64,000 nucleotides of DNA from assembly GCF_003345255.1 (NCBI RefSeq), contig NZ_CP029331.1:1736001-1800000 (forward strand). Reading direction: 5' to 3'. This document shows, one piece after another, positions 1 through 64,000 of the stretch. The position numbers were made by a program, and so were the translations under genes. A model generated the notes under the pieces. It ran no database searches. It saw nothing but the letters and a program-made list of their open reading frames with translations, and was not told the DNA's origin. The stretch's first letter is position 1. Each line of letters starts with the position of its first letter. This DNA is from Pseudothauera hydrothermalis (lineage in GTDB: Bacteria; Pseudomonadota; Gammaproteobacteria; Burkholderiales; Rhodocyclaceae).

Positions 1-1
1 C

Positions 2-472
2 GCGCACCGTGCCGGCCTGGTGCGCGCCGGGCTGCTCGCCGTCTCGCGCGCCAAGCGCTTTACCGCCGAATGCATCGAACGTTTCGACGTGCGCTGTAGC
101 GGAGCGCAGGCCGCGGCAAGTTCGCTGTCGGGCGGTAATTTACAAAAGTTCATCCTGGGCCGGGAGATTCTGCAGACACCGCGCCTGTTGGTGTGCGCCC
201 AGCCGACTTGGGGAGTGGACGTGGGCGCAGCGGCCTTCATCCGCCAGACCCTGATCGATCTGCGCAACCGCGGCTGTGCGGTGCTGGTGGTCTCCGAGGA
301 AATCGACGAATTGTTCGAAATCTGCGACCGCATCGCGGTCATCGCCAAGGGCCGGCTCTCCCCTGCCCGTCCGGTGGCCGAAACCAGCGTCGAGGACATC
401 GGCGTGTGGATGAGCGGCCTGTGGCCGGGCGCCGACCCAACGGATACGGAGGCAGATCGTGTTGCGGCTTGA
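2..472 (+). CDS. BMP-type purine/nucleoside ABC importer ATP-binding protein (C-terminal part)
   Basis: The reading frame is open from the left edge, so the gene starts outside the window; 156 residues remain. They form the end of the second nucleotide-binding domain of a double-domain ATPase of the sugar/purine importer type. Visible motifs are the signature SSLSGGNLQK and a Walker-B region reading AQPTWGVDVGA, in which AQPT replaces the usual DEPT. Such a degenerate second site is usual in this family (YufO/NupO-like). Two permeases and a BMP-family binding protein follow, so it should energise that importer at the inner face of the membrane. Its last 14 nt overlap the next gene. The substrate is inferred from the guanine deaminase gene downstream. 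Confidence 0.9.
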   Translation, partial: AHRAGLVRAGLLAVSRAKRFTAECIERFDVRCSGAQAAASSLSGGNLQKFILGREILQTPRLLVCAQPTWGVDVGAAAFIRQTLIDLRNRGCAVLVVSEEIDELFEICDRIAVIAKGRLSPARPVAETSVEDIGVWMSGLWPGADPTDTEADRVAA

Positions 473-1523
473 GGCGCGCGCCGAACCTTCGCGGCTGATG
501 CAGTGGTGTTCGCCGCTTGTAGCCGCGGTGCTCACGCTGGCTGCCGGCCTGGTGATCTTCTGGCTGTTGGACAAGGACCCGCTGGAGGGCTTGCGCTACT
601 TTCTGCTCAACCCGCTGAAAGACCTCTACGGCCTGTCCGAACTGCTACTCAAGGCCACCCCGCTGATGCTGTGCGCCATCGGCCTGGCGGTGGGTTTTCG
701 CGCCAACGTCTGGAACATTGGCGCAGAAGGCCAGTTCATGCTGGGCGCGGTTGGCGCCACCGGGGTGGCGCTGCACTTTGCCGAATCGGACAGTGCGCTG
801 ATCCTGCCGGCGATGCTGCTCGCCGGCGCTGCCGCCGGCGCGCTGTGGGCGGCGATCCCAGCGCTGCTGCGCACCCGCTTCAACACCAACGAAATCCTGG
901 TGTCGCTGATGCTGGTCTATGTGGCCCAGCTTTTCGTCTCCTGGCTGGTGTTCGGCCCTTGGCGCGATCCGATGGGCTTCGGTTTTCCACAGACCGCCAT
1001 GTTCCATGAGGCCGCCTTGCTGCCCACCCTGGTCGAAGGCACACGCCTGCACCTTGGCGTGGTGTTTGCGCTGGGCTTGCTGGTTGCCGGCTACCTTTTC
1101 ATGCACCGCAGCCATCTGGGCTTCAAGATGCGTGTTGCGGGTGAGGCGGCGCAGGCAGCACGCTACGCCGGCTATTCCGCCCCGCGCACGGTGTGGATCG
1201 GAATGTTGGCCGGTGGCGCGGCAGCTGGGGTGGCGGGCATGGCGGAAGTGGCCGGACCGATGGGCCAGCTCACCGACAAGGTGAACCTGGGCTACGGCTT
1301 TGCCGCCATCATCGTGGCCTTCGTCGGCCGGCTGCACGCCTTCGGCATCCTGCTGGCCAGCCTGCTGATGGCCTTGCTGTTCATCGGCGGCGAGCAGGCG
1401 CAGCAGTACATGAACCTGCCGAGTTCGATCTCGATGGTGTTCCAGGGCCTGCTGCTCTTTTTCCTGCTGGGCTCGGATGTGTTCATCCACTACCGCCTGC
1501 GCTTCGGGCGGGCTGCGGCCTGA
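459..1523 (+). CDS. ABC transporter permease, BMP/purine importer family (first subunit)
   Basis: 354-residue hydrophobic protein with about eight to ten membrane segments and the family region NVWNIGAEGQFMLGA near residue 85. It resembles the YufP/NupP permeases that move nucleosides or purines. The start is GTG at 459, chosen because a GGAGG ribosome-binding site lies at 448-452. It overlaps the ATPase gene by 14 nt, which suggests translational coupling. A cytosolic-loop EAA-like segment is suggested by GEAAQAARYAGYS near residue 228. It should pair with the following permease to form a heterodimeric inner-membrane channel. Family assignment is firm; the precise substrate is not. Confidence 0.92.
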   Translation: MLRLEARAEPSRLMQWCSPLVAAVLTLAAGLVIFWLLDKDPLEGLRYFLLNPLKDLYGLSELLLKATPLMLCAIGLAVGFRANVWNIGAEGQFMLGAVGATGVALHFAESDSALILPAMLLAGAAAGALWAAIPALLRTRFNTNEILVSLMLVYVAQLFVSWLVFGPWRDPMGFGFPQTAMFHEAALLPTLVEGTRLHLGVVFALGLLVAGYLFMHRSHLGFKMRVAGEAAQAARYAGYSAPRTVWIGMLAGGAAAGVAGMAEVAGPMGQLTDKVNLGYGFAAIIVAFVGRLHAFGILLASLLMALLFIGGEQAQQYMNLPSSISMVFQGLLLFFLLGSDVFIHYRLRFGRAAA

Positions 1524-1534
1524 GGGGAAACGGC

Positions 1535-2467
1535 GTGGACGCGTCTTTGTTCTCCTCGATGCTGTTTGCCACCGTGGTGGCCGGCACACCGCTGATCATT
1601 GTGGCCCTGGGCCTATTGGTCAATGAACGCGCGGGGGTTCTCAACCTGGGCGCCGAAGGCATGATGGCAATGGGCGCGGTCACCGCTTTCGCCATCACCC
1701 ACAGTAGCGGCAACCCCTGGCTCGGGGTGTTGGCCGGCATGATGGCCGGCGCGGCAATGGCGCTGCTGTTCGGCTTTTTGGCCATTACCTTGCAAGCCAA
1801 CCAGGTGGCCTCGGGGCTGGCGCTGGCGATTTTCGGCGTCGGCCTGTCGGCCTTCATCGGCCGCCCCTTCGAATCCGTAGCCTTGCCGGCGGTGCCGCCG
1901 ATCCGTATCCCCTTCATCGCCGATATTCCACTGATTGGCGAAGCGCTCTACAACCAGCAGGCACTGGTTTATTTTTCCTGGGCGCTGTTTTGGGCGGTAT
2001 GGTGGTTTCTGAGCCGAAGCCGCGCCGGACTGGTGCTTCGCGCGGTGGGCGAATCGCCCTCGTCCGCACACGCCATCGGCTATCCGGTGATCCGCATCCG
2101 CTATCTGGCGGTGCTGTTCGGCGGCGCCATGGCTGGCATAGGCGGCGCTTTCCTATCGGTGTTCTATACGCCGATGTGGGTGGAAGGACTGGTCGCCGGG
2201 CGCGGCTGGATTGCGCTGGCGCTGGTGGTCTTTGCCACCTGGCGGCCGCTGCGCGTGCTCTTCGGCGCTTATCTGTTCGGCGGGGTGATGATCACCCAAC
2301 TGTTCATCCAGGGTTCCGGCCTGCAGCTCGATTTCCCCTCGCAACTGCTGTCCTCGCTGCCGTACTGGGCCACCATCGTGGTGCTGGTGGCAATCTCGCG
2401 CAATCCAAACACGATACGCCTCAACTCGCCAGCCTCTCTGGGTAAACCCTATCGCCCCGAAGCCTGA
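1535..2467 (+). CDS. ABC transporter permease, BMP/purine importer family (second subunit)
   Basis: 310-residue integral membrane protein of the YufQ/NupQ type with NLGAEGMMAMGAV near residue 35, the counterpart of the NIGAEGQ segment in the first permease. The open frame extends back into the preceding gene, but the true start is the GTG at 1535: GAGGGGAAA at 1522-1530 provides a ribosome-binding site and the protein then begins just before its first membrane helix. It lies 11 nt after the first permease. The EAA-like loop is near GESPSSAHAIGYPV. Together with its partner it should form the inner-membrane pathway of the importer. Confidence 0.92.
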   Translation: MDASLFSSMLFATVVAGTPLIIVALGLLVNERAGVLNLGAEGMMAMGAVTAFAITHSSGNPWLGVLAGMMAGAAMALLFGFLAITLQANQVASGLALAIFGVGLSAFIGRPFESVALPAVPPIRIPFIADIPLIGEALYNQQALVYFSWALFWAVWWFLSRSRAGLVLRAVGESPSSAHAIGYPVIRIRYLAVLFGGAMAGIGGAFLSVFYTPMWVEGLVAGRGWIALALVVFATWRPLRVLFGAYLFGGVMITQLFIQGSGLQLDFPSQLLSSLPYWATIVVLVAISRNPNTIRLNSPASLGKPYRPEA

Positions 2468-2513
2468 TCCCGTTTTTCCGGCCACACGCCGCACAATCCT
2501 TGAGGAGAAGTTC

Positions 2514-3602
2514 ATGACCGATCGTCGCCAGTTCATATTGTCCGCCGGAGCCGCTGCCCTGGCCGCCGGCCTGCCCGCCAGCCTCTTTGCCGAGGAGCCG
2601 GTACGCATCGGCTTTGTCTACGTCAGCCCGATCGGCGATGCCGGCTGGACCTACCAGCACGACCTCGCCCGCAAGGAAATGGAGGCCAAGCTCGGCGCCA
2701 AGGTGCAAACCAAGTTCGTCGAGAACGTGGCCGAAGGCGCCGACGCCGAACGGGTGATCCGCGAATTCGCCGCCAGCGGCCACAAGATCGTGTTCGCCAC
2801 CAGCTTCGGCTACATGAACTATGTGGAGCGGGTGGCCCGCCAGTTTCCCAACGTCACCTTCCTGCACGCCACCGGCTACAAGTCGGCCAAGAACTTCGCC
2901 CCCTACAATGCGCGCTTTTACGAAGGCCGCTACCTCACCGGCGTGATCGCCGGGCGCATGACCCGCTCCAAGGTGCTGGGCTATGTTGCGGCCTTCCCGA
3001 TTCCCGAGGTGCTGCAGGGCATCAACGCCTTCACCCTGGGCGCCAAGAGCGTAAACCCAGACATCGAGGTACGGGTGATCTGGGTCAATAGCTGGTACGA
3101 CCCGGGCAAGGAGCGCGAAGCGGCGATGACGCTGATCAGCCAAGGCGCGGACATCGTCACCCAGCACACCGATTCCACCGCGGTGGTGCAGGCCGCCGAA
3201 GAACGCGGCGTCTATGCGTTTGGCTACCATTCGGACATGTCCAAGTACGGCCTCAAGGCTCATCTCACCGCCACCACCCATCACTGGGGCGATTTCTACA
3301 CCCGCACGGTGCAGGAAGTGATCGCCGGCACCTGGAAGCCCACCCGCATCTGGGGCGGCTTCAAAGACGACATGGTGCGCCTGGCACCGCTGAACCCGGC
3401 GGTTCCGCCCGTGGTGAAGGCCGAGGTCGAAGCGCTGGCCAATAAACTGCGCGCCGGCAGCTTCCACCCCTTCACCGGGCCCATCGTCGACCAGGCCGGC
3501 AAAGAACGCCTGTCAGCCGGCGCGGTGATGGACGACGCGGCGCTGGGCAAGATGGACTTCTTCGTCCAGGGCGTGGCCTCCAGGCTGCCCAACGCACGCT
3601 GA
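2514..3602 (+). CDS. BMP family ABC transporter substrate-binding protein
   Basis: 362-residue periplasmic binding protein of the BmpA/Med family, which in characterised members binds nucleosides or purines. The N-terminus MTDRRQFILSAGAAALAAG has a twin-arginine-like RRQFI and a hydrophobic stretch, with likely cleavage after residues 26-28 (SLFA/EE). The mature domain opens with VRIGFVYVSPIGDAGWTY, typical of this fold. A GAGGAGAAG site precedes the ATG. It follows the permeases by 46 nt and precedes guaD by 15 nt. Export by Tat rather than Sec is only suggested by the two arginines. No lipobox cysteine is present, so it should be soluble in the periplasm. Confidence 0.93.
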   Translation: MTDRRQFILSAGAAALAAGLPASLFAEEPVRIGFVYVSPIGDAGWTYQHDLARKEMEAKLGAKVQTKFVENVAEGADAERVIREFAASGHKIVFATSFGYMNYVERVARQFPNVTFLHATGYKSAKNFAPYNARFYEGRYLTGVIAGRMTRSKVLGYVAAFPIPEVLQGINAFTLGAKSVNPDIEVRVIWVNSWYDPGKEREAAMTLISQGADIVTQHTDSTAVVQAAEERGVYAFGYHSDMSKYGLKAHLTATTHHWGDFYTRTVQEVIAGTWKPTRIWGGFKDDMVRLAPLNPAVPPVVKAEVEALANKLRAGSFHPFTGPIVDQAGKERLSAGAVMDDAALGKMDFFVQGVASRLPNAR

Positions 3603-3617
3603 CAAGGCCCGGCACCG

Positions 3618-4952
3618 ATGCCGACCCACAGCATGGACGCAGGCAGGCTGCAGGCCGTTCGCGGCGAGATCGTGCACTTTCTCGCCGACCCCGCCGAGCA
3701 CGGCTCTGCGGCACTGGAACACTTTGCCGACGGCCTGCTGATTCTGCGCGGCGGCCATGTCGCCGAATGCGGCCCGGCGGCCGAGCTGCTGGCAAAGTTG
3801 CCTCTGGAGGCTGCCGTCGCCGACCGGCGCGGCATGCTGATCATGCCGGGTTTCATCGACACCCACGTCCATTACCCGCAGACCGACATCATCGCCAGCC
3901 ACGGCGAAGAACTGCTCGACTGGCTGACGCGCTACACCTTCCCGGCCGAGCGGCGCTTCGAAGACCCCGCACACGCGGCCGAGGTCGCGGGCTTTTTCTG
4001 CGACGAACTGCTGAAAAACGGCACCACCACGGCGATGGCCTTTGCCACCGTGCATGCGGCCTCGGTCGATGCGCTGTTCGAGGCCGCCCGGCTGCGCCGC
4101 ATGCGGCTAATCACCGGCAAAGTGCTGATGGATCGCAACTGCCCGGAGTTTCTGCGCGATGACGCCGGATTGGGCATCGATACCACACGCTGCCTGATCG
4201 AGCGCTGGCATGGCCGCGACCGCCTGCTCTACGCCATCACGCCGCGTTTTGCACCCACTTCCTCGCCGGCGCAGATGCAGGCTGCCGGAGGTCTGTATGC
4301 CGAATACCCTGGGGTGTATCTGCAATCGCATGTCGCCGAAAACCGTGCCGAGGTCGCCTGGGTGGCCCAGCTTTATCCCGCCGCGCGCAGCTATCTCGAC
4401 GTCTATGAGCACTACCGCCAGCTCGGCCCGCGCAGCCTCTACGCGCACTGCATCTGGGTAGACGACACCGACCGTGCGCGCATGGCGGCCACCGGCACCG
4501 CGGTGAGCTTTTGCCCCACCTCCAACCTGTTTTTGGGCTCCGGTCTGTTCGATTACGCCGCGGCGCAGGCGCACGGCCTGCGGGTCGGACTGGGCACCGA
4601 CGTTGGCGCCGGCACCAGCTTCTCGATGCTTGCCACACTCAACGAAGCCTACAAGGTGCTGCGCCTGAACGGGCAGGACCTCCGCCCCGAGCAGGCGTTC
4701 TACCTCGCTACTCTGGGCGGCGCCCGCAGTCTGTATCTGGACGAATGTATCGGCAATTTCCGCACCGGGCGGGAGGCGGATTTCGTTGTGCTCGATCCTG
4801 CCGCCACCGCCTTGCTGGCGCGTCGTCACGCCACTGCCGCCACCCTGGCCGAACGTCTGTTCCTGTTGATGATGCTGGGCGACGATCGTTGCGTGGCGGA
4901 AACCTGGGTGCTGGGGCAGCTCGCCTGGCGGCGCGACACAGCCAGCCGGTGA
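3618..4952 (+). CDS. guaD: guanine deaminase
   Basis: 444-residue amidohydrolase converting guanine to xanthine and ammonia in the cytoplasm. The metal-binding HxH is in PGFIDTHVHYPQ (about residue 80), further ligand histidines occur in LQSHVAEN and YAHCIWVDD, and the metal aspartate lies in GLGTDVGAGTSFSM. Length matches bacterial GuaD. It is the last gene of the importer set, 15 nt behind the binding-protein gene, which supports purine as the importer's substrate. A second possible start is the ATG six codons downstream. The stop is 3 nt from the end of the convergent kinase gene, leaving no room for a separate terminator. Confidence 0.95.
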   Translation: MPTHSMDAGRLQAVRGEIVHFLADPAEHGSAALEHFADGLLILRGGHVAECGPAAELLAKLPLEAAVADRRGMLIMPGFIDTHVHYPQTDIIASHGEELLDWLTRYTFPAERRFEDPAHAAEVAGFFCDELLKNGTTTAMAFATVHAASVDALFEAARLRRMRLITGKVLMDRNCPEFLRDDAGLGIDTTRCLIERWHGRDRLLYAITPRFAPTSSPAQMQAAGGLYAEYPGVYLQSHVAENRAEVAWVAQLYPAARSYLDVYEHYRQLGPRSLYAHCIWVDDTDRARMAATGTAVSFCPTSNLFLGSGLFDYAAAQAHGLRVGLGTDVGAGTSFSMLATLNEAYKVLRLNGQDLRPEQAFYLATLGGARSLYLDECIGNFRTGREADFVVLDPAATALLARRHATAATLAERLFLLMMLGDDRCVAETWVLGQLAWRRDTASR

Positions 4953-4955
4953 GCG

Positions 4956-7646
4956 TCACGGCGCCACCTGCGGCAGCTCCAGCTCGAACACCGCACCGCC
5001 GGTCGCATCGTCTACCAACCGTACCGTGCCACCCAGCACCCGGGTAACGTTGGCATGGACGATATGCAGCCCCAATCCGGTGCCGCCGCGACCCAGACGG
5101 GTGGTGTAGAACGGTTCGAACACCCGTTTGCGCGCTTCTTCCGGAATGCCACTACCGTCATCGGCCACCCGGATACGCACCCCGCCGTTTTCCTCCCGAG
5201 CCTGGGCGGTGATGCGCACCGTGCCATGGTCGCGTCCATCGAAGGCGTGCATCACCGCATTATTGATCAGATTGGCAAGCACCTGCCCGAGCGGGCCGGG
5301 GTAGCTATCCATCCATAGACCGGGCTCGATGTCGGCCTCTACCCGATAAGGCGTGCGCTTGAGCGTCGGGTGCAGGGTCATCAGGGTTTCCGACACAATC
5401 TCCTGCACCTCGAAGCGGCGCCGCTGAGAACTGGTCTGATCCACCGCCACCTGCTTGAAGCTGGTGATCAGCTCGCCGGCCTTGTGCATATTGCGCTCGG
5501 AAATCTCCAACCCGGTGGTCAGATCGCGCACGAAAGCCTCCAGTACCGACTTGCGCAAGCCACGGTCGATTTCACGCTGGAACTGCTGACTGGATTCACG
5601 CAGGGTGCTGACCGCCATCAGCGCGTTACCGATTGGCGTATTGAGTTCATGCGCCACGCCAGCTACCAGGCGGCCAAGCGCGGCCAACGTCTCAGACTGG
5701 ACCAGTTGGTCCTGTGTCTGACGTAGCGAGGCCAGCGCTGCGGCCACCTCCTCATGGGCACGCGCCAGCGCCTCGGTTCTGGCCGCAACTCGTCGCTCCA
5801 GCTCATCGTTGAGCGCCCGCAGTTCGTCCTGCATGCGCCGAGCTTCGGTGACATCCACGATCACCAAAATCAGCAGTTCCCGGCCGCCGATGGTGGCCAA
5901 CGCGCCAGAGACGGTGCACAGCATTCTGCGGCCGTCGCTCGCCCGCATCCAGGCTTCGAAATCTTTGACTTGTCCCTGAGCGCGGATGCGCGCAATGAAA
6001 CGCTCGCGCAGGTCCACCTCCGCCCACAAGCCGATCTGCAGCCCGGTCTTGCCGATCAGCTCCGCCCTGCTGAAACCGAACTGTTGCAAGCAGGCCTCAT
6101 TGACCGCCAGCACACGGAACTCGCCGTCGACCAGGGTGGATACGGTCATCGGCGCAGGGGAAAGATTAAAGACGAGCTGCAACTCTTCCTCGCGGGCGGC
6201 CTCTTCGGCTTGCGAGCGCCGCAGCGAGGTAATGTCCAAGTCCATGCATACGAACTGCAGGCCACCGTGGTCGTCCGGGATGCCGTAAGTGGTGTAGAGG
6301 ATATGGCGCGGTGTGCCATCGCGATGCGCAATGACCGCTTCGAATGGCCCTGCGCTGCCACCGCTTTGCTCGACCCGGTCGAGCAGACCCAAAAACTCGC
6401 GGAACTGCTCTGCCGAAAACATCAAGGCGTCCAGCCTGGTGCCCACCGCCTCGGCCGCACTGTAGCCATACATGATTTCCGACCCACGGTTCCAGCGCAG
6501 TACCGTACCTTCGCGGTCTATCCACTGGATAGCAACGGTCGGCGACAACTCGAAAGTGTCGTTCAGGCGCTGTTCGCTCAGCCTGAGTTCGCGCTCACGC
6601 GCTTCGATGATGGCCGCGGTGCGCTGAAGGTCTGCGGCCAGCTCATCCAGCTCCAAAATTTTCTGCGCCCGCCAAGGCGTGCGCTGCTGGCCGCTGGCCA
6701 CTTCCCGGCTCAAGCGCATCAACCGGGCCAAGGGGCGCTCTAGCTGGCGCGCCCACAGCGGCCCCAGGATCAACGCGATCAATGCCGAAAGACCCACCGC
6801 GCCAAGCAAAAGCCACATCGTCATGCGGATGTCCGGATTGGCCAGGCCGATCGGCGCCCCGCCGATCAAGGTCCAACCCAGATGCGTATCGCTGGCCACC
6901 ACCGGCCTGACCGTCACACCCTGTAGTGAGGCCGACTGCGGCAACGCCTCGCCCCGCCAGACCGCGCGCAGCACCGGGTCGGCCGCCCAGCTGCGCAGAC
7001 GCAGGTCCTGGCCGTCGAAGTTATCCAGCACCCAATCGCCGCGGCTATCGAGCACCAGCAAAGGATGAGACGAAGGGCCGATGAGCGTACGCAGTTGCTG
7101 CATCAGCACCGCGGTGGCCAACTCGCCGATCACCACATAGCCCCCGGCGCGCATACCTACACCGGGCGTGCGCCAGCCCGAGACCAGCGAGGGGTAATTT
7201 TCTTCCCAGACGGAATCGGTCGCATTCAAGGCGCGCCGGAACAACCGGCTGCCGTCTACCGACCAGTCTTGCGCAATCGCCCGCGCAGCCCCGCCGCCGG
7301 TCTCGATGCCAAAACGCACCCGTCCGGAAGAATCCACCACATAAACGGCGTGAAACCCCGCAAACGACTCTGGCCATGCGGTCAGCAACTGACGCGCAGC
7401 CTCTACTTCGCCGTTGGCAAGCAGCCGGACCAGGGGCGACAGGCTGACTTCTCTGACGCCCAACAGATGATCCAACGCCTGCGCGCCCCGCCACACTGCA
7501 TCGGCTGCCTGCTCATCGGCACGCTCGCCGAGCTGCGGCAGGCGATAGACGGTGAGCATGACAGCGGTCAGGGTAATGACCATCATCGTCGCGGTGACGA
7601 TCAACTGGGTCAGCGAAGTGCGCAACCGCCGCTGCCGAACGCTCAC
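4956..7646 (-). CDS. Membrane PAS-domain sensor histidine kinase
   Basis: 896 residues. One membrane helix near residues 14-34, a periplasmic region of roughly 240 residues that looks like a Cache sensor, a second helix near 275-300, HAMP, two PAS domains (about 365-480 and 490-610), a coiled coil, HisKA with the phospho-accepting His666 in GVAHELNTPIGN, and a HATPase domain with N (LINNAV), G1 (DDGSGIP) and G2 (GGTGLGL) boxes. No receiver domain is fused. Its ATG overlaps the stop of the upstream binding-lipoprotein gene by 4 nt, so the two are probably translationally coupled. The likely partner regulator is the first gene of the same minus-strand set. The signal is unknown; the neighbouring lipoprotein is the obvious candidate co-receptor. 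Confidence 0.9.
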   Translation of the reverse strand: MSVRQRRLRTSLTQLIVTATMMVITLTAVMLTVYRLPQLGERADEQAADAVWRGAQALDHLLGVREVSLSPLVRLLANGEVEAARQLLTAWPESFAGFHAVYVVDSSGRVRFGIETGGGAARAIAQDWSVDGSRLFRRALNATDSVWEENYPSLVSGWRTPGVGMRAGGYVVIGELATAVLMQQLRTLIGPSSHPLLVLDSRGDWVLDNFDGQDLRLRSWAADPVLRAVWRGEALPQSASLQGVTVRPVVASDTHLGWTLIGGAPIGLANPDIRMTMWLLLGAVGLSALIALILGPLWARQLERPLARLMRLSREVASGQQRTPWRAQKILELDELAADLQRTAAIIEARERELRLSEQRLNDTFELSPTVAIQWIDREGTVLRWNRGSEIMYGYSAAEAVGTRLDALMFSAEQFREFLGLLDRVEQSGGSAGPFEAVIAHRDGTPRHILYTTYGIPDDHGGLQFVCMDLDITSLRRSQAEEAAREEELQLVFNLSPAPMTVSTLVDGEFRVLAVNEACLQQFGFSRAELIGKTGLQIGLWAEVDLRERFIARIRAQGQVKDFEAWMRASDGRRMLCTVSGALATIGGRELLILVIVDVTEARRMQDELRALNDELERRVAARTEALARAHEEVAAALASLRQTQDQLVQSETLAALGRLVAGVAHELNTPIGNALMAVSTLRESSQQFQREIDRGLRKSVLEAFVRDLTTGLEISERNMHKAGELITSFKQVAVDQTSSQRRRFEVQEIVSETLMTLHPTLKRTPYRVEADIEPGLWMDSYPGPLGQVLANLINNAVMHAFDGRDHGTVRITAQAREENGGVRIRVADDGSGIPEEARKRVFEPFYTTRLGRGGTGLGLHIVHANVTRVLGGTVRLVDDATGGAVFELELPQVAP

Positions 7647-8764
7647 CGGTCGCCTTCGGCCACGAATCGCCCCGCCTCGACACGTACCATGTGCGCACTG
7701 CGCAAGGTGTCGCCATAGCGGTCGAAGTGCAAGGTTTGCTGCAAACCTTCCAGCGTCTGCAGCGCGCGCATCGCGTCGCGGGCCGATTGGCCGGCGCGCC
7801 TTTGCCGGATCGCCTGAAGCACCGCGTTGGCCGCATCATAGGCCAAGACCGTCACGAATCCGGGCGGCTGACGATAATGTTCGGCGTAGGCCGCAGCAAA
7901 CTCAAGATAACGCGGCGCGTTTGCGTCGCGATCAAAAAACTGCTGGACGATCACGCCTTCGACCGCGTGACCGCCCAGTTCCGGCAAGCTTTCACCGCCG
8001 CCCCACTCTGCGCTCGCCAACACCGGCTGCCGCCCCGGCAGGTCGCGCAGACGCTGCGCAAAGCGGGCAACATCCAGCGGCGGGCCAACCACCACGGCCA
8101 CCTCGGCCGTAGCGGCCATCACTTGCTTGGCGGCAAGCTGGTAACCCTCAGCATCGCTCGGCGACAGCGTGGCGTTCATCACCACGCACCCGCCGAGCGC
8201 GATAAAACGCTCGCTAAAGCTGTCCTGCCAGGCAAGGCTGTATTCAGGATTGGTAGTCTCGCGCACCATGGCCGCGGTTCTCAGTCCGCGCGCATAAAGG
8301 CGCTCGGCCATCGACGCGGCATAAGCCTGAACAGTGGGCACCACACGAAAAAAATTGTCGTCACGTCCGGACAATGCCGGCGTCGTCACCGTGGGGCTGA
8401 CGAACACCAAGGCTTCGGCCCCTGGGGTGCGCAGCAGTCCTAGCGCTTCGACACTGAGCAAAGGGCCGATGACAAATTCCACCCCCTGCTGCTGAAAACG
8501 CGCAATGGCAGCGGCAGGCGAATCCACCGCCAGGTCGGCCAGCACCAGTTCGACCACCCGGCCGTGATGGCCACCAGCGGCATTGAACGCATCGATGGCC
8601 TGCTGCACGCCATTGCGCGCGCCGATGACAAGATCCTGCCCACCGCCGGAAAAGCTGGCGACAAAGCCGATGCGTAGCGCCTGCTCCTGGCCGCCACAGG
8701 CCGATAGCACAAGACCCGCTAGCACAGCCACCCAAGCGGCGCTCAAACGGCGCCAGACTGCCAT
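7643..8764 (-). CDS. Periplasmic ligand-binding lipoprotein (Leu/Ile/Val-type ABC binding fold, no permease)
   Basis: 373 residues, periplasmic-binding-protein type I fold similar to branched-chain amino-acid receptors: ALRIGFVASFSGGGQDLVIG at the start of the domain and DAANAVLQAIRQRR near the end. The signal peptide ends in the lipobox LSAC with the lipidated cysteine at residue 23. The start is taken as ATG 8764; an in-frame GTG at 8776 is the alternative. No permease or ATPase gene is adjacent. Instead it sits between a response-regulator gene and a kinase gene, overlapping both, so a sensory role is more likely than transport. This functional reading is inference from context. Confidence 0.88.
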   Translation of the reverse strand: MAVWRRLSAAWVAVLAGLVLSACGGQEQALRIGFVASFSGGGQDLVIGARNGVQQAIDAFNAAGGHHGRVVELVLADLAVDSPAAAIARFQQQGVEFVIGPLLSVEALGLLRTPGAEALVFVSPTVTTPALSGRDDNFFRVVPTVQAYAASMAERLYARGLRTAAMVRETTNPEYSLAWQDSFSERFIALGGCVVMNATLSPSDAEGYQLAAKQVMAATAEVAVVVGPPLDVARFAQRLRDLPGRQPVLASAEWGGGESLPELGGHAVEGVIVQQFFDRDANAPRYLEFAAAYAEHYRQPPGFVTVLAYDAANAVLQAIRQRRAGQSARDAMRALQTLEGLQQTLHFDRYGDTLRSAHMVRVEAGRFVAEGDR

Positions 8765-10957
8765 GATCTCAACCACGCCTTAAAATCATGAAGCGCCATC
8801 GGCCGGCCAAACAAATAGCCCTGGCCTTCGTCGCAGCCCAGCTCGATCAGGCGCCGGCGCTGAGCTTCGGTTTCCACGCCTTCGGCAATCGAGCGCATCC
8901 CCAAGCGGCGTGCCAGCGCAATCACCATCTCCGCAATACGGGCGCTGCCGCACGGCTGCTCCAGCGACTGCACAAAGGAGCGGTCGATTTTCAGCCGGTC
9001 GGCACCCAGGCGATCGAGATAGGACAAAGAGGAAAAACCGGTGCCAAAGTCATCGATGGCCACCTGGATGCCGCGCCGGGTCAGCGCCCCCAGTTGCGCA
9101 GCCACCGCGTCCTGCCCGAGCACACAGACCGACTCGGTCACCTCCAGCTCCAGGCGGTCGGCACTCATCCCGGCATCGGCAAGCGCTCGATCCACCACTT
9201 CCACGAACAGCGGATCGCGAAACTGCACCACCGACACATTCACCGCCGCGCGCAGCCCTGGGAAACCTTCCCGATCGAGCATCGCCAGCGTGTGCAGCGC
9301 GGAGCGCAGCACCCATTGCCCAATCGGCACGATCAAGCCGGATTGCTCGGCCAGCGGAATGAAGCGGTCCGGCGGCACGAAACTGCCATCGTCGTTACGC
9401 CAGCGCAGCAGCGCCTCAAAACCGAGCACCCTCGCGCTGACCAGATCGACCTGCGGCTGGTACACCAAAAACAGCCGCTGGCGTTGAAACGCATCACGCA
9501 ACCCGTGCAGCAGCCGGGTGCGCTCGCGCGTCTCCACACCCACTTCCGGACAAAAGTAGGCATGGCGCCCCAACCCTTCGCCCTTGGCGCGCTTGAGCGC
9601 AATGAACGCGTCCTTTAGCAGGGAGGCCGCATCGTCGCCCGTTTGGCCGCGCACCAGCCCAATTGAGGCCGAGATACGTTGCTCGCCGCCGTCGATCAGA
9701 AAAGGCTCGGCAAACAACGCAGTCATACGGCCCGGATCGAGCGCCCCATCCGCTCCTACCAGCCCGAACACATCGCCGGCCACACGTGCCACCACCGCCT
9801 GGCCAGCCGCCATCGCAGTCAAACGCCGCGCCACCTCCTGCAGCAGCAGGTCGCCATAGCGATGTCCGAGCAAGTCGTTGAGCGCGCCAAAGTGGTCGAT
9901 ATCCACTAACGCTAAGGTCTGTGCTGGCTGCCCGGCTTCCAGCCTGCGCGCCACCTCCTGCAAAAAAGCGACACGGTTTGGTAAATCGACCAAGGGGTCG
10001 CGGAAGGCCAGTTCCCGCAAGCGCTCCATCAGCTTCACGTTGCGGCCGCACAAGGCGATGTGCGAGCAGAACATCTGCAACAGCGGTTCATCGACTTGGA
10101 GCGCACGACCCGCGGTGTCCACATAGGCGGCAAAAGAGACGCCATCGGCAGGAAAGTACAACGCAACCCCCTGCGCCGAGCCGATGTTGCGCCGTTCATC
10201 CAGACACTGGCGCAATAGGCTCACCACCGGATCGTCGCCCAATGCCTCCAGCCGGCCATGCATCAACGCGCTGTAACGGCCGGCAGCGGCCAAAATCTGA
10301 TAGCTCGGCTGGCCGCCTGCACGGTCTTCGTCCTTGCGGGCGCAAACCACCCCCATCCGGCGAGGTACCCATGAAACTGGCCAACTGGGTGATCACCCCA
10401 GCGGCAAAAGCGTCCAGCCCGTCCTGACACGCCAGTTGATGACTGGCTTGGAGAATTTGCGCCAGCCCGCGCCGCCCGCCTTCGATACGTTGCAACTGCT
10501 CGTAAGAGCGTACTGCCGCGGTCAGTGAAGCGAACAACTTGGCGCGGGTCAGCTCGCTCTTGGTTTTGTAGTCGTTGATGTCGTAACGCGCGATGGTCTC
10601 GGTCTCGGGCGCGTAGCCCGGCTGCCCGGTACGCAGGATGATGCGCAAATTCTGGTGCTCGGGCATCGCCCGGACTTTGTCCACCAGACGCAGGCCGGCG
10701 TGCTCATCTTCCATCACCACATCGAGCAGCATCACCGCGATATCGCGCTCACGCGCCAGCACGGCCAGCGCCTCGGCGGCAGTATGCACATGCAGCAGCG
10801 CCACCGGCCGCCCCACCACGCTCACACCGCCGAGCGCAAAGCGGGTGGACGCGTGAACATCCGGATCATCATCGACCACCAGCACCCGCCAAACCGACTG
10901 GGGTTGGGCAAGATGGTCGGCAGGCAGCTCTTCACTGAACAAAAATTCGTCTGTCAC
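8743..10957 (-). pseudogene. Response regulator-DUF3369-GGDEF-EAL protein, frameshifted in a G5 tract
   Basis: Two overlapping frames together encode one protein of 737 residues if one base is removed. The first frame (from 10957) gives a receiver domain with phospho-acceptor Asp79, acidic pair Asp30/Asp31, Thr110 and Lys131, followed by the start of a DUF3369 region. It runs off frame at a run of five G on the coding strand (10350-10354). The second frame continues smoothly as GVVCARKDED, then a cyclase domain with AGDVF in place of GGDEF (no RxxD inhibitory site) and a complete EAL domain (EALLRW, DDFGTGFSSLSYL). It would thus be a phosphorylation-controlled c-di-GMP phosphodiesterase. First gene of the set with the lipoprotein and kinase. 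The shift may be a real mutation or a base-calling error. Confidence 0.85.
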
Positions 10958-11336
10958 TCAATCTCCCGGGCAAAAGCCCTGCTATCCGAAACCCGTTTTT
11001 GCCCTTTGCGCACCGCTGCCTTGGTATGCCAGAACTTTGAAACAGCGCCTTACAAGTTGTCAATCGTGCAACCTTTGTCACCCGCTTGGCACCTACGGCT
11101 CCGGCGGGGGGCGCGTTTTTAGCACCTTTGTACTACATCAGAATGAAGGCGGGCGCATCGGTACTGGTGTCGATATGGCTGCCTGCGCCTCAAGTTCGCG
11201 CCTCGGGCAACCGATATCTGCCGATAACGGTGGCTATGCCGTGGCGCTCACCCACGCGCCGACAGCCGCATAACCGTAACCGATTCGACCTAGCATCCGC
11301 CGCTGCGACAGCCGGCCACATCGAAGGAGATCCGAA
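10958..11336. other. Divergent intergenic region, no gene recognised
   Basis: 379 bp between the start of the response-regulator gene (minus) and the chemoreceptor gene (plus). It should hold both promoters, but I see no pair of -35/-10 boxes good enough to name. AAGGAGA lies about 8 nt before the chemoreceptor ATG. Short open frames here lack ribosome-binding sites and recognisable content. Confidence 0.5.
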
Positions 11337-13217
11337 ATGAAATCCCTGCAAGTGCGCCTGATCGCCTTTGTAGCGCTGATGATTTTGCTCACCGCTGCGG
11401 TGAGCGGCGCGGTGTCTTATTACCAATTGCGTAACCTGCTGCTCGACAGCGTGGCCCGCGAGGGCCGCGGGGTCGCCGCCGGCTATGCGCAACTGGTGTC
11501 CGAATGGGTCAGCGCACGGGCGCGCCAAGTGGCGGCACTGCGCGAGGTCGCACTGACCGAGGAGGTGCTGCCGTGGCTGCAGCGCTTCGAGCAAGGCGGC
11601 GGCTTCGATCTGGTCTATGTGGGTTATGAAGATCGTCGCACGGTGTTCAGCACCCCGCAGAATCTGCCGGCTGGTTACGACCCCACCGCACGGCCCTGGT
11701 ATGTGGGCGCGGTGGCAGCCGGTGAAGGCGGTTTCGTCTCCAAACCCTACGCCGACGCCTCCACCGGCCAGTTGGTAGTGTCTTTGTCGGCGGCGGTGCG
11801 CGAAGGCGGACGCACCGCTGCGGTGGTGGCCGCCGACGTGTCGATGGGCAGCCTGGTCAAGTCCTTGCTCAACAACCCCATCCCCGGCGAAGGCCAAGCT
11901 TTTTTGCTGCACCGCGACGGCACCATTCTGGCGCATCCCAACTCAGCGCTGGTGCTCAAGCCAATCGGCGAATTTTCCGCCGACCTGGATCCGGCCCGCC
12001 TGGAGCGCATGATCGGCGGTGACACCTTGGCGGACATCCGCGCAGCAGGCACCGACTACTTCATGCTCGCACGTGCCGTCCCCAACACCGACTGGGTGCT
12101 GGGCGTCGCGATGCAGCGCCAAGTGGTGCTCGCCCCGCTCGACACTTTGCTGGTAGGGATCGTCGCGGTGCTGGCGGTGGCCACTGCAGCGGCGGCCGGA
12201 ATCGCCTCCATGGTGCTCGCCCGCCTGCTCTCCGGCCTGCGCCGCATCCGCCATGCGCTGGCCGAAATCGCCCAGGGCGAGGGCGATCTGACCGCACGCC
12301 TGGAGATTGACAGCGAAGACGAGATCGGCAAGGTGGCCCGCGCCTTCAACACCTTTCTTGGGCGCCTGCACCAAATGTTCCGCTCGCTCAACGACGAAGC
12401 GGCCCGGCTCACCGGTGGCGTGCGCAGCCTGGAAGCGACCATGGGCACCATCGCCGCCGAATCCAGCCAGCTTGCCGACATCTCCAGTTCCAACGCCGCC
12501 ACCATCGAGCAAATCACCGTGGCCGTATCGCACATTGCCGACAATGCCGGCGATGCCGACCGGCTGATGCATGAAACCGGTGAGCTATCGGCCAAAGGGG
12601 TGCAACAAGTGCGCGAGGCAGCCAGCAATGCCGCCCGCACCATGGACGAGGTCAACGCCCTGTCCAGCGTGCTCGAACAACTGGAAACCAGTTCCGAGCA
12701 AATCAGCAGCATCGTCGAGGTGATCCGCGAAATTGCCGATCAAACCAATCTTCTGGCACTCAACGCGGCCATCGAGGCGGCGCGCGCCGGCGAGCAGGGG
12801 CGCGGCTTTGCGGTGGTGGCCGATGAAGTGCGCAAACTGGCCGAACGCACTGCCGGCGCAACCTTGGAGATCGGCAAAATGATCGAGCGGGTGCGCACCG
12901 AGACCGGTCAGGCTGCCGCGCGCATGCGCACCACCACGGCCGAGGTGCAAACCAGCGTCACTTTGAGCAACACCGCTGCCGAGCGCATTGCCGACATGCA
13001 GACCCGCTTGCAGGAAGCCATCGAGCGGATCGGTGAAATTGCGCTGTCGACCCGCGAACAGACCAACGCCACCACTTTGATGGCGCAAAGCACCGAGCAA
13101 ATCAACGCCCGCCTGCTTGCCGCCGACGATGCGCTGCAGACTGCGCGCCGCACGCTGTCGGAAATGCGCGCGGTGGCTGACGCCACCGAGCGGCTGCTGT
13201 CGGGGTTCAAACTCTGA
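11337..13217 (+). CDS. Methyl-accepting chemotaxis protein with dCache sensor domain
   Basis: 626 residues. Membrane helix at about 8-30, a periplasmic double-Cache domain at about 35-270 containing the typical [12 protein letters not shown] and [15 protein letters not shown] segments, second helix near 275-300, HAMP, then a cytoplasmic signalling domain whose conserved hairpin tip [19 protein letters not shown] is at about 464-482. Such dCache receptors commonly sense amino acids or organic acids, but the ligand here cannot be read. No C-terminal NWxxF-like CheR tether is present. Strong AAGGAGA ribosome-binding site. It stands alone as a transcription unit and converges on ppiD. Confidence 0.94.
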
Positions 13218-13222
13218 CTAAA

Positions 13223-13239
13223 GGCGGCCTGTGGCCGCC
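13223..13239 (-). terminator. Hairpin terminator between the chemoreceptor gene and ppiD
   Basis: Perfect 7-bp GC stem (GGCGGCC/GGCCGCC) with a 3-nt loop in the 33-bp gap between convergent genes. Read on the minus strand it is followed by TTTAG, so it can act as a weak intrinsic terminator for ppiD; on the plus strand there is no T run. Confidence 0.5.
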
Positions 13240-13250
13240 GTGGGGCGCGG

Positions 13251-15149
13251 TCAGGGCTGCGCCGGGGCGATGGCAGCCGGACGGATCGCCACCTCGTAAC
13301 GCTCACGCAGCAAGGTCAGGAATGCGCTGAAATCGCGTTCGGCCAAAAGCTGCGCATACTGACGTGACACCGCGGCCAGGCGCGGATCGTCGGCGGCCAA
13401 CTGCGGCCGCTCGACCGCTTCGATGCGATAGATCGCATAAGCCTCCGGGCCAAGCGTAACGCCGGTGTAAGCAGGCAGCTTGGCCGTGGGTGCGGCAAAG
13501 ATTTCCCGCAGCGCGGCCTGCGGCAGCGCACTGGCACCACGCTGCACTTTCAGCGTCTCGCCCCAGCGCCCCTCGACCGCTTCGCCCTTTTGTGCCGCGG
13601 CCAGCGCGGCTTGACCGGCAGCTTGCGCCAGACGGGCGGCTTCCTGATTGCGCAGCTCGGCAACGATGGCATCTTTGACTTCATCGAAGGGCAAGGTCTC
13701 GGCCGGCTGGTAATCCACCACCCGGGCGGCCACCAGCGTACCGTTACCGACTTCGATCGCCTCGGTATTGTGGCGCTTTTGCAGCACCTCGTCCGAGAAC
13801 AGCGCGGCGACCAGATCCGCGCTGACGTAGGGGCCCACGGCGAGCGCATTGCGATCGATCCAGTCGGTGCTTTGCACCTTGAGCTTGAGCAGTTCGGCCA
13901 CCGGCGCCAGGCTTTCGGGCTGTTCATAAACGGTGTTGGCGAACTGCTCGGCCAATTCGGCGTGGCGTTGCGCCGCGCGCTGGCGCTTGAGTTCGGTTTC
14001 GATCTGCGCACGCACTGCGGCAAAGGGCTGCACACTGGCCGGTTTGATGTCGGTGACCTGGATGATGTGAAAACCAAAATCGGAGCGCACCGGGCCGACG
14101 ATTTCGTCCTTGGCCGCCGCAAATACCGCATCTTCGAAAGGCTTGACCATCACGCCGCGACCAAAGAAACCAAGATCGCCGCCGCGCGCCGACGAGCCCG
14201 GGTCCGCGGAGCGTTCCCGTGCGAGCGCAGCAAAACTGTCCGGCTTGGCTTTGAGGGTGGCCACCAGGGACTGGGCGTCGGCGGCAACCTTGTCGACCGC
14301 TTGCTCATCGGCGTTGGCGGCTACTTCCAGCAAAATGTGGCGCGCGCGGCGCTCTTCAGGCACCCCAAAACGCGCCGGGTTGTCTTGATACACCTGACGC
14401 AATTCGTCCTCGGAGACCTCGATCTGTTCGATCAACGCCTGCTGGTCGAACACCACGTATTCCGCCTTGACCCGCGCCGGGCGCGCAAAGCGATCCGGAT
14501 TGTCCCGATAGAAGCGCTGTGCGGCATCTTCGGCCAGCTCTACCTTGGGCAGGTAATCGGCGGTGGCAAAGCGCAGCTCGCGCACCTGGCGTTCTTCCAA
14601 TTGGGCGGTCAAGAAACGGCGCAGCGATTCGGTGGGCACAAAGGCCGCATCGCCCACCGCCTCGGCAAGCTGCTGGATGCGCAGATCCTGGCTCAACCGG
14701 GCCTCGAAACTGGCCGGCGTCATGCCCTGGGCGCTGAGCAGCGTCTCGTAACGCTGCATCGAAAACTGGCCGTTTTCCTGAAACGCGGGCACCTCGGCAA
14801 TCGCCTCCCTGAGCTGCTGCTGTGTGACCACAAAACGGTTGTCCGCCGCATGCAGGGCCAGTACCCGCTGATTGATCAGGTTATCGAGCACCGCGCGGCG
14901 CAATGGCGCCGAATCGAGTAGCGCGCGGTCGGCCTGGCCGCCCAACGATTGGCGCAAACGGTCTTGTTGTTCGCGCAAGGCTTGGTCGAATTCGAAGGCG
15001 CTGATGCGGCTCTTGCCAACCGTGGCCACCTCGCTGCCGCCGGGGCTGTCGGAAAAGTACGCATCCATGCCGAAGAATGCGAAAGGAACGATGAGAATCG
15101 CCAGAATGATCTGAGCGAAGCGTTTGTTGTTGCGTACAGCCTCGAACAT
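13251..15149 (-). CDS. ppiD: Peptidyl-prolyl isomerase PpiD (SurA N-terminal/parvulin chaperone)
   Basis: 632 residues from the ATG at 15149. The open frame extends 66 codons further upstream, but those residues look unlike the family and the protein properly begins MFEAVRNNKRFAQ. One inner-membrane helix at about 11-30 (IILAILIVPFAFFGMDAYF), a SurA-like helical region, one parvulin domain near residues 270-365 (ARHILLEV, GGDLGFFGRG, GFHIIQVTDI), then a second SurA-like region. PpiD is anchored in the inner membrane, faces the periplasm and assists newly exported proteins near SecYEG. Its usual neighbours (lon, hupB) are not seen. Length agrees with beta- and gammaproteobacterial PpiD. Confidence 0.93.
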   Translation of the reverse strand: MFEAVRNNKRFAQIILAILIVPFAFFGMDAYFSDSPGGSEVATVGKSRISAFEFDQALREQQDRLRQSLGGQADRALLDSAPLRRAVLDNLINQRVLALHAADNRFVVTQQQLREAIAEVPAFQENGQFSMQRYETLLSAQGMTPASFEARLSQDLRIQQLAEAVGDAAFVPTESLRRFLTAQLEERQVRELRFATADYLPKVELAEDAAQRFYRDNPDRFARPARVKAEYVVFDQQALIEQIEVSEDELRQVYQDNPARFGVPEERRARHILLEVAANADEQAVDKVAADAQSLVATLKAKPDSFAALARERSADPGSSARGGDLGFFGRGVMVKPFEDAVFAAAKDEIVGPVRSDFGFHIIQVTDIKPASVQPFAAVRAQIETELKRQRAAQRHAELAEQFANTVYEQPESLAPVAELLKLKVQSTDWIDRNALAVGPYVSADLVAALFSDEVLQKRHNTEAIEVGNGTLVAARVVDYQPAETLPFDEVKDAIVAELRNQEAARLAQAAGQAALAAAQKGEAVEGRWGETLKVQRGASALPQAALREIFAAPTAKLPAYTGVTLGPEAYAIYRIEAVERPQLAADDPRLAAVSRQYAQLLAERDFSAFLTLLRERYEVAIRPAAIAPAQP

Positions 15150-15313
15150 CGTGATTTTCCGTGGAAAAGAGGAGAGGATGCGCCGCTTAGCATCGCGCAC
15201 CGTTGAGCGGCAAAGTGGGCGATTATGGCACTGGCGGTGGCCGGAGGCCAGAACAAGGTCGGCCTCGATGCGCAGGGCGCGGCGTCGGTCACAGAACCAG
15301 AAAATGCAGCGTC

Positions 15314-15319
15314 TATAAT
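15314..15319 (+). promoter_or_regulatory. Consensus -10 box 8 nt before the MASE1 gene start
   Basis: TATAAT at 15314-15319 with a poor -35 region. Only eight bases separate it from the ATG at 15328, so transcription would begin at or just before the start codon and the message would be leaderless. No Shine-Dalgarno sequence lies in between, which fits. Confidence 0.45.
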
Positions 15320-15327
15320 CCTGCGCC

Positions 15328-18300
15328 ATGCGCCACGCTTTGACCATTTCCGGCTTGATCGCCCTGGGCTACGCCCTGACCGGCTATTTGTCCATCCAGT
15401 TTGCCGTTCCCCCCGGTTATGCCGCGCCGTTTTTCCCGGCTGCGGGGCTTGCGCTGTCGGCTTTGCTGATTTTTGGCGCGCGCCATGTGGGTGGCGTGAT
15501 CGTTGGCTCTTTGGCGGTGCAATGGTTTGCCGCCTGGCATGCCGGACTGACCCTTGGCGCCACCTGGGGGCCGCTGATCATCCCGGTTTTCGCCGGCCTG
15601 CAGGCTCTGGTCGGTGTCTGGCTGACCCGCGTTTGGGTGGGCGTTCCCAACGCGCTGGACACCCCCTCGTCCATCCTACGTTTCATGATGCTGGTCGCAC
15701 CGCTCAGCTGTCTGGTCAATGCCAGCGTCGCGGTGCCGCTACTGGTGCATGACGGCTTGATTGCGCCCGAGGAAACCTTGTTCAACTGGTGGAACTGGTG
15801 GATGGGCGACACCCTGGGGGTGCTGGTGGCCTGCCCGCTGATGTTCGTTTTTTTCGGCCGCCCGACCGAAGACTGGCAGCCTCGCCGGATGGCGGTCGCC
15901 GTGCCCATGATGATCGGCATCGGGCTGACCGGGGCCGCGCTCTACCAGGCCAGCCGCTGGGAAGCCACACGGGTGCACACCCAGTTTGGCCGCGACGCCG
16001 AACAAGTCATCCATCTGGTGCGCAAGCGTCTGGATACGCAGATCGACATGGTGCTGGCGGTCGGCAGCTTCATCGCGGTCTCCGAAGCGGTTACCCGGCG
16101 CGATTTCAGAGAGTTCGTCACCCCCTGGCTGCAGCGCTACCCCGGCACCCAAAACTTTGGCTGGAGCCCGCTGATACACCGCGAGCAACGCGCCGGATTC
16201 GAGGCGGCGGTACGCGCGGCGCACGGCGACGACTTTCGCATCCTCGACCGCTCGCCCGAAGGCCGCACCTTCCCGGCCCGAGATGCCGACGTTTATCTGC
16301 CGATCACCTATATCGAACCTTTTGCCGCCAACGCCTCGGCTTACGGACTCAACCCGCTGTCGCTGCCTGCCACCGCGGCTGCCATCGAGCGCTCACAACG
16401 GGTGCATGCACCGGTGGCCAGCGAAGGCATCCGTCTGGTGCAAGAGCGCGACACTCAACGCGGCGTCGTGGTCTATTACGCGGTATTCGACCGCCTGGGT
16501 GAAAATTCCGACTCACCGCGTATGCTCGGTGTCGTCTCGGCAGTGTTCCGCATGAACGACACCTTTGCCGCCATTTTGCGCGACAGCGGGGCCGCGGAAT
16601 TGGCGTTGTGCCTGGTCGATCTTGACGGCCCGCCCGACAAGCGCCGCCTGCTCGGCCCAGACGGGTGCGAAGCCGACGACTGGCTCGCCGGACCGGTGGC
16701 GCGGGCGGTGCCGGTCACGTTTGCCGAGCGCAATTGGCAAATCCGTGTGCGCGGCACCCCGGCCTATGTGCGCGAGCTGCGCAGTTGGGCGGCCTGGACC
16801 ACGATTGCTTTCGGTCTGGCCACCTTAGGCATGCTGGGCGCGTTTTTGCTGGTCAGCAGCGGCCAGACCCGCCGCATCGCGCGTCTGGTCGAACAACGCA
16901 CCGCTGAACTCACCCAGGCCACTGAAGCGCTGCACACCCAGCGCGAAGCCCTGGCGCGTGCGCAGCGCACCGCCCGCATGGGCAGTTGGGAATGCGCCCC
17001 GGACGGCTCCGAGCTGGCCTGCTCGGAGGCGCTGATCGACCTCTTGCACCTGCCCAAAGCGCATGCGCCGGCGCTGGACGATCTTCTTGCCGCGGTGCAT
17101 GAAGACGACCGCCCCGCCTTGCGCGCGGCCATCGCTCGGACTGCCGCCGAGCCCGGCGAACAGTCGCTGGATTGCCGCCTGGCCGGCAGTCGCGGACAAA
17201 TCGTGCATTGCCTGCTCGAAGCCGAATGGCAAAACGACCGCGCAGTACGTTTGCGCGGCACCGTGCAAGATGTGAGCGCCGCCCGTCAGGCCGAAGCGCA
17301 TATCGAATACCTGGCCCACTATGACGCACTGACCGGTCTGCCCAACCGCCGGCTGTGGCTGAGCCGCGCCCAGACCGCTCTGCATGCCGCGCGGCGCCAT
17401 GGGGACACGCTGGCGGTGCTGTTTCTGGACCTGGATCAGTTCAAGCATGTCAACGATTCGCTCGGCCACCCGGCCGGCGATCTGTTGCTGGCCACGGTTG
17501 CCGGTCGGCTGTCGGCCTGCCTGCGCGACGAGGACGTGCTCGCCCGGCTGGGCGGAGACGAGTTCGTCGCCCTGCTGCCGCGCCTGGCGCAGCCCGAAGA
17601 CGCCGCCGCGGTGGCGCGCAAAATGCTGGCCGCCATGCACGCACCGGTCGAAATCGGCGGGCAGGAGCTGCGCGCCTCGGTGAGCATCGGCATCGCTCTG
17701 CACCCCAACGACGGCCATGATATCGACACCCTGCTCAAACATGCCGATACCGCCATGTATGGCGCCAAGGAAGCCGGACGCAACAACTTCCAGTTTTTCG
17801 TGCCGGAAATGAATGCCCGCGCCATCGAGCGCCTGATGCTGGAAAACGCCCTGCGGCGCGCCATCGAAAGCGGCGCGTTGGCGCTTTACTACCAGCCGCA
17901 GATCGATGCCCAAGACGGTGCGCTGACCGGCTGCGAGGCGCTTTTGCGCTGGCACCACCCCGAGATCGGCGCCATCAGTCCAGCCCAGTTCATCCCGGTG
18001 GCCGAAGCCTCCGGGCTGATCGTTCCGCTGGGCGAATGGGTGCTGCGGGAAGCCTGCCGCCAACAAGCAGCCTGGGCGCGCGCCGGGTACCGCAGCCTGG
18101 TGGTGGCGGTCAATATCTCCGCCTTGCAGTTCCGCCGCGAGGATTTCCTCGAGGTCGTGACCCGGATTCTGGCCGAGACCGGCGCCAACCCCGCCTGCAT
18201 CGAACTGGAGATCACCGAAACCGCGCTGATGCAACCATCGGAGGCGCTGTACGAGCGTCTCATCGAGCTCGGCAAATTGGGTTTGAGCCTGGCGCTGGAC

Positions 18301-18633
18301 GACTTCGGCACCGGTTACTCCAGCCTGGCTTATCTCAAACGCCTGCCGCTTGGCAGTCTCAAGCTGGATTACTCTTTCGTGCGCGATCTGCCGGGCGACC
18401 AGGAAGACGCCGCGGTGGCCTCGGCAACCCTGTCGATGGCCCGCGACCTGGGGCTGGGCGTGGTGGCCGAAGGCGTGGAGACCGTCGAGCAGTTCGCCTG
18501 GCTCAAAGCCCGCGGCTGCAACACCATGCAAGGCTACCTGTTTGGCCGGCCGATGCCGGCCGATACCTTCGAGCGCTGGATGAGCGCGCACCGGCCGGCC
18601 GAGATGATCGAGCGTCTGCACACCCCAAGCTGA
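15328..18633 (+). CDS. MASE1-CHASE-PAS-GGDEF-EAL membrane c-di-GMP protein
   Basis: 1101 residues. The N-terminal ~200 residues form a multi-helix MASE1 sensor (ALGYALTGYLSIQFAVPPGYAAPFFPAAG). A CHASE domain follows (about 225-440; WLQRYPGTQNFGWSPLIHRE), another helix near 490-510, a coiled coil, a PAS-like domain, then GGDEF with an intact GGDEF motif at 742-746 preceded by the inhibitory RxxD (RDED) at the correct spacing, and EAL with its E-A-L at 870-872 (CEALLRWHH, DDFGTGYSSLAYL). Both enzymatic activities could therefore work: c-di-GMP synthesis with product inhibition and hydrolysis. Start ATG 15328 sits 8 nt after a TATAAT box. The signal sensed is unknown. Confidence 0.93.
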   Translation: MRHALTISGLIALGYALTGYLSIQFAVPPGYAAPFFPAAGLALSALLIFGARHVGGVIVGSLAVQWFAAWHAGLTLGATWGPLIIPVFAGLQALVGVWLTRVWVGVPNALDTPSSILRFMMLVAPLSCLVNASVAVPLLVHDGLIAPEETLFNWWNWWMGDTLGVLVACPLMFVFFGRPTEDWQPRRMAVAVPMMIGIGLTGAALYQASRWEATRVHTQFGRDAEQVIHLVRKRLDTQIDMVLAVGSFIAVSEAVTRRDFREFVTPWLQRYPGTQNFGWSPLIHREQRAGFEAAVRAAHGDDFRILDRSPEGRTFPARDADVYLPITYIEPFAANASAYGLNPLSLPATAAAIERSQRVHAPVASEGIRLVQERDTQRGVVVYYAVFDRLGENSDSPRMLGVVSAVFRMNDTFAAILRDSGAAELALCLVDLDGPPDKRRLLGPDGCEADDWLAGPVARAVPVTFAERNWQIRVRGTPAYVRELRSWAAWTTIAFGLATLGMLGAFLLVSSGQTRRIARLVEQRTAELTQATEALHTQREALARAQRTARMGSWECAPDGSELACSEALIDLLHLPKAHAPALDDLLAAVHEDDRPALRAAIARTAAEPGEQSLDCRLAGSRGQIVHCLLEAEWQNDRAVRLRGTVQDVSAARQAEAHIEYLAHYDALTGLPNRRLWLSRAQTALHAARRHGDTLAVLFLDLDQFKHVNDSLGHPAGDLLLATVAGRLSACLRDEDVLARLGGDEFVALLPRLAQPEDAAAVARKMLAAMHAPVEIGGQELRASVSIGIALHPNDGHDIDTLLKHADTAMYGAKEAGRNNFQFFVPEMNARAIERLMLENALRRAIESGALALYYQPQIDAQDGALTGCEALLRWHHPEIGAISPAQFIPVAEASGLIVPLGEWVLREACRQQAAWARAGYRSLVVAVNISALQFRREDFLEVVTRILAETGANPACIELEITETALMQPSEALYERLIELGKLGLSLALDDFGTGYSSLAYLKRLPLGSLKLDYSFVRDLPGDQEDAAVASATLSMARDLGLGVVAEGVETVEQFAWLKARGCNTMQGYLFGRPMPADTFERWMSAHRPAEMIERLHTPS

Positions 18634-18648
18634 CCCGCGCGCGACCGT

Positions 18649-19998
18649 TCAGCCAATCGCTTCGGGCACCTGTGCCAGCACCTTTTGTAAAGCCGCAAAG
18701 CAGCGCTCGTCGATGGCGGTGCCCACATGTTCGGCCATGATCGCCAAGGCCTGGTCCACCGGGGTTGCGCCACGGTAGGGACGTTCGGCCGTGATCGCAT
18801 CGAAAATATCGGCCACGGTAATGATCCGCGTCTCCAGCGCAATCTCCGCAGCAGCGACGCCGCGTGGATAACCCTTGCCATCCAGGCGTTCATGATGCGC
18901 CCCGGCCACCCGGGCCAGTTCCTGGAATTGAGCGATCCGCGCCAAAATGGATTCAGTGTATGCGGCGTGGCGCTTGACCGCCTCCCATTCGGACTCATCC
19001 AACTTGCCCGGTTTGTCGAGCACCCGGTTACTCACCCCGAGCTTGCCGACATCGTGCAGCAACGCACCGCGCCGCAGCCAGCGCCGACGCGCCGGATCGA
19101 TGCCCAGCTCCTCGGCCACCAGATCGGTGTAGCGCGCCACCCGCACGCTATGGCCCGCGGTGTAGGGGCTTTTGGCATCGACCACCTGCCCGAAGGCCGC
19201 GGCGATCTCATCCAGATAGTCATCGTCCAACGGCACCTCGTAACGGGCCGGCTCCAGCGCAAACACCGCCGCCGGCAAAGATTCGGAAGCGAGCATCGGC
19301 CAAAAACCCGGGCGGGCGCAGACCCGCTCGAACACGGTACAAAGGTGCGGATCGAACCAAGTGCCGCTGCGCCGGCGTACTTCTTCCAGCGCCGCGTCCG
19401 GACCGCCGACCGAATGAAAGACATCGACCACCTGGGCCAGCAAGGCAATACGGGCGTTGAGCGGGATCGCTTCGCCCTTGAGCCGGTCGGGGCGGCCACT
19501 GCCATCCCAATGCTCGTCCAGCGCATGAATGCCGCGCGCCACCCCTTCGGAAAAACGCAATTGGCGGGCAATTTGCGCGCCGCGCTGACAGCGCGTCTGG
19601 ATCAGTTCCTGCGCCAGCTCCTCACCGTTACGCATGATGGTCAAAAGCGCCCGGAAGCGCTCGGCCAATCCGGCCTCCACGCCGGTGTGATCGATCACGA
19701 AGCGCATGACTTGGGAAAGACTGCCATCGACCCACTTGAAATCGCGCTTGAAGGATAGATCGTCGGTCAGATAAAGCTCACAGATCCGCGCAGCATTGCT
19801 GCTGCAGCCCAGATCCTTGAGCAGCAGCGTGTAGTACAGCTCCCATTGCGCATGTTCCGACAAACCCAGCGCGCGCCCCAGGTGCATGCCGATCCAGCAG
19901 CAGCGCACACAGTGGCCTTCCGGCTGGCCTTCGGTGATATCCAAGGCATGACTGAGCGCACCGATCAATTCGGATAACTTCAACCCCGCAAGCGGCAT
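18649..19998 (-). CDS. Tandem HD-GYP phosphohydrolase, N-terminal copy degenerate
   Basis: 449 residues from ATG 19998, which has GAGGAG just upstream; the frame continues further back without family resemblance. The C-terminal half (about 265-440) is a complete HD-GYP domain: TAGHSVRVARY, LLHDVGKLG, AHHERLDGKGYPRG. The N-terminal half repeats the same plan in altered form: GHCVRCCWIGMHLG, LLLKDLG in place of HD, and DEHWDGSGRPDRLKG in place of HHE..GYP. The working domain should hydrolyse c-di-GMP to pGpG/GMP; the other half is probably structural or sensory. Soluble: no signal peptide or membrane helix. It follows the ABC ATPase gene by 70 nt on the same strand. Confidence 0.9.
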   Translation of the reverse strand: MPLAGLKLSELIGALSHALDITEGQPEGHCVRCCWIGMHLGRALGLSEHAQWELYYTLLLKDLGCSSNAARICELYLTDDLSFKRDFKWVDGSLSQVMRFVIDHTGVEAGLAERFRALLTIMRNGEELAQELIQTRCQRGAQIARQLRFSEGVARGIHALDEHWDGSGRPDRLKGEAIPLNARIALLAQVVDVFHSVGGPDAALEEVRRRSGTWFDPHLCTVFERVCARPGFWPMLASESLPAAVFALEPARYEVPLDDDYLDEIAAAFGQVVDAKSPYTAGHSVRVARYTDLVAEELGIDPARRRWLRRGALLHDVGKLGVSNRVLDKPGKLDESEWEAVKRHAAYTESILARIAQFQELARVAGAHHERLDGKGYPRGVAAAEIALETRIITVADIFDAITAERPYRGATPVDQALAIMAEHVGTAIDERCFAALQKVLAQVPEAIG

Positions 19999-20068
19999 GA
20001 TTCGCTCCTCACTGTGTCCGTTGCACACAGTATGCACACTACGGCGCCCGTGCAAGCACGGCGGATCG

Positions 20069-20791
20069 TCACCCGCCGGCCAGACTGACCCCGCGCTCGG
20101 CCAACCTGCCCGCCTGCATGCGCAGCGTGCGCCCGCAGCGCGATGCCAGCGCCTCATCATGGGTGACCAGGATCAGCGTGGTGCCGGCCTCGCGGTTGAG
20201 CACAAACATCAGCTCGATGACCGCCGCACCGGTAGCTGCGTCCAGATTGCCGGTGGGCTCGTCGGCCAGCAGCAGGCGCGGATTGGGGGCAAACGCCCGG
20301 GCCAGCGCCACGCGCTGCTGCTCGCCGCCGGAAAGATGCTTGGGATAGTGACCGGTGCGCCCGCCCAGGCCCACCCGTTCCAGCCACTGCCGCGCCTGCT
20401 CGCGGGCATCGCTGCGCCCGGCCAGCTCCAGCGGCAGCATGACGTTTTCCAGCGCGGTCAGTGCCGGAAGCAGCTGAAAAGACTGGAATACAAAACCCAC
20501 CGCCTCGCCACGCAAGGCCGCGCGTGCATCTTCGTCCAACGCAAACAAGTCTTGGCCCAGCAGGCGCACCGTGCCCGCAGTGGGAACGTCCAGGCCGGCC
20601 AGCAATCCCAGCAGCGTGGATTTGCCCGAGCCGGAGGCGCCGACAATGGCCACCGACTCGCCCGGCCCCACCGTAAACGCGATATCGCTCAAAATGTCCA
20701 GCCTGCTCTGGCCGTCGGCCAGCGGCACCGACTTACACAAAGCTTCGACTTCAAGCACTGGGAGAGGAATTTCGATGCCGCTTCGATCCAT
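20069..20791 (-). CDS. ABC transporter ATP-binding protein, YbbA/LolD-like
   Basis: 240 residues with Walker A GASGSGKST, Q-loop GFVFQSFQLL, signature LSGGEQQRVALARA and Walker B LLLADEPTGNLD, the pattern of the LolD/MacB/YbbA ATPases that work with FtsX-like permeases. The start is ATG 20791, because the upstream extension lies inside the divergent esterase gene; even so the two coding regions overlap by 17 bp at their 5' ends. In many proteobacteria ybbA diverges from tesA just as here and is followed by a large permease gene (ybbP). No such permease is present; an HD-GYP gene follows instead. Confidence 0.9.
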   Translation of the reverse strand: MDRSGIEIPLPVLEVEALCKSVPLADGQSRLDILSDIAFTVGPGESVAIVGASGSGKSTLLGLLAGLDVPTAGTVRLLGQDLFALDEDARAALRGEAVGFVFQSFQLLPALTALENVMLPLELAGRSDAREQARQWLERVGLGGRTGHYPKHLSGGEQQRVALARAFAPNPRLLLADEPTGNLDAATGAAVIELMFVLNREAGTTLILVTHDEALASRCGRTLRMQAGRLAERGVSLAGG

Positions 20792-21392
20792 GGTGACCTT
20801 TTTGTTCGTTCTGTTTGCAGGTGGCGCGCAGGCGGCGACCATTCTGGTGTGGGGCGACAGCCTGTCGGCCGGCTACGGTCTGCGTCCGGATCAAGCCTGG
20901 CCCACCCTGTTGCAGACGCGGCTGGCGCGCGAAGGGTTCCCGCACCGGGTGGTCAACGCCAGCGTCAGCGGGGAGACCTCGGCCGGCGGTCGCTCCCGTC
21001 TGCCGGCCGCGCTGGCGCGCTATCGGCCCGATGTGCTGATCCTGGCCCTGGGCGCCAACGACGGCCTGCGCGGCTTGCCGCCCGAACACTTGGCCGACAA
21101 CCTGGGCGCCATGATCGAGGCCGCCCATCGAGCTGGCGCCCGCGTATTGCTGGCCGGGATGCAAATGCCGCCCAACTACGGGCCGGTCTATACACGACGC
21201 TTTGCGGAAACCTTCGCACGTGTAGCCCAAGCGCACAAGGTGGCGCTGCTGCCCTTTCTGCTGGAAGGTTTTGCCGAACGCAGAGCGCTTTTTCAGCCCG
21301 ACGGTCTGCATCCTACTGCCGACGCGCAGCCCTTGATCCTTGACAATGTGTGGCCCCGGCTGATGCCGCTGCTTGGCGACGGCAAGCCCTGA
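20775..21392 (+). CDS. tesA: Periplasmic GDSL esterase/thioesterase I (TesA-like arylesterase)
   Basis: 205 residues of the SGNH hydrolase family. The catalytic serine is in the block I motif VWGDSLSAGYGL, the oxyanion-hole Gly and Asn appear in NASVSGETSAGG and LALGANDGLRG, and the Asp/His pair is in QPDGLHPTADAQ. A signal peptide (VTFLFVLFAGGAQA) directs it to the periplasm. ATG 20775 is chosen because GAGAGG lies at 20762-20767; the ATG five codons later is possible. Homologues cleave acyl-CoA, lysophospholipid and aryl ester substrates. The stop codon directly abuts the stop of convergent selD. Confidence 0.93.
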   Translation: MPLRSMVTFLFVLFAGGAQAATILVWGDSLSAGYGLRPDQAWPTLLQTRLAREGFPHRVVNASVSGETSAGGRSRLPAALARYRPDVLILALGANDGLRGLPPEHLADNLGAMIEAAHRAGARVLLAGMQMPPNYGPVYTRRFAETFARVAQAHKVALLPFLLEGFAERRALFQPDGLHPTADAQPLILDNVWPRLMPLLGDGKP

Positions 21393-22433
21393 TCACAGCA
21401 CCCGCACGCCAGCCGCGCCGGCCAGCAGGCGGCCGATTACCCACGCGCGTGTGCCTTGCACCGCATGCACGGTCTGGAGCACCGCATCGACCGCATTCGG
21501 CGCGCAAGCCACCAACAGGCCGCCACTGGTCTGCGGGTCGGTGATCAGCTTGCGCTGCCACTCGGGGGCTTCGGCCGCCCACTGCACCGCATCGCCATAG
21601 CTTGCCCAGTTGCGGGTGGAAGCGCCGGTGGCCACGCCGTCCTTGACCAACTCGACCGCTTCATCGATCGACGGCAGATCTTCAAAGCGCAATTCCGCGC
21701 CCAGCCGGCTGGCGCGGCAGACCTCCAGCAAATGACCGGCCAAGCCGAAACCGGTGACATCGGTCATCGCATGTACGCCGGGCAGCGCCGCCAAGTGTTC
21801 GCCGACACGATTGAGCAAGGTCGTCCAGCGCAGCATCTGAGCGTAACCGTCGGCCGACAGCACACCTTTTTTGAGCCCGGCAGAAAGAATGCCCACGCCC
21901 AACGGTTTGGTGAGAATCAGCACATCGCCGGCCGCCGCACCGGCGTTGGTCTTGACCTTGGCCGGATCGACCACGCCCAGCCCAACCAGGCCATAGATGG
22001 GTTCCAGCACGTCGATCGAATGCCCGCCCGCCACTGGAATGCCGGCTTCACGACAGGTTGCTGCGCCGCCTTCCAGAATGCGGCCAATGGCTTCCGTCGG
22101 CAGCTTGTCGATTGGCATACCCACCACCGCCAGGGCAAGGATGGGGCGTGCGCCCATGGCATACACATCGGACAGCGCGTTGGTGGCCGCGATGCGACCA
22201 AAGTCGAAGGGGTCATCGACGATGGGGGTGAAAAAATCGGTGGTCGCCACCACCGCCTGATGGTCGTTGAGCCGATACACCGCCGCATCGTCGGCATGCT
22301 CGGTGCCGACAAGAAGCTCTGGTGGCAGCACGCCTGCGGGCATTTTGCCAAGCAGGCTGCTCAACACCGCAGGCGCGATTTTGCAGCCGCATCCGCCGCC
22401 ATGGGAAAATTGGGTCAGTCTGATCCGGTCCAT
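21393..22433 (-). CDS. selD: Selenide, water dikinase (selenophosphate synthetase)
   Basis: 346 residues starting MDRIRLTQFSHGGGCGCK. Cys15 and Lys18 correspond to the essential Cys17 and Lys20 of the E. coli enzyme, and this copy uses cysteine, not selenocysteine. It makes selenophosphate from selenide and ATP. The frame continues 36 codons upstream, but that stretch lies within selU and has no family similarity. Its ATG (minus, 22431-22433) overlaps an in-frame ATG of the divergent selU frame. With selU next door the product is most likely used for tRNA 2-selenouridine; no selA, selB or tRNA-Sec is in the window. Confidence 0.95.
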   Translation of the reverse strand: MDRIRLTQFSHGGGCGCKIAPAVLSSLLGKMPAGVLPPELLVGTEHADDAAVYRLNDHQAVVATTDFFTPIVDDPFDFGRIAATNALSDVYAMGARPILALAVVGMPIDKLPTEAIGRILEGGAATCREAGIPVAGGHSIDVLEPIYGLVGLGVVDPAKVKTNAGAAAGDVLILTKPLGVGILSAGLKKGVLSADGYAQMLRWTTLLNRVGEHLAALPGVHAMTDVTGFGLAGHLLEVCRASRLGAELRFEDLPSIDEAVELVKDGVATGASTRNWASYGDAVQWAAEAPEWQRKLITDPQTSGGLLVACAPNAVDAVLQTVHAVQGTRAWVIGRLLAGAAGVRVL

Positions 22434-22476
22434 GAATCTACACAGGGAGAAGGCGTCGCAACCGACGCAACAGGCA

Positions 22477-23535
22477 ATGAAACAGGGGCTTGCGACCGTA
22501 GCACAGCACACCGACTTTGACGAGATCATCGACGCCCGCACCCCGGCCGAGTTTGCCGAGGATCATCTGCCCGGTGCGTTGAACCTGCCGGTGCTCGACA
22601 ACGCGCAGCGCATCGTCGTCGGCACGCTGTACAAACAGCGCTCGGCCTTCGAGGCACGCCGGGTCGGCGGAGCCATGGTGGCCGAAAACATCGCCCGCCA
22701 CCTTGCCGGTCCGCTGGCCAACAAGCCCAAGGACTGGCGGCCGTTGGTCTATTGCTGGCGCGGTGGCCAGCGCAGCGGCGCCTTCGTGACCTGGCTGCGC
22801 ATGGTGGGTTGGGATGCTCACCAGCTGGAAGGCGGCTACAAAGCCTGGCGGCGCATGGTGGTGGCGGAACTGGCGCAATTGCCCGCGCGCCTGACTTTCC
22901 GGGTGGTCTGCGGCCCGACCGGCAGCGCCAAAACCCGCTTACTGCATGCGCTGGCCGCCCGCGGCGCCCAGGTGCTCGATCTGGAAGGCTTGGCCGGGCA
23001 CCGCGGCTCGGTGCTCGGCGCTCTGCCCGGCCAGCCGCAACCGACGCAAAAGTCTTTTGAAACCGCGCTGTTTGGCGTATTACGCGGTCTGGACCCCAAC
23101 CGCCCGGTTTATGTGGAAGCCGAAAGCCGCAAGATCGGTGCGGTACATATCCCCGAGGCGCTGATTATGGCCATACGCGCCAGCGCCTGCGTGTTCATCG
23201 AAGCCAGTCGCAGCGCACGGCTGGCCTTTTTGCTGCGCGACTACGCCTGGCTGGGCGACGAGCCTGCACGCTTACAGGCCGATCTGTCCCGACTGAAGGG
23301 CCTGCACAGCAATGAAACCCTGGCGCGCTGGCAAGACTGGGCCGCTACCGGCGCCTTGGCGGAACTTTTCGGTGAACTCATCGACCTGCATTACGACCCG
23401 CTCTACCGCCGTTCGCAGCGACTGCACTACAGCGGCCTGGAGCGCGCGCCACGGTTTTACGCCGAGCGTCTGGACGATGCCGGCATCGACGCACTGGCCG
23501 CCGCGATCCTTGCGGCCGAAGCGTCGCGCGCATAA
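22477..23535 (+). CDS. selU: tRNA 2-selenouridine synthase (SelU/MnmH)
   Basis: 352 residues. The N-terminal rhodanese domain begins at FDEIIDARTPAEFAEDHLPGA and has its active cysteine Cys93 in LVYCWRGGQRSG. The C-terminal half is a P-loop domain, here GPTGSAKTRLL near residue 147. The enzyme replaces sulfur by selenium in 2-thiouridine at position 34 of glutamate, lysine and glutamine tRNAs, through a geranylated intermediate, using selenophosphate from SelD encoded divergently. The start is uncertain: ATG 22477 gives an N-terminus like other family members; ATG 22432 would add 15 residues and overlap the selD start codon. Neither has a strong ribosome-binding site. Confidence 0.92.
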   Translation: MKQGLATVAQHTDFDEIIDARTPAEFAEDHLPGALNLPVLDNAQRIVVGTLYKQRSAFEARRVGGAMVAENIARHLAGPLANKPKDWRPLVYCWRGGQRSGAFVTWLRMVGWDAHQLEGGYKAWRRMVVAELAQLPARLTFRVVCGPTGSAKTRLLHALAARGAQVLDLEGLAGHRGSVLGALPGQPQPTQKSFETALFGVLRGLDPNRPVYVEAESRKIGAVHIPEALIMAIRASACVFIEASRSARLAFLLRDYAWLGDEPARLQADLSRLKGLHSNETLARWQDWAATGALAELFGELIDLHYDPLYRRSQRLHYSGLERAPRFYAERLDDAGIDALAAAILAAEASRA

Positions 23536-23547
23536 CCACGCCTTGCG

Positions 23548-24093
23548 CTATGGTAACCGCGCCACCTGTCCAACCCCGCGCAGCGCACACACACGCTGGA
23601 TGAGCGCGGGACGCGGCGCAGTCACCTCGCCCTGCTCGAAGGCGACGATGCTGTAGTCGCCGCCCAGCCGTTCCAGCAACTCGCCGGGGCGCAGCAAAAA
23701 ATCCGGATTGGACGGCTTGCCGAAGCGCTCGTTGCCGACCATGAAGGTTTCAAAGATCAGCACGCCGTCAGCCGCAAGACAATCGAGCAAGGCCGCAAAG
23801 CGCGGACGGTACAAATAGTTGGTGACCACGATGCCGTCGAACTGCGCGCCGGCCAGCGGCCAGGGGCCATTTTCCAGCTCGGCTTGCCGGGGTGTGACCC
23901 CAGGCACGTCCTGCAATGTCGCCAACGCCGTCGCATCGCGGTCCACCGCCTCCACCTGGTAACCGCGCGCGGCCAGCCAGCGCGCATGGCGACCGCCGCC
24001 ACAGGCCAAATCCAGCACCCGCCCGCCGGCGCGCACCAGCGGCGCAAAGCGGGTGACCCAGGCCGATGGCGCAAGACGATCGAAGTGCGCCAT
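23548..24093 (-). CDS. Class I SAM-dependent methyltransferase
   Basis: 181 residues. Motif I is VLDLACGGGRHARWLA (about residues 26-41), followed by the acidic residue of motif II in VEAVDRDA and a motif IV-like FDGIVVTNYLYRP. This is the compact TehB-like Rossmann fold, found in enzymes acting on small molecules, but the substrate cannot be told. The ATG shares its A with the last base of the dehydrogenase stop codon (TGATG), a sign of translational coupling to that gene. Soluble and cytoplasmic. Confidence 0.88.
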   Translation of the reverse strand: MAHFDRLAPSAWVTRFAPLVRAGGRVLDLACGGGRHARWLAARGYQVEAVDRDATALATLQDVPGVTPRQAELENGPWPLAGAQFDGIVVTNYLYRPRFAALLDCLAADGVLIFETFMVGNERFGKPSNPDFLLRPGELLERLGGDYSIVAFEQGEVTAPRPALIQRVCALRGVGQVARLP

Positions 24094-25553
24094 CAGCGGT
24101 CCAGGCCCGCCATGTGGATGGCTTTGATTTCCAGGTATTCGTCGATACCGTGAGTCGCCCCTTCCCGCCCCAGACCGGACTGCTTGACGCCGCCAAAGGG
24201 CGCGACCTCGTTGGAGAGTATGCCGGTGTTGACGCCCACCATGCCGTATTCCAGCGCCTCGGCGACACGGAAAATCCGTCCCACATCGCGCGCATAAAAA
24301 TACGCCGCCAGACCGAACTCGGTATCGTTGGCCATGCGGATGGCCTCTTCTTCGGTTTCGAAGCGGAAGATCGGCGCCACCGGACCGAAGATCTCCTCGC
24401 GCGCCACCCGCATCGCCGCCGTAGCCCCGGCCAGCACGGTAGGTTGATAAAAGGTGCCGCCCAGCGCATGGCGCGCACCTCCGACCAGCGCACGCGCCCC
24501 CTTGGCCAGTGCATCGGCCACCAGCTCTTCGACTTTAGCGATGGCCGCTTGGTCGATCAACGGCCCGATATTCACCCCTTCGTCCGCGCCGCGGCCAACC
24601 TTGAAGCGGCTCATCGCCGCGGCCAGCTTGTCGGCAAAGGCATCATGAATGCCCGCCTGCACCAGCAAGCGGTTGGCGCACACACAGGTTTGTCCGGCAT
24701 TACGGTACTTGGAAGCCAGCGCGCCCTCGACCGCGGCGTCCAGGTCGGCATCGTCGAACACGATGAACGGCGCATTGCCGCCCAACTCCAGGGACAGCTT
24801 TTTGATCGTGGGCGCGCATTGCGCCATCAGCAAACGTCCGACCTCGGTGGAGCCGGTGAAAGACAGCTTGCGCACCGCCGGACTGGCGGTAAGCACGCCG
24901 CCGATGGCCACCGGATCGCCGGTGATGACGTTGAGCACGCCGGCGGGCAGCCCCGCCTCCTCGGCCAGCGCCGCCAGCGCCAGGGCGGTATAAGGTGTCT
25001 GCTCGGCCGGCTTGACCACCGCGGCGCAACCTGCGGCCAGCGCCGGCGCCACCTTGCGGGTGATCATCGCAGCCGGGAAATTCCACGGGGTAATCATCGC
25101 GCACACCCCCACCGGCTGGCGCATGGCCAGCAAGCGGCGGTCCGCGGCGGGCGATGGAATCAGCTCGCCACCGGCGCGCTTGGCCTGTTCGGCATACCAT
25201 TCGACGAAAGAGGCGGCATACATCACTTCGCCGCGCGCCTCGGCCAGCGGTTTGCCCTGCTCGGTGGTCATCAACCAGGCCAGTTCATCGGCATGAGCGA
25301 CGATCAGCTCGAACCAGCGCTTGAGCAGGCGAGCGCGCTCGTGTGCGGTGCGCTGCCGCCACGGCCCCCAGGCGGCAGCGGCCGCGGCAATCGCCCGCTC
25401 GGTTTCCGCCGCGCCCATCCGCGGCACGCAACCGATGCGCTTGCCGCTGGCCGGGTCATGGACTTCGAACACTGCGCCATCATCGGCGGCGCACCAACGG
25501 CCGCCGATCAGCGCGTGCTCACGGAAAAGACGAAAAGCGGTGACATCGGTCAT
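24093..25553 (-). CDS. gabD: NAD(P)-dependent succinate-semialdehyde dehydrogenase family protein
   Basis: 486 residues, the usual length of GabD-type aldehyde dehydrogenases. Catalytic Cys290 lies in NAGQTCVCANR and general base Glu256 in LELGGN; the cofactor site region reads ITPWNFPAAM and FTGSTEVGR. Among this superfamily the sequence, including the pair of cysteines two residues apart (TCVC), is closest in my reading to succinate-semialdehyde dehydrogenase, but glutarate-semialdehyde or another short semialdehyde is possible. The start is ATG 25553; 40 upstream codons in frame are not family-like. No GABA transaminase gene is adjacent. It is coupled to the methyltransferase gene. Confidence 0.85.
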   Translation of the reverse strand: MTDVTAFRLFREHALIGGRWCAADDGAVFEVHDPASGKRIGCVPRMGAAETERAIAAAAAAWGPWRQRTAHERARLLKRWFELIVAHADELAWLMTTEQGKPLAEARGEVMYAASFVEWYAEQAKRAGGELIPSPAADRRLLAMRQPVGVCAMITPWNFPAAMITRKVAPALAAGCAAVVKPAEQTPYTALALAALAEEAGLPAGVLNVITGDPVAIGGVLTASPAVRKLSFTGSTEVGRLLMAQCAPTIKKLSLELGGNAPFIVFDDADLDAAVEGALASKYRNAGQTCVCANRLLVQAGIHDAFADKLAAAMSRFKVGRGADEGVNIGPLIDQAAIAKVEELVADALAKGARALVGGARHALGGTFYQPTVLAGATAAMRVAREEIFGPVAPIFRFETEEEAIRMANDTEFGLAAYFYARDVGRIFRVAEALEYGMVGVNTGILSNEVAPFGGVKQSGLGREGATHGIDEYLEIKAIHMAGLDR

Positions 25554-25675
25554 GGTGTTGGCCTCGTGCAGTGGGCGAGGGGCCGATTGTAGCGGTATCG
25601 CATGCATGAAGCGCTGCCACCGGGCTGTGCGCGGCCGCACTGCCCACCGCGCGGCGCGCACAGCCAGCGGCACGC

Positions 25676-27292
25676 TTACAACTTGAACATGCCACGCAGC
25701 GTGTCTTCGGTGCGTCCGGCCAGTTGCGCCAGTTCGCCGGCCGCCTGCTCGGATATTTGCGCCTGATGGGCGTTACTCTCCGCGGCGCGGGCAACGCGTT
25801 CGACCTCCTCGGCAAGCAGTTGCGCTGCCTGCGCCTGTTCGGTCACGCCATGGCGCATCGAGGCCACGGCTTCCCGCGCCACATCGATTTGCGCGGCGAT
25901 CTGCGCCATCGACTGACGCAGTTCCGCCGCGTGCCCTTCGCCTTGCCGGGCACGGTTGCGGGCCTGCTGCATGTGGCGGGTGGTGGCTTCGGACTGACCG
26001 CGCACTTGTTCGATGACTTCATGAATCTGGTCGGTGGAGTGCGCGGTGCGCTCGGCCAGTTTGCGCACTTCATCGGCCACCACCGCAAAGCCGCGCCCCT
26101 GCTCGCCGGCGCGTGCCGCCTCGATGGCGGCATTGAGCGCAAGCAGATTGGTCTGGTCGGCAATTTCCTTGATTACTCCGGCAATTCCGGCGATTTCATT
26201 GGTCTTGGCAACCAGCTCCTCCAGCGACAGCGCGGCTTCTTCGGTGAGCTTGGCAATCGATTCGATCTCGCCCGCGGTCAGCGCCACCCGTTGGCCATCC
26301 TGCTGCGCCCGGCTTTGCGCCGCGCTGGCCTGTTCATCCACTTCGCGGGCCTGATCGCGCAATTGGTCGATGCTGGTCGACAACTGCTCCACCGCCGCCG
26401 CCATGCGCTCGGCACGCTCGGCGTTTTCGCTGGCCTTGGCAAGCGTCTCGTGGCTGCTTGCCGCTTGCGCGTCTGCCCCGCTACGCACTTTGGCAAACGC
26501 GGCAAGCGTATCGGCCACCACCCGGCGTAAACTGTCTTGCAAACCGCTCAGGGCGGCAACGATACGGCCGAGTTCATCATTGCCGACCGCTGGCACTGTA
26601 ACGGACAAATCGCGCTCTTCGGCAATGCGCTTGACCACGGCACTGACTACCTGCAAGCGGCCGCGCACCATGCGGTCGATGCCTAGGCCCACGCCAACGC
26701 CGACGATCAAGGCCACCACCGCCAGCGTAATCACCCAGCGTCGGGCATTGCGTGCTTCCTCCAGAAACTGCGCCACCTCAGCGCGGTTTTTCCGGTAGCG
26801 GTCTTCGAGTATCGGCTCCAATTCGGCGCGGATATCCCGCCAGGCCGGGGTGACTTCGTCTTTGAGCACCCGCACGGCTTCCCCCGTCTCCCCCGCTTCC
26901 GCCAATCGGATCAGCCGCTCGGCCGCCGGCGCCACCTGCCGGTCCCATCTCTGGCCCCATTCGCGCACTTTGACGGCAACTTCCGGCCGGCGCGCGGTAC
27001 TGGCCACCTGTTCGGCCAACTCTGCAAAGCCTTTCAGGGAGGCCGCTGCGTTGCTGAGCGCCTGGGCGTCATTGGCGCGCAACGCCACAAAGCGCAATGC
27101 AGCCTGACTTTGTACCCCCAAAAAGCGCAACTCACGCATGCCGACCTCGTTGGGCAGAATGACATCGTTGACCGTGACCAACTCACGGTCGAGCCGCGCC
27201 ACCGAATTGAGGGCAACCGCCAGCGCAGCGCCGGCGGCCAGCAAGATCGTTGCAATGCCCAGCGTCACCCGGGCCCGAATGCCGAGACTCAT
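25676..27292 (-). CDS. Methyl-accepting chemotaxis protein with four-helix-bundle-type sensor
   Basis: 538 residues. First membrane helix at about 9-29, a helical periplasmic sensor of roughly 160 residues resembling the 4HB_MCP type, second helix near 187-207 ([20 protein letters not shown]), HAMP, then a signalling domain with the conserved tip [19 protein letters not shown] near residue 379. No obvious CheR/CheB tether at the C-terminus. The gene stands alone; 180 bp separate it from the divergent interrupted kinase. Ligand unknown. Distinct in sensor type from the dCache receptor at 11.3 kb. Confidence 0.92.
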
Positions 27293-28172
27293 TTTCGACC
27301 TCCATCAATCCAATCGACTGCAAACACCACATGTCTGGCTCATTTACGTCAGCGTCGCTGGCGTTCTTGAATATCTTTGTGAAATTCTAAACACTGCACC
27401 AGCCCGACGGCCTGCTTCTGGCAGCGAACGCCACGCAAGCCGTAACCAGTGCCAAAGATCACAGGGGTGACTATGGTCCGTACAAGCCGTGCTGTGGTTT
27501 TCAGCAGTGGGCCGTCGAGCCGGCCCCAAGCTGAGCCTTCCAACCTGCCACCAGCGGCGCTGTCGCCCGCCATGCTGGGCATCGTGCCCATACCGGCGGC
27601 CGCAGCCGGCACCCAGGGCGAACCCTGGCTGGCCGGGGCCATCGTTCTGGCTGCGCTGATCCTGGCCGTGCCAGTAACACTCCGGTTATGGCGCAAGTGG
27701 CAGGCGGAAAGGTCTTGTCAACGCGCCGACGATGCCGCGCGCCAAGCCGCCGAACGCGCACTGCGTGAAAGTCAGGCGCGTTACCGTGAGGTGGTCGAAT
27801 CGGTCAATGAAGTCATCTTCCGCACCGACGCCGAGGGGCGGTTCAATTTTCTGAATACCGCCTGGCAAACCATCAGCGGCTACACGGTGGCAGAAAGCTT
27901 GGGGCAGAAGCTATGCGCCTATCTGCATCCGGACGACATTGCAAAGGTATGCGAACAGCTTGGCGAGGCGGCCGCCGGAGCCCGGGACGGCTGCCAATGC
28001 GAATTCCGTTTGCGCACCCGCAACGGTGAGATCCGTTGGATCGAGGCTGCCGCCCGCGCAGTGCGAGACGGTGGCAGCGCGGGGCTGGCCGGCACCCTGG
28101 ACGACATTTCCGCGCGCAAAATTGCCGAGCTGACCTTGCGCAACCTCAACCAGGAACTGGAATTCCGGGTAC

Positions 28173-28182
28173 GGGTGCGCAC
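28173..28182. repeat. Target-site duplication, left copy
   Basis: GGGTGCGCAC immediately left of the insertion element, identical to 29453-29462 on the other side. The 10-bp size is normal for ISAs1-family elements. Confidence 0.9.
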
Positions 28183-28197
28183 CAGGGCAATCGCACC
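28183..28197. repeat. Insertion-sequence terminal inverted repeat, left
   Basis: CAGGGCAATCGCACC; exact reverse complement of 29438-29452. It lies 1 bp beyond the transposase stop codon. Confidence 0.92.
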
Positions 28198-28198
28198 T

Positions 28199-29332
28199 TC
28201 ATGTCATAACTCCGAGCAACTCGGCCCGAAATTCGTCAATAGTGGCAGCCAGCATGCGCTTGGACTTGATGCTCGCCTTACGGGTCGTGTTCAGCCGCAG
28301 CAGGTTCATCACGATGTGGCGAACAACAGCCAAGTTGTTGGCCGCGTAACCGCTGCGCACCCGGGACTGATCCTCGTTGAACTGCACATCCAGACACCAG
28401 TGAAGCCGATTCTCCACCTCCCAGTGGCTGCGAACTGCTTTGGCGATGCGCTCGGCGTCCGCGGGCAGGCTGCTCAGGTAGTAGGCACGCTCGGTGCTGG
28501 TTTTGTTGCCGACAGTGCGCACCCGCTCGATCAAGGCGAAGCTCGCGACGTCCTTCCACTCTTCGCCCTTGTAGAGCCGATCGGTGGCGTCGTACGCAAC
28601 GCAGCGGCGGATCTCCGTGCGTCCATGGCCAAGATTCGTGGTTTCATGCGTCGAGGCCGGCGTGAGCGGTCCCCGTGGATCCGCGACGCCGGCAAAGCGG
28701 ATCGAGTCGAGCAACTTCGGGTGGTTGTCCTTCACGCACAGCACGTAGTGGGCGCCGCGTTCGCGGATCGTGCGCGCAATCTTCGCCTGTGTGCCCATCG
28801 CGTCGATCGTCACCACGCAGCCTTCCAGGGCGAGCTTCGAGAGCAACTCGGGAATGGCGGTGATCTCGTTGGATTTCTCGGCCGTGGCCCTCTGGCCCAA
28901 CACCACGCCCATCCCGGCGGCGAACGCGCTGACCATGTGCAGGGCACTTGCAGGGGTCTTGCCCTTGCTTGCCGTTCTTCGGCTGCTCTTGCCGTCGATC
29001 GCAACGACCGTGTCTTCGGCCAGCACCGGCACGACCATGCCGACCCAGCGCCGAAACGCCGCCTCGAACTCGTCAGGCTCAATCAGGCCGAACACGCGCC
29101 CGATCGTGTCGTGCGAAGGGATGCCATGCTCAAGCTTCATGAACCCTCGCAGCCAATCGATCTTGGCCTTGGCCCACAACTCGATGTCGACGAAGTCGTC
29201 CACGCCCGAGAGCACTGCACACACCGCGACCGTGAGCAGTTCGGACAGGTCGTGGCGTGTGTGGCGCTTGCTGCGCGGGTCGGAAACCGAGACGAACACC
29301 TGCGTCAGCGGCATGATGCTTACTGCCTTCAT
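28199..29332 (-). CDS. ISAs1-family transposase (H-repeat-associated type)
   Basis: 377 residues, full length for the family. The N-terminal DDE_Tnp_1-associated region includes DPRSKRHTRHDLSELLTVAV; the catalytic acidic residues are expected in VVAIDGKSSRRT, VVTIDAMGTQ and the C-terminal HWEVENRLHWCLDV block. It catalyses movement of the surrounding 1270-bp element. The start ATG 29332 gives an N-terminus typical of the family. No internal stop or frameshift is seen, so it is probably active. Confidence 0.95.
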   Translation of the reverse strand: MKAVSIMPLTQVFVSVSDPRSKRHTRHDLSELLTVAVCAVLSGVDDFVDIELWAKAKIDWLRGFMKLEHGIPSHDTIGRVFGLIEPDEFEAAFRRWVGMVVPVLAEDTVVAIDGKSSRRTASKGKTPASALHMVSAFAAGMGVVLGQRATAEKSNEITAIPELLSKLALEGCVVTIDAMGTQAKIARTIRERGAHYVLCVKDNHPKLLDSIRFAGVADPRGPLTPASTHETTNLGHGRTEIRRCVAYDATDRLYKGEEWKDVASFALIERVRTVGNKTSTERAYYLSSLPADAERIAKAVRSHWEVENRLHWCLDVQFNEDQSRVRSGYAANNLAVVRHIVMNLLRLNTTRKASIKSKRMLAATIDEFRAELLGVMT

Positions 29333-29437
29333 GGGATCCCCAAAAAGACAGTAAGCTACACAAAATATGACGCTGTGAACAGGGGGTGCCTAAGTGCATG
29401 ATCGTAAACGGCTTATCTGTTATGCGTATGATAAGTA

Positions 29438-29452
29438 GGTGCGATTGCCCTG
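29438..29452. repeat. Insertion-sequence terminal inverted repeat, right
   Basis: GGTGCGATTGCCCTG; exact reverse complement of 28183-28197. Confidence 0.92.
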
Positions 29453-29462
29453 GGGTGCGCAC
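29453..29462. repeat. Target-site duplication, right copy
   Basis: GGGTGCGCAC, identical to 28173-28182. Deleting the element with one copy restores the kinase reading frame. Confidence 0.9.
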
Positions 29463-30205
29463 TGCGGAACTGGAAAACGCCAACCGCGAACTGGAGGCGT
29501 TTTCGTATTCCGTCTCTCACGACCTGCGCGCGCCGCTGCGCGCCATCGACGGCTTTGCCCGCATTCTGGAAGAAGAACTCGACGGCACGCTGACGCCTTC
29601 GGCGCGGGCGCATCTGGAACGCATCCGCAAGGCCACCGAGCGAATGGCGCAATTGATCGACGATCTGCTCAACCTTGCCCGCCTGACCCGCCAGCCACTC
29701 GCCCGCGAGACGGTGGATCTATCCGAACTCGCCGCACAAATCATCGATGAGTTGCGCGCAGAACAGCCCGAACGCCACGTCACCGTCGATATCCAGCCGC
29801 AGATGCTAGCGCTGGCCGACCGCAACCTGATGCGCATCGTGCTCGACAACCTGTTGCGCAACGCCTGGAAGTTTTCCGCCCGGCAGCCGCAGGCGCACAT
29901 CGGTTTTTGGGTCGAACACGACCGCAATCGCAAAATTTACTGCGTCCGTGATAATGGCGCGGGATTCGACATGGCCTATGCGGCCAATTTGTTCCGCCCT
30001 TTTCACCGGCTGCATGCCGAGCAGGACTTCGCCGGCACCGGCATCGGCCTGGCCACCGTGCAACGGATCATCGCCCGACACGGCGGAGCGGTGTGGGCGC
30101 GTTCGCGGCCGGGGGAAGGCGCGCAGTTTTTTTTCACCCTGGACAGCCCGGAGGCGGCCGGAACATGAACGCCTATCCGTCTTGCCCTGGCGCGTGGCGT
30201 ACCGC

Positions 30206-30235
30206 GCGTAAATAACCGCGGCGTAAATAACAGCG
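30206..30235 (+). repeat. Tandem 15-bp repeat ahead of the restriction-endonuclease remnant
   Basis: GCGTAAATAACCGCG at 30206-30220 is followed directly by GCGTAAATAACAGCG at 30221-30235, one mismatch. It lies about 40 bp before the start of the nuclease remnant, downstream of the kinase stop. Function unknown; it may be an operator or chance. Confidence 0.55.
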
Positions 30236-30272
30236 GCTTATCCGTGCCAAGCCGCACCGGTACAATCGCCCA

Positions 30273-30996
30273 ATGATCATTACGACCACCTATGACGACC
30301 CATCGGTGTTGCCGCCGGAGGTTCGCGCCCGCAGGAAGTTTGCCGAGGTTGGATCTGCCGCCGCGCTGCTGTCTGTGGTGTGTCCGCAGAAATGGGCGGA
30401 TATCGTCGATGTCTTGCGCCATTACGCCCTGGATCCTCCCACCTGGATGAAAGCAGGCGGCAACCGGGGCGAGGTAGCCTAGCAGCTCGATGCTATGTTC
30501 CACGCGCGAGACTGGCGGGAATTGCGGCTCGATCTGGTCACTTACGGCCTGCTGCGCGACAAAAATGACCGGCTGTACCGACGACTGCGGCGTGTCGTTC
30601 AGGAGGGATATCTGATCGATAACGTCAAGGGATCCGTGGCGCTCGATGTCGAATGGAACGCCAAGGACGGGAACCTCGATCGGGATTTCGGAGCGTACCG
30701 CGCCTGGCACGCTGCCCGAGGCGCTCACGGCCGCTGTGCTGATCACCCAGGACAAGGTTTCCCTGAAGTCTTTGGCTGAACGCCTGTGGGCGGAGTATCA
30801 GGAAACGCTGCCTGCGGCTCAGCGCTCTGGCAAGCTGCCGATAGACGTGTACACCTCGACCACCACGAACTTCGACAAGGCGCTCATGCGCATTCGGCGC
30901 GGGGCTTTGGGAGCCTGCCCATTGCTTTTGGTGGCCGGGTGTGAGCAGACCTGGAATGGAAAGCCTTACCGCCCGTTGGATACGACAGGCTCCTGA
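30273..30996 (+). pseudogene. BglII/BstYI-like type II restriction endonuclease, broken by a stop and a frameshift
   Basis: Frame from ATG 30273 encodes KFAEVGSAAALLSVVCPQKW and continues to an in-frame TAG at 30480-30482 (GEVA*QLDAMFHARDW), then on to VALDVEWNAKDGNLDRDF. Near 30711 the reading must shift by one base to continue as LTAAVLITQDKVSLK and DVYTSTTTNFDKALMRIRRG to the TGA at 30994-30996. The joined product would be about 240 residues. The ALDVEWNAKDG block with the downstream AAVLITQ strand resembles the catalytic core of the BglII/BstYI family (GATC-centred sites), and an adenine-methylase gene converges on it, overlapping by 31 bp. The family call comes from memory of sequence pattern. 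Two lesions make it surely inactive as written. ATG 30273 is 6 nt after a TACAAT box. Confidence 0.7.
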
Positions 30997-31822
30997 GCGG
31001 GGCGTCCGCGCGGACGCATGGGCGTGTGCGCCAGTTGCAGCAAGGTGCGCACGCGCTGAATGGGGTAGCCACATTCTTGCGCCAAATCACGCACGCTCTT
31101 GCCTCTCTCGTACTCCGCCCGCAAGGTGAAAGCGACTTCCAGCACGGACTCGCGTTCCATGCCGTGAGTGTTTGGCGGCAGGATGGCGTCGCCAGCGTAA
31201 CCGCTGGGGATTCTGCCGCGCGGCACCACGTCTTCATCCGCTTCGTTGCCCCACACGACCCAGCCGTCACGCGGATGGCGCGCGAACAGCTCAAGGAAAG
31301 GCCCTGGGCTGCATGCCTCGATCAGCGCGTACTGCTCGTCTGGCTTGCGCGAGTGCTCGCGCTTGCGCGTCTCGATCATGTTGACCTGGGTGCGGCCGGG
31401 GGCAAGCGTGCGGGCATCCTTCCCCCTCACGCCGAACAGGATCAGTTCGGTGACATTGCGAAAATAAAAACCCACCCCCCCGCCCGTCCGGCCGGCCCGC
31501 CATCCTTGCGCCGCTTGGCCCAGACGATGTTGGTCTTGTAGGTGAAGCCCCAGGCTCGCATGACGCGCAGCCCTTCCGGCAGCAGGGCGTTGGGCACCCA
31601 TAGGTATAGGTGCGCGGTTGGCGCCGCGACATCCGCCACGTTCAACGCCATGATCTCGTCGAGCGTCATGGTCCCGTAGCGGGACAGGCGTTTGTGTTCC
31701 GGCGCAATCTTGCCGGTGCGGTTCTGGAATTGCCAAGGCGGATCGGCCAAGATGGAGCCGAATCCACCTACGACGCGCGGCAATGGGAGCAATGGGGAAG
31801 TCATTTCGTTCATGCGGCGCAT
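30966..31822 (-). pseudogene. MT-A70 family adenine-specific DNA methyltransferase, frameshifted in a G7 tract
   Basis: The first frame (start ATG 31822, with alternatives at 31825, 31813 and 31804) carries the catalytic DPPW motif (ILADPPWQFQNRTG) and runs to LYLWVPNALLPEGLRVMRAWGF and KTNIVWAKRRKDGG. At a run of seven G on the coding strand (31475-31481) the frame must gain one base (or lose two) to continue as VGFYFRNVTELILFGVRGK to the stop at 30966. The joined protein is about 285 residues. Its C-terminus adds a helix-turn-helix-like stretch (SVRDLAQECGYPIQRVRTLL) and MRPRGRP, an AT-hook-like motif. The neighbouring nuclease remnant suggests a modification role. As written, the product is truncated after the catalytic motif; the lesion could be a phase-variable state or a base-calling error. 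Confidence 0.75.
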
Positions 31823-31826
31823 CATG

Positions 31827-31844
31827 AGATCTTTTTTTAGATCT
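31827..31844. promoter_or_regulatory. Paired AGATCT sites abutting the methylase start
   Basis: AGATCT at 31827-31832 and 31839-31844 separated by six T. They occupy the place where the methylase ribosome-binding site should be. AGATCT is the BglII target, and the adjacent nuclease remnant resembles that family. An operator role is speculative. Confidence 0.4.
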
Positions 31845-31980
31845 TCCAATGGACACAACACCCTCGTGTTATCGGCTTTGGCAAAATCGAGCCGCCTGAC
31901 TCCTTGGCACATAAACTAAAGACCTAGCCTATGAGCTCTCTTTGCTGCGCAAAACGCTTTGTGTATAGCCATGCCTTGAC

Positions 31981-32011
31981 TTGTGTCACAATTAACTATT
32001 GTGCAGTGCAC
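31981..32011. promoter_or_regulatory. Cluster of overlapping perfect palindromes (possible operator)
   Basis: TTGTGTCACAA (31981-31991), CACAATTAACTATTGTG (31987-32003) and GTGCAGTGCAC (32001-32011) interlock, each a perfect inverted repeat around a short centre. TTGACT at 31976 and TATACT at 32012 nearby are promoter-like, though badly spaced as a pair. A DNA-binding site is plausible; the protein is unknown. Confidence 0.4.
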
Positions 32012-32056
32012 TATACTCACCGACGCACCCGCCTGCGGCAGCGGCGAAAACCGCTA

Positions 32057-32201
32057 GCAGGCCGTTGAAAACGTAGCGAGGATGGCCAGATGCAAGGCGC
32101 ACGGCGCGCAGCGACCGCGGCCTATCAAATAGATAGGCGAGCAAGCGAGCACCGCGCAACGGCCGCAGATGGCCCACCGCAGTAGTTTTTCAACGGTCTG
32201 C
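32057..32201. repeat. 145-bp imperfect inverted repeat (REP/MITE-like)
   Basis: The left end GCAGGCCGTTGAAAACG and the complement of the right end (GCAGACCGTTGAAAAAC) match with few differences over about 35 bp. The middle contains the small hairpin CCTATC-AAATA-GATAGG. A transcript would fold into one long stem. It has the look of a dispersed intergenic repeat, but only one copy lies in the window. Confidence 0.6.
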
Positions 32202-32262
32202 GAGGGCCGGATATTGGCAGGCCGGTCACACAACACGACACAACCGTAGCAGGTACCACACC

Positions 32263-34950
32263 ATGAAAGACAAGCACTATCTCTCGCCGCTGATGGAGCC
32301 GCGCTCGGTCGGCATCATCGGTGCCAGCGAGCGCGAATCCTCGCTCGGCAACGTGCTGATCCGCAACATGCTGGACTCGGCGTTCAAGGGCCGCCTGTTC
32401 GCCATCAACCCCAAGCATGATTCGGTGCTGGGCGTGCCCTGCTACAAATCGGTGGAAGACGTGCCCCACCGTCTGGATTTGGCGGTGATCGCGGTGCGCG
32501 CCGAAAAAACACCTGCCCTGGTCGATGCCTGTGGCCGCGCCGGGGTGAAGGCGGTCATCGTGCTGTCTGCCGGCTTTTCGGAAACCGGCCCACGCGGTGC
32601 CAAGTTGGAACGCGAGGTGGTGGAAGCCGCCCGCCGCCACCGCATCCGCCTGCTCGGCCCCAACTGTCTGGGCATCATGCGCCCGGAACTGGGGCTCAAC
32701 GCCACCTTTGCCCACGCCAGCGCCAACAAGGGCAGCATCGGCCTCATTTCGCAGTCCGGCGCGTTGTGCGCGGCCATTCTGGACTGGGCCAAGCCCAACA
32801 ATGTGGGCTTCTCCGCGGTGGTGTCGCTGGGTTCGTCGTCGGACATCGACTTTGGCGAGGTGCTCGAGTACATGATCTCGGACCCGCGCACCGAGAGCAT
32901 CTTCCTGTACGTGGAAGGCATCCGCGACGCCCGCCGGTTCATGAGCGCGCTACGGGGCGCGGCGCGGGTCAAGCCGGTGCTGCTGATCAAGGTCGGCCGT
33001 CATCCCGACGCCTGCAAGGCAGTCTTGCAGCACACCGGCGCGCAAGTGGGCGAAGATGCGGTGTTCGACGCCGCGCTGCGTCGCGCCGGGGTGATCCGGC
33101 TCTACAACATGGGCCAGTTGTTTGCCGCGGCCAATGCCTTGTTTTCGCACTTTCGCCCGCGTGGCAACCGTCTGGCCATCATCACCAATGGCGGCGGCCC
33201 AGGCGTGATGGCCGCCGACCGCTGCGCCGACCTTGGCATTCCGCTGTCGGAGTTCTCCGAAGGAACGATGGCAAAGCTCAACGCCGCCCTGCCCCCCAGT
33301 TGGTCGCGCGGCAATCCGGTGGATATCTTGGGCGATGCGGATGTGGAGCGTTACCGCAAAACGGTGCAAGCGGTGCTGGAAGGCCCCAACGTGGACGGCG
33401 TGCTGGTGATGCTGACCCCGCAGGCGATGACCGATTCCACCGCGGTGGCCCAAGCGGTCATCGATTTGGAAAAACATGCCGACAAGCCGGTGGTGACCTG
33501 CTGGATGGGGGAGAACCTGGTGAGCGAAGCCCGGCAGATGTTCATCGATGCCGGCATTCCCACTTTCCGCACGCCCGAGCCGGCGGTCGAGCTGTTCAGC
33601 CATATCTCGGCCTATTACCGCAATCAAAAGCTGCTGATGCAGACGCCGGCTTCGCTGTCGCAGCTCAATCCGCCTTCCATCGAAAGCGCCCGCCTGGTCA
33701 TCGAAACCGCCCTGGCCGAGCGCCGTAAGACGCTCAACGAGATGGAATCCAAGGCGCTGCTGGCCGCTTTCCGCATTCCCATCGCGCAGACCGTGGTGGC
33801 CCGCTCGGCCACCGAGGCCATGGTGCTGGCCGAGGAAATCGGCCTGCCGGTGGTGATGAAAATCGACTCGCCCAGCATCATCCACAAGAGCGACTCCGGC
33901 GGCGTGCGCCTGAACCTGGGCAGCCTGGCCGCGGTCCGTACTGCCTATCAGGAAATCCTGGATGAAGTGCGCCGCAACAAGCCCGAGGCGACGATCAACG
34001 GCGTGGCCATCGAGCCGATGATTCTCAAGCGCAACGGCCGCGAGTTGGTGGTCGGCGTCAAGCGCGATCCGGTATTCGGGCCGGTGATTACTTTCGGCGA
34101 AGGCGGCAACCGGGTGGAGGCCAACCGCGACCTGGCGGTGGCGCTGCCGCCGCTGAACAACTATCTGGTGCAGGATTTGATCCGCTCCAGCCGTGTCGCG
34201 CCGCTGCTGGGCGAATTCCGCAACATGCCGGCCATCGACATGAGCGCGCTGGAGCTGGTGCTGCTGCGCGTGTCCGAGATGGTCTGCGAGCTGCCCTGGC
34301 TCCAGCAGATGGAGATCAATCCGCTGATCGTGGATGAAAACGGCGCGGTCGCGGTGGATTGCCGGATCACGGTCGATAACATCTCGCCGGCGGCCGATCG
34401 CTATGATCACATGGCAATCCACCCCTATCCGTCGCACCTGATCAGCAAATGGACGGTACCGGACGGCACCGAAGTCACCATTCGCCCGATCAAGCCGGAG
34501 GATGCGGAACTGGAAATCGAATTCGTGCGCAAGCTGTCACCGGAGACCAAGTATTTCCGCTTCATGAACACCATGCGGGAGCTGCCGCCGGCGATGGTCG
34601 CCCGCCTGACCCAGATCGACTACGACCGTGAAATGGCCTTCATCGCCACCATCGTCGAAAACGGTGCGGAGGTGGAAATCGGTGTGTGCCGCTATGCGGT
34701 CAACCCGGATGGTGAATCCTGTGAATTTGCCGTGGTGGTGGCCGATGAATGGCAGCATCGCGGTCTGGCCCGCCGGCTGATGGGCGTGCTGATCGAGACT
34801 GCGCGCAGCAAGGGCTTGGCCTACATGAATGGCGTGTTTCTGGCCAACAACGAACGCATGTTGAAGTTCGTCCAGGGCCTGGGTTTCGTACTGTCCAACG
34901 ACCCCGAGGACAACACCGTCAAGCTCGGCGTCCTTTCTCTGCAAGACTGA
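32263..34950 (+). CDS. ADP-forming acyl-CoA synthetase-like protein with GNAT acetyltransferase domain (Pat/YfiQ-like)
   Basis: 895 residues. A CoA-binding Rossmann domain (SVGIIGASERESSLGN) is followed by succinyl-CoA-ligase-like domains (LISQSGALCAAILDWA; HTGAQVGEDAVFDAALRRAG), an ATP-grasp domain near residues 490-710 (MKIDSPSIIHKSDSGGV) and a C-terminal GNAT domain near 735-890 (CEFAVVVADEWQHRGLARRLMG). This arrangement is that of the bacterial protein lysine acetyltransferases Pat/PatZ, which can silence acetyl-CoA synthetase, and of acetate-CoA ligases fused to GNAT. Which activity dominates cannot be decided. It begins a pair with the mutarotase gene, whose ATG directly follows the TGA. 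Confidence 0.9.
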   Translation: MKDKHYLSPLMEPRSVGIIGASERESSLGNVLIRNMLDSAFKGRLFAINPKHDSVLGVPCYKSVEDVPHRLDLAVIAVRAEKTPALVDACGRAGVKAVIVLSAGFSETGPRGAKLEREVVEAARRHRIRLLGPNCLGIMRPELGLNATFAHASANKGSIGLISQSGALCAAILDWAKPNNVGFSAVVSLGSSSDIDFGEVLEYMISDPRTESIFLYVEGIRDARRFMSALRGAARVKPVLLIKVGRHPDACKAVLQHTGAQVGEDAVFDAALRRAGVIRLYNMGQLFAAANALFSHFRPRGNRLAIITNGGGPGVMAADRCADLGIPLSEFSEGTMAKLNAALPPSWSRGNPVDILGDADVERYRKTVQAVLEGPNVDGVLVMLTPQAMTDSTAVAQAVIDLEKHADKPVVTCWMGENLVSEARQMFIDAGIPTFRTPEPAVELFSHISAYYRNQKLLMQTPASLSQLNPPSIESARLVIETALAERRKTLNEMESKALLAAFRIPIAQTVVARSATEAMVLAEEIGLPVVMKIDSPSIIHKSDSGGVRLNLGSLAAVRTAYQEILDEVRRNKPEATINGVAIEPMILKRNGRELVVGVKRDPVFGPVITFGEGGNRVEANRDLAVALPPLNNYLVQDLIRSSRVAPLLGEFRNMPAIDMSALELVLLRVSEMVCELPWLQQMEINPLIVDENGAVAVDCRITVDNISPAADRYDHMAIHPYPSHLISKWTVPDGTEVTIRPIKPEDAELEIEFVRKLSPETKYFRFMNTMRELPPAMVARLTQIDYDREMAFIATIVENGAEVEIGVCRYAVNPDGESCEFAVVVADEWQHRGLARRLMGVLIETARSKGLAYMNGVFLANNERMLKFVQGLGFVLSNDPEDNTVKLGVLSLQD

Positions 34951-35799
34951 ATGGCTGGCCATATCGAAACCATCGACTTTCGCGGCCTGCCGGCGCTGCG
35001 CCTGAGCACCGCGGCCGGTGCCAGCGCGGTGCTGACGCTCTACGGCGCGCAGCTCGTATCCTGGATGCCGGCGCGCAGTCAGGAGCGGCTTTACCTGAGC
35101 GAGCAGGCGATTTGCGATGGCCGCAGTCCGATCCGCGGCGGCGTGCCGGTGTGTTTTCCACAGTTTGCCGCCGAAGGCGGGCTGCCGCGCCACGGCTTTG
35201 CGCGCACGATGAGCTGGTCGGTCATCGAACAGCGCGCCGGCGACGACTTTGCCCTGGCCACGCTGGCGCTGTCCGACGACTCGGATACCCGCGCGCATTG
35301 GCCACACCGGTTCAACCTGGAACTGACCGCAGCCATCGAAGACGGCCGCCTGGACATCGAGCTGGCGGTCCACAACCGCGGCCAAGCGTCGTTTGCCTTT
35401 GCCGCCGCGCTACATACCTATCTGCGGGTGACCGAAGTCGAAACCTGCCAGTTGGAGGGCTTGTACGGCTTCGAGTACCGCGACGCGCTCGATGGCAATA
35501 CGCTGCGGCGTGAATCCGGAGATGTGTTACGGGTGGAGTCCGCGCTAGATCGCATCTATCACAATGTCAGCCGTCCGCTGCTGTTGCGCGACGACGGTGG
35601 CGCGCTGGGCATTCATGCGCAAGGCTTTCCGGATGTGGTGGTATGGAACCCCTGGGAAGACGGCCTGACCCGCTGTACCGACATGGCGCCGGGAGACTTC
35701 CGACGCATGCTGTGCGTAGAAGCCGCAGCGGTGCGTGAGCGCATCGACTTGCCCCCGGAACAATCCTGGGTAGGGCGCCAGACCCTGGTCGCGCTGTAG
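34951..35799 (+). CDS. D-hexose-6-phosphate mutarotase (YeaD-like aldose 1-epimerase family)
   Basis: 282 residues, a beta-sandwich epimerase of the YeaD group that interconverts alpha and beta forms of glucose-6-phosphate-type sugars. Typical segments are [23 protein letters not shown] and ALHTYLRV, and VVWNPWEDG near the end. The start codon directly abuts the stop of the preceding gene, so the two are probably cotranscribed. Cytoplasmic, no signal peptide. Length is normal. Confidence 0.9.
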
Positions 35800-35870
35800 C
35801 GGCCGGCTTGCCGCGGCTGCGCCATCTGGTGCACCATCGCCGCCCCGTTTTACGCTTGATCCGTTTTCGC

Positions 35871-38177
35871 ATGCTGCCTCCGATCGAACACCGCATCGCC
35901 GCCGAACTCGGCGTCCAACCCCGCCAAGTCCAGGCCGCCGTCGCCTTGCTGGATGACGGTGCGACCGTGCCCTTCATCGCCCGTTACCGCAAAGAAGCGA
36001 CCGGCGGCCTGGACGACACCCAGTTGCGCACACTGGAAGAGCGCCTGAGCTATCTGCGGGAACTGGAAGAGCGTCGCGCTACGGTGCTTGCTTCGATTGC
36101 CGAACAAGGCAAGCTCAGCGACACGCTGCGCGCCGAGATCGAAAACGCCGACACCAAACAGCGCCTGGAAGATCTGTACCTACCGTACAAACCCAAGCGC
36201 CGCACCAAGGCGCAGATCGCCCGCGAAGCCGGCATTGGCCCACTGGCCGAGGCACTGCTGGCCGACCCCACGCTGAACCCGGAAGTCGAGGCCGCTGCCT
36301 ACCTCAATGCCGAAGCTGGCTTTCCCGATACCAAAAGCGTGCTCGATGGCGCCCGCCAAATCCTGATCGAGCACTTTGCCGAAGACGCCGAACTGCTGGG
36401 CAGCTTGCGCAGCTTGCTGGCCGAAGAGGGGGTAGTCGTCTCCCAAGTGGTTGCCGGCAAAGAGCAAGAAGGCGCAAAGTTTCGTGACTGGTTCGATTTC
36501 CGCGAGCCGATCGGCAAAATCCCCTCACACCGTGCGCTGGCCCTGCTGCGCGGGCGCAACGAAGGCGTGCTGCGGCTGGCGCTCGAACTGCCGCACGACC
36601 CGCAAGCCGGTCCGCATCCGTGCGAGCGGCGCATTGCCGCGCGCTTTCAGATTCGCGACGCCGGGCGCGCAGCCGACCGTTGGCTGATGGATACCGTGCG
36701 CTGGGCCTGGACCGTGAAAATTTCTCTGCACCTGGAACTGGAATTGATGAACCAGTTACGCGAGCGGGCCGAAGCAGAGGCCATAGAGGTTTTTGCGCGC
36801 AACCTCAAAGACCTGCTGCTTGCCGCCCCGGCCGGCGCACGCCCGACCATGGGCCTGGACCCTGGCATTCGCACCGGCGTCAAAGTGGCCGTGGTCGATG
36901 GCACCGGCAAACTGCTCGATACCGCCACGGTGCATCCGTTCGAACCGCGCCGCGATCTCGAAGGCGCGCTGGCCACCTTGGCGGCGCTGGCCAGTCGCCA
37001 TGGGGTGGAATTGGTGGCCATCGGCAACGGCACCGCTTCGCGCGAAACCGATGCGCTGGTGGCCGAGCTGCTGCGCCGCCACCCGCAATTGCGTCTGACC
37101 AAGGTCATGGTCTCGGAAGCCGGCGCTTCGGTGTACTCCGCCTCGGAACTGGCCGCGCGCGAGTTCCCGGATGTCGACGTCTCGCTGCGCGGTGCGATCT
37201 CCATTGCCCGCCGGCTACAAGACCCGCTGGCCGAGTTGGTGAAGATCGACCCCAAGTCGATCGGCGTCGGTCAGTACCAGCATGACGTCAACCAATCCCG
37301 CCTGGCCCGCAGCCTGGATGCGGTAGTCGAAGACTGCGTCAACGCCGTCGGTGTGGACGTCAATACCGCCTCTGCCCCGCTACTGGCACGCATCTCCGGC
37401 CTGAACGCGACGCTTGCCGCCAATATCGTCGCGCATCGCAACACTCATGGCCCTTTCCGCACCCGCGAAGCCCTCAAAGCCGTGCCCCGGCTGGGCCCCA
37501 AAACCTTCGAGCAGGCCGCCGGTTTTCTGCGCATTGCCGCAGGAGACAACCCGCTGGACGCCTCCGCGGTGCACCCGGAAGCTTACCCGGTGGTCGAACG
37601 CATCCTGGCCCGCGTGCAGAAAAGCGTGCGCGAACTCATGGGCCATAGCGCCTTTCTGAAAAGCCTGAACCCGGCCGCATTCACCGACGAACGCTTTGGC
37701 CTGCCCACCGTGCAGGACATTCTCAGCGAACTGGAAAAACCCGGCCGCGACCCGCGCCCGGAGTTTCGCACCGCCACCTTCCGCGAAGGTGTGGACACCA
37801 TCGAGGATCTGGCGCCCGGCATGGTGCTCGAAGGGGTGGTCACCAATGTGACCAATTTTGGCGCCTTCGTGGATATCGGCGTGCACCAGGACGGCCTGGT
37901 GCATGTGTCAGCGCTCGCCGACCGCTTTGTCAAAGACCCGCATAATGTGGTCAAGGCGGGTCAGGTGGTCAAAGTCAAGGTGCTGGAAGTCGATCTGGCG
38001 CGTCGGCGCATCGCGCTCAGCATGCGCTCGAGCGATGAACCCGGGCCCCGGCCGCAGGCCGAACGCCAAGCCCCCCGTAGCGCGCGCACACCGGATGCAG
38101 CCTTGCGCCGGGACACGCGCCAAGCGCCTGCCAACAACGCGCTGGCAGCCGCGTTCGCACGCGCCAAACTGAAGTAA
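35871..38177 (+). CDS. tex: RNA-binding transcriptional accessory protein Tex
   Basis: 768 residues from ATG 35871; the 21 codons upstream in frame are not family-like. The N-terminal region begins [20 protein letters not shown]; the YqgF-like nuclease fold follows ([17 protein letters not shown]), then helix-hairpin-helix repeats ([35 protein letters not shown]) and an S1 RNA-binding domain near 640-715 ([29 protein letters not shown]). The basic tail after residue 725 is variable. Tex binds RNA and RNA polymerase and is widely conserved. It lies 71 bp after the mutarotase gene and 18 bp before the ArsC-like gene. Confidence 0.95.
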
Positions 38178-38195
38178 CCCAAGGCAGAACCAACG

Positions 38196-38564
38196 ATGAA
38201 ACCGGTCATTTACGGCATCAAGCACTGCAACAGCATGAAAAAGGCTTTCGCCTGGCTCGACGAGCACGGCATCGCCTATGATTTTCACGACTATAAAAAG
38301 GCCGGCATCGCCCACGCCAAAGTGCTCGCCTGGTCCCAGGCGGTGGGCTGGCGCACCTTGCTCAACACCCGCGGCACCACTTGGCGCAAACTCAGCCCCC
38401 AAGAGCAGGCCATCGAAACCGAAGACGCGGCGGTGCAGAAAATGGTCGAACAGCCCAGTCTGATCAAACGTCCGGTGGTGGAGACCGCCGACGGCCAACT
38501 GCTGGTGGGTTTCGATCCGCACGCTTTTGCACGCACATTCAAACCCGAGGAATGCGCCCGATGA
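38196..38564 (+). CDS. ArsC/Spx-family thioredoxin-fold protein (YffB-like)
   Basis: 122 residues. A thioredoxin-type fold with a lone cysteine in the position of arsenate reductase's active site ([13 protein letters not shown], Cys11), and the region [12 protein letters not shown] followed by SLIKRPVV, both characteristic of the Spx/ArsC family. Homologues called YffB are often annotated as putative reductases and do not necessarily reduce arsenate; no ars gene is nearby. The stop overlaps the next start by 4 nt (ATGA), so it is coupled to hslO, itself a redox-chaperone homologue. Confidence 0.88.
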
Positions 38565-39418
38565 ACCCCCCAAAGAGCTTCGTACAACGCTTCCTGCTGG
38601 AAAACCTGGATATTCGTGGCGCAGTGGTGCGCCTGACCGATGTCTGGCAAGCGCTGCGGCAAGGGCGCGACTATCCGCCCGCAGTCGCCGCCCTGCTCGG
38701 TGAGCTGAGCGCGGTGTCCGCACTGATCGCCGGCAATCTCAAGCAACCCGGCCGACTGACCTTCCAGATCCAGGGCCGCGGGCCGGTGGGCCTGCTGGTG
38801 GTCGATTGCAATCAAGCGCTCAATCTACGTGGCTACGCCCGGGTGGACGCGCCGACCAACGGCCGACGCCTGACCGACCTGGTCGGCGACGGCCACCTGC
38901 AACTCACACTCGAGGTCGACGGCCTGGACCAGCCCTACCAAAGCCTGGTGCCACTGACAGGCGAGAATATCGCCCGCAGCTTTGAGCACTATTTGGCGCA
39001 ATCGGAGCAGCAGCCGGCCGGGCTGTGGCTGGCCGGCGACGATCATGCCGTGGCAGCGCTCTTTGTGCAAAAGCTACCGGGCGCCGACGACAAAGACGCC
39101 GACGGCTGGGACCGTGTCCGCCAATTGGCACAAACCGTGCGCGCGGACGAATTGCTTGGCCTAGCACCTGCCGAGCTGCTGGGCCGTCTGTTCGCCGAAG
39201 AGGATGTCCGCCTGTTCGAGCCCCGTGCGGTGATGCATCATTGGCCGCCCGACCGCGACAAGGTCGCCGGCATGTTGCAGGGTCTGGGCGAAGCACAGGT
39301 CCGCGCGATTTTGGACGAACACGGTATCGTCGAAGTCCGCGACGACTTGTCGAACCATTGCTACCGTTTCGACAAGGCCGATATCGACGCCTTGTTCCAT
39401 CCGCCCACTTTGCACTGA
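38561..39418 (+). CDS. hslO: Hsp33-family chaperone lacking the zinc/redox cysteines
   Basis: 285 residues. The N-terminal Hsp33 fold is well kept ([55 protein letters not shown]), and the linker ends [16 protein letters not shown]. The zinc domain should then carry CxC and CxxC motifs. Here the aligned positions are Trp228 and Pro230 ([11 protein letters not shown]) and Asp261 and Ser264 ([11 protein letters not shown]). Only Cys83 and Cys267 remain in the whole protein. The classical oxidation switch therefore cannot operate by zinc release; the protein may be constitutively active, regulated otherwise, or decaying. ATG 38561 overlaps the upstream stop. Confidence 0.93.
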
Positions 39419-39438
39419 ACCTTTCAGAGGAGCGCCGC

Positions 39439-39831
39439 ATGTACGCCGAACGCAGCCCCAGTGCCGGGATGGTCCGTCTGACCCACCTGATCTACGCCCT
39501 GCATGCCTTCGCGGTATTCTCCGGGGTGATCGGTTCGGCCAGCGTCATCGGCAGCTTCATCGCCAGCATTCCCTCGCTGGCGGCCATCGTGCTCAATTAC
39601 TGGAACCGTGGCGCGGTGCGCAACACCTGGCTGGACAGCCATTTCGACTGGCAGATCCGCACCTTCTGGTACACCCTGGCCTGGGTGGTTTTATCCGTTC
39701 TGCTGGCCGTAACCCTGATTGGCCTGCCCTTTGCGCTGATGGCCCTGGCGGTGGTGTCGCTATGGGTGATCTATCGCGTAGCGCGCGGTTGGTGGCGTTT
39801 GTCCGGCGGCTTACGCATGCCCGCACCTTGA
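39439..39831 (+). CDS. DUF4870-like small inner-membrane protein
   Basis: 130 residues with three membrane segments (about 17-45, 67-88 and 90-112). The NYWNRGAVRNTWLDSHFDWQ stretch between the first and second segments is typical of small conserved membrane proteins of the DUF4870 type in betaproteobacteria. AGAGGAG lies 7 nt before ATG 39439, chosen over the longer open frame that overlaps hslO. It sits 20 bp after hslO and may be cotranscribed. Function unknown. Confidence 0.82.
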   Translation: MYAERSPSAGMVRLTHLIYALHAFAVFSGVIGSASVIGSFIASIPSLAAIVLNYWNRGAVRNTWLDSHFDWQIRTFWYTLAWVVLSVLLAVTLIGLPFALMALAVVSLWVIYRVARGWWRLSGGLRMPAP

Positions 39832-39841
39832 GCCGGCCGCC

Positions 39842-39871
39842 TTGCCAGAGCCCCCCTCCGCTCAGTAGACT
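39842..39871 (+). promoter_or_regulatory. Probable sigma-70 promoter of the min operon
   Basis: TTGCCA (39842-39847), 18-bp spacer, TAGACT (39866-39871), 29 bp before minC. It lies in the only gap between the membrane-protein gene and minC. Confidence 0.45.
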
Positions 39872-39900
39872 TTCCGAATTTTTAGTCCGCTTACCCGCTG

Positions 39901-40665
39901 ATGACCTTCCCCTCTGCCGCCAGTCGCGCCATCGAATTCCGCAACGCCGCGCTGGGCGCCACCATTGCCGTGCTGCGTGAAACCGCCCCCGCGTTGCTGG
40001 CCGACGACCTGCACAAAATGCTGGGCGGCATGCCGGATTTTTTCAACGGTGAAGCCGCGGTACTCGATTTTGCCGCGCTCCCCCATCTGCCGGCACAAGT
40101 GGATTGGGCGGGACTCATCAGCCTGCTCCGCCGCTATCGGTTGCAACCGGTGGGCGTTCGCAACCTGCCGCCAGAGCTTGTAGACGGCGCACGCCGTGCC
40201 GGTTTGGCGCTGCTCGACGGCGCCGAACTACGCGACCGCCAGCCGCCCTCGCCGGCGCCGACGCGCGCCCAGGCGCCGGCACCTGCGGCGACGGCGGCCC
40301 CTGCGCCGATCAACGCCGGCACACTGTTCATCGACCGGCCGCTGCGCTCAGGCCAGCAGATCTATGCGCGCGGCGGCGACCTGGTGGTATTGGCCGGCGT
40401 GAGCCACGGCGCTGAGCTCATCGCCGACGGCAGCATCCATTGCTACGGTCCGCTGCGCGGGCGCGCGCTGGCGGGCGCTCAGGGCAACACCGCCGCGCGC
40501 ATCGTCGCCACCAATTTCGGCGCTGAGCTGATTTCGATTGCCGGCATGTATCGGACCTTCGAACAAGGCATTCCCGAACCGCTGGCTGGCCGTGCAGTGC
40601 TGGCACGCCTGAGCGGTCCGGCCAACGAACACAAACTCGACCTCCAGCCGCTACAGCTGGACTAA
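39901..40665 (+). CDS. minC: Septum site-determining protein MinC
   Basis: 254 residues. An N-terminal FtsZ-inhibiting domain, a proline/alanine-rich linker (about 115-140), and a C-terminal beta-helix domain that dimerises and binds MinD (LRSGQQIYARGGDLVVLAG, CYGPLRGRALAGAQGNTAARI). MinC blocks FtsZ assembly near the poles when recruited to the membrane by MinD. First gene of minCDE, 18 bp before minD. No good Shine-Dalgarno is seen before ATG 39901. Confidence 0.97.
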   Translation: MTFPSAASRAIEFRNAALGATIAVLRETAPALLADDLHKMLGGMPDFFNGEAAVLDFAALPHLPAQVDWAGLISLLRRYRLQPVGVRNLPPELVDGARRAGLALLDGAELRDRQPPSPAPTRAQAPAPAATAAPAPINAGTLFIDRPLRSGQQIYARGGDLVVLAGVSHGAELIADGSIHCYGPLRGRALAGAQGNTAARIVATNFGAELISIAGMYRTFEQGIPEPLAGRAVLARLSGPANEHKLDLQPLQLD

Positions 40666-40683
40666 TTCAGACAAGGGGAAACC

Positions 40684-41496
40684 GTGAGAGTCATCGTCGT
40701 CACCTCGGGCAAAGGCGGTGTAGGCAAAACCACCACCAGCGCAGCCTTCTCCTCGGGTCTTGCATTGCGCGGCTTCAAAACCGCGGTCATCGACTTCGAT
40801 GTCGGTCTGCGTAACCTGGACCTCATCATGGGTTGCGAGCGCCGCGTGGTCTATGACCTGGTCAACGTCATCAACGGTGAGGCCAAACTCAACCAGGCGC
40901 TGATCAAGGACAAGCACTGCGAAAACCTCTTCGTGTTGCCAGCCTCGCAGACCCGCGACAAGGACGCACTGACCGAAGAAGGCGTCGAGGCGGTGCTCAA
41001 AGAGCTCGAACACATGGGTTTCGAGTACGTGGTCTGCGACTCGCCCGCCGGCATCGAGCGCGGCGCGGTGATGGCGCTCACGTTTGCCGACGAGGCCATC
41101 GTCACCACCAACCCGGAGGTCTCCTCGGTACGCGATTCCGACCGTATCCTGGGCATTTTACAGTCCAAAAGCCGCCGCGCCGCCGAGGGGCGCGAGCCGG
41201 TCAAAGAACACCTGCTGATCACCCGCTATTCGCCCAAACGGGTCGAAGAAGGCGAAATGCTCTCGTACAAAGATGTGCAGGAATTGCTGCGCGTGCCGCT
41301 GATCGGCGTCATTCCGGAATCCGAATCGGTGCTGCATGCCTCCAACCAGGGCATGCCGGCCATTCACCTCAAAGGCACCGATGTCTCCGAGGCTTACCAC
41401 GACGTGGTGGCGCGCTTTCTGGGCGAAACACGCGAGCTGCGCTTTGTGACCTACGAAAAGCCGGGCCTGATCAAACGCCTGTTCGGAGGCAAATGA
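40684..41496 (+). CDS. minD: Septum site-determining protein MinD (membrane ATPase)
   Basis: 270 residues. Deviant Walker [11 protein letters not shown] near residue 9 with the signature lysine, switch I/II regions [12 protein letters not shown] and [10 protein letters not shown], and a C-terminal amphipathic membrane-targeting helix ([10 protein letters not shown]). GTG start at 40684 with AAGGGGA upstream. MinD dimerises with ATP, binds the membrane and recruits MinC; MinE drives its oscillation. Length matches E. coli MinD exactly. Confidence 0.98.
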
Positions 41497-41497
41497 C

Positions 41498-41758
41498 ATG
41501 TCGCTGCTCGCCCGCCTGTTCGGCGAAAAGAAAAAAACCGCGGAGATCGCCAAGAACCGGCTCTCCCTGCTCATCGCCCACGAGCGTAGCGGCGGTGCCG
41601 GGGCGGCCGATTTTCTGCCTGCCCTGCAGCAAGAACTCATTCAGGTGATCTCGAAATACGTGACCGTCGCCCCGGAAGACATCAAGGTCCAGCTCGAAAA
41701 ACAAGACAACTACGAAGTGCTGGAAGTCAATATCGTGCTGCCCGAACAGGGCCGTTGA
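41498..41758 (+). CDS. minE: Cell division topological specificity factor MinE
   Basis: 86 residues. An N-terminal amphipathic segment ([21 protein letters not shown]) that contacts membrane and MinD, and a C-terminal dimerisation domain ([23 protein letters not shown]). It begins one base after the minD stop. MinE stimulates the MinD ATPase and restricts division to mid-cell. Confidence 0.97.
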
Positions 41759-41861
41759 TCCGCCCCACCTGCGGCAAGCGCCCAAACCGCCCGCCAACAC
41801 TGAGCGCCAAGCCCATCGGTTATGATTGCGCGCTTGTCTGGCATGCTGATTTTTCCCGCTC

Positions 41862-43211
41862 ATGATCCGTAAACTGCTGCGCAAGGTTTTCCGCCGCGCT
41901 GCTGAACAACCCAACCGCGAACCCGCTCTGATTCCGCGCGAGCGTCACGGCATCGCCCGCGAGCAAATCTCGCCTGCTGCCCGCAAAACCTGTGCGGTGT
42001 TGCAGGATGCCGGCTACAAGGCTTACGTGGTGGGCGGTGCGGTGCGCGACCTGCTGATCGGCCATCCGCCAAAGGACTTCGACGTCGCCACCAGCGCCAC
42101 GCCCGAAGAAGTCCGCGCGTTATTTCGCCGTTCGCGCATCATCGGCCGGCGGTTCAAGATCGTGCACGTGATGAGCGGCCCGGAGACCATCGAGGTATCC
42201 ACCTTTCGCGCCGCGCAAGATGCCGAAACCGACGAACACGGCCGTGTGTTGCGCGACAACGTGTATGGCACCATGGCCGAAGACGCCACCCGGCGCGACT
42301 TTACAGTCAATGCACTGTACTACGACCCCACTACCGAACAGATCATCGACTACCACCACGGTGTGGCCGACCTGGAACAGAAAACCCTGCGCATGATCGG
42401 CGATCCGCGCACCCGCTACCGCGAGGACCCGGTGCGGATGCTGCGCGCAGTGCGGCTGGCGGCAAAACTGGGGCTTGCCATCGACCCTGCGGCGCGCAAG
42501 CCGATCCGCGAGATGGCCGCGCTACTGGAAAACGTGCCCGCAGCCCGGCTGTTCGATGAGATGCTCAAGCTGCTGTTTTCCGGCTATGCGGTACGTTGTC
42601 TGAAACAACTGCGCGAAGAAGGCTTGCACCACGGCCTGCTGCCCTTGCTCGATGTCATCCTGGAACAGCCGTTGGGCGAGCGCTTCGTTTGGCTGTCACT
42701 GGAAAACACCGATGAGCGCGTGCGCGCAGACAAATCGGTATCGCCCGGTTTTCTGTTTGCCACCCTGCTCTGGCACCAGGTACTGGCCGCCTGGGAAAGC
42801 AAAAAGGCAGCGGGCGAGCACGCCCAGCCCGCGCTGTTCCAAGCCATGGATGAAGTGCTGGAGGTGCAGGCCGACAAACTGGCGATCACCCGGCGCATCG
42901 TCGGCGACATCAAGGAAATCTGGGCCTTGCAGCCGCGTTTCGAAAAGCGCGCCGGCAAGCTCCCCTATCGTCTGATCGAACAGCCGCGCTACCGCGCCGG
43001 CTGGGATTTTCTCCGTCTGCGCGCGCTGTCGGGAGAGATCGGCATGGACTTGCCCGACTGGTGGGAACGTTTTGCCCATGCCGGTCATGAGGAACGCGAA
43101 GCGCTGCTGCGGGCCGTGCCGGCCGCTGGCGAGGCGGCGGGCAAAAAGCGCCGCCGTCGGCGCCGCAAACCTAGTAGCGCGCGCGCGGCCGAAACCGCTC
43201 AAACAACGTGA
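41862..43211 (+). CDS. pcnB: Poly(A) polymerase I
   Basis: 449 residues of the class II nucleotidyltransferase family. The GG-x(9)-DxD active site reads YVVGGAVRDLLIGHPPKDFD, followed by RRSRIIGRRFKIVHV and the RRDFTVNALYYDP motif; an arginine-rich tail (KKRRRRRRK) is typical of PcnB rather than CCA-adding enzymes. It adds 3' poly(A) tails that promote RNA decay. The stop overlaps the folK GTG start by 4 nt. A TATGAT box 36 bp upstream may be its -10, but no matching -35 is seen. Confidence 0.94.
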   Translation: MIRKLLRKVFRRAAEQPNREPALIPRERHGIAREQISPAARKTCAVLQDAGYKAYVVGGAVRDLLIGHPPKDFDVATSATPEEVRALFRRSRIIGRRFKIVHVMSGPETIEVSTFRAAQDAETDEHGRVLRDNVYGTMAEDATRRDFTVNALYYDPTTEQIIDYHHGVADLEQKTLRMIGDPRTRYREDPVRMLRAVRLAAKLGLAIDPAARKPIREMAALLENVPAARLFDEMLKLLFSGYAVRCLKQLREEGLHHGLLPLLDVILEQPLGERFVWLSLENTDERVRADKSVSPGFLFATLLWHQVLAAWESKKAAGEHAQPALFQAMDEVLEVQADKLAITRRIVGDIKEIWALQPRFEKRAGKLPYRLIEQPRYRAGWDFLRLRALSGEIGMDLPDWWERFAHAGHEEREALLRAVPAAGEAAGKKRRRRRRKPSSARAAETAQTT

Positions 43212-43702
43212 ACCACACTTGCCGGGGCGTGCGCGCCTACATCGCCTTTGGCGCCAATCTGGGCGAACCTGCGGCGGCGCTGGAATTTGCCAGCGAACGC
43301 ATTGCCGCCTTGCCCGGCACTGCTTTGGTGGCCCGTTCCGCGCTCTACCGCAGCGCCCCGGTCGGCGTTGCCGGCCAACCCGATTATCTCAACGCGGTCA
43401 TCGCCGCCGACACCCAGCTGTCTGCCGAAGAACTGTTGGCCGCACTGCTGGCCATCGAACGCGCCGCCGGACGCACCCGCGCCTATCCCCAGGCCCCGCG
43501 CACGCTGGACCTGGACCTTTTGCTCTACGGAGACGCCCACATCAGCCTGCCGCATCTGCAAGTGCCGCACCCGCGCATGCACCAACGCGCCTTCGTACTC
43601 TTGCCCTTGGCCGAGATCGCACCTTACGCAACCATACCCGGCCACGGCGCGGTGGCCGACCTGCTGCCCGGCGTGGCCGGGCAGCGCATCGTCCGGCTGT
43701 GA
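43208..43702 (+). CDS. folK: 2-amino-4-hydroxy-6-hydroxymethyldihydropteridine diphosphokinase
   Basis: 164 residues. The N-terminal AYIAFGANLGEP, the ALYRSAPVGVAGQPDYLNAV segment and the signature RTLDLDLLLYGD with LQVPHPRMHQRAFVLLPL define HPPK, which pyrophosphorylates 6-hydroxymethyl-dihydropterin in folate synthesis. GTG start overlapping the pcnB stop, so translation is coupled. pcnB-folK is a common proteobacterial arrangement. Confidence 0.96.
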   Translation: MNHTCRGVRAYIAFGANLGEPAAALEFASERIAALPGTALVARSALYRSAPVGVAGQPDYLNAVIAADTQLSAEELLAALLAIERAAGRTRAYPQAPRTLDLDLLLYGDAHISLPHLQVPHPRMHQRAFVLLPLAEIAPYATIPGHGAVADLLPGVAGQRIVRL

Positions 43703-43733
43703 CCTCAACCCGCTTGCTGCGAGAAATTCCAAC

Positions 43734-44117
43734 ATGCCCGCCTGGCTGCAAACGCTGCCCACCGCCTTGCAAACCATACCAGTGTGGTTACAGACTGCGG
43801 TTTTGCTCACACTGTCCAACGTGTTCATGACCTTTGCCTGGTATGGCCACCTGAAGAACCTGCAAAGCCGCCCCTGGTTTTATGCCGTGTTGATCAGTTG
43901 GGGCATCGCTTTCTTCGAATACATGTTGCAAGTGCCGGCCAACCGTATCGGCGCCACGGCACTGACGCTGCCGCAACTGAAGATCATGCAGGAAGTGATC
44001 ACCTTGTTGGTTTTCGTGCCCTTCGTGGTGCTCTACATGAAGCAGCCGATCAAGCTTGACTACCTTTGGGCCGCCTTGTGTATGCTAGGCGCGGTCTATT
44101 TTGTGTTCCGCAGCTAG
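43734..44117 (+). CDS. DUF486 small membrane protein (DMT-like)
   Basis: 127 residues with four membrane helices. The sequences TLSNVFMTFAWYGHLK, ISWGIAFFEYMLQVPANRIG and LPQLKIMQEVITLLVF are characteristic of the DUF486 family, related to half-size drug/metabolite transporters. ATG 43734 is taken because it precedes the first helix; the longer frame overlaps folK. Inserted between folK and the deoxynucleoside kinase gene. Function unproven. Confidence 0.9.
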   Translation: MPAWLQTLPTALQTIPVWLQTAVLLTLSNVFMTFAWYGHLKNLQSRPWFYAVLISWGIAFFEYMLQVPANRIGATALTLPQLKIMQEVITLLVFVPFVVLYMKQPIKLDYLWAALCMLGAVYFVFRS

Positions 44118-44132
44118 CCGCATCCGCCATTC

Positions 44133-44771
44133 ATGCTCGACAAGGCTCGCTACATCGTGGTCGAAGGGCCGATCGGCGCCGGTAAAAGCTCGCTGGCCCG
44201 CCGCCTGGCCGAGCGCCTGCCGGCCGAGACCCTGTTCGAACGTCCCGAGGCCAACCCCTTTTTGGGACGCTTCTACCAAGCCATGGACCGCTGGGCGCTG
44301 GCCACCCAGCTCTCATTTCTGTTCCAGCGTATCGATCGGCTGTCCGAATACATGGCCGGCGACCCCGCGCGCCGCGTGGTGTCGGACTTCATTCTCGAGA
44401 AAGACCCGCTATTTGCCGCGCTCAATCTGCCGGCGGATGAGCTGGCGATCTACCAGCGCATCTTCGATGCGATGATGCCGCCCACCCCGCCCCGACCCGA
44501 TCTGGTGATCTATCTGCAAGCGCGCCCGGACACGCTCATGGAACGGATCCGGCGCCGCGGCCTGGATGCCGAACGGCGCATCGGCGAAGCCTATGTGCAA
44601 CGTGTGGCAGAACGCTTTACCCAGTTTTTCTACCAGTACGATGCCTCACCGCTATTCATCGTAGACGCCGAAGTGCTCAACCCGGTCGATCACGACGACG
44701 ACTTTGAGCTGCTGCTCGAGCGCCTGCGCACGATGCGTAGCTACCGCGAGTTTTTTGCCTACGCGGGTTGA
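44133..44771 (+). CDS. Deoxynucleoside kinase (deoxyadenosine/deoxyguanosine kinase family)
   Basis: 212 residues. P-loop VEGPIGAGKSSLARRL near residue 10, the substrate region SDFILEKDPLFAALNL, a PDLVIYLQARPDTLMERIRRRG segment with LID-type arginines, and FFYQYDASPLFIVD. It phosphorylates purine deoxynucleosides for salvage. In many betaproteobacteria this gene lies between folK and panB, as here. It precedes panB by 99 bp. Confidence 0.92.
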   Translation: MLDKARYIVVEGPIGAGKSSLARRLAERLPAETLFERPEANPFLGRFYQAMDRWALATQLSFLFQRIDRLSEYMAGDPARRVVSDFILEKDPLFAALNLPADELAIYQRIFDAMMPPTPPRPDLVIYLQARPDTLMERIRRRGLDAERRIGEAYVQRVAERFTQFFYQYDASPLFIVDAEVLNPVDHDDDFELLLERLRTMRSYREFFAYAG

Positions 44772-44870
44772 GCGGCGGCCCGCGCACCGACACCGCCGTC
44801 GAGAGGCTTGTGCAATGCAACAGGATCGGGAACACTCCCGTCCTTTTCCTGCCCCTTTACGGAGAGCGTG

Positions 44871-46528
<1,658 letters not shown>

Positions 46529-46675
46529 ACACCGCCTGTACCTGGATGGACAGCGCCAGCCGGACTGTTGGGGTTTTCCGGACCTTGCATTGGCTCGCAG
46601 TTCGTAAGAACCTATCGCCAGAACAACAAACCACCACAGCGGCCCCTGCGCCGCCTATAACAGGAGGGATGAACC

Positions 46676-47119
46676 ATGACGACGACGGTTCGACAAGTTC
46701 TGGAAGCCAAGGGCGGCAAAGTTTTCTGTGTGGCGCCGGAAACCACCGCTTTCCAGGCACTCGGCTTGATGGCCGAGCACAACATCGGTGCCGTGCTGGT
46801 AACCGACAACGAACGGCTGGCAGGCATCTTCACCGAACGCGACTACGCGCGCAAAGTAGTGCTCAAGGGCCTGCGCTCCACCGATGTCAGCGTCCGTGAG
46901 TTGATGACCGCCTCGCCGCAGACCGTGCGCCTGGACCAGACGGTCGATGAGGTCATGAACATCATGACTGAAAGACGCTTCCGTCACCTGCCAGTGCTCG
47001 AAGGCGAGCGTATCGTCGGCCTCATCTCGATCGGCGACGTGGTCAAATCGGTCATCGACGAACAGCGCCGCACCATCTCCCACTTGTCCAACTACATCGC
47101 CGGCGACATCGCCACCTGA
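46676..47119 (+). CDS. CBS-domain protein
   Basis: 147 residues made of two CBS motifs: TTAFQALGLMAEHNIGAVLV with GIFTERDYARKVVLKG, and TVDEVMNIMTERRFRHLPVLEG with GLISIGDVVKSVIDE. Such stand-alone pairs bind adenosine nucleotides or other ligands and act as small regulators; the partner is unknown. A strong AGGAGG lies 8 bp before ATG 46676. It is a separate unit 147 bp after panC. Confidence 0.92.
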   Translation: MTTTVRQVLEAKGGKVFCVAPETTAFQALGLMAEHNIGAVLVTDNERLAGIFTERDYARKVVLKGLRSTDVSVRELMTASPQTVRLDQTVDEVMNIMTERRFRHLPVLEGERIVGLISIGDVVKSVIDEQRRTISHLSNYIAGDIAT

Positions 47120-47145
47120 AAGCAACTACGCCACAGCAAGGAAAA

Positions 47146-47182
47146 CCGGCCGCAGCGCCACAACCCCGGACGGGGCGGCCGG
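47146..47182 (-). terminator. Intrinsic terminator for the P-type ATPase-pepN unit
   Basis: 8-bp GC stem (CCGGCCGC at 47146-47153 with GCGGCCGG at 47175-47182) with a further CCCCG/CGGGG inner pairing. Read on the minus strand it lies 11 bp after the pepN stop and is followed by TTTT. It may also block read-through from the convergent CBS gene. Confidence 0.65.
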
Positions 47183-47193
47183 CCGCAGAGCCT

Positions 47194-49884
47194 TCAGTCT
47201 GCCAGCGCCTTGCCGACGATTTCGCCTACATCCGTTGATAGCCCATCCGCATCGCGCACCCGCTCGAGCTGCGGACGGATCAAACCCTGCAGGGCGGGCG
47301 TGAAGCGCCGCCAGTTCTCCAGCGCGCGCGCCATGCGGGCGGCCACCTGCGGATTGACCGCATCGAGCGCAATCACCTGTTCGGCCCAGAAAGCGTAGCC
47401 GCTGCCATCTAGCGCATGGAACTCGCCCGGATTGGCGCGGAAAAAACCGCCCAGCAGGGCATACACCTTGTTGGGGTTGGACAGGCTGAAGGCCGGATCG
47501 GCCATCAGTTCGCGCACCCTTGCCAGCACCGGCGCAGCCGCCGGGTCGCGCCGCCAAGCCCCGGCCTGGAGCGCAAACCACTTATCCAGCACCAAGGCAT
47601 CCGCCCGATAGCGGCGATAGAAGGCGTCCAGCGCCGCCCGCGCCGCGGGTACCGCACCATGCACCAGGGCGGCCAGCGCGCCGAAACGGTCGGTCATGTT
47701 GGTGGCCGACTCAAAGCGCCGCACCGCCAGCGCCACCCCCTCTTCCACCTGCCCGGCCGCCAGGTAGCGCAGCGCGAGGTTTACCAGCGCGCGCCGGCCG
47801 GCATCGGCCGGGTGATAGCGGTACTCGCCGGGCACCGCGAGCGCCTCGGCCAGACTCAGCCAGTCGTCCGACAGCGCCTTGCCGAGCGCTGCAGTGAGGT
47901 GGATCTGCGCCGCCCGCAAGGCCGCCGGATCGGCCGGTTCCATGCGCTCCAGCAGATAAGCTTCGCTCGGCAAGGCTAGTGCTTGCGCGCGGAAAGCCGG
48001 GTCGAGATTGTCGTCACGCAGCAGTCGGGCGAAGGCTGCGACGAAGGGCTCAGGCAGGTTCAGCGCACGGCCTGCCGCGGCATCGGCGGCCAGCGCCAGC
48101 AGTACGCGCTCAGCATAGCGTTGGGCGGCATCCCAGCGGTTGAAGGCATCGCTGTCATGCGCCATGCGAAAGGCCAGACGCGCGTCGTCTTCGTCCAGTT
48201 CGAGGATCACCGGTGCCGAAAAACCGCGTAGCAGCGAAGGCACCGGCTCGGCGGCAAGGCCGATGAAACACCACTGCTGGCTCGCCTCGGTGAGTTGCAG
48301 CACACGGGTGGTCGCGCCGGGCTGGGTTTCGCCGTGAAACTGTAAGGGCAAATCGGCGCCGTCCGGCCCGATCAGACCGACCGCCACCGGAATCACCAAT
48401 GGCAACTTGTCGGCCTGCCCCGGCGTGGGCGGGGTGTGTTGGGCGAGCGTCAGGGTGTAGCGGCCGTCTGCCGCGTTCCAGGCGCCGGTGGCGCGCACCC
48501 GCGGCGTACCGGCTTGGCTGTACCACCGCATGAACCGATCGAGATCCACGCCGTTGGCTTCGGCCATCGCGTCGACGAAATCGTCGCAGGTCACCGCCTG
48601 GCCGTCGTGATAGCTGAAGTACAAATCCAAGCCGTTGCGAAAACCCTCCGATCCCAGCAGGGTATGCAACATGCGAATGACCTCGGCGCCTTTTTCATAC
48701 ACCGTGGCGGTGTAAAAGTTATTGATTTCCCGATAGCTCTCCGGGCGGATCGGATGCGCCATCGGTCCGGCGTCCTCAGGAAACTGCGCGGCGCGCAGCA
48801 CCCGTACATCCTCGATACGCTTGACCGCTCGGGCAGAATCCGCACCGGCCGCGCCGGCCGCATCCGCCAGCATGTCGGCGGAAAATTGTTGATCGCGAAA
48901 TACCGTGAGACCTTCCTTGAGGGTGAGCTGAAACCAGTCGCGGCAGGTCACCCGGTTGCCGGTCCAGTTGTGGAAATACTCATGAGCCACCACGCTTTCG
49001 ATATGCTCGTAGTCGCTATCGGTGGCGGTGTCCGGCTTGGCCAGCACATACTTGGCGTTGAAGATGTTGAGCCCCTTGTTTTCCATCGCACCCATGTTGA
49101 AGTCGCTCACCGCGACGATCATGAAGCGGTCGAGGTCTAATTCCAGACCAAAGGTTTGCTCGTCCCAGCGCAGGGCGCGCACCAAGGCGTCCATGGCATG
49201 CCCGGTGCGGTCGAGATTGCCCGGCTCCACCCACACCTGTAGCAACACTTCCCGCCCGCTGGCCGTGCATTCGCGGCGCTCCAGCGCCACCAGGTCGGCC
49301 GCGACCAGGGCAAAGAGATAACTGGGTTTGGGAAAGGGGTCTTCCCAGCGCGCATAATGGCGACCGTCAGGCAGATCGCCTTCTTCGACCAGATTGCCAT
49401 TTGACAGCAACACCGGGCAGCGGGCTTTGTCGCCTTCCACGGTGACCGTGAAACGCGCCATCACGTCCGGCCGGTCCGGATACCAGGTGATACGGCGAAA
49501 GCCTTCGGCTTCGCACTGCGTGAAATAACCGCCACGCGAGATGTAGAGGCCGCTGAGCGCGGTATTGGCCTGCGGGTTGATACGGGTGACGATTTCCAGC
49601 TCGGCCTCGTCACCCTCGGCGTCGATCTCCAAGCGGGTCTCGCTGCGGCGCACCGCTCCGGCGGCCGGGTCCAGCCCATTGACGGTGAGCGACAGGGTTT
49701 CCAGCTCTTCGCCGTCGAGCAGGATGGGACCGGCGGCCGCGTGCCGGTTGCGCCGGCACGCAAGCCGACTGGTGACCACGGTGGCCTGCGGGTCGAGCGC
49801 AAAGTGCAGATCCACCCGGGTGACGGTCCACGCCAGCGGCGCATAGTCGCTGCGATGAATGATGGGGGCTTGTTCGGTTGTCAT
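47194..49884 (-). CDS. pepN: Aminopeptidase N (M1 metallopeptidase)
   Basis: 896 residues. The substrate motif GAMENKGLNIFNAKYVLA and the zinc motif HEYFHNW (in VVAHEYFHNWTGNRVTCRDWFQLTLKEG, with the third ligand Glu) are intact, and the C-terminal helical region is complete. ATG 49884 is chosen; 38 further upstream codons lie inside the ATPase gene. It overlaps the ATPase stop by 4 nt, so it is translated with it. A cytoplasmic exopeptidase that finishes protein breakdown. Confidence 0.96.
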   Translation of the reverse strand: MTTEQAPIIHRSDYAPLAWTVTRVDLHFALDPQATVVTSRLACRRNRHAAAGPILLDGEELETLSLTVNGLDPAAGAVRRSETRLEIDAEGDEAELEIVTRINPQANTALSGLYISRGGYFTQCEAEGFRRITWYPDRPDVMARFTVTVEGDKARCPVLLSNGNLVEEGDLPDGRHYARWEDPFPKPSYLFALVAADLVALERRECTASGREVLLQVWVEPGNLDRTGHAMDALVRALRWDEQTFGLELDLDRFMIVAVSDFNMGAMENKGLNIFNAKYVLAKPDTATDSDYEHIESVVAHEYFHNWTGNRVTCRDWFQLTLKEGLTVFRDQQFSADMLADAAGAAGADSARAVKRIEDVRVLRAAQFPEDAGPMAHPIRPESYREINNFYTATVYEKGAEVIRMLHTLLGSEGFRNGLDLYFSYHDGQAVTCDDFVDAMAEANGVDLDRFMRWYSQAGTPRVRATGAWNAADGRYTLTLAQHTPPTPGQADKLPLVIPVAVGLIGPDGADLPLQFHGETQPGATTRVLQLTEASQQWCFIGLAAEPVPSLLRGFSAPVILELDEDDARLAFRMAHDSDAFNRWDAAQRYAERVLLALAADAAAGRALNLPEPFVAAFARLLRDDNLDPAFRAQALALPSEAYLLERMEPADPAALRAAQIHLTAALGKALSDDWLSLAEALAVPGEYRYHPADAGRRALVNLALRYLAAGQVEEGVALAVRRFESATNMTDRFGALAALVHGAVPAARAALDAFYRRYRADALVLDKWFALQAGAWRRDPAAAPVLARVRELMADPAFSLSNPNKVYALLGGFFRANPGEFHALDGSGYAFWAEQVIALDAVNPQVAARMARALENWRRFTPALQGLIRPQLERVRDADGLSTDVGEIVGKALAD

Positions 49885-52643
49885 GGTGTCGTTCTTGTGT
49901 GGCCGGCCTTGCGGCGGTGGTTGAGGTTCTTGATCAGCGCCTTTTCGGCTTCGACGAGCAACAGCGTCAGCACGCCAAAGCCCAGGATACGCGTCCACGC
50001 GGCAACATCCAGCGCAGCGGTGCCAAACAATGTCTGCATGGCTGGCAGGTAGGTAAAGGCCGCCTGGCAGGCAAGCATCAGCGCGATGGCGATGAGCACG
50101 TAGCGATTACCAAAAAAGCCTTCGCGATTGAGTATTGAGCCGGCAAAGCTGCGCACGTTGAATAGATAAAAAGCCTCGCCGACCATCAGCGCATTGACCG
50201 CGGCGGTGCGGGCGAACGCCTCGCTGGCGCCCTGACCGATCTCCCAGACGAACATCCCGAGCCCGCCACCGACCAACAGCAAACCGACGAACAGCACCCG
50301 CCAGACCAGAAAACCGCTCAACAGCGGCTCGGCAGGATCACGCGGCGGGCGCGCCATGATGTCGCGCTCAGGCGCCTCGAAGGCCAACGCAAGCGCCAAA
50401 GTGACCGCGGTGATCATGTTCACCCACAAAATCTGCGCCGGCGTGATCGGCAAGGTCATGCCCAGCGCCACCGCGGCGAACAAGATGCCGCCCTGACCGA
50501 CATTGGTCGGCAAAATGAAGGCGATGGCTTTGCGCAGGTTGTCATACACCGTGCGCCCTTCTTCGACCGCCGCGGCCACCGAAGCGAAATTGTCGTCGGC
50601 CAGCACCATCTCGGCAGCCTCCTTGGCCGCTTCGGTGCCATTGCGCCCCATGGCCACGCCCACATCGGCACGTTTGAGCGCGGGGGCGTCGTTGACCCCG
50701 TCGCCAGTCATCGCCACCACCTCGCCACGCGCCTGCAACGCGCGCACCAGACGCAGTTTGTGTTCGGGACTGGCGCGGGCAAAGATTGCGGTGTCGGCCA
50801 CGATGCGCTGCAAGGCGTCATCGTCCATTTGTTCGATCTGCGCGCCGCTAATGGCTTGAACTTCGGCCGCCAGCCCCAAACGTTCGCCAATCGCTTGCGC
50901 GGTCGCAACATGATCACCGGTAATCATTTTGACCTGGATGCCGGCGCTTCGGCAGCGCGCCACCGCACGGATGGCTTCCTCACGCGGCGGATCCGACAAG
51001 CCCAGCACCGCCAGCAAGGTAAAGCCGCCGCGCTCGACATCGGCAAAGGTCAGCGTCTTGAGCCCGTCTTCGCCTTCGCGCACCGCCAGTGCCAGCAGAC
51101 GCAGGCCTTCCGCGGCAGCAGCGTGCAGGGCGGCGTCCCAGTGCGCCCGGTCCAGGGCCACATCGCCATGCCGGCCACGCTGCAGCGCGCACAGACCGAG
51201 CACCCGTTCCGGGGCGCCTTTCAGATACAGCATTCCGCGCCCGTGGTGGTCGTGATTGAGCGTGGCCATGAAGCGATGCTCGGATTCAAAGGGAATCACG
51301 TCGGTGCGGGGCGCCGCCTCGCGCTCGAAGTCCTCTTCCAACCCGGCCTTGCGCGCCAGGGTGAGCAGCGCGCCCTCGGTGGGGTCCCCGACCACCCGCC
51401 AGTCATCGCCATCGCACTGGAGCGCGGCGTCGTTGCACAGCACCGCGCAACGGGCCACCTCCACCAGCAGCGAATGGGCCGCAACATTCACTTCGGAACC
51501 ATCGAGTGTAAAACCGCCGTGCGGGGCATAACCCACGCCAGAGACCGCAAAGACCTGGTCGGCGCAGATCACTTGCTCGACGGTCATTTCATTGCGGGTC
51601 AGCGTGCCGGTTTTGTCCGAGCAGATCACCGTGACCGAACCCAGCGTTTCCACTGCCGGCAGACGGCGGACGATGGCATTGCGACGGGCCATGGCCTGCA
51701 CGCCAATGGCCAGTGTGATGGTCATGATGGCCGGCAACCCCTCGGGAATCACCGCCACCGCTAAACCGACCGCGGCCAGGAACATCTCCGCCGCCGTATA
51801 GCCGCGCACCAGTGTGCCAAAGGCGAAGGTCAGCGCGGCCACCGCCAAAATCCCCACGGTGAGCAAGCGCCCGAAAGCAGCCATCTGCCGCAGCAAAGGG
51901 GTAGTGAGGGTATCGACCTCGCCCAGCATCGCGCTGATGCGCCCGATCTCGGTATGCGCGCCGGTAGCCACCACCACGCCGGTAGCCTGGCCGTGCACCA
52001 CCAACGTACCTGAATACGCCATACAGCGCCGGTCGCCCAGCGCGGCCTGCGCTGCAACCGGCTCGACGCTCTTATCCACGGCCACCGATTCACCGGTGAG
52101 CGCAGCCTCCTCCACCCGTAGTCCGCGCACCTCGATCAGCCGCAAATCGGCCGGCACCTTGTCGCCGGAAGCCAGAAAAACAATGTCGCCAGGCACCAAA
52201 CGGTCCGCGGCAATGTCCAGGCGACGGCCATCGCGTAACACCTGGGCACGCAGCGAGAGCATGTTGCGGATCGCATCCAGCGCGCGCTCAGCCTTGCCTT
52301 CTTGGATGAAGCCGATGACCGCGTTGATCAGCACCACGCCAAAAATCACCCCGCTGTCGATCAGGTGACCTAGCAGCGCAGTGATCACGCCGGCCACCAG
52401 CAGCACATAGATCAGAACGTTGTGAAACTGCAGCATGAAACGCGCAAGCGGCCCGCGCCGCGGCGGCTGCGGCAAGGTGTTGGGCCCGTGCCGCCGCAGG
52501 CGCTCGGTAGCGGCCGCAGCATCCAAACCCAGATGCGCGAGCACCCCCTGGGTGCGGAGCACTTCGTCTGCGCACGCAGCATGCGGCGGCATCCGACCGG
52601 CGGATGTGGCTGCGGATGTTTTGTCTGTCATTTCCAGATTCAT
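49881..52643 (-). CDS. P2A-like cation-translocating P-type ATPase
   Basis: 920 residues. An N-terminal cation-ATPase domain (VLAHLGLDAAAATERLRRHGPNTL), the TGES loop (LTGESVAVDK), membrane helix 4 with PEGLP, phosphorylation site CSDKTGTLTRNEMT, KGAPE of the nucleotide domain, and hinge MTGDGVNDAPALKRADVGVAM. The overall type is that of SERCA/PMR1 Ca2+ pumps, but membrane helix 6 reads NMITAVTLALALAFE, with Thr where Ca2+ pumps carry Asp, so the transported ion is uncertain. ATG 52643 has GAGGT just upstream; TTG 52661 and ATG 52631 are alternatives. Shares a unit with pepN. Confidence 0.9.
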   Translation of the reverse strand: MNLEMTDKTSAATSAGRMPPHAACADEVLRTQGVLAHLGLDAAAATERLRRHGPNTLPQPPRRGPLARFMLQFHNVLIYVLLVAGVITALLGHLIDSGVIFGVVLINAVIGFIQEGKAERALDAIRNMLSLRAQVLRDGRRLDIAADRLVPGDIVFLASGDKVPADLRLIEVRGLRVEEAALTGESVAVDKSVEPVAAQAALGDRRCMAYSGTLVVHGQATGVVVATGAHTEIGRISAMLGEVDTLTTPLLRQMAAFGRLLTVGILAVAALTFAFGTLVRGYTAAEMFLAAVGLAVAVIPEGLPAIMTITLAIGVQAMARRNAIVRRLPAVETLGSVTVICSDKTGTLTRNEMTVEQVICADQVFAVSGVGYAPHGGFTLDGSEVNVAAHSLLVEVARCAVLCNDAALQCDGDDWRVVGDPTEGALLTLARKAGLEEDFEREAAPRTDVIPFESEHRFMATLNHDHHGRGMLYLKGAPERVLGLCALQRGRHGDVALDRAHWDAALHAAAAEGLRLLALAVREGEDGLKTLTFADVERGGFTLLAVLGLSDPPREEAIRAVARCRSAGIQVKMITGDHVATAQAIGERLGLAAEVQAISGAQIEQMDDDALQRIVADTAIFARASPEHKLRLVRALQARGEVVAMTGDGVNDAPALKRADVGVAMGRNGTEAAKEAAEMVLADDNFASVAAAVEEGRTVYDNLRKAIAFILPTNVGQGGILFAAVALGMTLPITPAQILWVNMITAVTLALALAFEAPERDIMARPPRDPAEPLLSGFLVWRVLFVGLLLVGGGLGMFVWEIGQGASEAFARTAAVNALMVGEAFYLFNVRSFAGSILNREGFFGNRYVLIAIALMLACQAAFTYLPAMQTLFGTAALDVAAWTRILGFGVLTLLLVEAEKALIKNLNHRRKAGHTRTTP

Positions 52644-52731
52644 GACTACCTCATCGGTCAAGCGCCCCCGCAGAGACAGCGCGACCGAGTTCGGCGTTCC
52701 CCGCGCGACGCATCGACGCCGTCGGTGTCGG

Positions 52732-53211
52732 CTATTTGGGTGCGCCCAAATTGCCGGGCAGCAACACGATCACGGTGCCGGCCAGACGATCGTGCAAAAA
52801 CTGCCGATCGCGATCGACAAGCGCCCATAGCAGGCCGACGCCAAACAACATCACCGAAGGCCAAGCCAGCGCGTAACGCAGCAGGCATTGACCCAGGCCC
52901 GGCTGGCGCCCGCTGGCCGCATCCACGATACGCAGGCGCCAAGTCTGCATCGCCAAAGTCTGTCCGCCTCGCCGCCAGTACCAGATAAAGTACACCCCCA
53001 AGGCGATGAACAGGTGCATCCACGCCAGCCAACCCGGCGGCGCCACGCCCAACCCGATGCCCAGCGCCAGCCAAGGCACCAAAAACACCAGGGCCAGCAC
53101 CCCGAGCAACAATAGCGACTCATACAGCATGCTGGCCAAGCGGCGGCGCAGGCCGGCCGGTTCGACCACCAAACGCGGCGCAGCGGCCACAGAGGAATCG
53201 GGAGCAGTCAT
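52732..53211 (-). CDS. RDD family membrane protein
   Basis: 159 residues. The N-terminal GLRRRLASMLYESLLLLGVLAL carries the family's Arg but Tyr-Glu where the Asp pair usually lies; it is followed by two or three more helices with QTLAMQTWRLRIVDAASGR between them and a second Asp-rich signature, DRDRQFLHDRLAGT. Function of this family is mostly unknown; some members affect cation exchange. ATG 53211 is chosen over a longer frame that runs into the ilvB promoter region. It precedes the P-type ATPase gene on the same strand by 88 bp. Confidence 0.88.
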   Translation of the reverse strand: MTAPDSSVAAAPRLVVEPAGLRRRLASMLYESLLLLGVLALVFLVPWLALGIGLGVAPPGWLAWMHLFIALGVYFIWYWRRGGQTLAMQTWRLRIVDAASGRQPGLGQCLLRYALAWPSVMLFGVGLLWALVDRDRQFLHDRLAGTVIVLLPGNLGAPK

Positions 53212-53390
53212 CGGATGATTTTTTGCGGCGTAACGGCCAGCGATGGGTGAGATCAGACAGCGGCGCGCGGCAATGTATCGGACCGCGCTGCACGCCCCCG
53301 AGCGAACGGACCAACAGAAGCCCGGACCACTTACCGCCGCGCGGACTTGGACCGGCCAAGCGAGTTGTGTCGCCAACGGCAGCGGGATTC

Positions 53391-53419
53391 TTGACCAAAA
53401 CCGGGTCGCAGGGTAACGT
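53391..53419 (+). promoter_or_regulatory. Probable sigma-70 promoter of the ilvB-ilvH-ilvC genes
   Basis: TTGACC (53391-53396), 17-bp spacer, TAACGT (53414-53419), 38 bp before the ilvB ATG. The 246-bp divergent gap shows no leucine-, isoleucine- or valine-rich leader frame. Confidence 0.45.
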
Positions 53420-53457
53420 CAGCCGTTTCAAACGTAATACTGAGCGAGTTTGCGACG

Positions 53458-55170
53458 ATGGTGCTGACCGGCGCGGAAATTGTAATCAGGTGTCTGCAGG
53501 AAGAGAAGGTTGAATACGTTTTCGGCTATCCCGGAGGCGCCGTACTGTTCATCTATGACGCGCTCTTTCAGCAGGAGCAGGTCCGCCATGTACTGGTGCG
53601 CCACGAACAGGCTGCAGTGCACGCGGCCGATGGCTACGCGCGCAGCACCCAGAAGGTCGGCGTGGCGCTGGTGACCTCCGGGCCGGGCGCCACCAATGCG
53701 GTCACCGGCATCGCCACCGCGTTTTGCGACTCCATTCCACTGGTGATCATTTCCGGCCAGGTGCCCACCGCGGCAATCGGTCAGGACGCTTTCCAGGAAG
53801 TCGACACCGTCGGCATCACCCGTCCCTGTGTCAAGCACAATTTTCTGGTCAAGGATGTGCGCGATATTGCGCCGACCATCAAAAAAGCCTTTTATCTGGC
53901 TAGAACCGGCCGCCCCGGCCCGGTGCTGGTGGACATTCCCAAGGATGTCAGCATGCAGCGCTGCGAGTTCGAGTATCCTCGAGAAATCTCGATGCGCTCG
54001 TACAACCCGGTGGTCCGCGGCCACCAGGGACAGATCCGCAAGGCGGTGCAACTTTTACTCGAAGCCAAGCGGCCGATGATCTACACCGGCGGCGGCGTCA
54101 TCCTTTCAGAGGCCGCCGAGCCGCTTACCCATCTTGCCCGTCTGCTGGGTTTTCCGATTACCAACACGCTGATGGGGCTGGGCGGTTTCCCGGCCAGCGA
54201 CCGCCAATTCCTGGGTATGCCGGGCATGCACGGCACCTTCGAAGCCAACATGGCCATGCACTACAGCGACGTGCTGCTGGCCGTGGGCGCGCGCTTTGAC
54301 GACCGGGTCATCGGCAATCCGGCGCATTTTGCCGAAGAACCCCGCAAGATCATTCACGTCGATATCGACCCGTCGTCCATTTCCAAGCGCGTCAAGGTGG
54401 ATGTGCCCATCGTCGGCGACGTGCGCGAAGTGCTCCAGGAGATGATCCGCCAGATCGAATCCGGCGCCGCACGGCCCAATCCGGACAATCTTGCAGCCTG
54501 GTGGAAGCAGATCGAAGAATGGCGCAGCCGCAACTGCCTGGCCTACAAAAATTCCGACGAAATCATCAAACCGCAGTTCGTGGTGCAAAAGCTTTGGGAA
54601 GTCACCGGCGGTGAGGCCATCGTGACCTCCGACGTGGGCCAGCACCAGATGTGGGCCGCACAGTACTACCGCTTCGACAAACCCCGCCGCTGGCTCAATT
54701 CCGGCGGCCTGGGCACGATGGGCGTGGGCATGCCGTATGCCATGGGCGCGAAGCTCGCCAATCCGGACATGCAGGTGGCCTGCATCACCGGGGAGGCGTC
54801 CATTCAGATGAACATCCAGGAGCTTTCGACCTGTAAGCAATTCCGCCTGCCGATCAAAATCTGCAATCTGAACAACCGTTACCTGGGCATGGTGCGCCAA
54901 TGGCAGGAACTGTTCCACGGCGGGCGTTATTCCGAATCCTACATGGACTCGCTGCCCGACTTCGCCAAGCTGGCCGAAGCCTACGGCCATGTAGGTATCC
55001 GTGTCGACCGCCCGGCCGACGTCGAACCGGCGCTGCGCGAAGCCTTCACCCGGCACAAGGATGAACTGGTGTTTCTCGACTTCCAGGTGGACCCGACCGA
55101 GAACGTCTATCCGATGGTCCAAGGTGGCAAGGGCCTGACCGAGATGATCCTCTCCGCCGAAGACCTGTAA
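53458..55170 (+). CDS. ilvB: Acetolactate synthase large subunit
   Basis: 570 residues. A thiamine-diphosphate enzyme with FGYPGGAVLFIYDALF, the catalytic Glu in HEQAAVHAADGYAR, an FAD-binding central domain and the cofactor motif CITGEASIQMNIQELSTC...LNNRYLGMVRQWQE. The GDG/GDA of many homologues is GEA here, a variant I have seen in related proteobacteria. It condenses pyruvate with pyruvate or 2-oxobutyrate, the first common step to valine, leucine and isoleucine. The regulatory subunit gene follows after 35 bp. Confidence 0.96.
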   Translation: MVLTGAEIVIRCLQEEKVEYVFGYPGGAVLFIYDALFQQEQVRHVLVRHEQAAVHAADGYARSTQKVGVALVTSGPGATNAVTGIATAFCDSIPLVIISGQVPTAAIGQDAFQEVDTVGITRPCVKHNFLVKDVRDIAPTIKKAFYLARTGRPGPVLVDIPKDVSMQRCEFEYPREISMRSYNPVVRGHQGQIRKAVQLLLEAKRPMIYTGGGVILSEAAEPLTHLARLLGFPITNTLMGLGGFPASDRQFLGMPGMHGTFEANMAMHYSDVLLAVGARFDDRVIGNPAHFAEEPRKIIHVDIDPSSISKRVKVDVPIVGDVREVLQEMIRQIESGAARPNPDNLAAWWKQIEEWRSRNCLAYKNSDEIIKPQFVVQKLWEVTGGEAIVTSDVGQHQMWAAQYYRFDKPRRWLNSGGLGTMGVGMPYAMGAKLANPDMQVACITGEASIQMNIQELSTCKQFRLPIKICNLNNRYLGMVRQWQELFHGGRYSESYMDSLPDFAKLAEAYGHVGIRVDRPADVEPALREAFTRHKDELVFLDFQVDPTENVYPMVQGGKGLTEMILSAEDL

Positions 55171-55205
55171 CCGCAGCCCCCGAACACACTGGAAAGCTCA
55201 ACACC

Positions 55206-56880
<1,675 letters not shown>

Positions 56881-56899
56881 TCCACCCATCGCTTGATCC

Positions 56900-56934
56900 A
56901 AGCCGGGGAAGGGCGTAAGCCACCCCGGCTTTTT
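56900..56934 (+). terminator. Intrinsic terminator after ilvC
   Basis: Perfect 9-bp stem AAGCCGGGG (56900-56908) with CCCCGGCTT (56923-56931), 14-nt loop, T run ending at 56934. It lies 20 bp after the ilvC stop. Confidence 0.88.
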
Positions 56935-57047
56935 CGTCCGCTACGCCCACCCACCGTTTGCCCCCGTACGGACGCGGTTGCGGGTACGGTAGAATCCCGA
57001 ACTTCGTTCGTGCGCGCGTCTGCGCCAAAAGCGGAGCCGGCTAACTC

Positions 57048-57830
57048 ATGAACTTGATCCCGATCGACAAACGTCGCCGCGGCATTTATATCCTGCCCAA
57101 TTTGTTCACCACCGCTGCGCTGTTCGCCGGTTTCTACGCGATCGTGCAAGCCATGAACGACCGCTTCGAATACGCCGCGGTGGCAATTTTCGTGGCCATG
57201 GTATTCGACGGTCTGGACGGCCGCGTCGCCCGCCTGACGCAAACACAGAGCGCTTTCGGCGCCGAGTACGATTCGCTGTCCGACATGGTGTCTTTTGGCG
57301 CAGCCCCGGCCTTGGTCATGTATGAATGGGCACTGCGCGACCTGGGCAAGCTGGGCTGGATTGCCGCCTTCATCTACTGCGCCGGCGCCGCGCTGCGTCT
57401 GGCGCGTTTCAACACCAACATCGACGTGGTCGACAAACGCTACTTTCAGGGCCTGCCCAGCCCGGCTGCCGCCGCACTGGTGGCCGGACTGGTGTGGGTG
57501 GTGATCGACAACGGCCTGAGCGGTGAAGACGTCAGTTGGCTGGCCTGCTTCGTTACCGTGTTTGCCGGCATCTCCATGGTCAGCAATGTGTTCTTCTGGA
57601 GCGGCAAAGACATCAACCTAAAACGAAGCGTACCCTTCATCGTCTTGATCGCGCTGGTACTCGCCTTTGCGCTGGTGTCGAGCTACCCGCCAGGCGTACT
57701 GTTTGCACTGTTTCTGGCCTACGCGTTTTCCGGCTATGTGCTGTATGGCTGGCGTTGGATGAACCGTCGCCGACGCCGGGCCGAAGCCGCCGAAGCGCAC
57801 CGTCAGGAACAGCATGAAGCGGATCGATGA
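57048..57830 (+). CDS. pssA: CDP-diacylglycerol--serine O-phosphatidyltransferase
   Basis: 260 residues, several membrane helices. The CDP-alcohol phosphotransferase signature is complete: DGLDGRVARLTQTQSAFGAEYDSLSDMVSFG (D..DG.AR..G...D...D type, with the last Asp as catalytic base). It makes phosphatidylserine, the precursor of phosphatidylethanolamine, at the inner membrane. In betaproteobacteria pssA often lies between ilvC and leuA, as here. An ATG with no other candidate nearby starts the gene. Confidence 0.93.
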   Translation: MNLIPIDKRRRGIYILPNLFTTAALFAGFYAIVQAMNDRFEYAAVAIFVAMVFDGLDGRVARLTQTQSAFGAEYDSLSDMVSFGAAPALVMYEWALRDLGKLGWIAAFIYCAGAALRLARFNTNIDVVDKRYFQGLPSPAAAALVAGLVWVVIDNGLSGEDVSWLACFVTVFAGISMVSNVFFWSGKDINLKRSVPFIVLIALVLAFALVSSYPPGVLFALFLAYAFSGYVLYGWRWMNRRRRRAEAAEAHRQEQHEADR

Positions 57831-57911
57831 GCGAGCGTCGCAAACGCCCTCCTGCCCCTAATCGCCACCATGGCCCGATACCCTGCTCGATCACCGGTTC
57901 ACTACGCGCTC

Positions 57912-57941
57912 TTGCAGCGCTTGGGATAGCTGATCTATAGT
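57912..57941 (+). promoter_or_regulatory. Probable promoter of the leuA leader transcript
   Basis: TTGCAG (57912-57917), 18-bp spacer, TATAGT (57936-57941). The expected start of transcription is at about 57948-57949, which is the ATG of the leucine-rich leader frame. Confidence 0.55.
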
Positions 57942-57948
57942 CGGACGC

Positions 57949-58041
57949 ATGACGACCGGACACCCTCTTTTCCGCCTGTCGCTACACCGTCTGCCGGCTG
58001 GACTGCTGCCGCTCGGTCCGCTGCTGCGCCTTGCGCGCTGA
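57949..58041 (+). CDS. leuL: Leucine-rich leader peptide upstream of leuA (candidate attenuator ORF)
   Basis: A 30-codon frame, too short for usual gene calling: begins MTTGHPLFRLSLHRLP and ends RLAR. Ten of its 30 residues are leucine, with repeated Leu-Leu and Leu-x-Leu clusters in the second half, and the codons include the rarer CTT, CTA and CTC. It lies 96 bp before leuA, the first enzyme of leucine synthesis, where such peptides sense charged leucine tRNA through ribosome stalling. There is no Shine-Dalgarno, and the -10 box ends only 7 nt before the ATG, so translation is probably leaderless. No classic terminator with a T run follows, so control may act on the leuA ribosome-binding site or through Rho. 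Confidence 0.65.
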   Translation: MTTGHPLFRLSLHRLPAGLLPLGPLLRLAR

Positions 58042-58118
58042 CTACTGACATCCCCCCTTCCCCCGTAGCCCAAACCCCTGCCGCCTGTGCCGGCGGACGG
58101 CTGGATTCGCATCGATCC

Positions 58119-58131
58119 CTCCCTGCTGGAG
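58119..58131 (+). promoter_or_regulatory. Small hairpin covering the leuA ribosome-binding site
   Basis: CTCC (58119-58122), loop CTGCT, GGAG (58128-58131). GGAG is the ribosome-binding site of leuA (ATG 58138). A second pairing is possible upstream: GTCCGC at the end of the leader frame with GCGGAC at 58093-58098. Folding is weak and unverified. Confidence 0.35.
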
Positions 58132-58137
58132 CCGAAC

Positions 58138-59673
58138 ATGAACGACAAACTGATCATCTTCGACACGACCTTGCGCGATGGCGAACAAAGCCCAGGCGCC
58201 TCGATGACCCGTGACGAAAAGCTGCGCATCGCCCGCCAGCTCGAGCGTATGCGGGTGGATGTGATCGAGGCCGGTTTTGCCGCCGCCTCCAATGGCGACT
58301 TCGAATCGGTGCGCGCCATCGCCGAAGCGATCAAAACCTCCACCGTCTGTTCGCTGGCGCGCGCCAACGAAAACGACATCCGTCGTGCCGGGGAGGCCAT
58401 CCGCCCCGCGGCGCGCGGGCGCATCCACACTTTCATCGCCACCAGCCCGATCCACATGGAAAAAAAGCTGCGCATGACGCCCGACCAGGTGGTCGAGCAG
58501 GCGGTCAAAGCGATCGGCTGGGCCAAGGCATACACCGACGATATCGAATTTTCGGCCGAAGACGCTGGCCGCTCGGAAATCGACTTTCTGTGCCGCATCT
58601 TCGAGGCGGTCATCGACGCCGGCGCCACCACTATCAACGTGCCCGACACCGTGGGCTACAACGTGCCCGAGCAGTTTGCCGCCACCATCGCCACCTTGAT
58701 TGAACGCGTACCCAATTCCGACAAGGTGGTGTGGTCGGTGCATTGCCACAACGACCTCGGCCTGGCGGTGGCCAATTCGCTCGCTGCGGTGCGCGCCGGT
58801 GCGCGTCAGGTGGAATGCACCATCAACGGGCTGGGCGAGCGCGCCGGCAACGCGGCGCTGGAAGAAGTGGTCATGGCGGTGCACACCCGGCGGGATGTTT
58901 TCCAGTGCGACACCGGCATCGATACCACCCAGATCGTGCCCGCCTCCAAGCTGGTTTCCGGGGTCACCGGTTTTCCGGTGCAGCCCAACAAAGCCATCGT
59001 CGGCGCCAACGCTTTCGCGCACGAGTCCGGCATCCACCAGGACGGCGTGCTCAAACACCGCGAAACCTACGAGATCATGCGCGCCGAAGACGTGGGCTGG
59101 GGAGCCAACAAACTGGTGCTGGGCAAGCACTCCGGACGCAACGCCTTCCGCTCGCGCCTGCAGGAACTGGGCATCGTGATCGAATCCGAAGACCACCTCA
59201 ATCACGCTTTTGCGCGCTTCAAGGAACTTGCCGACAAGAAGCACGAAATTTTCGACGAAGATCTGCACGCGCTGATGAGCGATGAGGCCACCACGCCCGA
59301 ACTCGAACACTACCGGCTGGTGTCATCCCGCTTTCATTCGGAAACCGGTGAGAAGCCGCGGGCCGAGCTCACCCTGGCAGTCGGCGGTCAGGAAATCCGC
59401 AGCGCCGCCGAAGGCTCCGGACCGGTCGACGCCGCGTTCAAAGCCATTGAAAACGTAGCGCAAAGCGGCAGCGAACTGCTGCTTTATTCGGTCAATGCCA
59501 TCACCACTGGCACCGATGCGCAAGGCGAAGTTACCGTACGTCTGGCGCTCGCAGGCAAGGTGGTCAATGGCCAGGGGGCAGATACCGACATCATCGTCGC
59601 CTCGGCCAAGGCATACCTCAACGCGCTGAACAAACTGCACAGCAAGCGCGAACGCCTCAACCCGCAGGTCTGA
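58138..59673 (+). CDS. leuA: 2-isopropylmalate synthase
   Basis: 511 residues. The catalytic barrel opens [20 protein letters not shown], metal-binding [13 protein letters not shown] is at about residue 200, and [19 protein letters not shown] follows; [12 protein letters not shown] lies in the subdomain. The C-terminal LeuA dimerisation domain (from about 390) binds leucine for feedback inhibition. It condenses acetyl-CoA with 2-oxoisovalerate. ATG 58138 is chosen with GGAG 6 nt upstream; the longer frame covers the leader region. The upstream leucine-rich leader frame suggests extra control by attenuation. Confidence 0.97.
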
Positions 59674-59685
59674 ACGGCACTCGTC

Positions 59686-59720
59686 GGCGGGTGGCGGGCA
59701 AGCAGCTCGCGCCACCCGCC
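59686..59720. terminator. Strong hairpin between convergent leuA and DUF2069 gene
   Basis: Perfect 11-bp stem GGCGGGTGGCG (59686-59696) with CGCCACCCGCC (59710-59720), in the short gap between stop codons. No T run on either side, so it may act with Rho or protect the 3' end. Confidence 0.5.
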
Positions 59721-59728
59721 CCTGGAAA

Positions 59729-60702
<974 letters not shown>

Positions 60703-60878
60703 TTAAACGCTACGCCGCGCATCGACACCGCCTCGCGCGTAGCAGCGCGCATGTTCCCGGCGGTGCAGCACGATGTCCATACCAAGATGGCCGAGTCTAA
60801 CCCAACAACGAATCGCCACCGCAACAAATCCGGCTTCGCGGCATAATGGGTCTGTTCTACGCCCCCTGGAAGTCCGAC

Positions 60879-61139
60879 ATGAAGCCCTTTTTCCTTACGC
60901 TCACCGCTTTGCTGCTCGCCGTGTCGCTGACAGCCTGCAGCAAGGTGACCGCCGACAACTACGACAAACTCAAAGCAGGCATGACCTATGAAGAAGTACG
61001 CGCCATCCTGGGCAAACCCGACCGCTGCAACGATCTACTCGCCGCGCGCAGTTGCACCTGGGGTAACGAACAAAGCTACATCAACGTCAATTTCGTGGGC
61101 GACCAGGCGGTGCTGTTTCACGCCGAAAACATCCGCTAA
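60879..61139 (+). CDS. Small SmpA/OmlA-like lipoprotein
   Basis: 86 residues from ATG 60879. Signal peptide MKPFFLTLTALLLAVSLTAC with lipobox LTAC, so Cys20 is lipidated. The mature part (DNYDKLKAGMTYEEVRAILGKPDRC...CTWGNEQSYINVNFVGDQAV) resembles the small beta-alpha domain of SmpA/OmlA and the DUF3862 type, found in outer-membrane assembly factors, but it is too short for a confident role. CATAAT at 60842-60847 may be the -10. Two cysteines in the mature part could form a disulfide. Confidence 0.88.
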   Translation: MKPFFLTLTALLLAVSLTACSKVTADNYDKLKAGMTYEEVRAILGKPDRCNDLLAARSCTWGNEQSYINVNFVGDQAVLFHAENIR

Positions 61140-61147
61140 AGCGCATT

Positions 61148-62395
61148 TCACGCATCCGGCAGGGCGATTTTGCCCTCGGTACTGAACTGGTAATCGCGGA
61201 ACACATGCTCGGCCGAGAGAATCCGGTAGCGTCCGTTCTCGTCTTTGCGCGTGGTGTCCTTGAGCCGGTAGGTGTAATGCCCGCAAGTCCAGCAGTCAAA
61301 ATTGCGCATGTGGGTGCATAAGCAGGTCTTGTCGAACACTTTGACCTTGGTGCCTTCCGGATGGCGGGCGACTTCCCGGTTGTAAGCCTCGATGTACTGA
61401 CAATTGCCTTTGGCATCCAACAAATAGCCATATGCCTCGCAGTTTGGCCGGATGCCGCTGCCGATGGCTGGACTACTTTTCAACATGCGCATCGGGTAGC
61501 CGGTGGGCGAGATCAGATTGACCTCGATATCCTCTTCACTGGCTTTGAAGTATTCCTGCTGCACATCTTCAGGCAGTCCGCACTCTCGGGTCACGGTAAA
61601 GCGGGTGGCCACCTGTACCGCCGCGGCACCGGCCTCCAGAAAGCGCACCGCGTCAGTACCGGTGAAAATACCGCCAGCCGGAATCAGTGGAATGTCCAGA
61701 TGCTCGGCGGCTAGCCAAGCCTGAATCTCGGCCACGATGGTGGCCAGATCGTACTGCGCCCAGTCCATGCCAAAACCGAGATGACCGCCTGCCAGCGGAC
61801 CTTCGACCACCACATAGTCGGGCAGTCGGCCGGTACGCGCACTTTTCTTGAGAAAAAGCTGCAAAGCGCGCAACGAGGAGACAATGATGCCGAGCTTCAC
61901 ATCGCGAAAGCGCGGATGGTCTTCGATCAGCGCAAAAGAACCCAAATGCAGGCCGGCCGCCAGCGTGATGCCGTCGATCCCCGCGTCCATGGCCGCGGTC
62001 AGCCGCACCCTCAGGGTTTCTTTGGGCGCGTTCATCGTCAGCTTTTCCATGCAGTTGATGAACACCATGCCGGGGCCGCGCTTGGCTTCCATGGTGCGCC
62101 CGACGTGCAGCGCGGTGGCTTCGGCCAGCAGACCAAGGTCGAACTGCACCACCGACTTGTCGGCATTGTCGACATTGAACTTGTACTGCTGAAGCTTATT
62201 TTTGACGTACTTGGTCTTGAAGCGGCGGTCGGACACAGTGGGTACCATGGCATCCGAAATATGACCGATCCCGCCCAGGCGCGCGGCTTCCAGCGAAAGT
62301 TCGGCAGTCGAAATATCCACCCCCATACCGCCGATCACGATCGGCACCAACTCATGCTTGCCGAACTTCAGGCGAAAGTCATCCACACGCTTCAT
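61148..62395 (-). CDS. Nitronate monooxygenase family protein with cysteine-rich tail
   Basis: 415 residues. A TIM-barrel flavoprotein of the 2-nitropropane dioxygenase group: VPIVIGGMGVDIS at the N-terminus, VVEGPLAGGHLGFG and IPLIPAGGIFTGTDAVRFLEAGAAAVQVATRF for FMN binding. After the barrel (from about residue 330) is a segment with Cys clusters TCLCTHMRNFDCWTCGHY, which could bind a metal or iron-sulfur cluster; this is not in the minimal enzyme. The substrate is unknown; family members also include enoyl reductases. Stands alone, ending 8 bp after the stop of the convergent lipoprotein gene. Confidence 0.87.
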   Translation of the reverse strand: MKRVDDFRLKFGKHELVPIVIGGMGVDISTAELSLEAARLGGIGHISDAMVPTVSDRRFKTKYVKNKLQQYKFNVDNADKSVVQFDLGLLAEATALHVGRTMEAKRGPGMVFINCMEKLTMNAPKETLRVRLTAAMDAGIDGITLAAGLHLGSFALIEDHPRFRDVKLGIIVSSLRALQLFLKKSARTGRLPDYVVVEGPLAGGHLGFGMDWAQYDLATIVAEIQAWLAAEHLDIPLIPAGGIFTGTDAVRFLEAGAAAVQVATRFTVTRECGLPEDVQQEYFKASEEDIEVNLISPTGYPMRMLKSSPAIGSGIRPNCEAYGYLLDAKGNCQYIEAYNREVARHPEGTKVKVFDKTCLCTHMRNFDCWTCGHYTYRLKDTTRKDENGRYRILSAEHVFRDYQFSTEGKIALPDA

Positions 62396-62674
62396 TACTT
62401 CATTATCTCTTCTGGCGTAGCCGGTGATTATCGCCCGAGATACCCCTCCTCGGCTAGCAGACGCGCACCGGCGCAGACGCTCAGTGCGGACACAACATCC
62501 ACAGCCCGGCTGTGTCGAACGCTTCCGCGTCTTTTTTCACCGGTTGCGGGCAAATTCATTGATTGCGCGTTGCGTCCAAGCACGGTGCATTGTCCATCTG
62601 CCCGGATCGCGGATTCGCTTGCTAAGATGTGCGCTTTACGCCACAGCACACGCAACGCCCGCCTGGAGTGCGCC

Positions 62675-63334
62675 ATGTTCTACGGCATCACCGACCTGCC
62701 CACTTTCATTCTGGGAACGATCTTCATCGTCCTGCTGCCGGGGCCGAACTCGCTTTACGTCATGTCGGTCGCTTCGCGCTGGGGTGTGGGGGCCGGCTAC
62801 CGCGGCGCGTGCGGTATTTTTGCCGGCGATACCATTTTGATGATCCTGGCGGCCACCGGCACCGCCTCGCTGCTGCGTGCCACGCCGGAGCTGTTCATGG
62901 CCATCAAGTACGCAGGCGCGGCCTACCTGGCCTGGATCGGGTTGGGTCTGATACGCGCCGCCATTGCCAACTGGCGCCGTCCGCAGGCCGTTGAAGTCGA
63001 ATCGCCGTCTCAACCGCCGGCAGCCAGCGCTGCTCGCCCTTTCCGCAGTGCGCTGTTGATCAGTTTGATGAACCCCAAAGCCATTCTGTTTTTCGTCTCC
63101 TTTTTCATCCAGTTCGTCGACCCCAACTACGCCTATCCCGGTCTGTCCTTCGTCATCCTCGGCGCCATCGTACAGGTATGTAGTGCGCTCTACCTGTCGG
63201 CACTAATTTTTGGCGGTGCTTATCTGGCCGCGCAGTTTCGTCGGCGCCGGCGCCTGGCGGCAGCCGCTACCGGCAGCGTAGGCGGACTGTTCATCGGCTT
63301 CGGCGCTAAGCTCGCCAGCGCCACACTGAACTGA
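62675..63334 (+). CDS. LysE/LeuE-family amino-acid exporter
   Basis: 219 residues with six membrane helices. LPGPNSLYVMSVASRWGVGAGYRGACGIFAGD is the family signature and SALLISLMNPKAILFFVSFFIQFVDP the second half. Sequence and length are closest to leucine efflux protein LeuE, but the RhtB/LysE family is broad. ATG 62675 is chosen with GGAG 8 bp upstream; the open frame runs far back through the minus-strand gene without meaning. Near leuA in the genome window but not in its transcript. Confidence 0.9.
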   Translation: MFYGITDLPTFILGTIFIVLLPGPNSLYVMSVASRWGVGAGYRGACGIFAGDTILMILAATGTASLLRATPELFMAIKYAGAAYLAWIGLGLIRAAIANWRRPQAVEVESPSQPPAASAARPFRSALLISLMNPKAILFFVSFFIQFVDPNYAYPGLSFVILGAIVQVCSALYLSALIFGGAYLAAQFRRRRRLAAAATGSVGGLFIGFGAKLASATLN

Positions 63335-63436
63335 CGCCCGCTCAAGCCCCCATACAAGTGCGCGCGCCGGCCGGGTTAGAATCGCGCTCTTTTTTGCGGC
63401 CGCCACGCGCGCACCATCCCATTGCAGAGCCCCGCC

Positions 63437-64000
63437 ATGACCGACGCCCACGACCTCACCGCCCCTTATCGACCGCTCACCCGCCGTATCGAGGCCGAAG
63501 CAACTGTCATCGGCGAGCAGATTTTGCGCATCGACCATTTTCTCAACCATCGCATCGAGCCGGCTTTCATCATGGAGCTGGGCCGCGAATTGGCGCGACG
63601 TTTGTCTGCCTTTCATCCAACCCTGATCCTCACCGCCGAGGCCAGCGGTATTGCGCCGGGGCTGGCGGTGGCGCAAGCGCTCAATCTGCCGCTGGTCTAC
63701 GCCAAGAAATACGCGCCGCAAGTGGAATCGCCCTATATTTCGCGCGTGATTCCATCGCCGACCAAAGGTGGTGAGACCAAGCTGGTCATGTCTCAGCGCT
63801 ATGTGCAGCCGGGTGCCCGCGTGGTGCTGGTAGATGATTTTTTGTCCAACGGCCGCACGGCGGTCGCCCTGGTCGATATGGCGCGAGAAGCCGGCGCCGA
63901 GGTACTGGCGGCCGGTTTCATCGTGGAAAAGCGCTTCAAACGCGGTCATGAAGCCGTCGAGGCGCTCGGCGTGCCGGTGGCCACCTTGGCCCAGGTCGAG
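63437..64000 (+). CDS. xpt: Xanthine phosphoribosyltransferase (3' end beyond the window)
   Basis: 188 codons are visible, with no stop before the right edge. The Xpt pattern is clear: LRIDHFLNHRIEPAFIMELG, ILTAEASGIAPGLAVAQAL, and the PRPP-binding VVLVDDFLSNGRTA near residue 131. It converts xanthine plus PRPP to XMP. Xanthine is the product of guanine deaminase encoded at the left end of the window, though the two genes are 59 kb apart. The 102-bp gap before it is too short for a purine riboswitch and shows none. Confidence 0.92.
   Translation, partial: MTDAHDLTAPYRPLTRRIEAEATVIGEQILRIDHFLNHRIEPAFIMELGRELARRLSAFHPTLILTAEASGIAPGLAVAQALNLPLVYAKKYAPQVESPYISRVIPSPTKGGETKLVMSQRYVQPGARVVLVDDFLSNGRTAVALVDMAREAGAEVLAAGFIVEKRFKRGHEAVEALGVPVATLAQVE

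Follow-up and report, generated by a model that had tools for sequence, protein, structure and literature searches.

The window, the whole stretch of 64,000 nucleotides from Pseudothauera hydrothermalis that was analysed, encodes a homolog of the chaperone Hsp33 in which all four cysteines of the redox switch are replaced by other residues. Canonical Hsp33 is activated by oxidation of its four zinc-binding cysteines together with zinc loss. The protein described here has lost the switch cysteines, yet selection preserves its gene in an intact state, so that control should be exerted in some other way. The favored explanation, to which we give a probability of about 0.5, is that the protein may act as a thiol-free and zinc-free holdase that is activated by heat or unfolding and not by thiol oxidation.

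The hslO gene is an intact, single-copy open reading frame on the forward strand (38561..39418) that codes for 285 amino acids; the coordinates and residues given in the first-pass annotation are exact. The protein matches the Hsp33 profile PF01430 with 231 bits (cut-off 21.4 bits, E 1.9e-68), where residues 8-271 cover profile positions 3-273 of 273, and it aligns to Hsp33 from E. coli (PDB 1i7f) with an E value of 1e-40. It scores below the cut-off of the NCBIfam HslO equivalog NF001033 (193 vs 244 bits) and lacks the four-cysteine combination of CxC and CxxC that characterizes redox-regulated HslO. These matches place the protein within the Hsp33 homologous family but outside the redox-switched HslO type. 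The genome consists of one contig of 3.06 Mb that is rated 100% complete and holds one Hsp33 gene. An additional four-cysteine copy elsewhere in the genome is ruled out, as none is present in this single contig.

The four zinc cysteines of 1i7f align onto Trp228, Pro230, Asp261, and Ser264. The former CxC motif reads Trp228-Pro229-Pro230 (39242..39250, forward strand) in the alignment column profile, and the former CxxC motif reads Asp261-Asp262-Leu263-Ser264 (39341..39352, forward strand). The loss of all four zinc cysteines, as first claimed, is thus borne out by the alignment to 1i7f and by the column profile of the family, and so is the count of two remaining cysteines in the whole protein, which are Cys83 and Cys267. 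Cys83 in the N-terminal domain (38807..38809, forward strand) is the only conserved cysteine of the profiled two- and no-cysteine groups, being present in 100% of these sequences and in 49% of four-cysteine Hsp33. Hsp33 is encoded in five of six congeneric genomes, including that of the window; the gene is intact and the replacement identical in all five and therefore reflects neither chance nor a sequencing error.

The loss extends well beyond the genus. In the Rhodocyclaceae-like family, 112 loci from about 65 genera were read, the choice of which was partly steered by score, so that percentages describe the sample only. Two switch cysteines are kept in 60 of these loci (always the first and the fourth), one is kept in 5, none in 47, and all four in 0, while the third cysteine position is an aspartate in 112/112. 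Outside the family, the four-cysteine form was found in 49/53 sampled loci of the same order, 61/64 of the same class, and 12/12 of the same phylum. The exceptions comprise two-cysteine sequences from three families of the same order (f15, f21, and f42) and, in other families of the class, L192 and L196 with two cysteines and L197 with three. The single odd protein of the earlier view has the residues described for it, but it does not stand alone; it represents one end of a stepwise series that leads from four cysteines to two and from there to one or none.

Several loci deserve separate mention. L192 and L196 carry an asparagine at the third position and come from genomes of 1.9 and 1.4 Mb, and in L197 (genome G400) a shifted CxxC (NCVGCADR) takes the place of the CxC pattern. 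The two-cysteine Hsp33 of L124, from the other family f15, is nested among sequences of the family that resemble those of genera g19 and g32 and is not accompanied by yffB, the neighbor of hslO in the window; a horizontal transfer of hslO alone is likely. The most extreme form is found in genus g40 (L251 and L256), where the whole translated Hsp33 match contains zero cysteines and position 228 is a valine. Hsp33 is present in 175/200 sampled genomes of the family and gave no match in 25/200. Thirteen of these 25 genomes have a completeness of 90% or more and a contamination of 5% or less, and one of the 25 is a congener (G199, 86% complete).

The order of the losses was read from several trees. 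In a tree built with the four cysteine columns omitted, the derived sequences form one clade apart from four-cysteine Hsp33 (support 100), and L192 and L196 are sister to the derived clade of the family (support 99). The two-cysteine type therefore reaches beyond one family, and the middle two cysteines were, most simply, lost once and early. The loss of the middle pair is ancestral to the family, and the outer two cysteines were lost later and repeatedly. The minimum number of changes in the 113-row tree is at least 7 for the fourth and at least 5 for the first cysteine. The first cysteine is absent only where the fourth is absent as well (both kept in 54, neither in 40, first only in 5, fourth only in 0). 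Genus g53 by itself contains one-cysteine (CMDA, CPDS) and no-cysteine (FPDS) forms. A single origin of the no-cysteine state was rejected in an earlier, careful tree of 62 rows (AU p 0.00016).

Substitution rates indicate that no-cysteine Hsp33 is under purifying selection. In 12 no-cysteine pairs, dN/dS (Nei-Gojobori) amounts to 0.04-0.28 for the whole gene and 0.07-0.20 for the C-terminal domain, which resembles the values of two-cysteine pairs; because of partial saturation at the synonymous sites of several pairs, the exact ratios are rough. Measured against the N-terminal domain, the rate of the C-terminal domain is slightly higher in the no-cysteine group (rate ratio 1.20) than in four-cysteine Hsp33 (1.06), a mild effect that is far from decay. 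The linker is conserved as much as the N-terminal domain (rate ratio 0.98). It spans residues 167-222 (39059..39226, forward strand), and its profile shows a conserved DGW together with the family motifs TxxxxE (T192-E197) and RL(Y/F) (R209-L210-F211), as named in PMC7423844, which are kept throughout the no-cysteine clade.

The former zinc site has been rebuilt rather than eroded, as illustrated by the comparison of the 29 no-cysteine sequences first profiled with four-cysteine Hsp33 of the order. His226, Pro229, Asp261, Asn265, and Tyr268 are invariant in 29/29 no-cysteine proteins, residue 228 is always aromatic (Trp, Phe, or Tyr), and position 264 holds a small residue (Ser, Gly, or Thr). 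His226 (39236..39238, forward strand) precedes the first cysteine position by two residues, and its place is taken by Phe in 87% of four-cysteine Hsp33. His266 (39356..39358, forward strand) follows the fourth cysteine position by two residues and is present in 28/29 no-cysteine proteins, the sole exception being a Cys in a congener (L013), while the position is highly variable in four-cysteine Hsp33. The entropies in four-cysteine Hsp33 of the order are 1.84, 1.47, and 2.72 bits at positions 229, 265, and 266, respectively, which marks all three as variable there. Drift is not expected to give such a pattern of positions that became fixed after the departure of the cysteines. More distant no-cysteine copies (g16, g22, g40, g48, and g61) deviate from the full site pattern, and the aromatic residue at 228 is missing in g16, g40, and g22.

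An AF2 model of the protein is Hsp33-like over its full length (TM 0.70 vs 1vzy), with 3m7m and 1vzy as the best matches. The model is weak, with a mean pLDDT of 72 from a three-sequence alignment, and its confidence is low just where the site would have to fold without zinc, as both former zinc knuckles are below 50. A scan of viral contigs, made to gain more sequences, yielded no relatives.

Immediately upstream of hslO, and overlapping its start by 4 bases (ATGA) with the stop codon, lies yffB (38196..38564, forward strand), which encodes a thioredoxin-fold protein of the ArsC/YffB family with 122 amino acids. It scores above the cut-offs of NF008107 and TIGR01617 (123.7 vs 121 and 94.8 vs 75.05 bits, respectively) and keeps the catalytic-site Cys11. 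YffB proteins bind glutathione and have been proposed to be thiol reductases (PMC3169414). The coupling of yffB to hslO, pointed out in the first-pass annotation, is real and occurs in 47/51 loci of the family with sufficient flank, but it has no tie to the loss of the cysteines. The two genes adjoin in 20/22 loci of the main no-cysteine clade, in 1/1 of g23, in 3/4 one-cysteine loci, and in 23/24 two-cysteine loci, as compared to 0/5 two-cysteine and 0/88 four-cysteine loci outside the family. As yffB is found equally beside two-cysteine Hsp33 and is missing beside the no-cysteine copies of g38 and g55, it does not explain the loss. By its distribution, the coupling is a dispensable family trait whose origin coincides with or postdates the two-cysteine state. 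A role of yffB as cause or partner of the cysteine loss is unsupported, given the family-wide adjacency and the exceptions both ways.

Eighteen bases upstream of yffB ends a large open reading frame (35871..38177, forward strand) with a C-terminal S1-like region, which reads as a putative tex and adjoins in most no-cysteine relatives. On the other side, 20 bases downstream of hslO and before minC, a predicted membrane protein of 130 amino acids is encoded (39439..39831, forward strand). Its gene stands beside hslO in 4/4 congeneric loci and in no other no-cysteine locus and no four-cysteine locus checked; the protein has no match in Pfam and NCBIfam. Upstream of hslO, no consensus sigma-70 site was found for a promoter of its own, and there is no terminator excess, to which we attach little weight.

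The favored mechanism follows from what was kept and what was lost. The linker is conserved and the thiols are gone, which is most simply explained by retention of the second activation step; this favors a holdase activated by heat or unfolding. In such a protein, the switch domain would bind no zinc through thiols, and the site would instead fold by packing of the aromatic residue, the two histidines, and the proline, aspartate, and small residue. Heat or another unfolding stress would subsequently open the linker, which corresponds to the second step of activation in E. coli Hsp33, with no disulfide formation. The opened protein would hold unfolding clients and then pass them to DnaK. Hsp33 treated with peroxide (H2O2) still requires unfolding by heat or HOCl (PMC10598452).

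The strongest rival, though clearly the less probable, is a protein locked in a reduced-like state that has lost its holdase function or retains it as a minor one and keeps a redox-independent role, e.g., the binding of EF-Tu, which would be unfolded or aggregated for Lon. Reduced E. coli Hsp33 with a folded switch domain has been reported to bind and unfold EF-Tu (PMC8614738), and a C-terminal domain that is selected without a sensor would fit a role that needs this domain folded. However, the EF-Tu role is based on few studies in E. coli, and the linker has its function in the holdase cycle and is conserved like the N-terminal domain.

Somewhat less plausible still is a constitutive holdase, in which a loose, zinc-free switch domain would leave the linker unclamped and the protein always client-bound, with expression as the only control. 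A precedent is given by a single linker-destabilizing mutation that renders E. coli Hsp33 constitutively active (PMC4735815), and the title of 1i7f, the structure of a truncated Hsp33 domain, speaks of constitutive chaperone activity; the low confidence of the AF2 model at both knuckles points the same way. A loose domain, however, should not gain residues that are newly invariant where zinc was once bound, and both the linker and the C-terminal domain are selected.

We regard it as rather unlikely that a new sensor was built, either as a non-thiol stress sensor that replaced the zinc-thiol switch (His226, Asp261, and His266 with Trp228, responding to metal, HOCl, or pH) or as thiol control through Cys83 and YffB. 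The near-complete conservation of both histidines and Asp261 would fit the former, as would the lone Cys exception at 266, which is also a metal ligand, and the state of four-cysteine Hsp33, where position 266 is free and position 226 is Phe. The invariance of Cys83 in the profiled derived groups, the adjacency of yffB, and the glutathione binding of YffB proteins would suit the latter. Against this, the proximity of His226, His266, Asp261, and Trp228 is seen in no structure, Cys83 is ancestral given its frequency in four-cysteine Hsp33, the g40 copies have no cysteine at all in the translated match, and g38 and g55 lack the neighboring yffB. If a non-thiol sensor were true, an Hsp33 lineage would have swapped its input and kept its output. 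A relaxed or decaying gene, or a sequence error, is highly improbable: the slightly faster C-terminal domain and the family genomes without detectable Hsp33 would fit decay, but the loss is ancient and common to many genera, dN/dS is low, the gene is intact in every congener that has it, and the former zinc site holds newly invariant residues. Of the three options offered originally, a protein that works differently stands as far as can be read from its sequence, a constitutive one is improbable, and a drifting one is rejected, since the loss is clade-wide and accompanied by purifying selection across the relatives.

Among chaperones under thiol-redox control, Hsp33 serves as the standard example, and the conservation of its four cysteines has been described as full or absolute (PMC7423844, PMC4735815); one of these two papers reports that the second cysteine is missing in fewer than 10 of 1579 Hsp33 sequences. 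All sampled members of the family lack two to four of them. The family thereby offers a natural experiment in which chaperone function is separated from the redox switch, with stepwise intermediates that can be measured, and it suggests that oxidation control of the Hsp33 type is dispensable in nature. The annotation of the family genes as redox-regulated Hsp33 probably misstates their mechanism. A search of papers available without subscription found no work on Hsp33 of the family and none joining Hsp33 with Azoarcus; the two papers found to join Hsp33, betaproteobacteria, and cysteine appear unrelated to the cysteine loss of the family.

Compared to known systems, the protein is homologous over residues 6-276 to E. 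coli Hsp33 (HslO; PDB 1i7f, 1hw7, 3m7m), with which it shares the N-terminal domain, the linker motifs, and the outline of the C-terminal domain. It differs from them in the thiol-zinc switch of the E. coli protein, formed by C232, C234, C265, and C268, all four of which are absent here. B. subtilis Hsp33 (1vzy) likewise keeps the CxC and CxxC cysteines, although its fold matches the full-length model. According to PMC7423844, Chlamydomonas Hsp33 has lost one conserved cysteine and zinc binding and responds to mild heat or oxidation; it belongs to an unrelated lineage, and one cysteine is lost there as opposed to two to four in the bacterial family. Further related systems are the two-cysteine Hsp33 of other Rhodocyclaceae-like genera (e.g., L002, L003, and L010), which are of the same lineage, share the aspartate at the third position, and mostly have yffB upstream. 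In contrast to the protein of the window, they retain the first and the fourth cysteine, and pairing between these two would still be possible.
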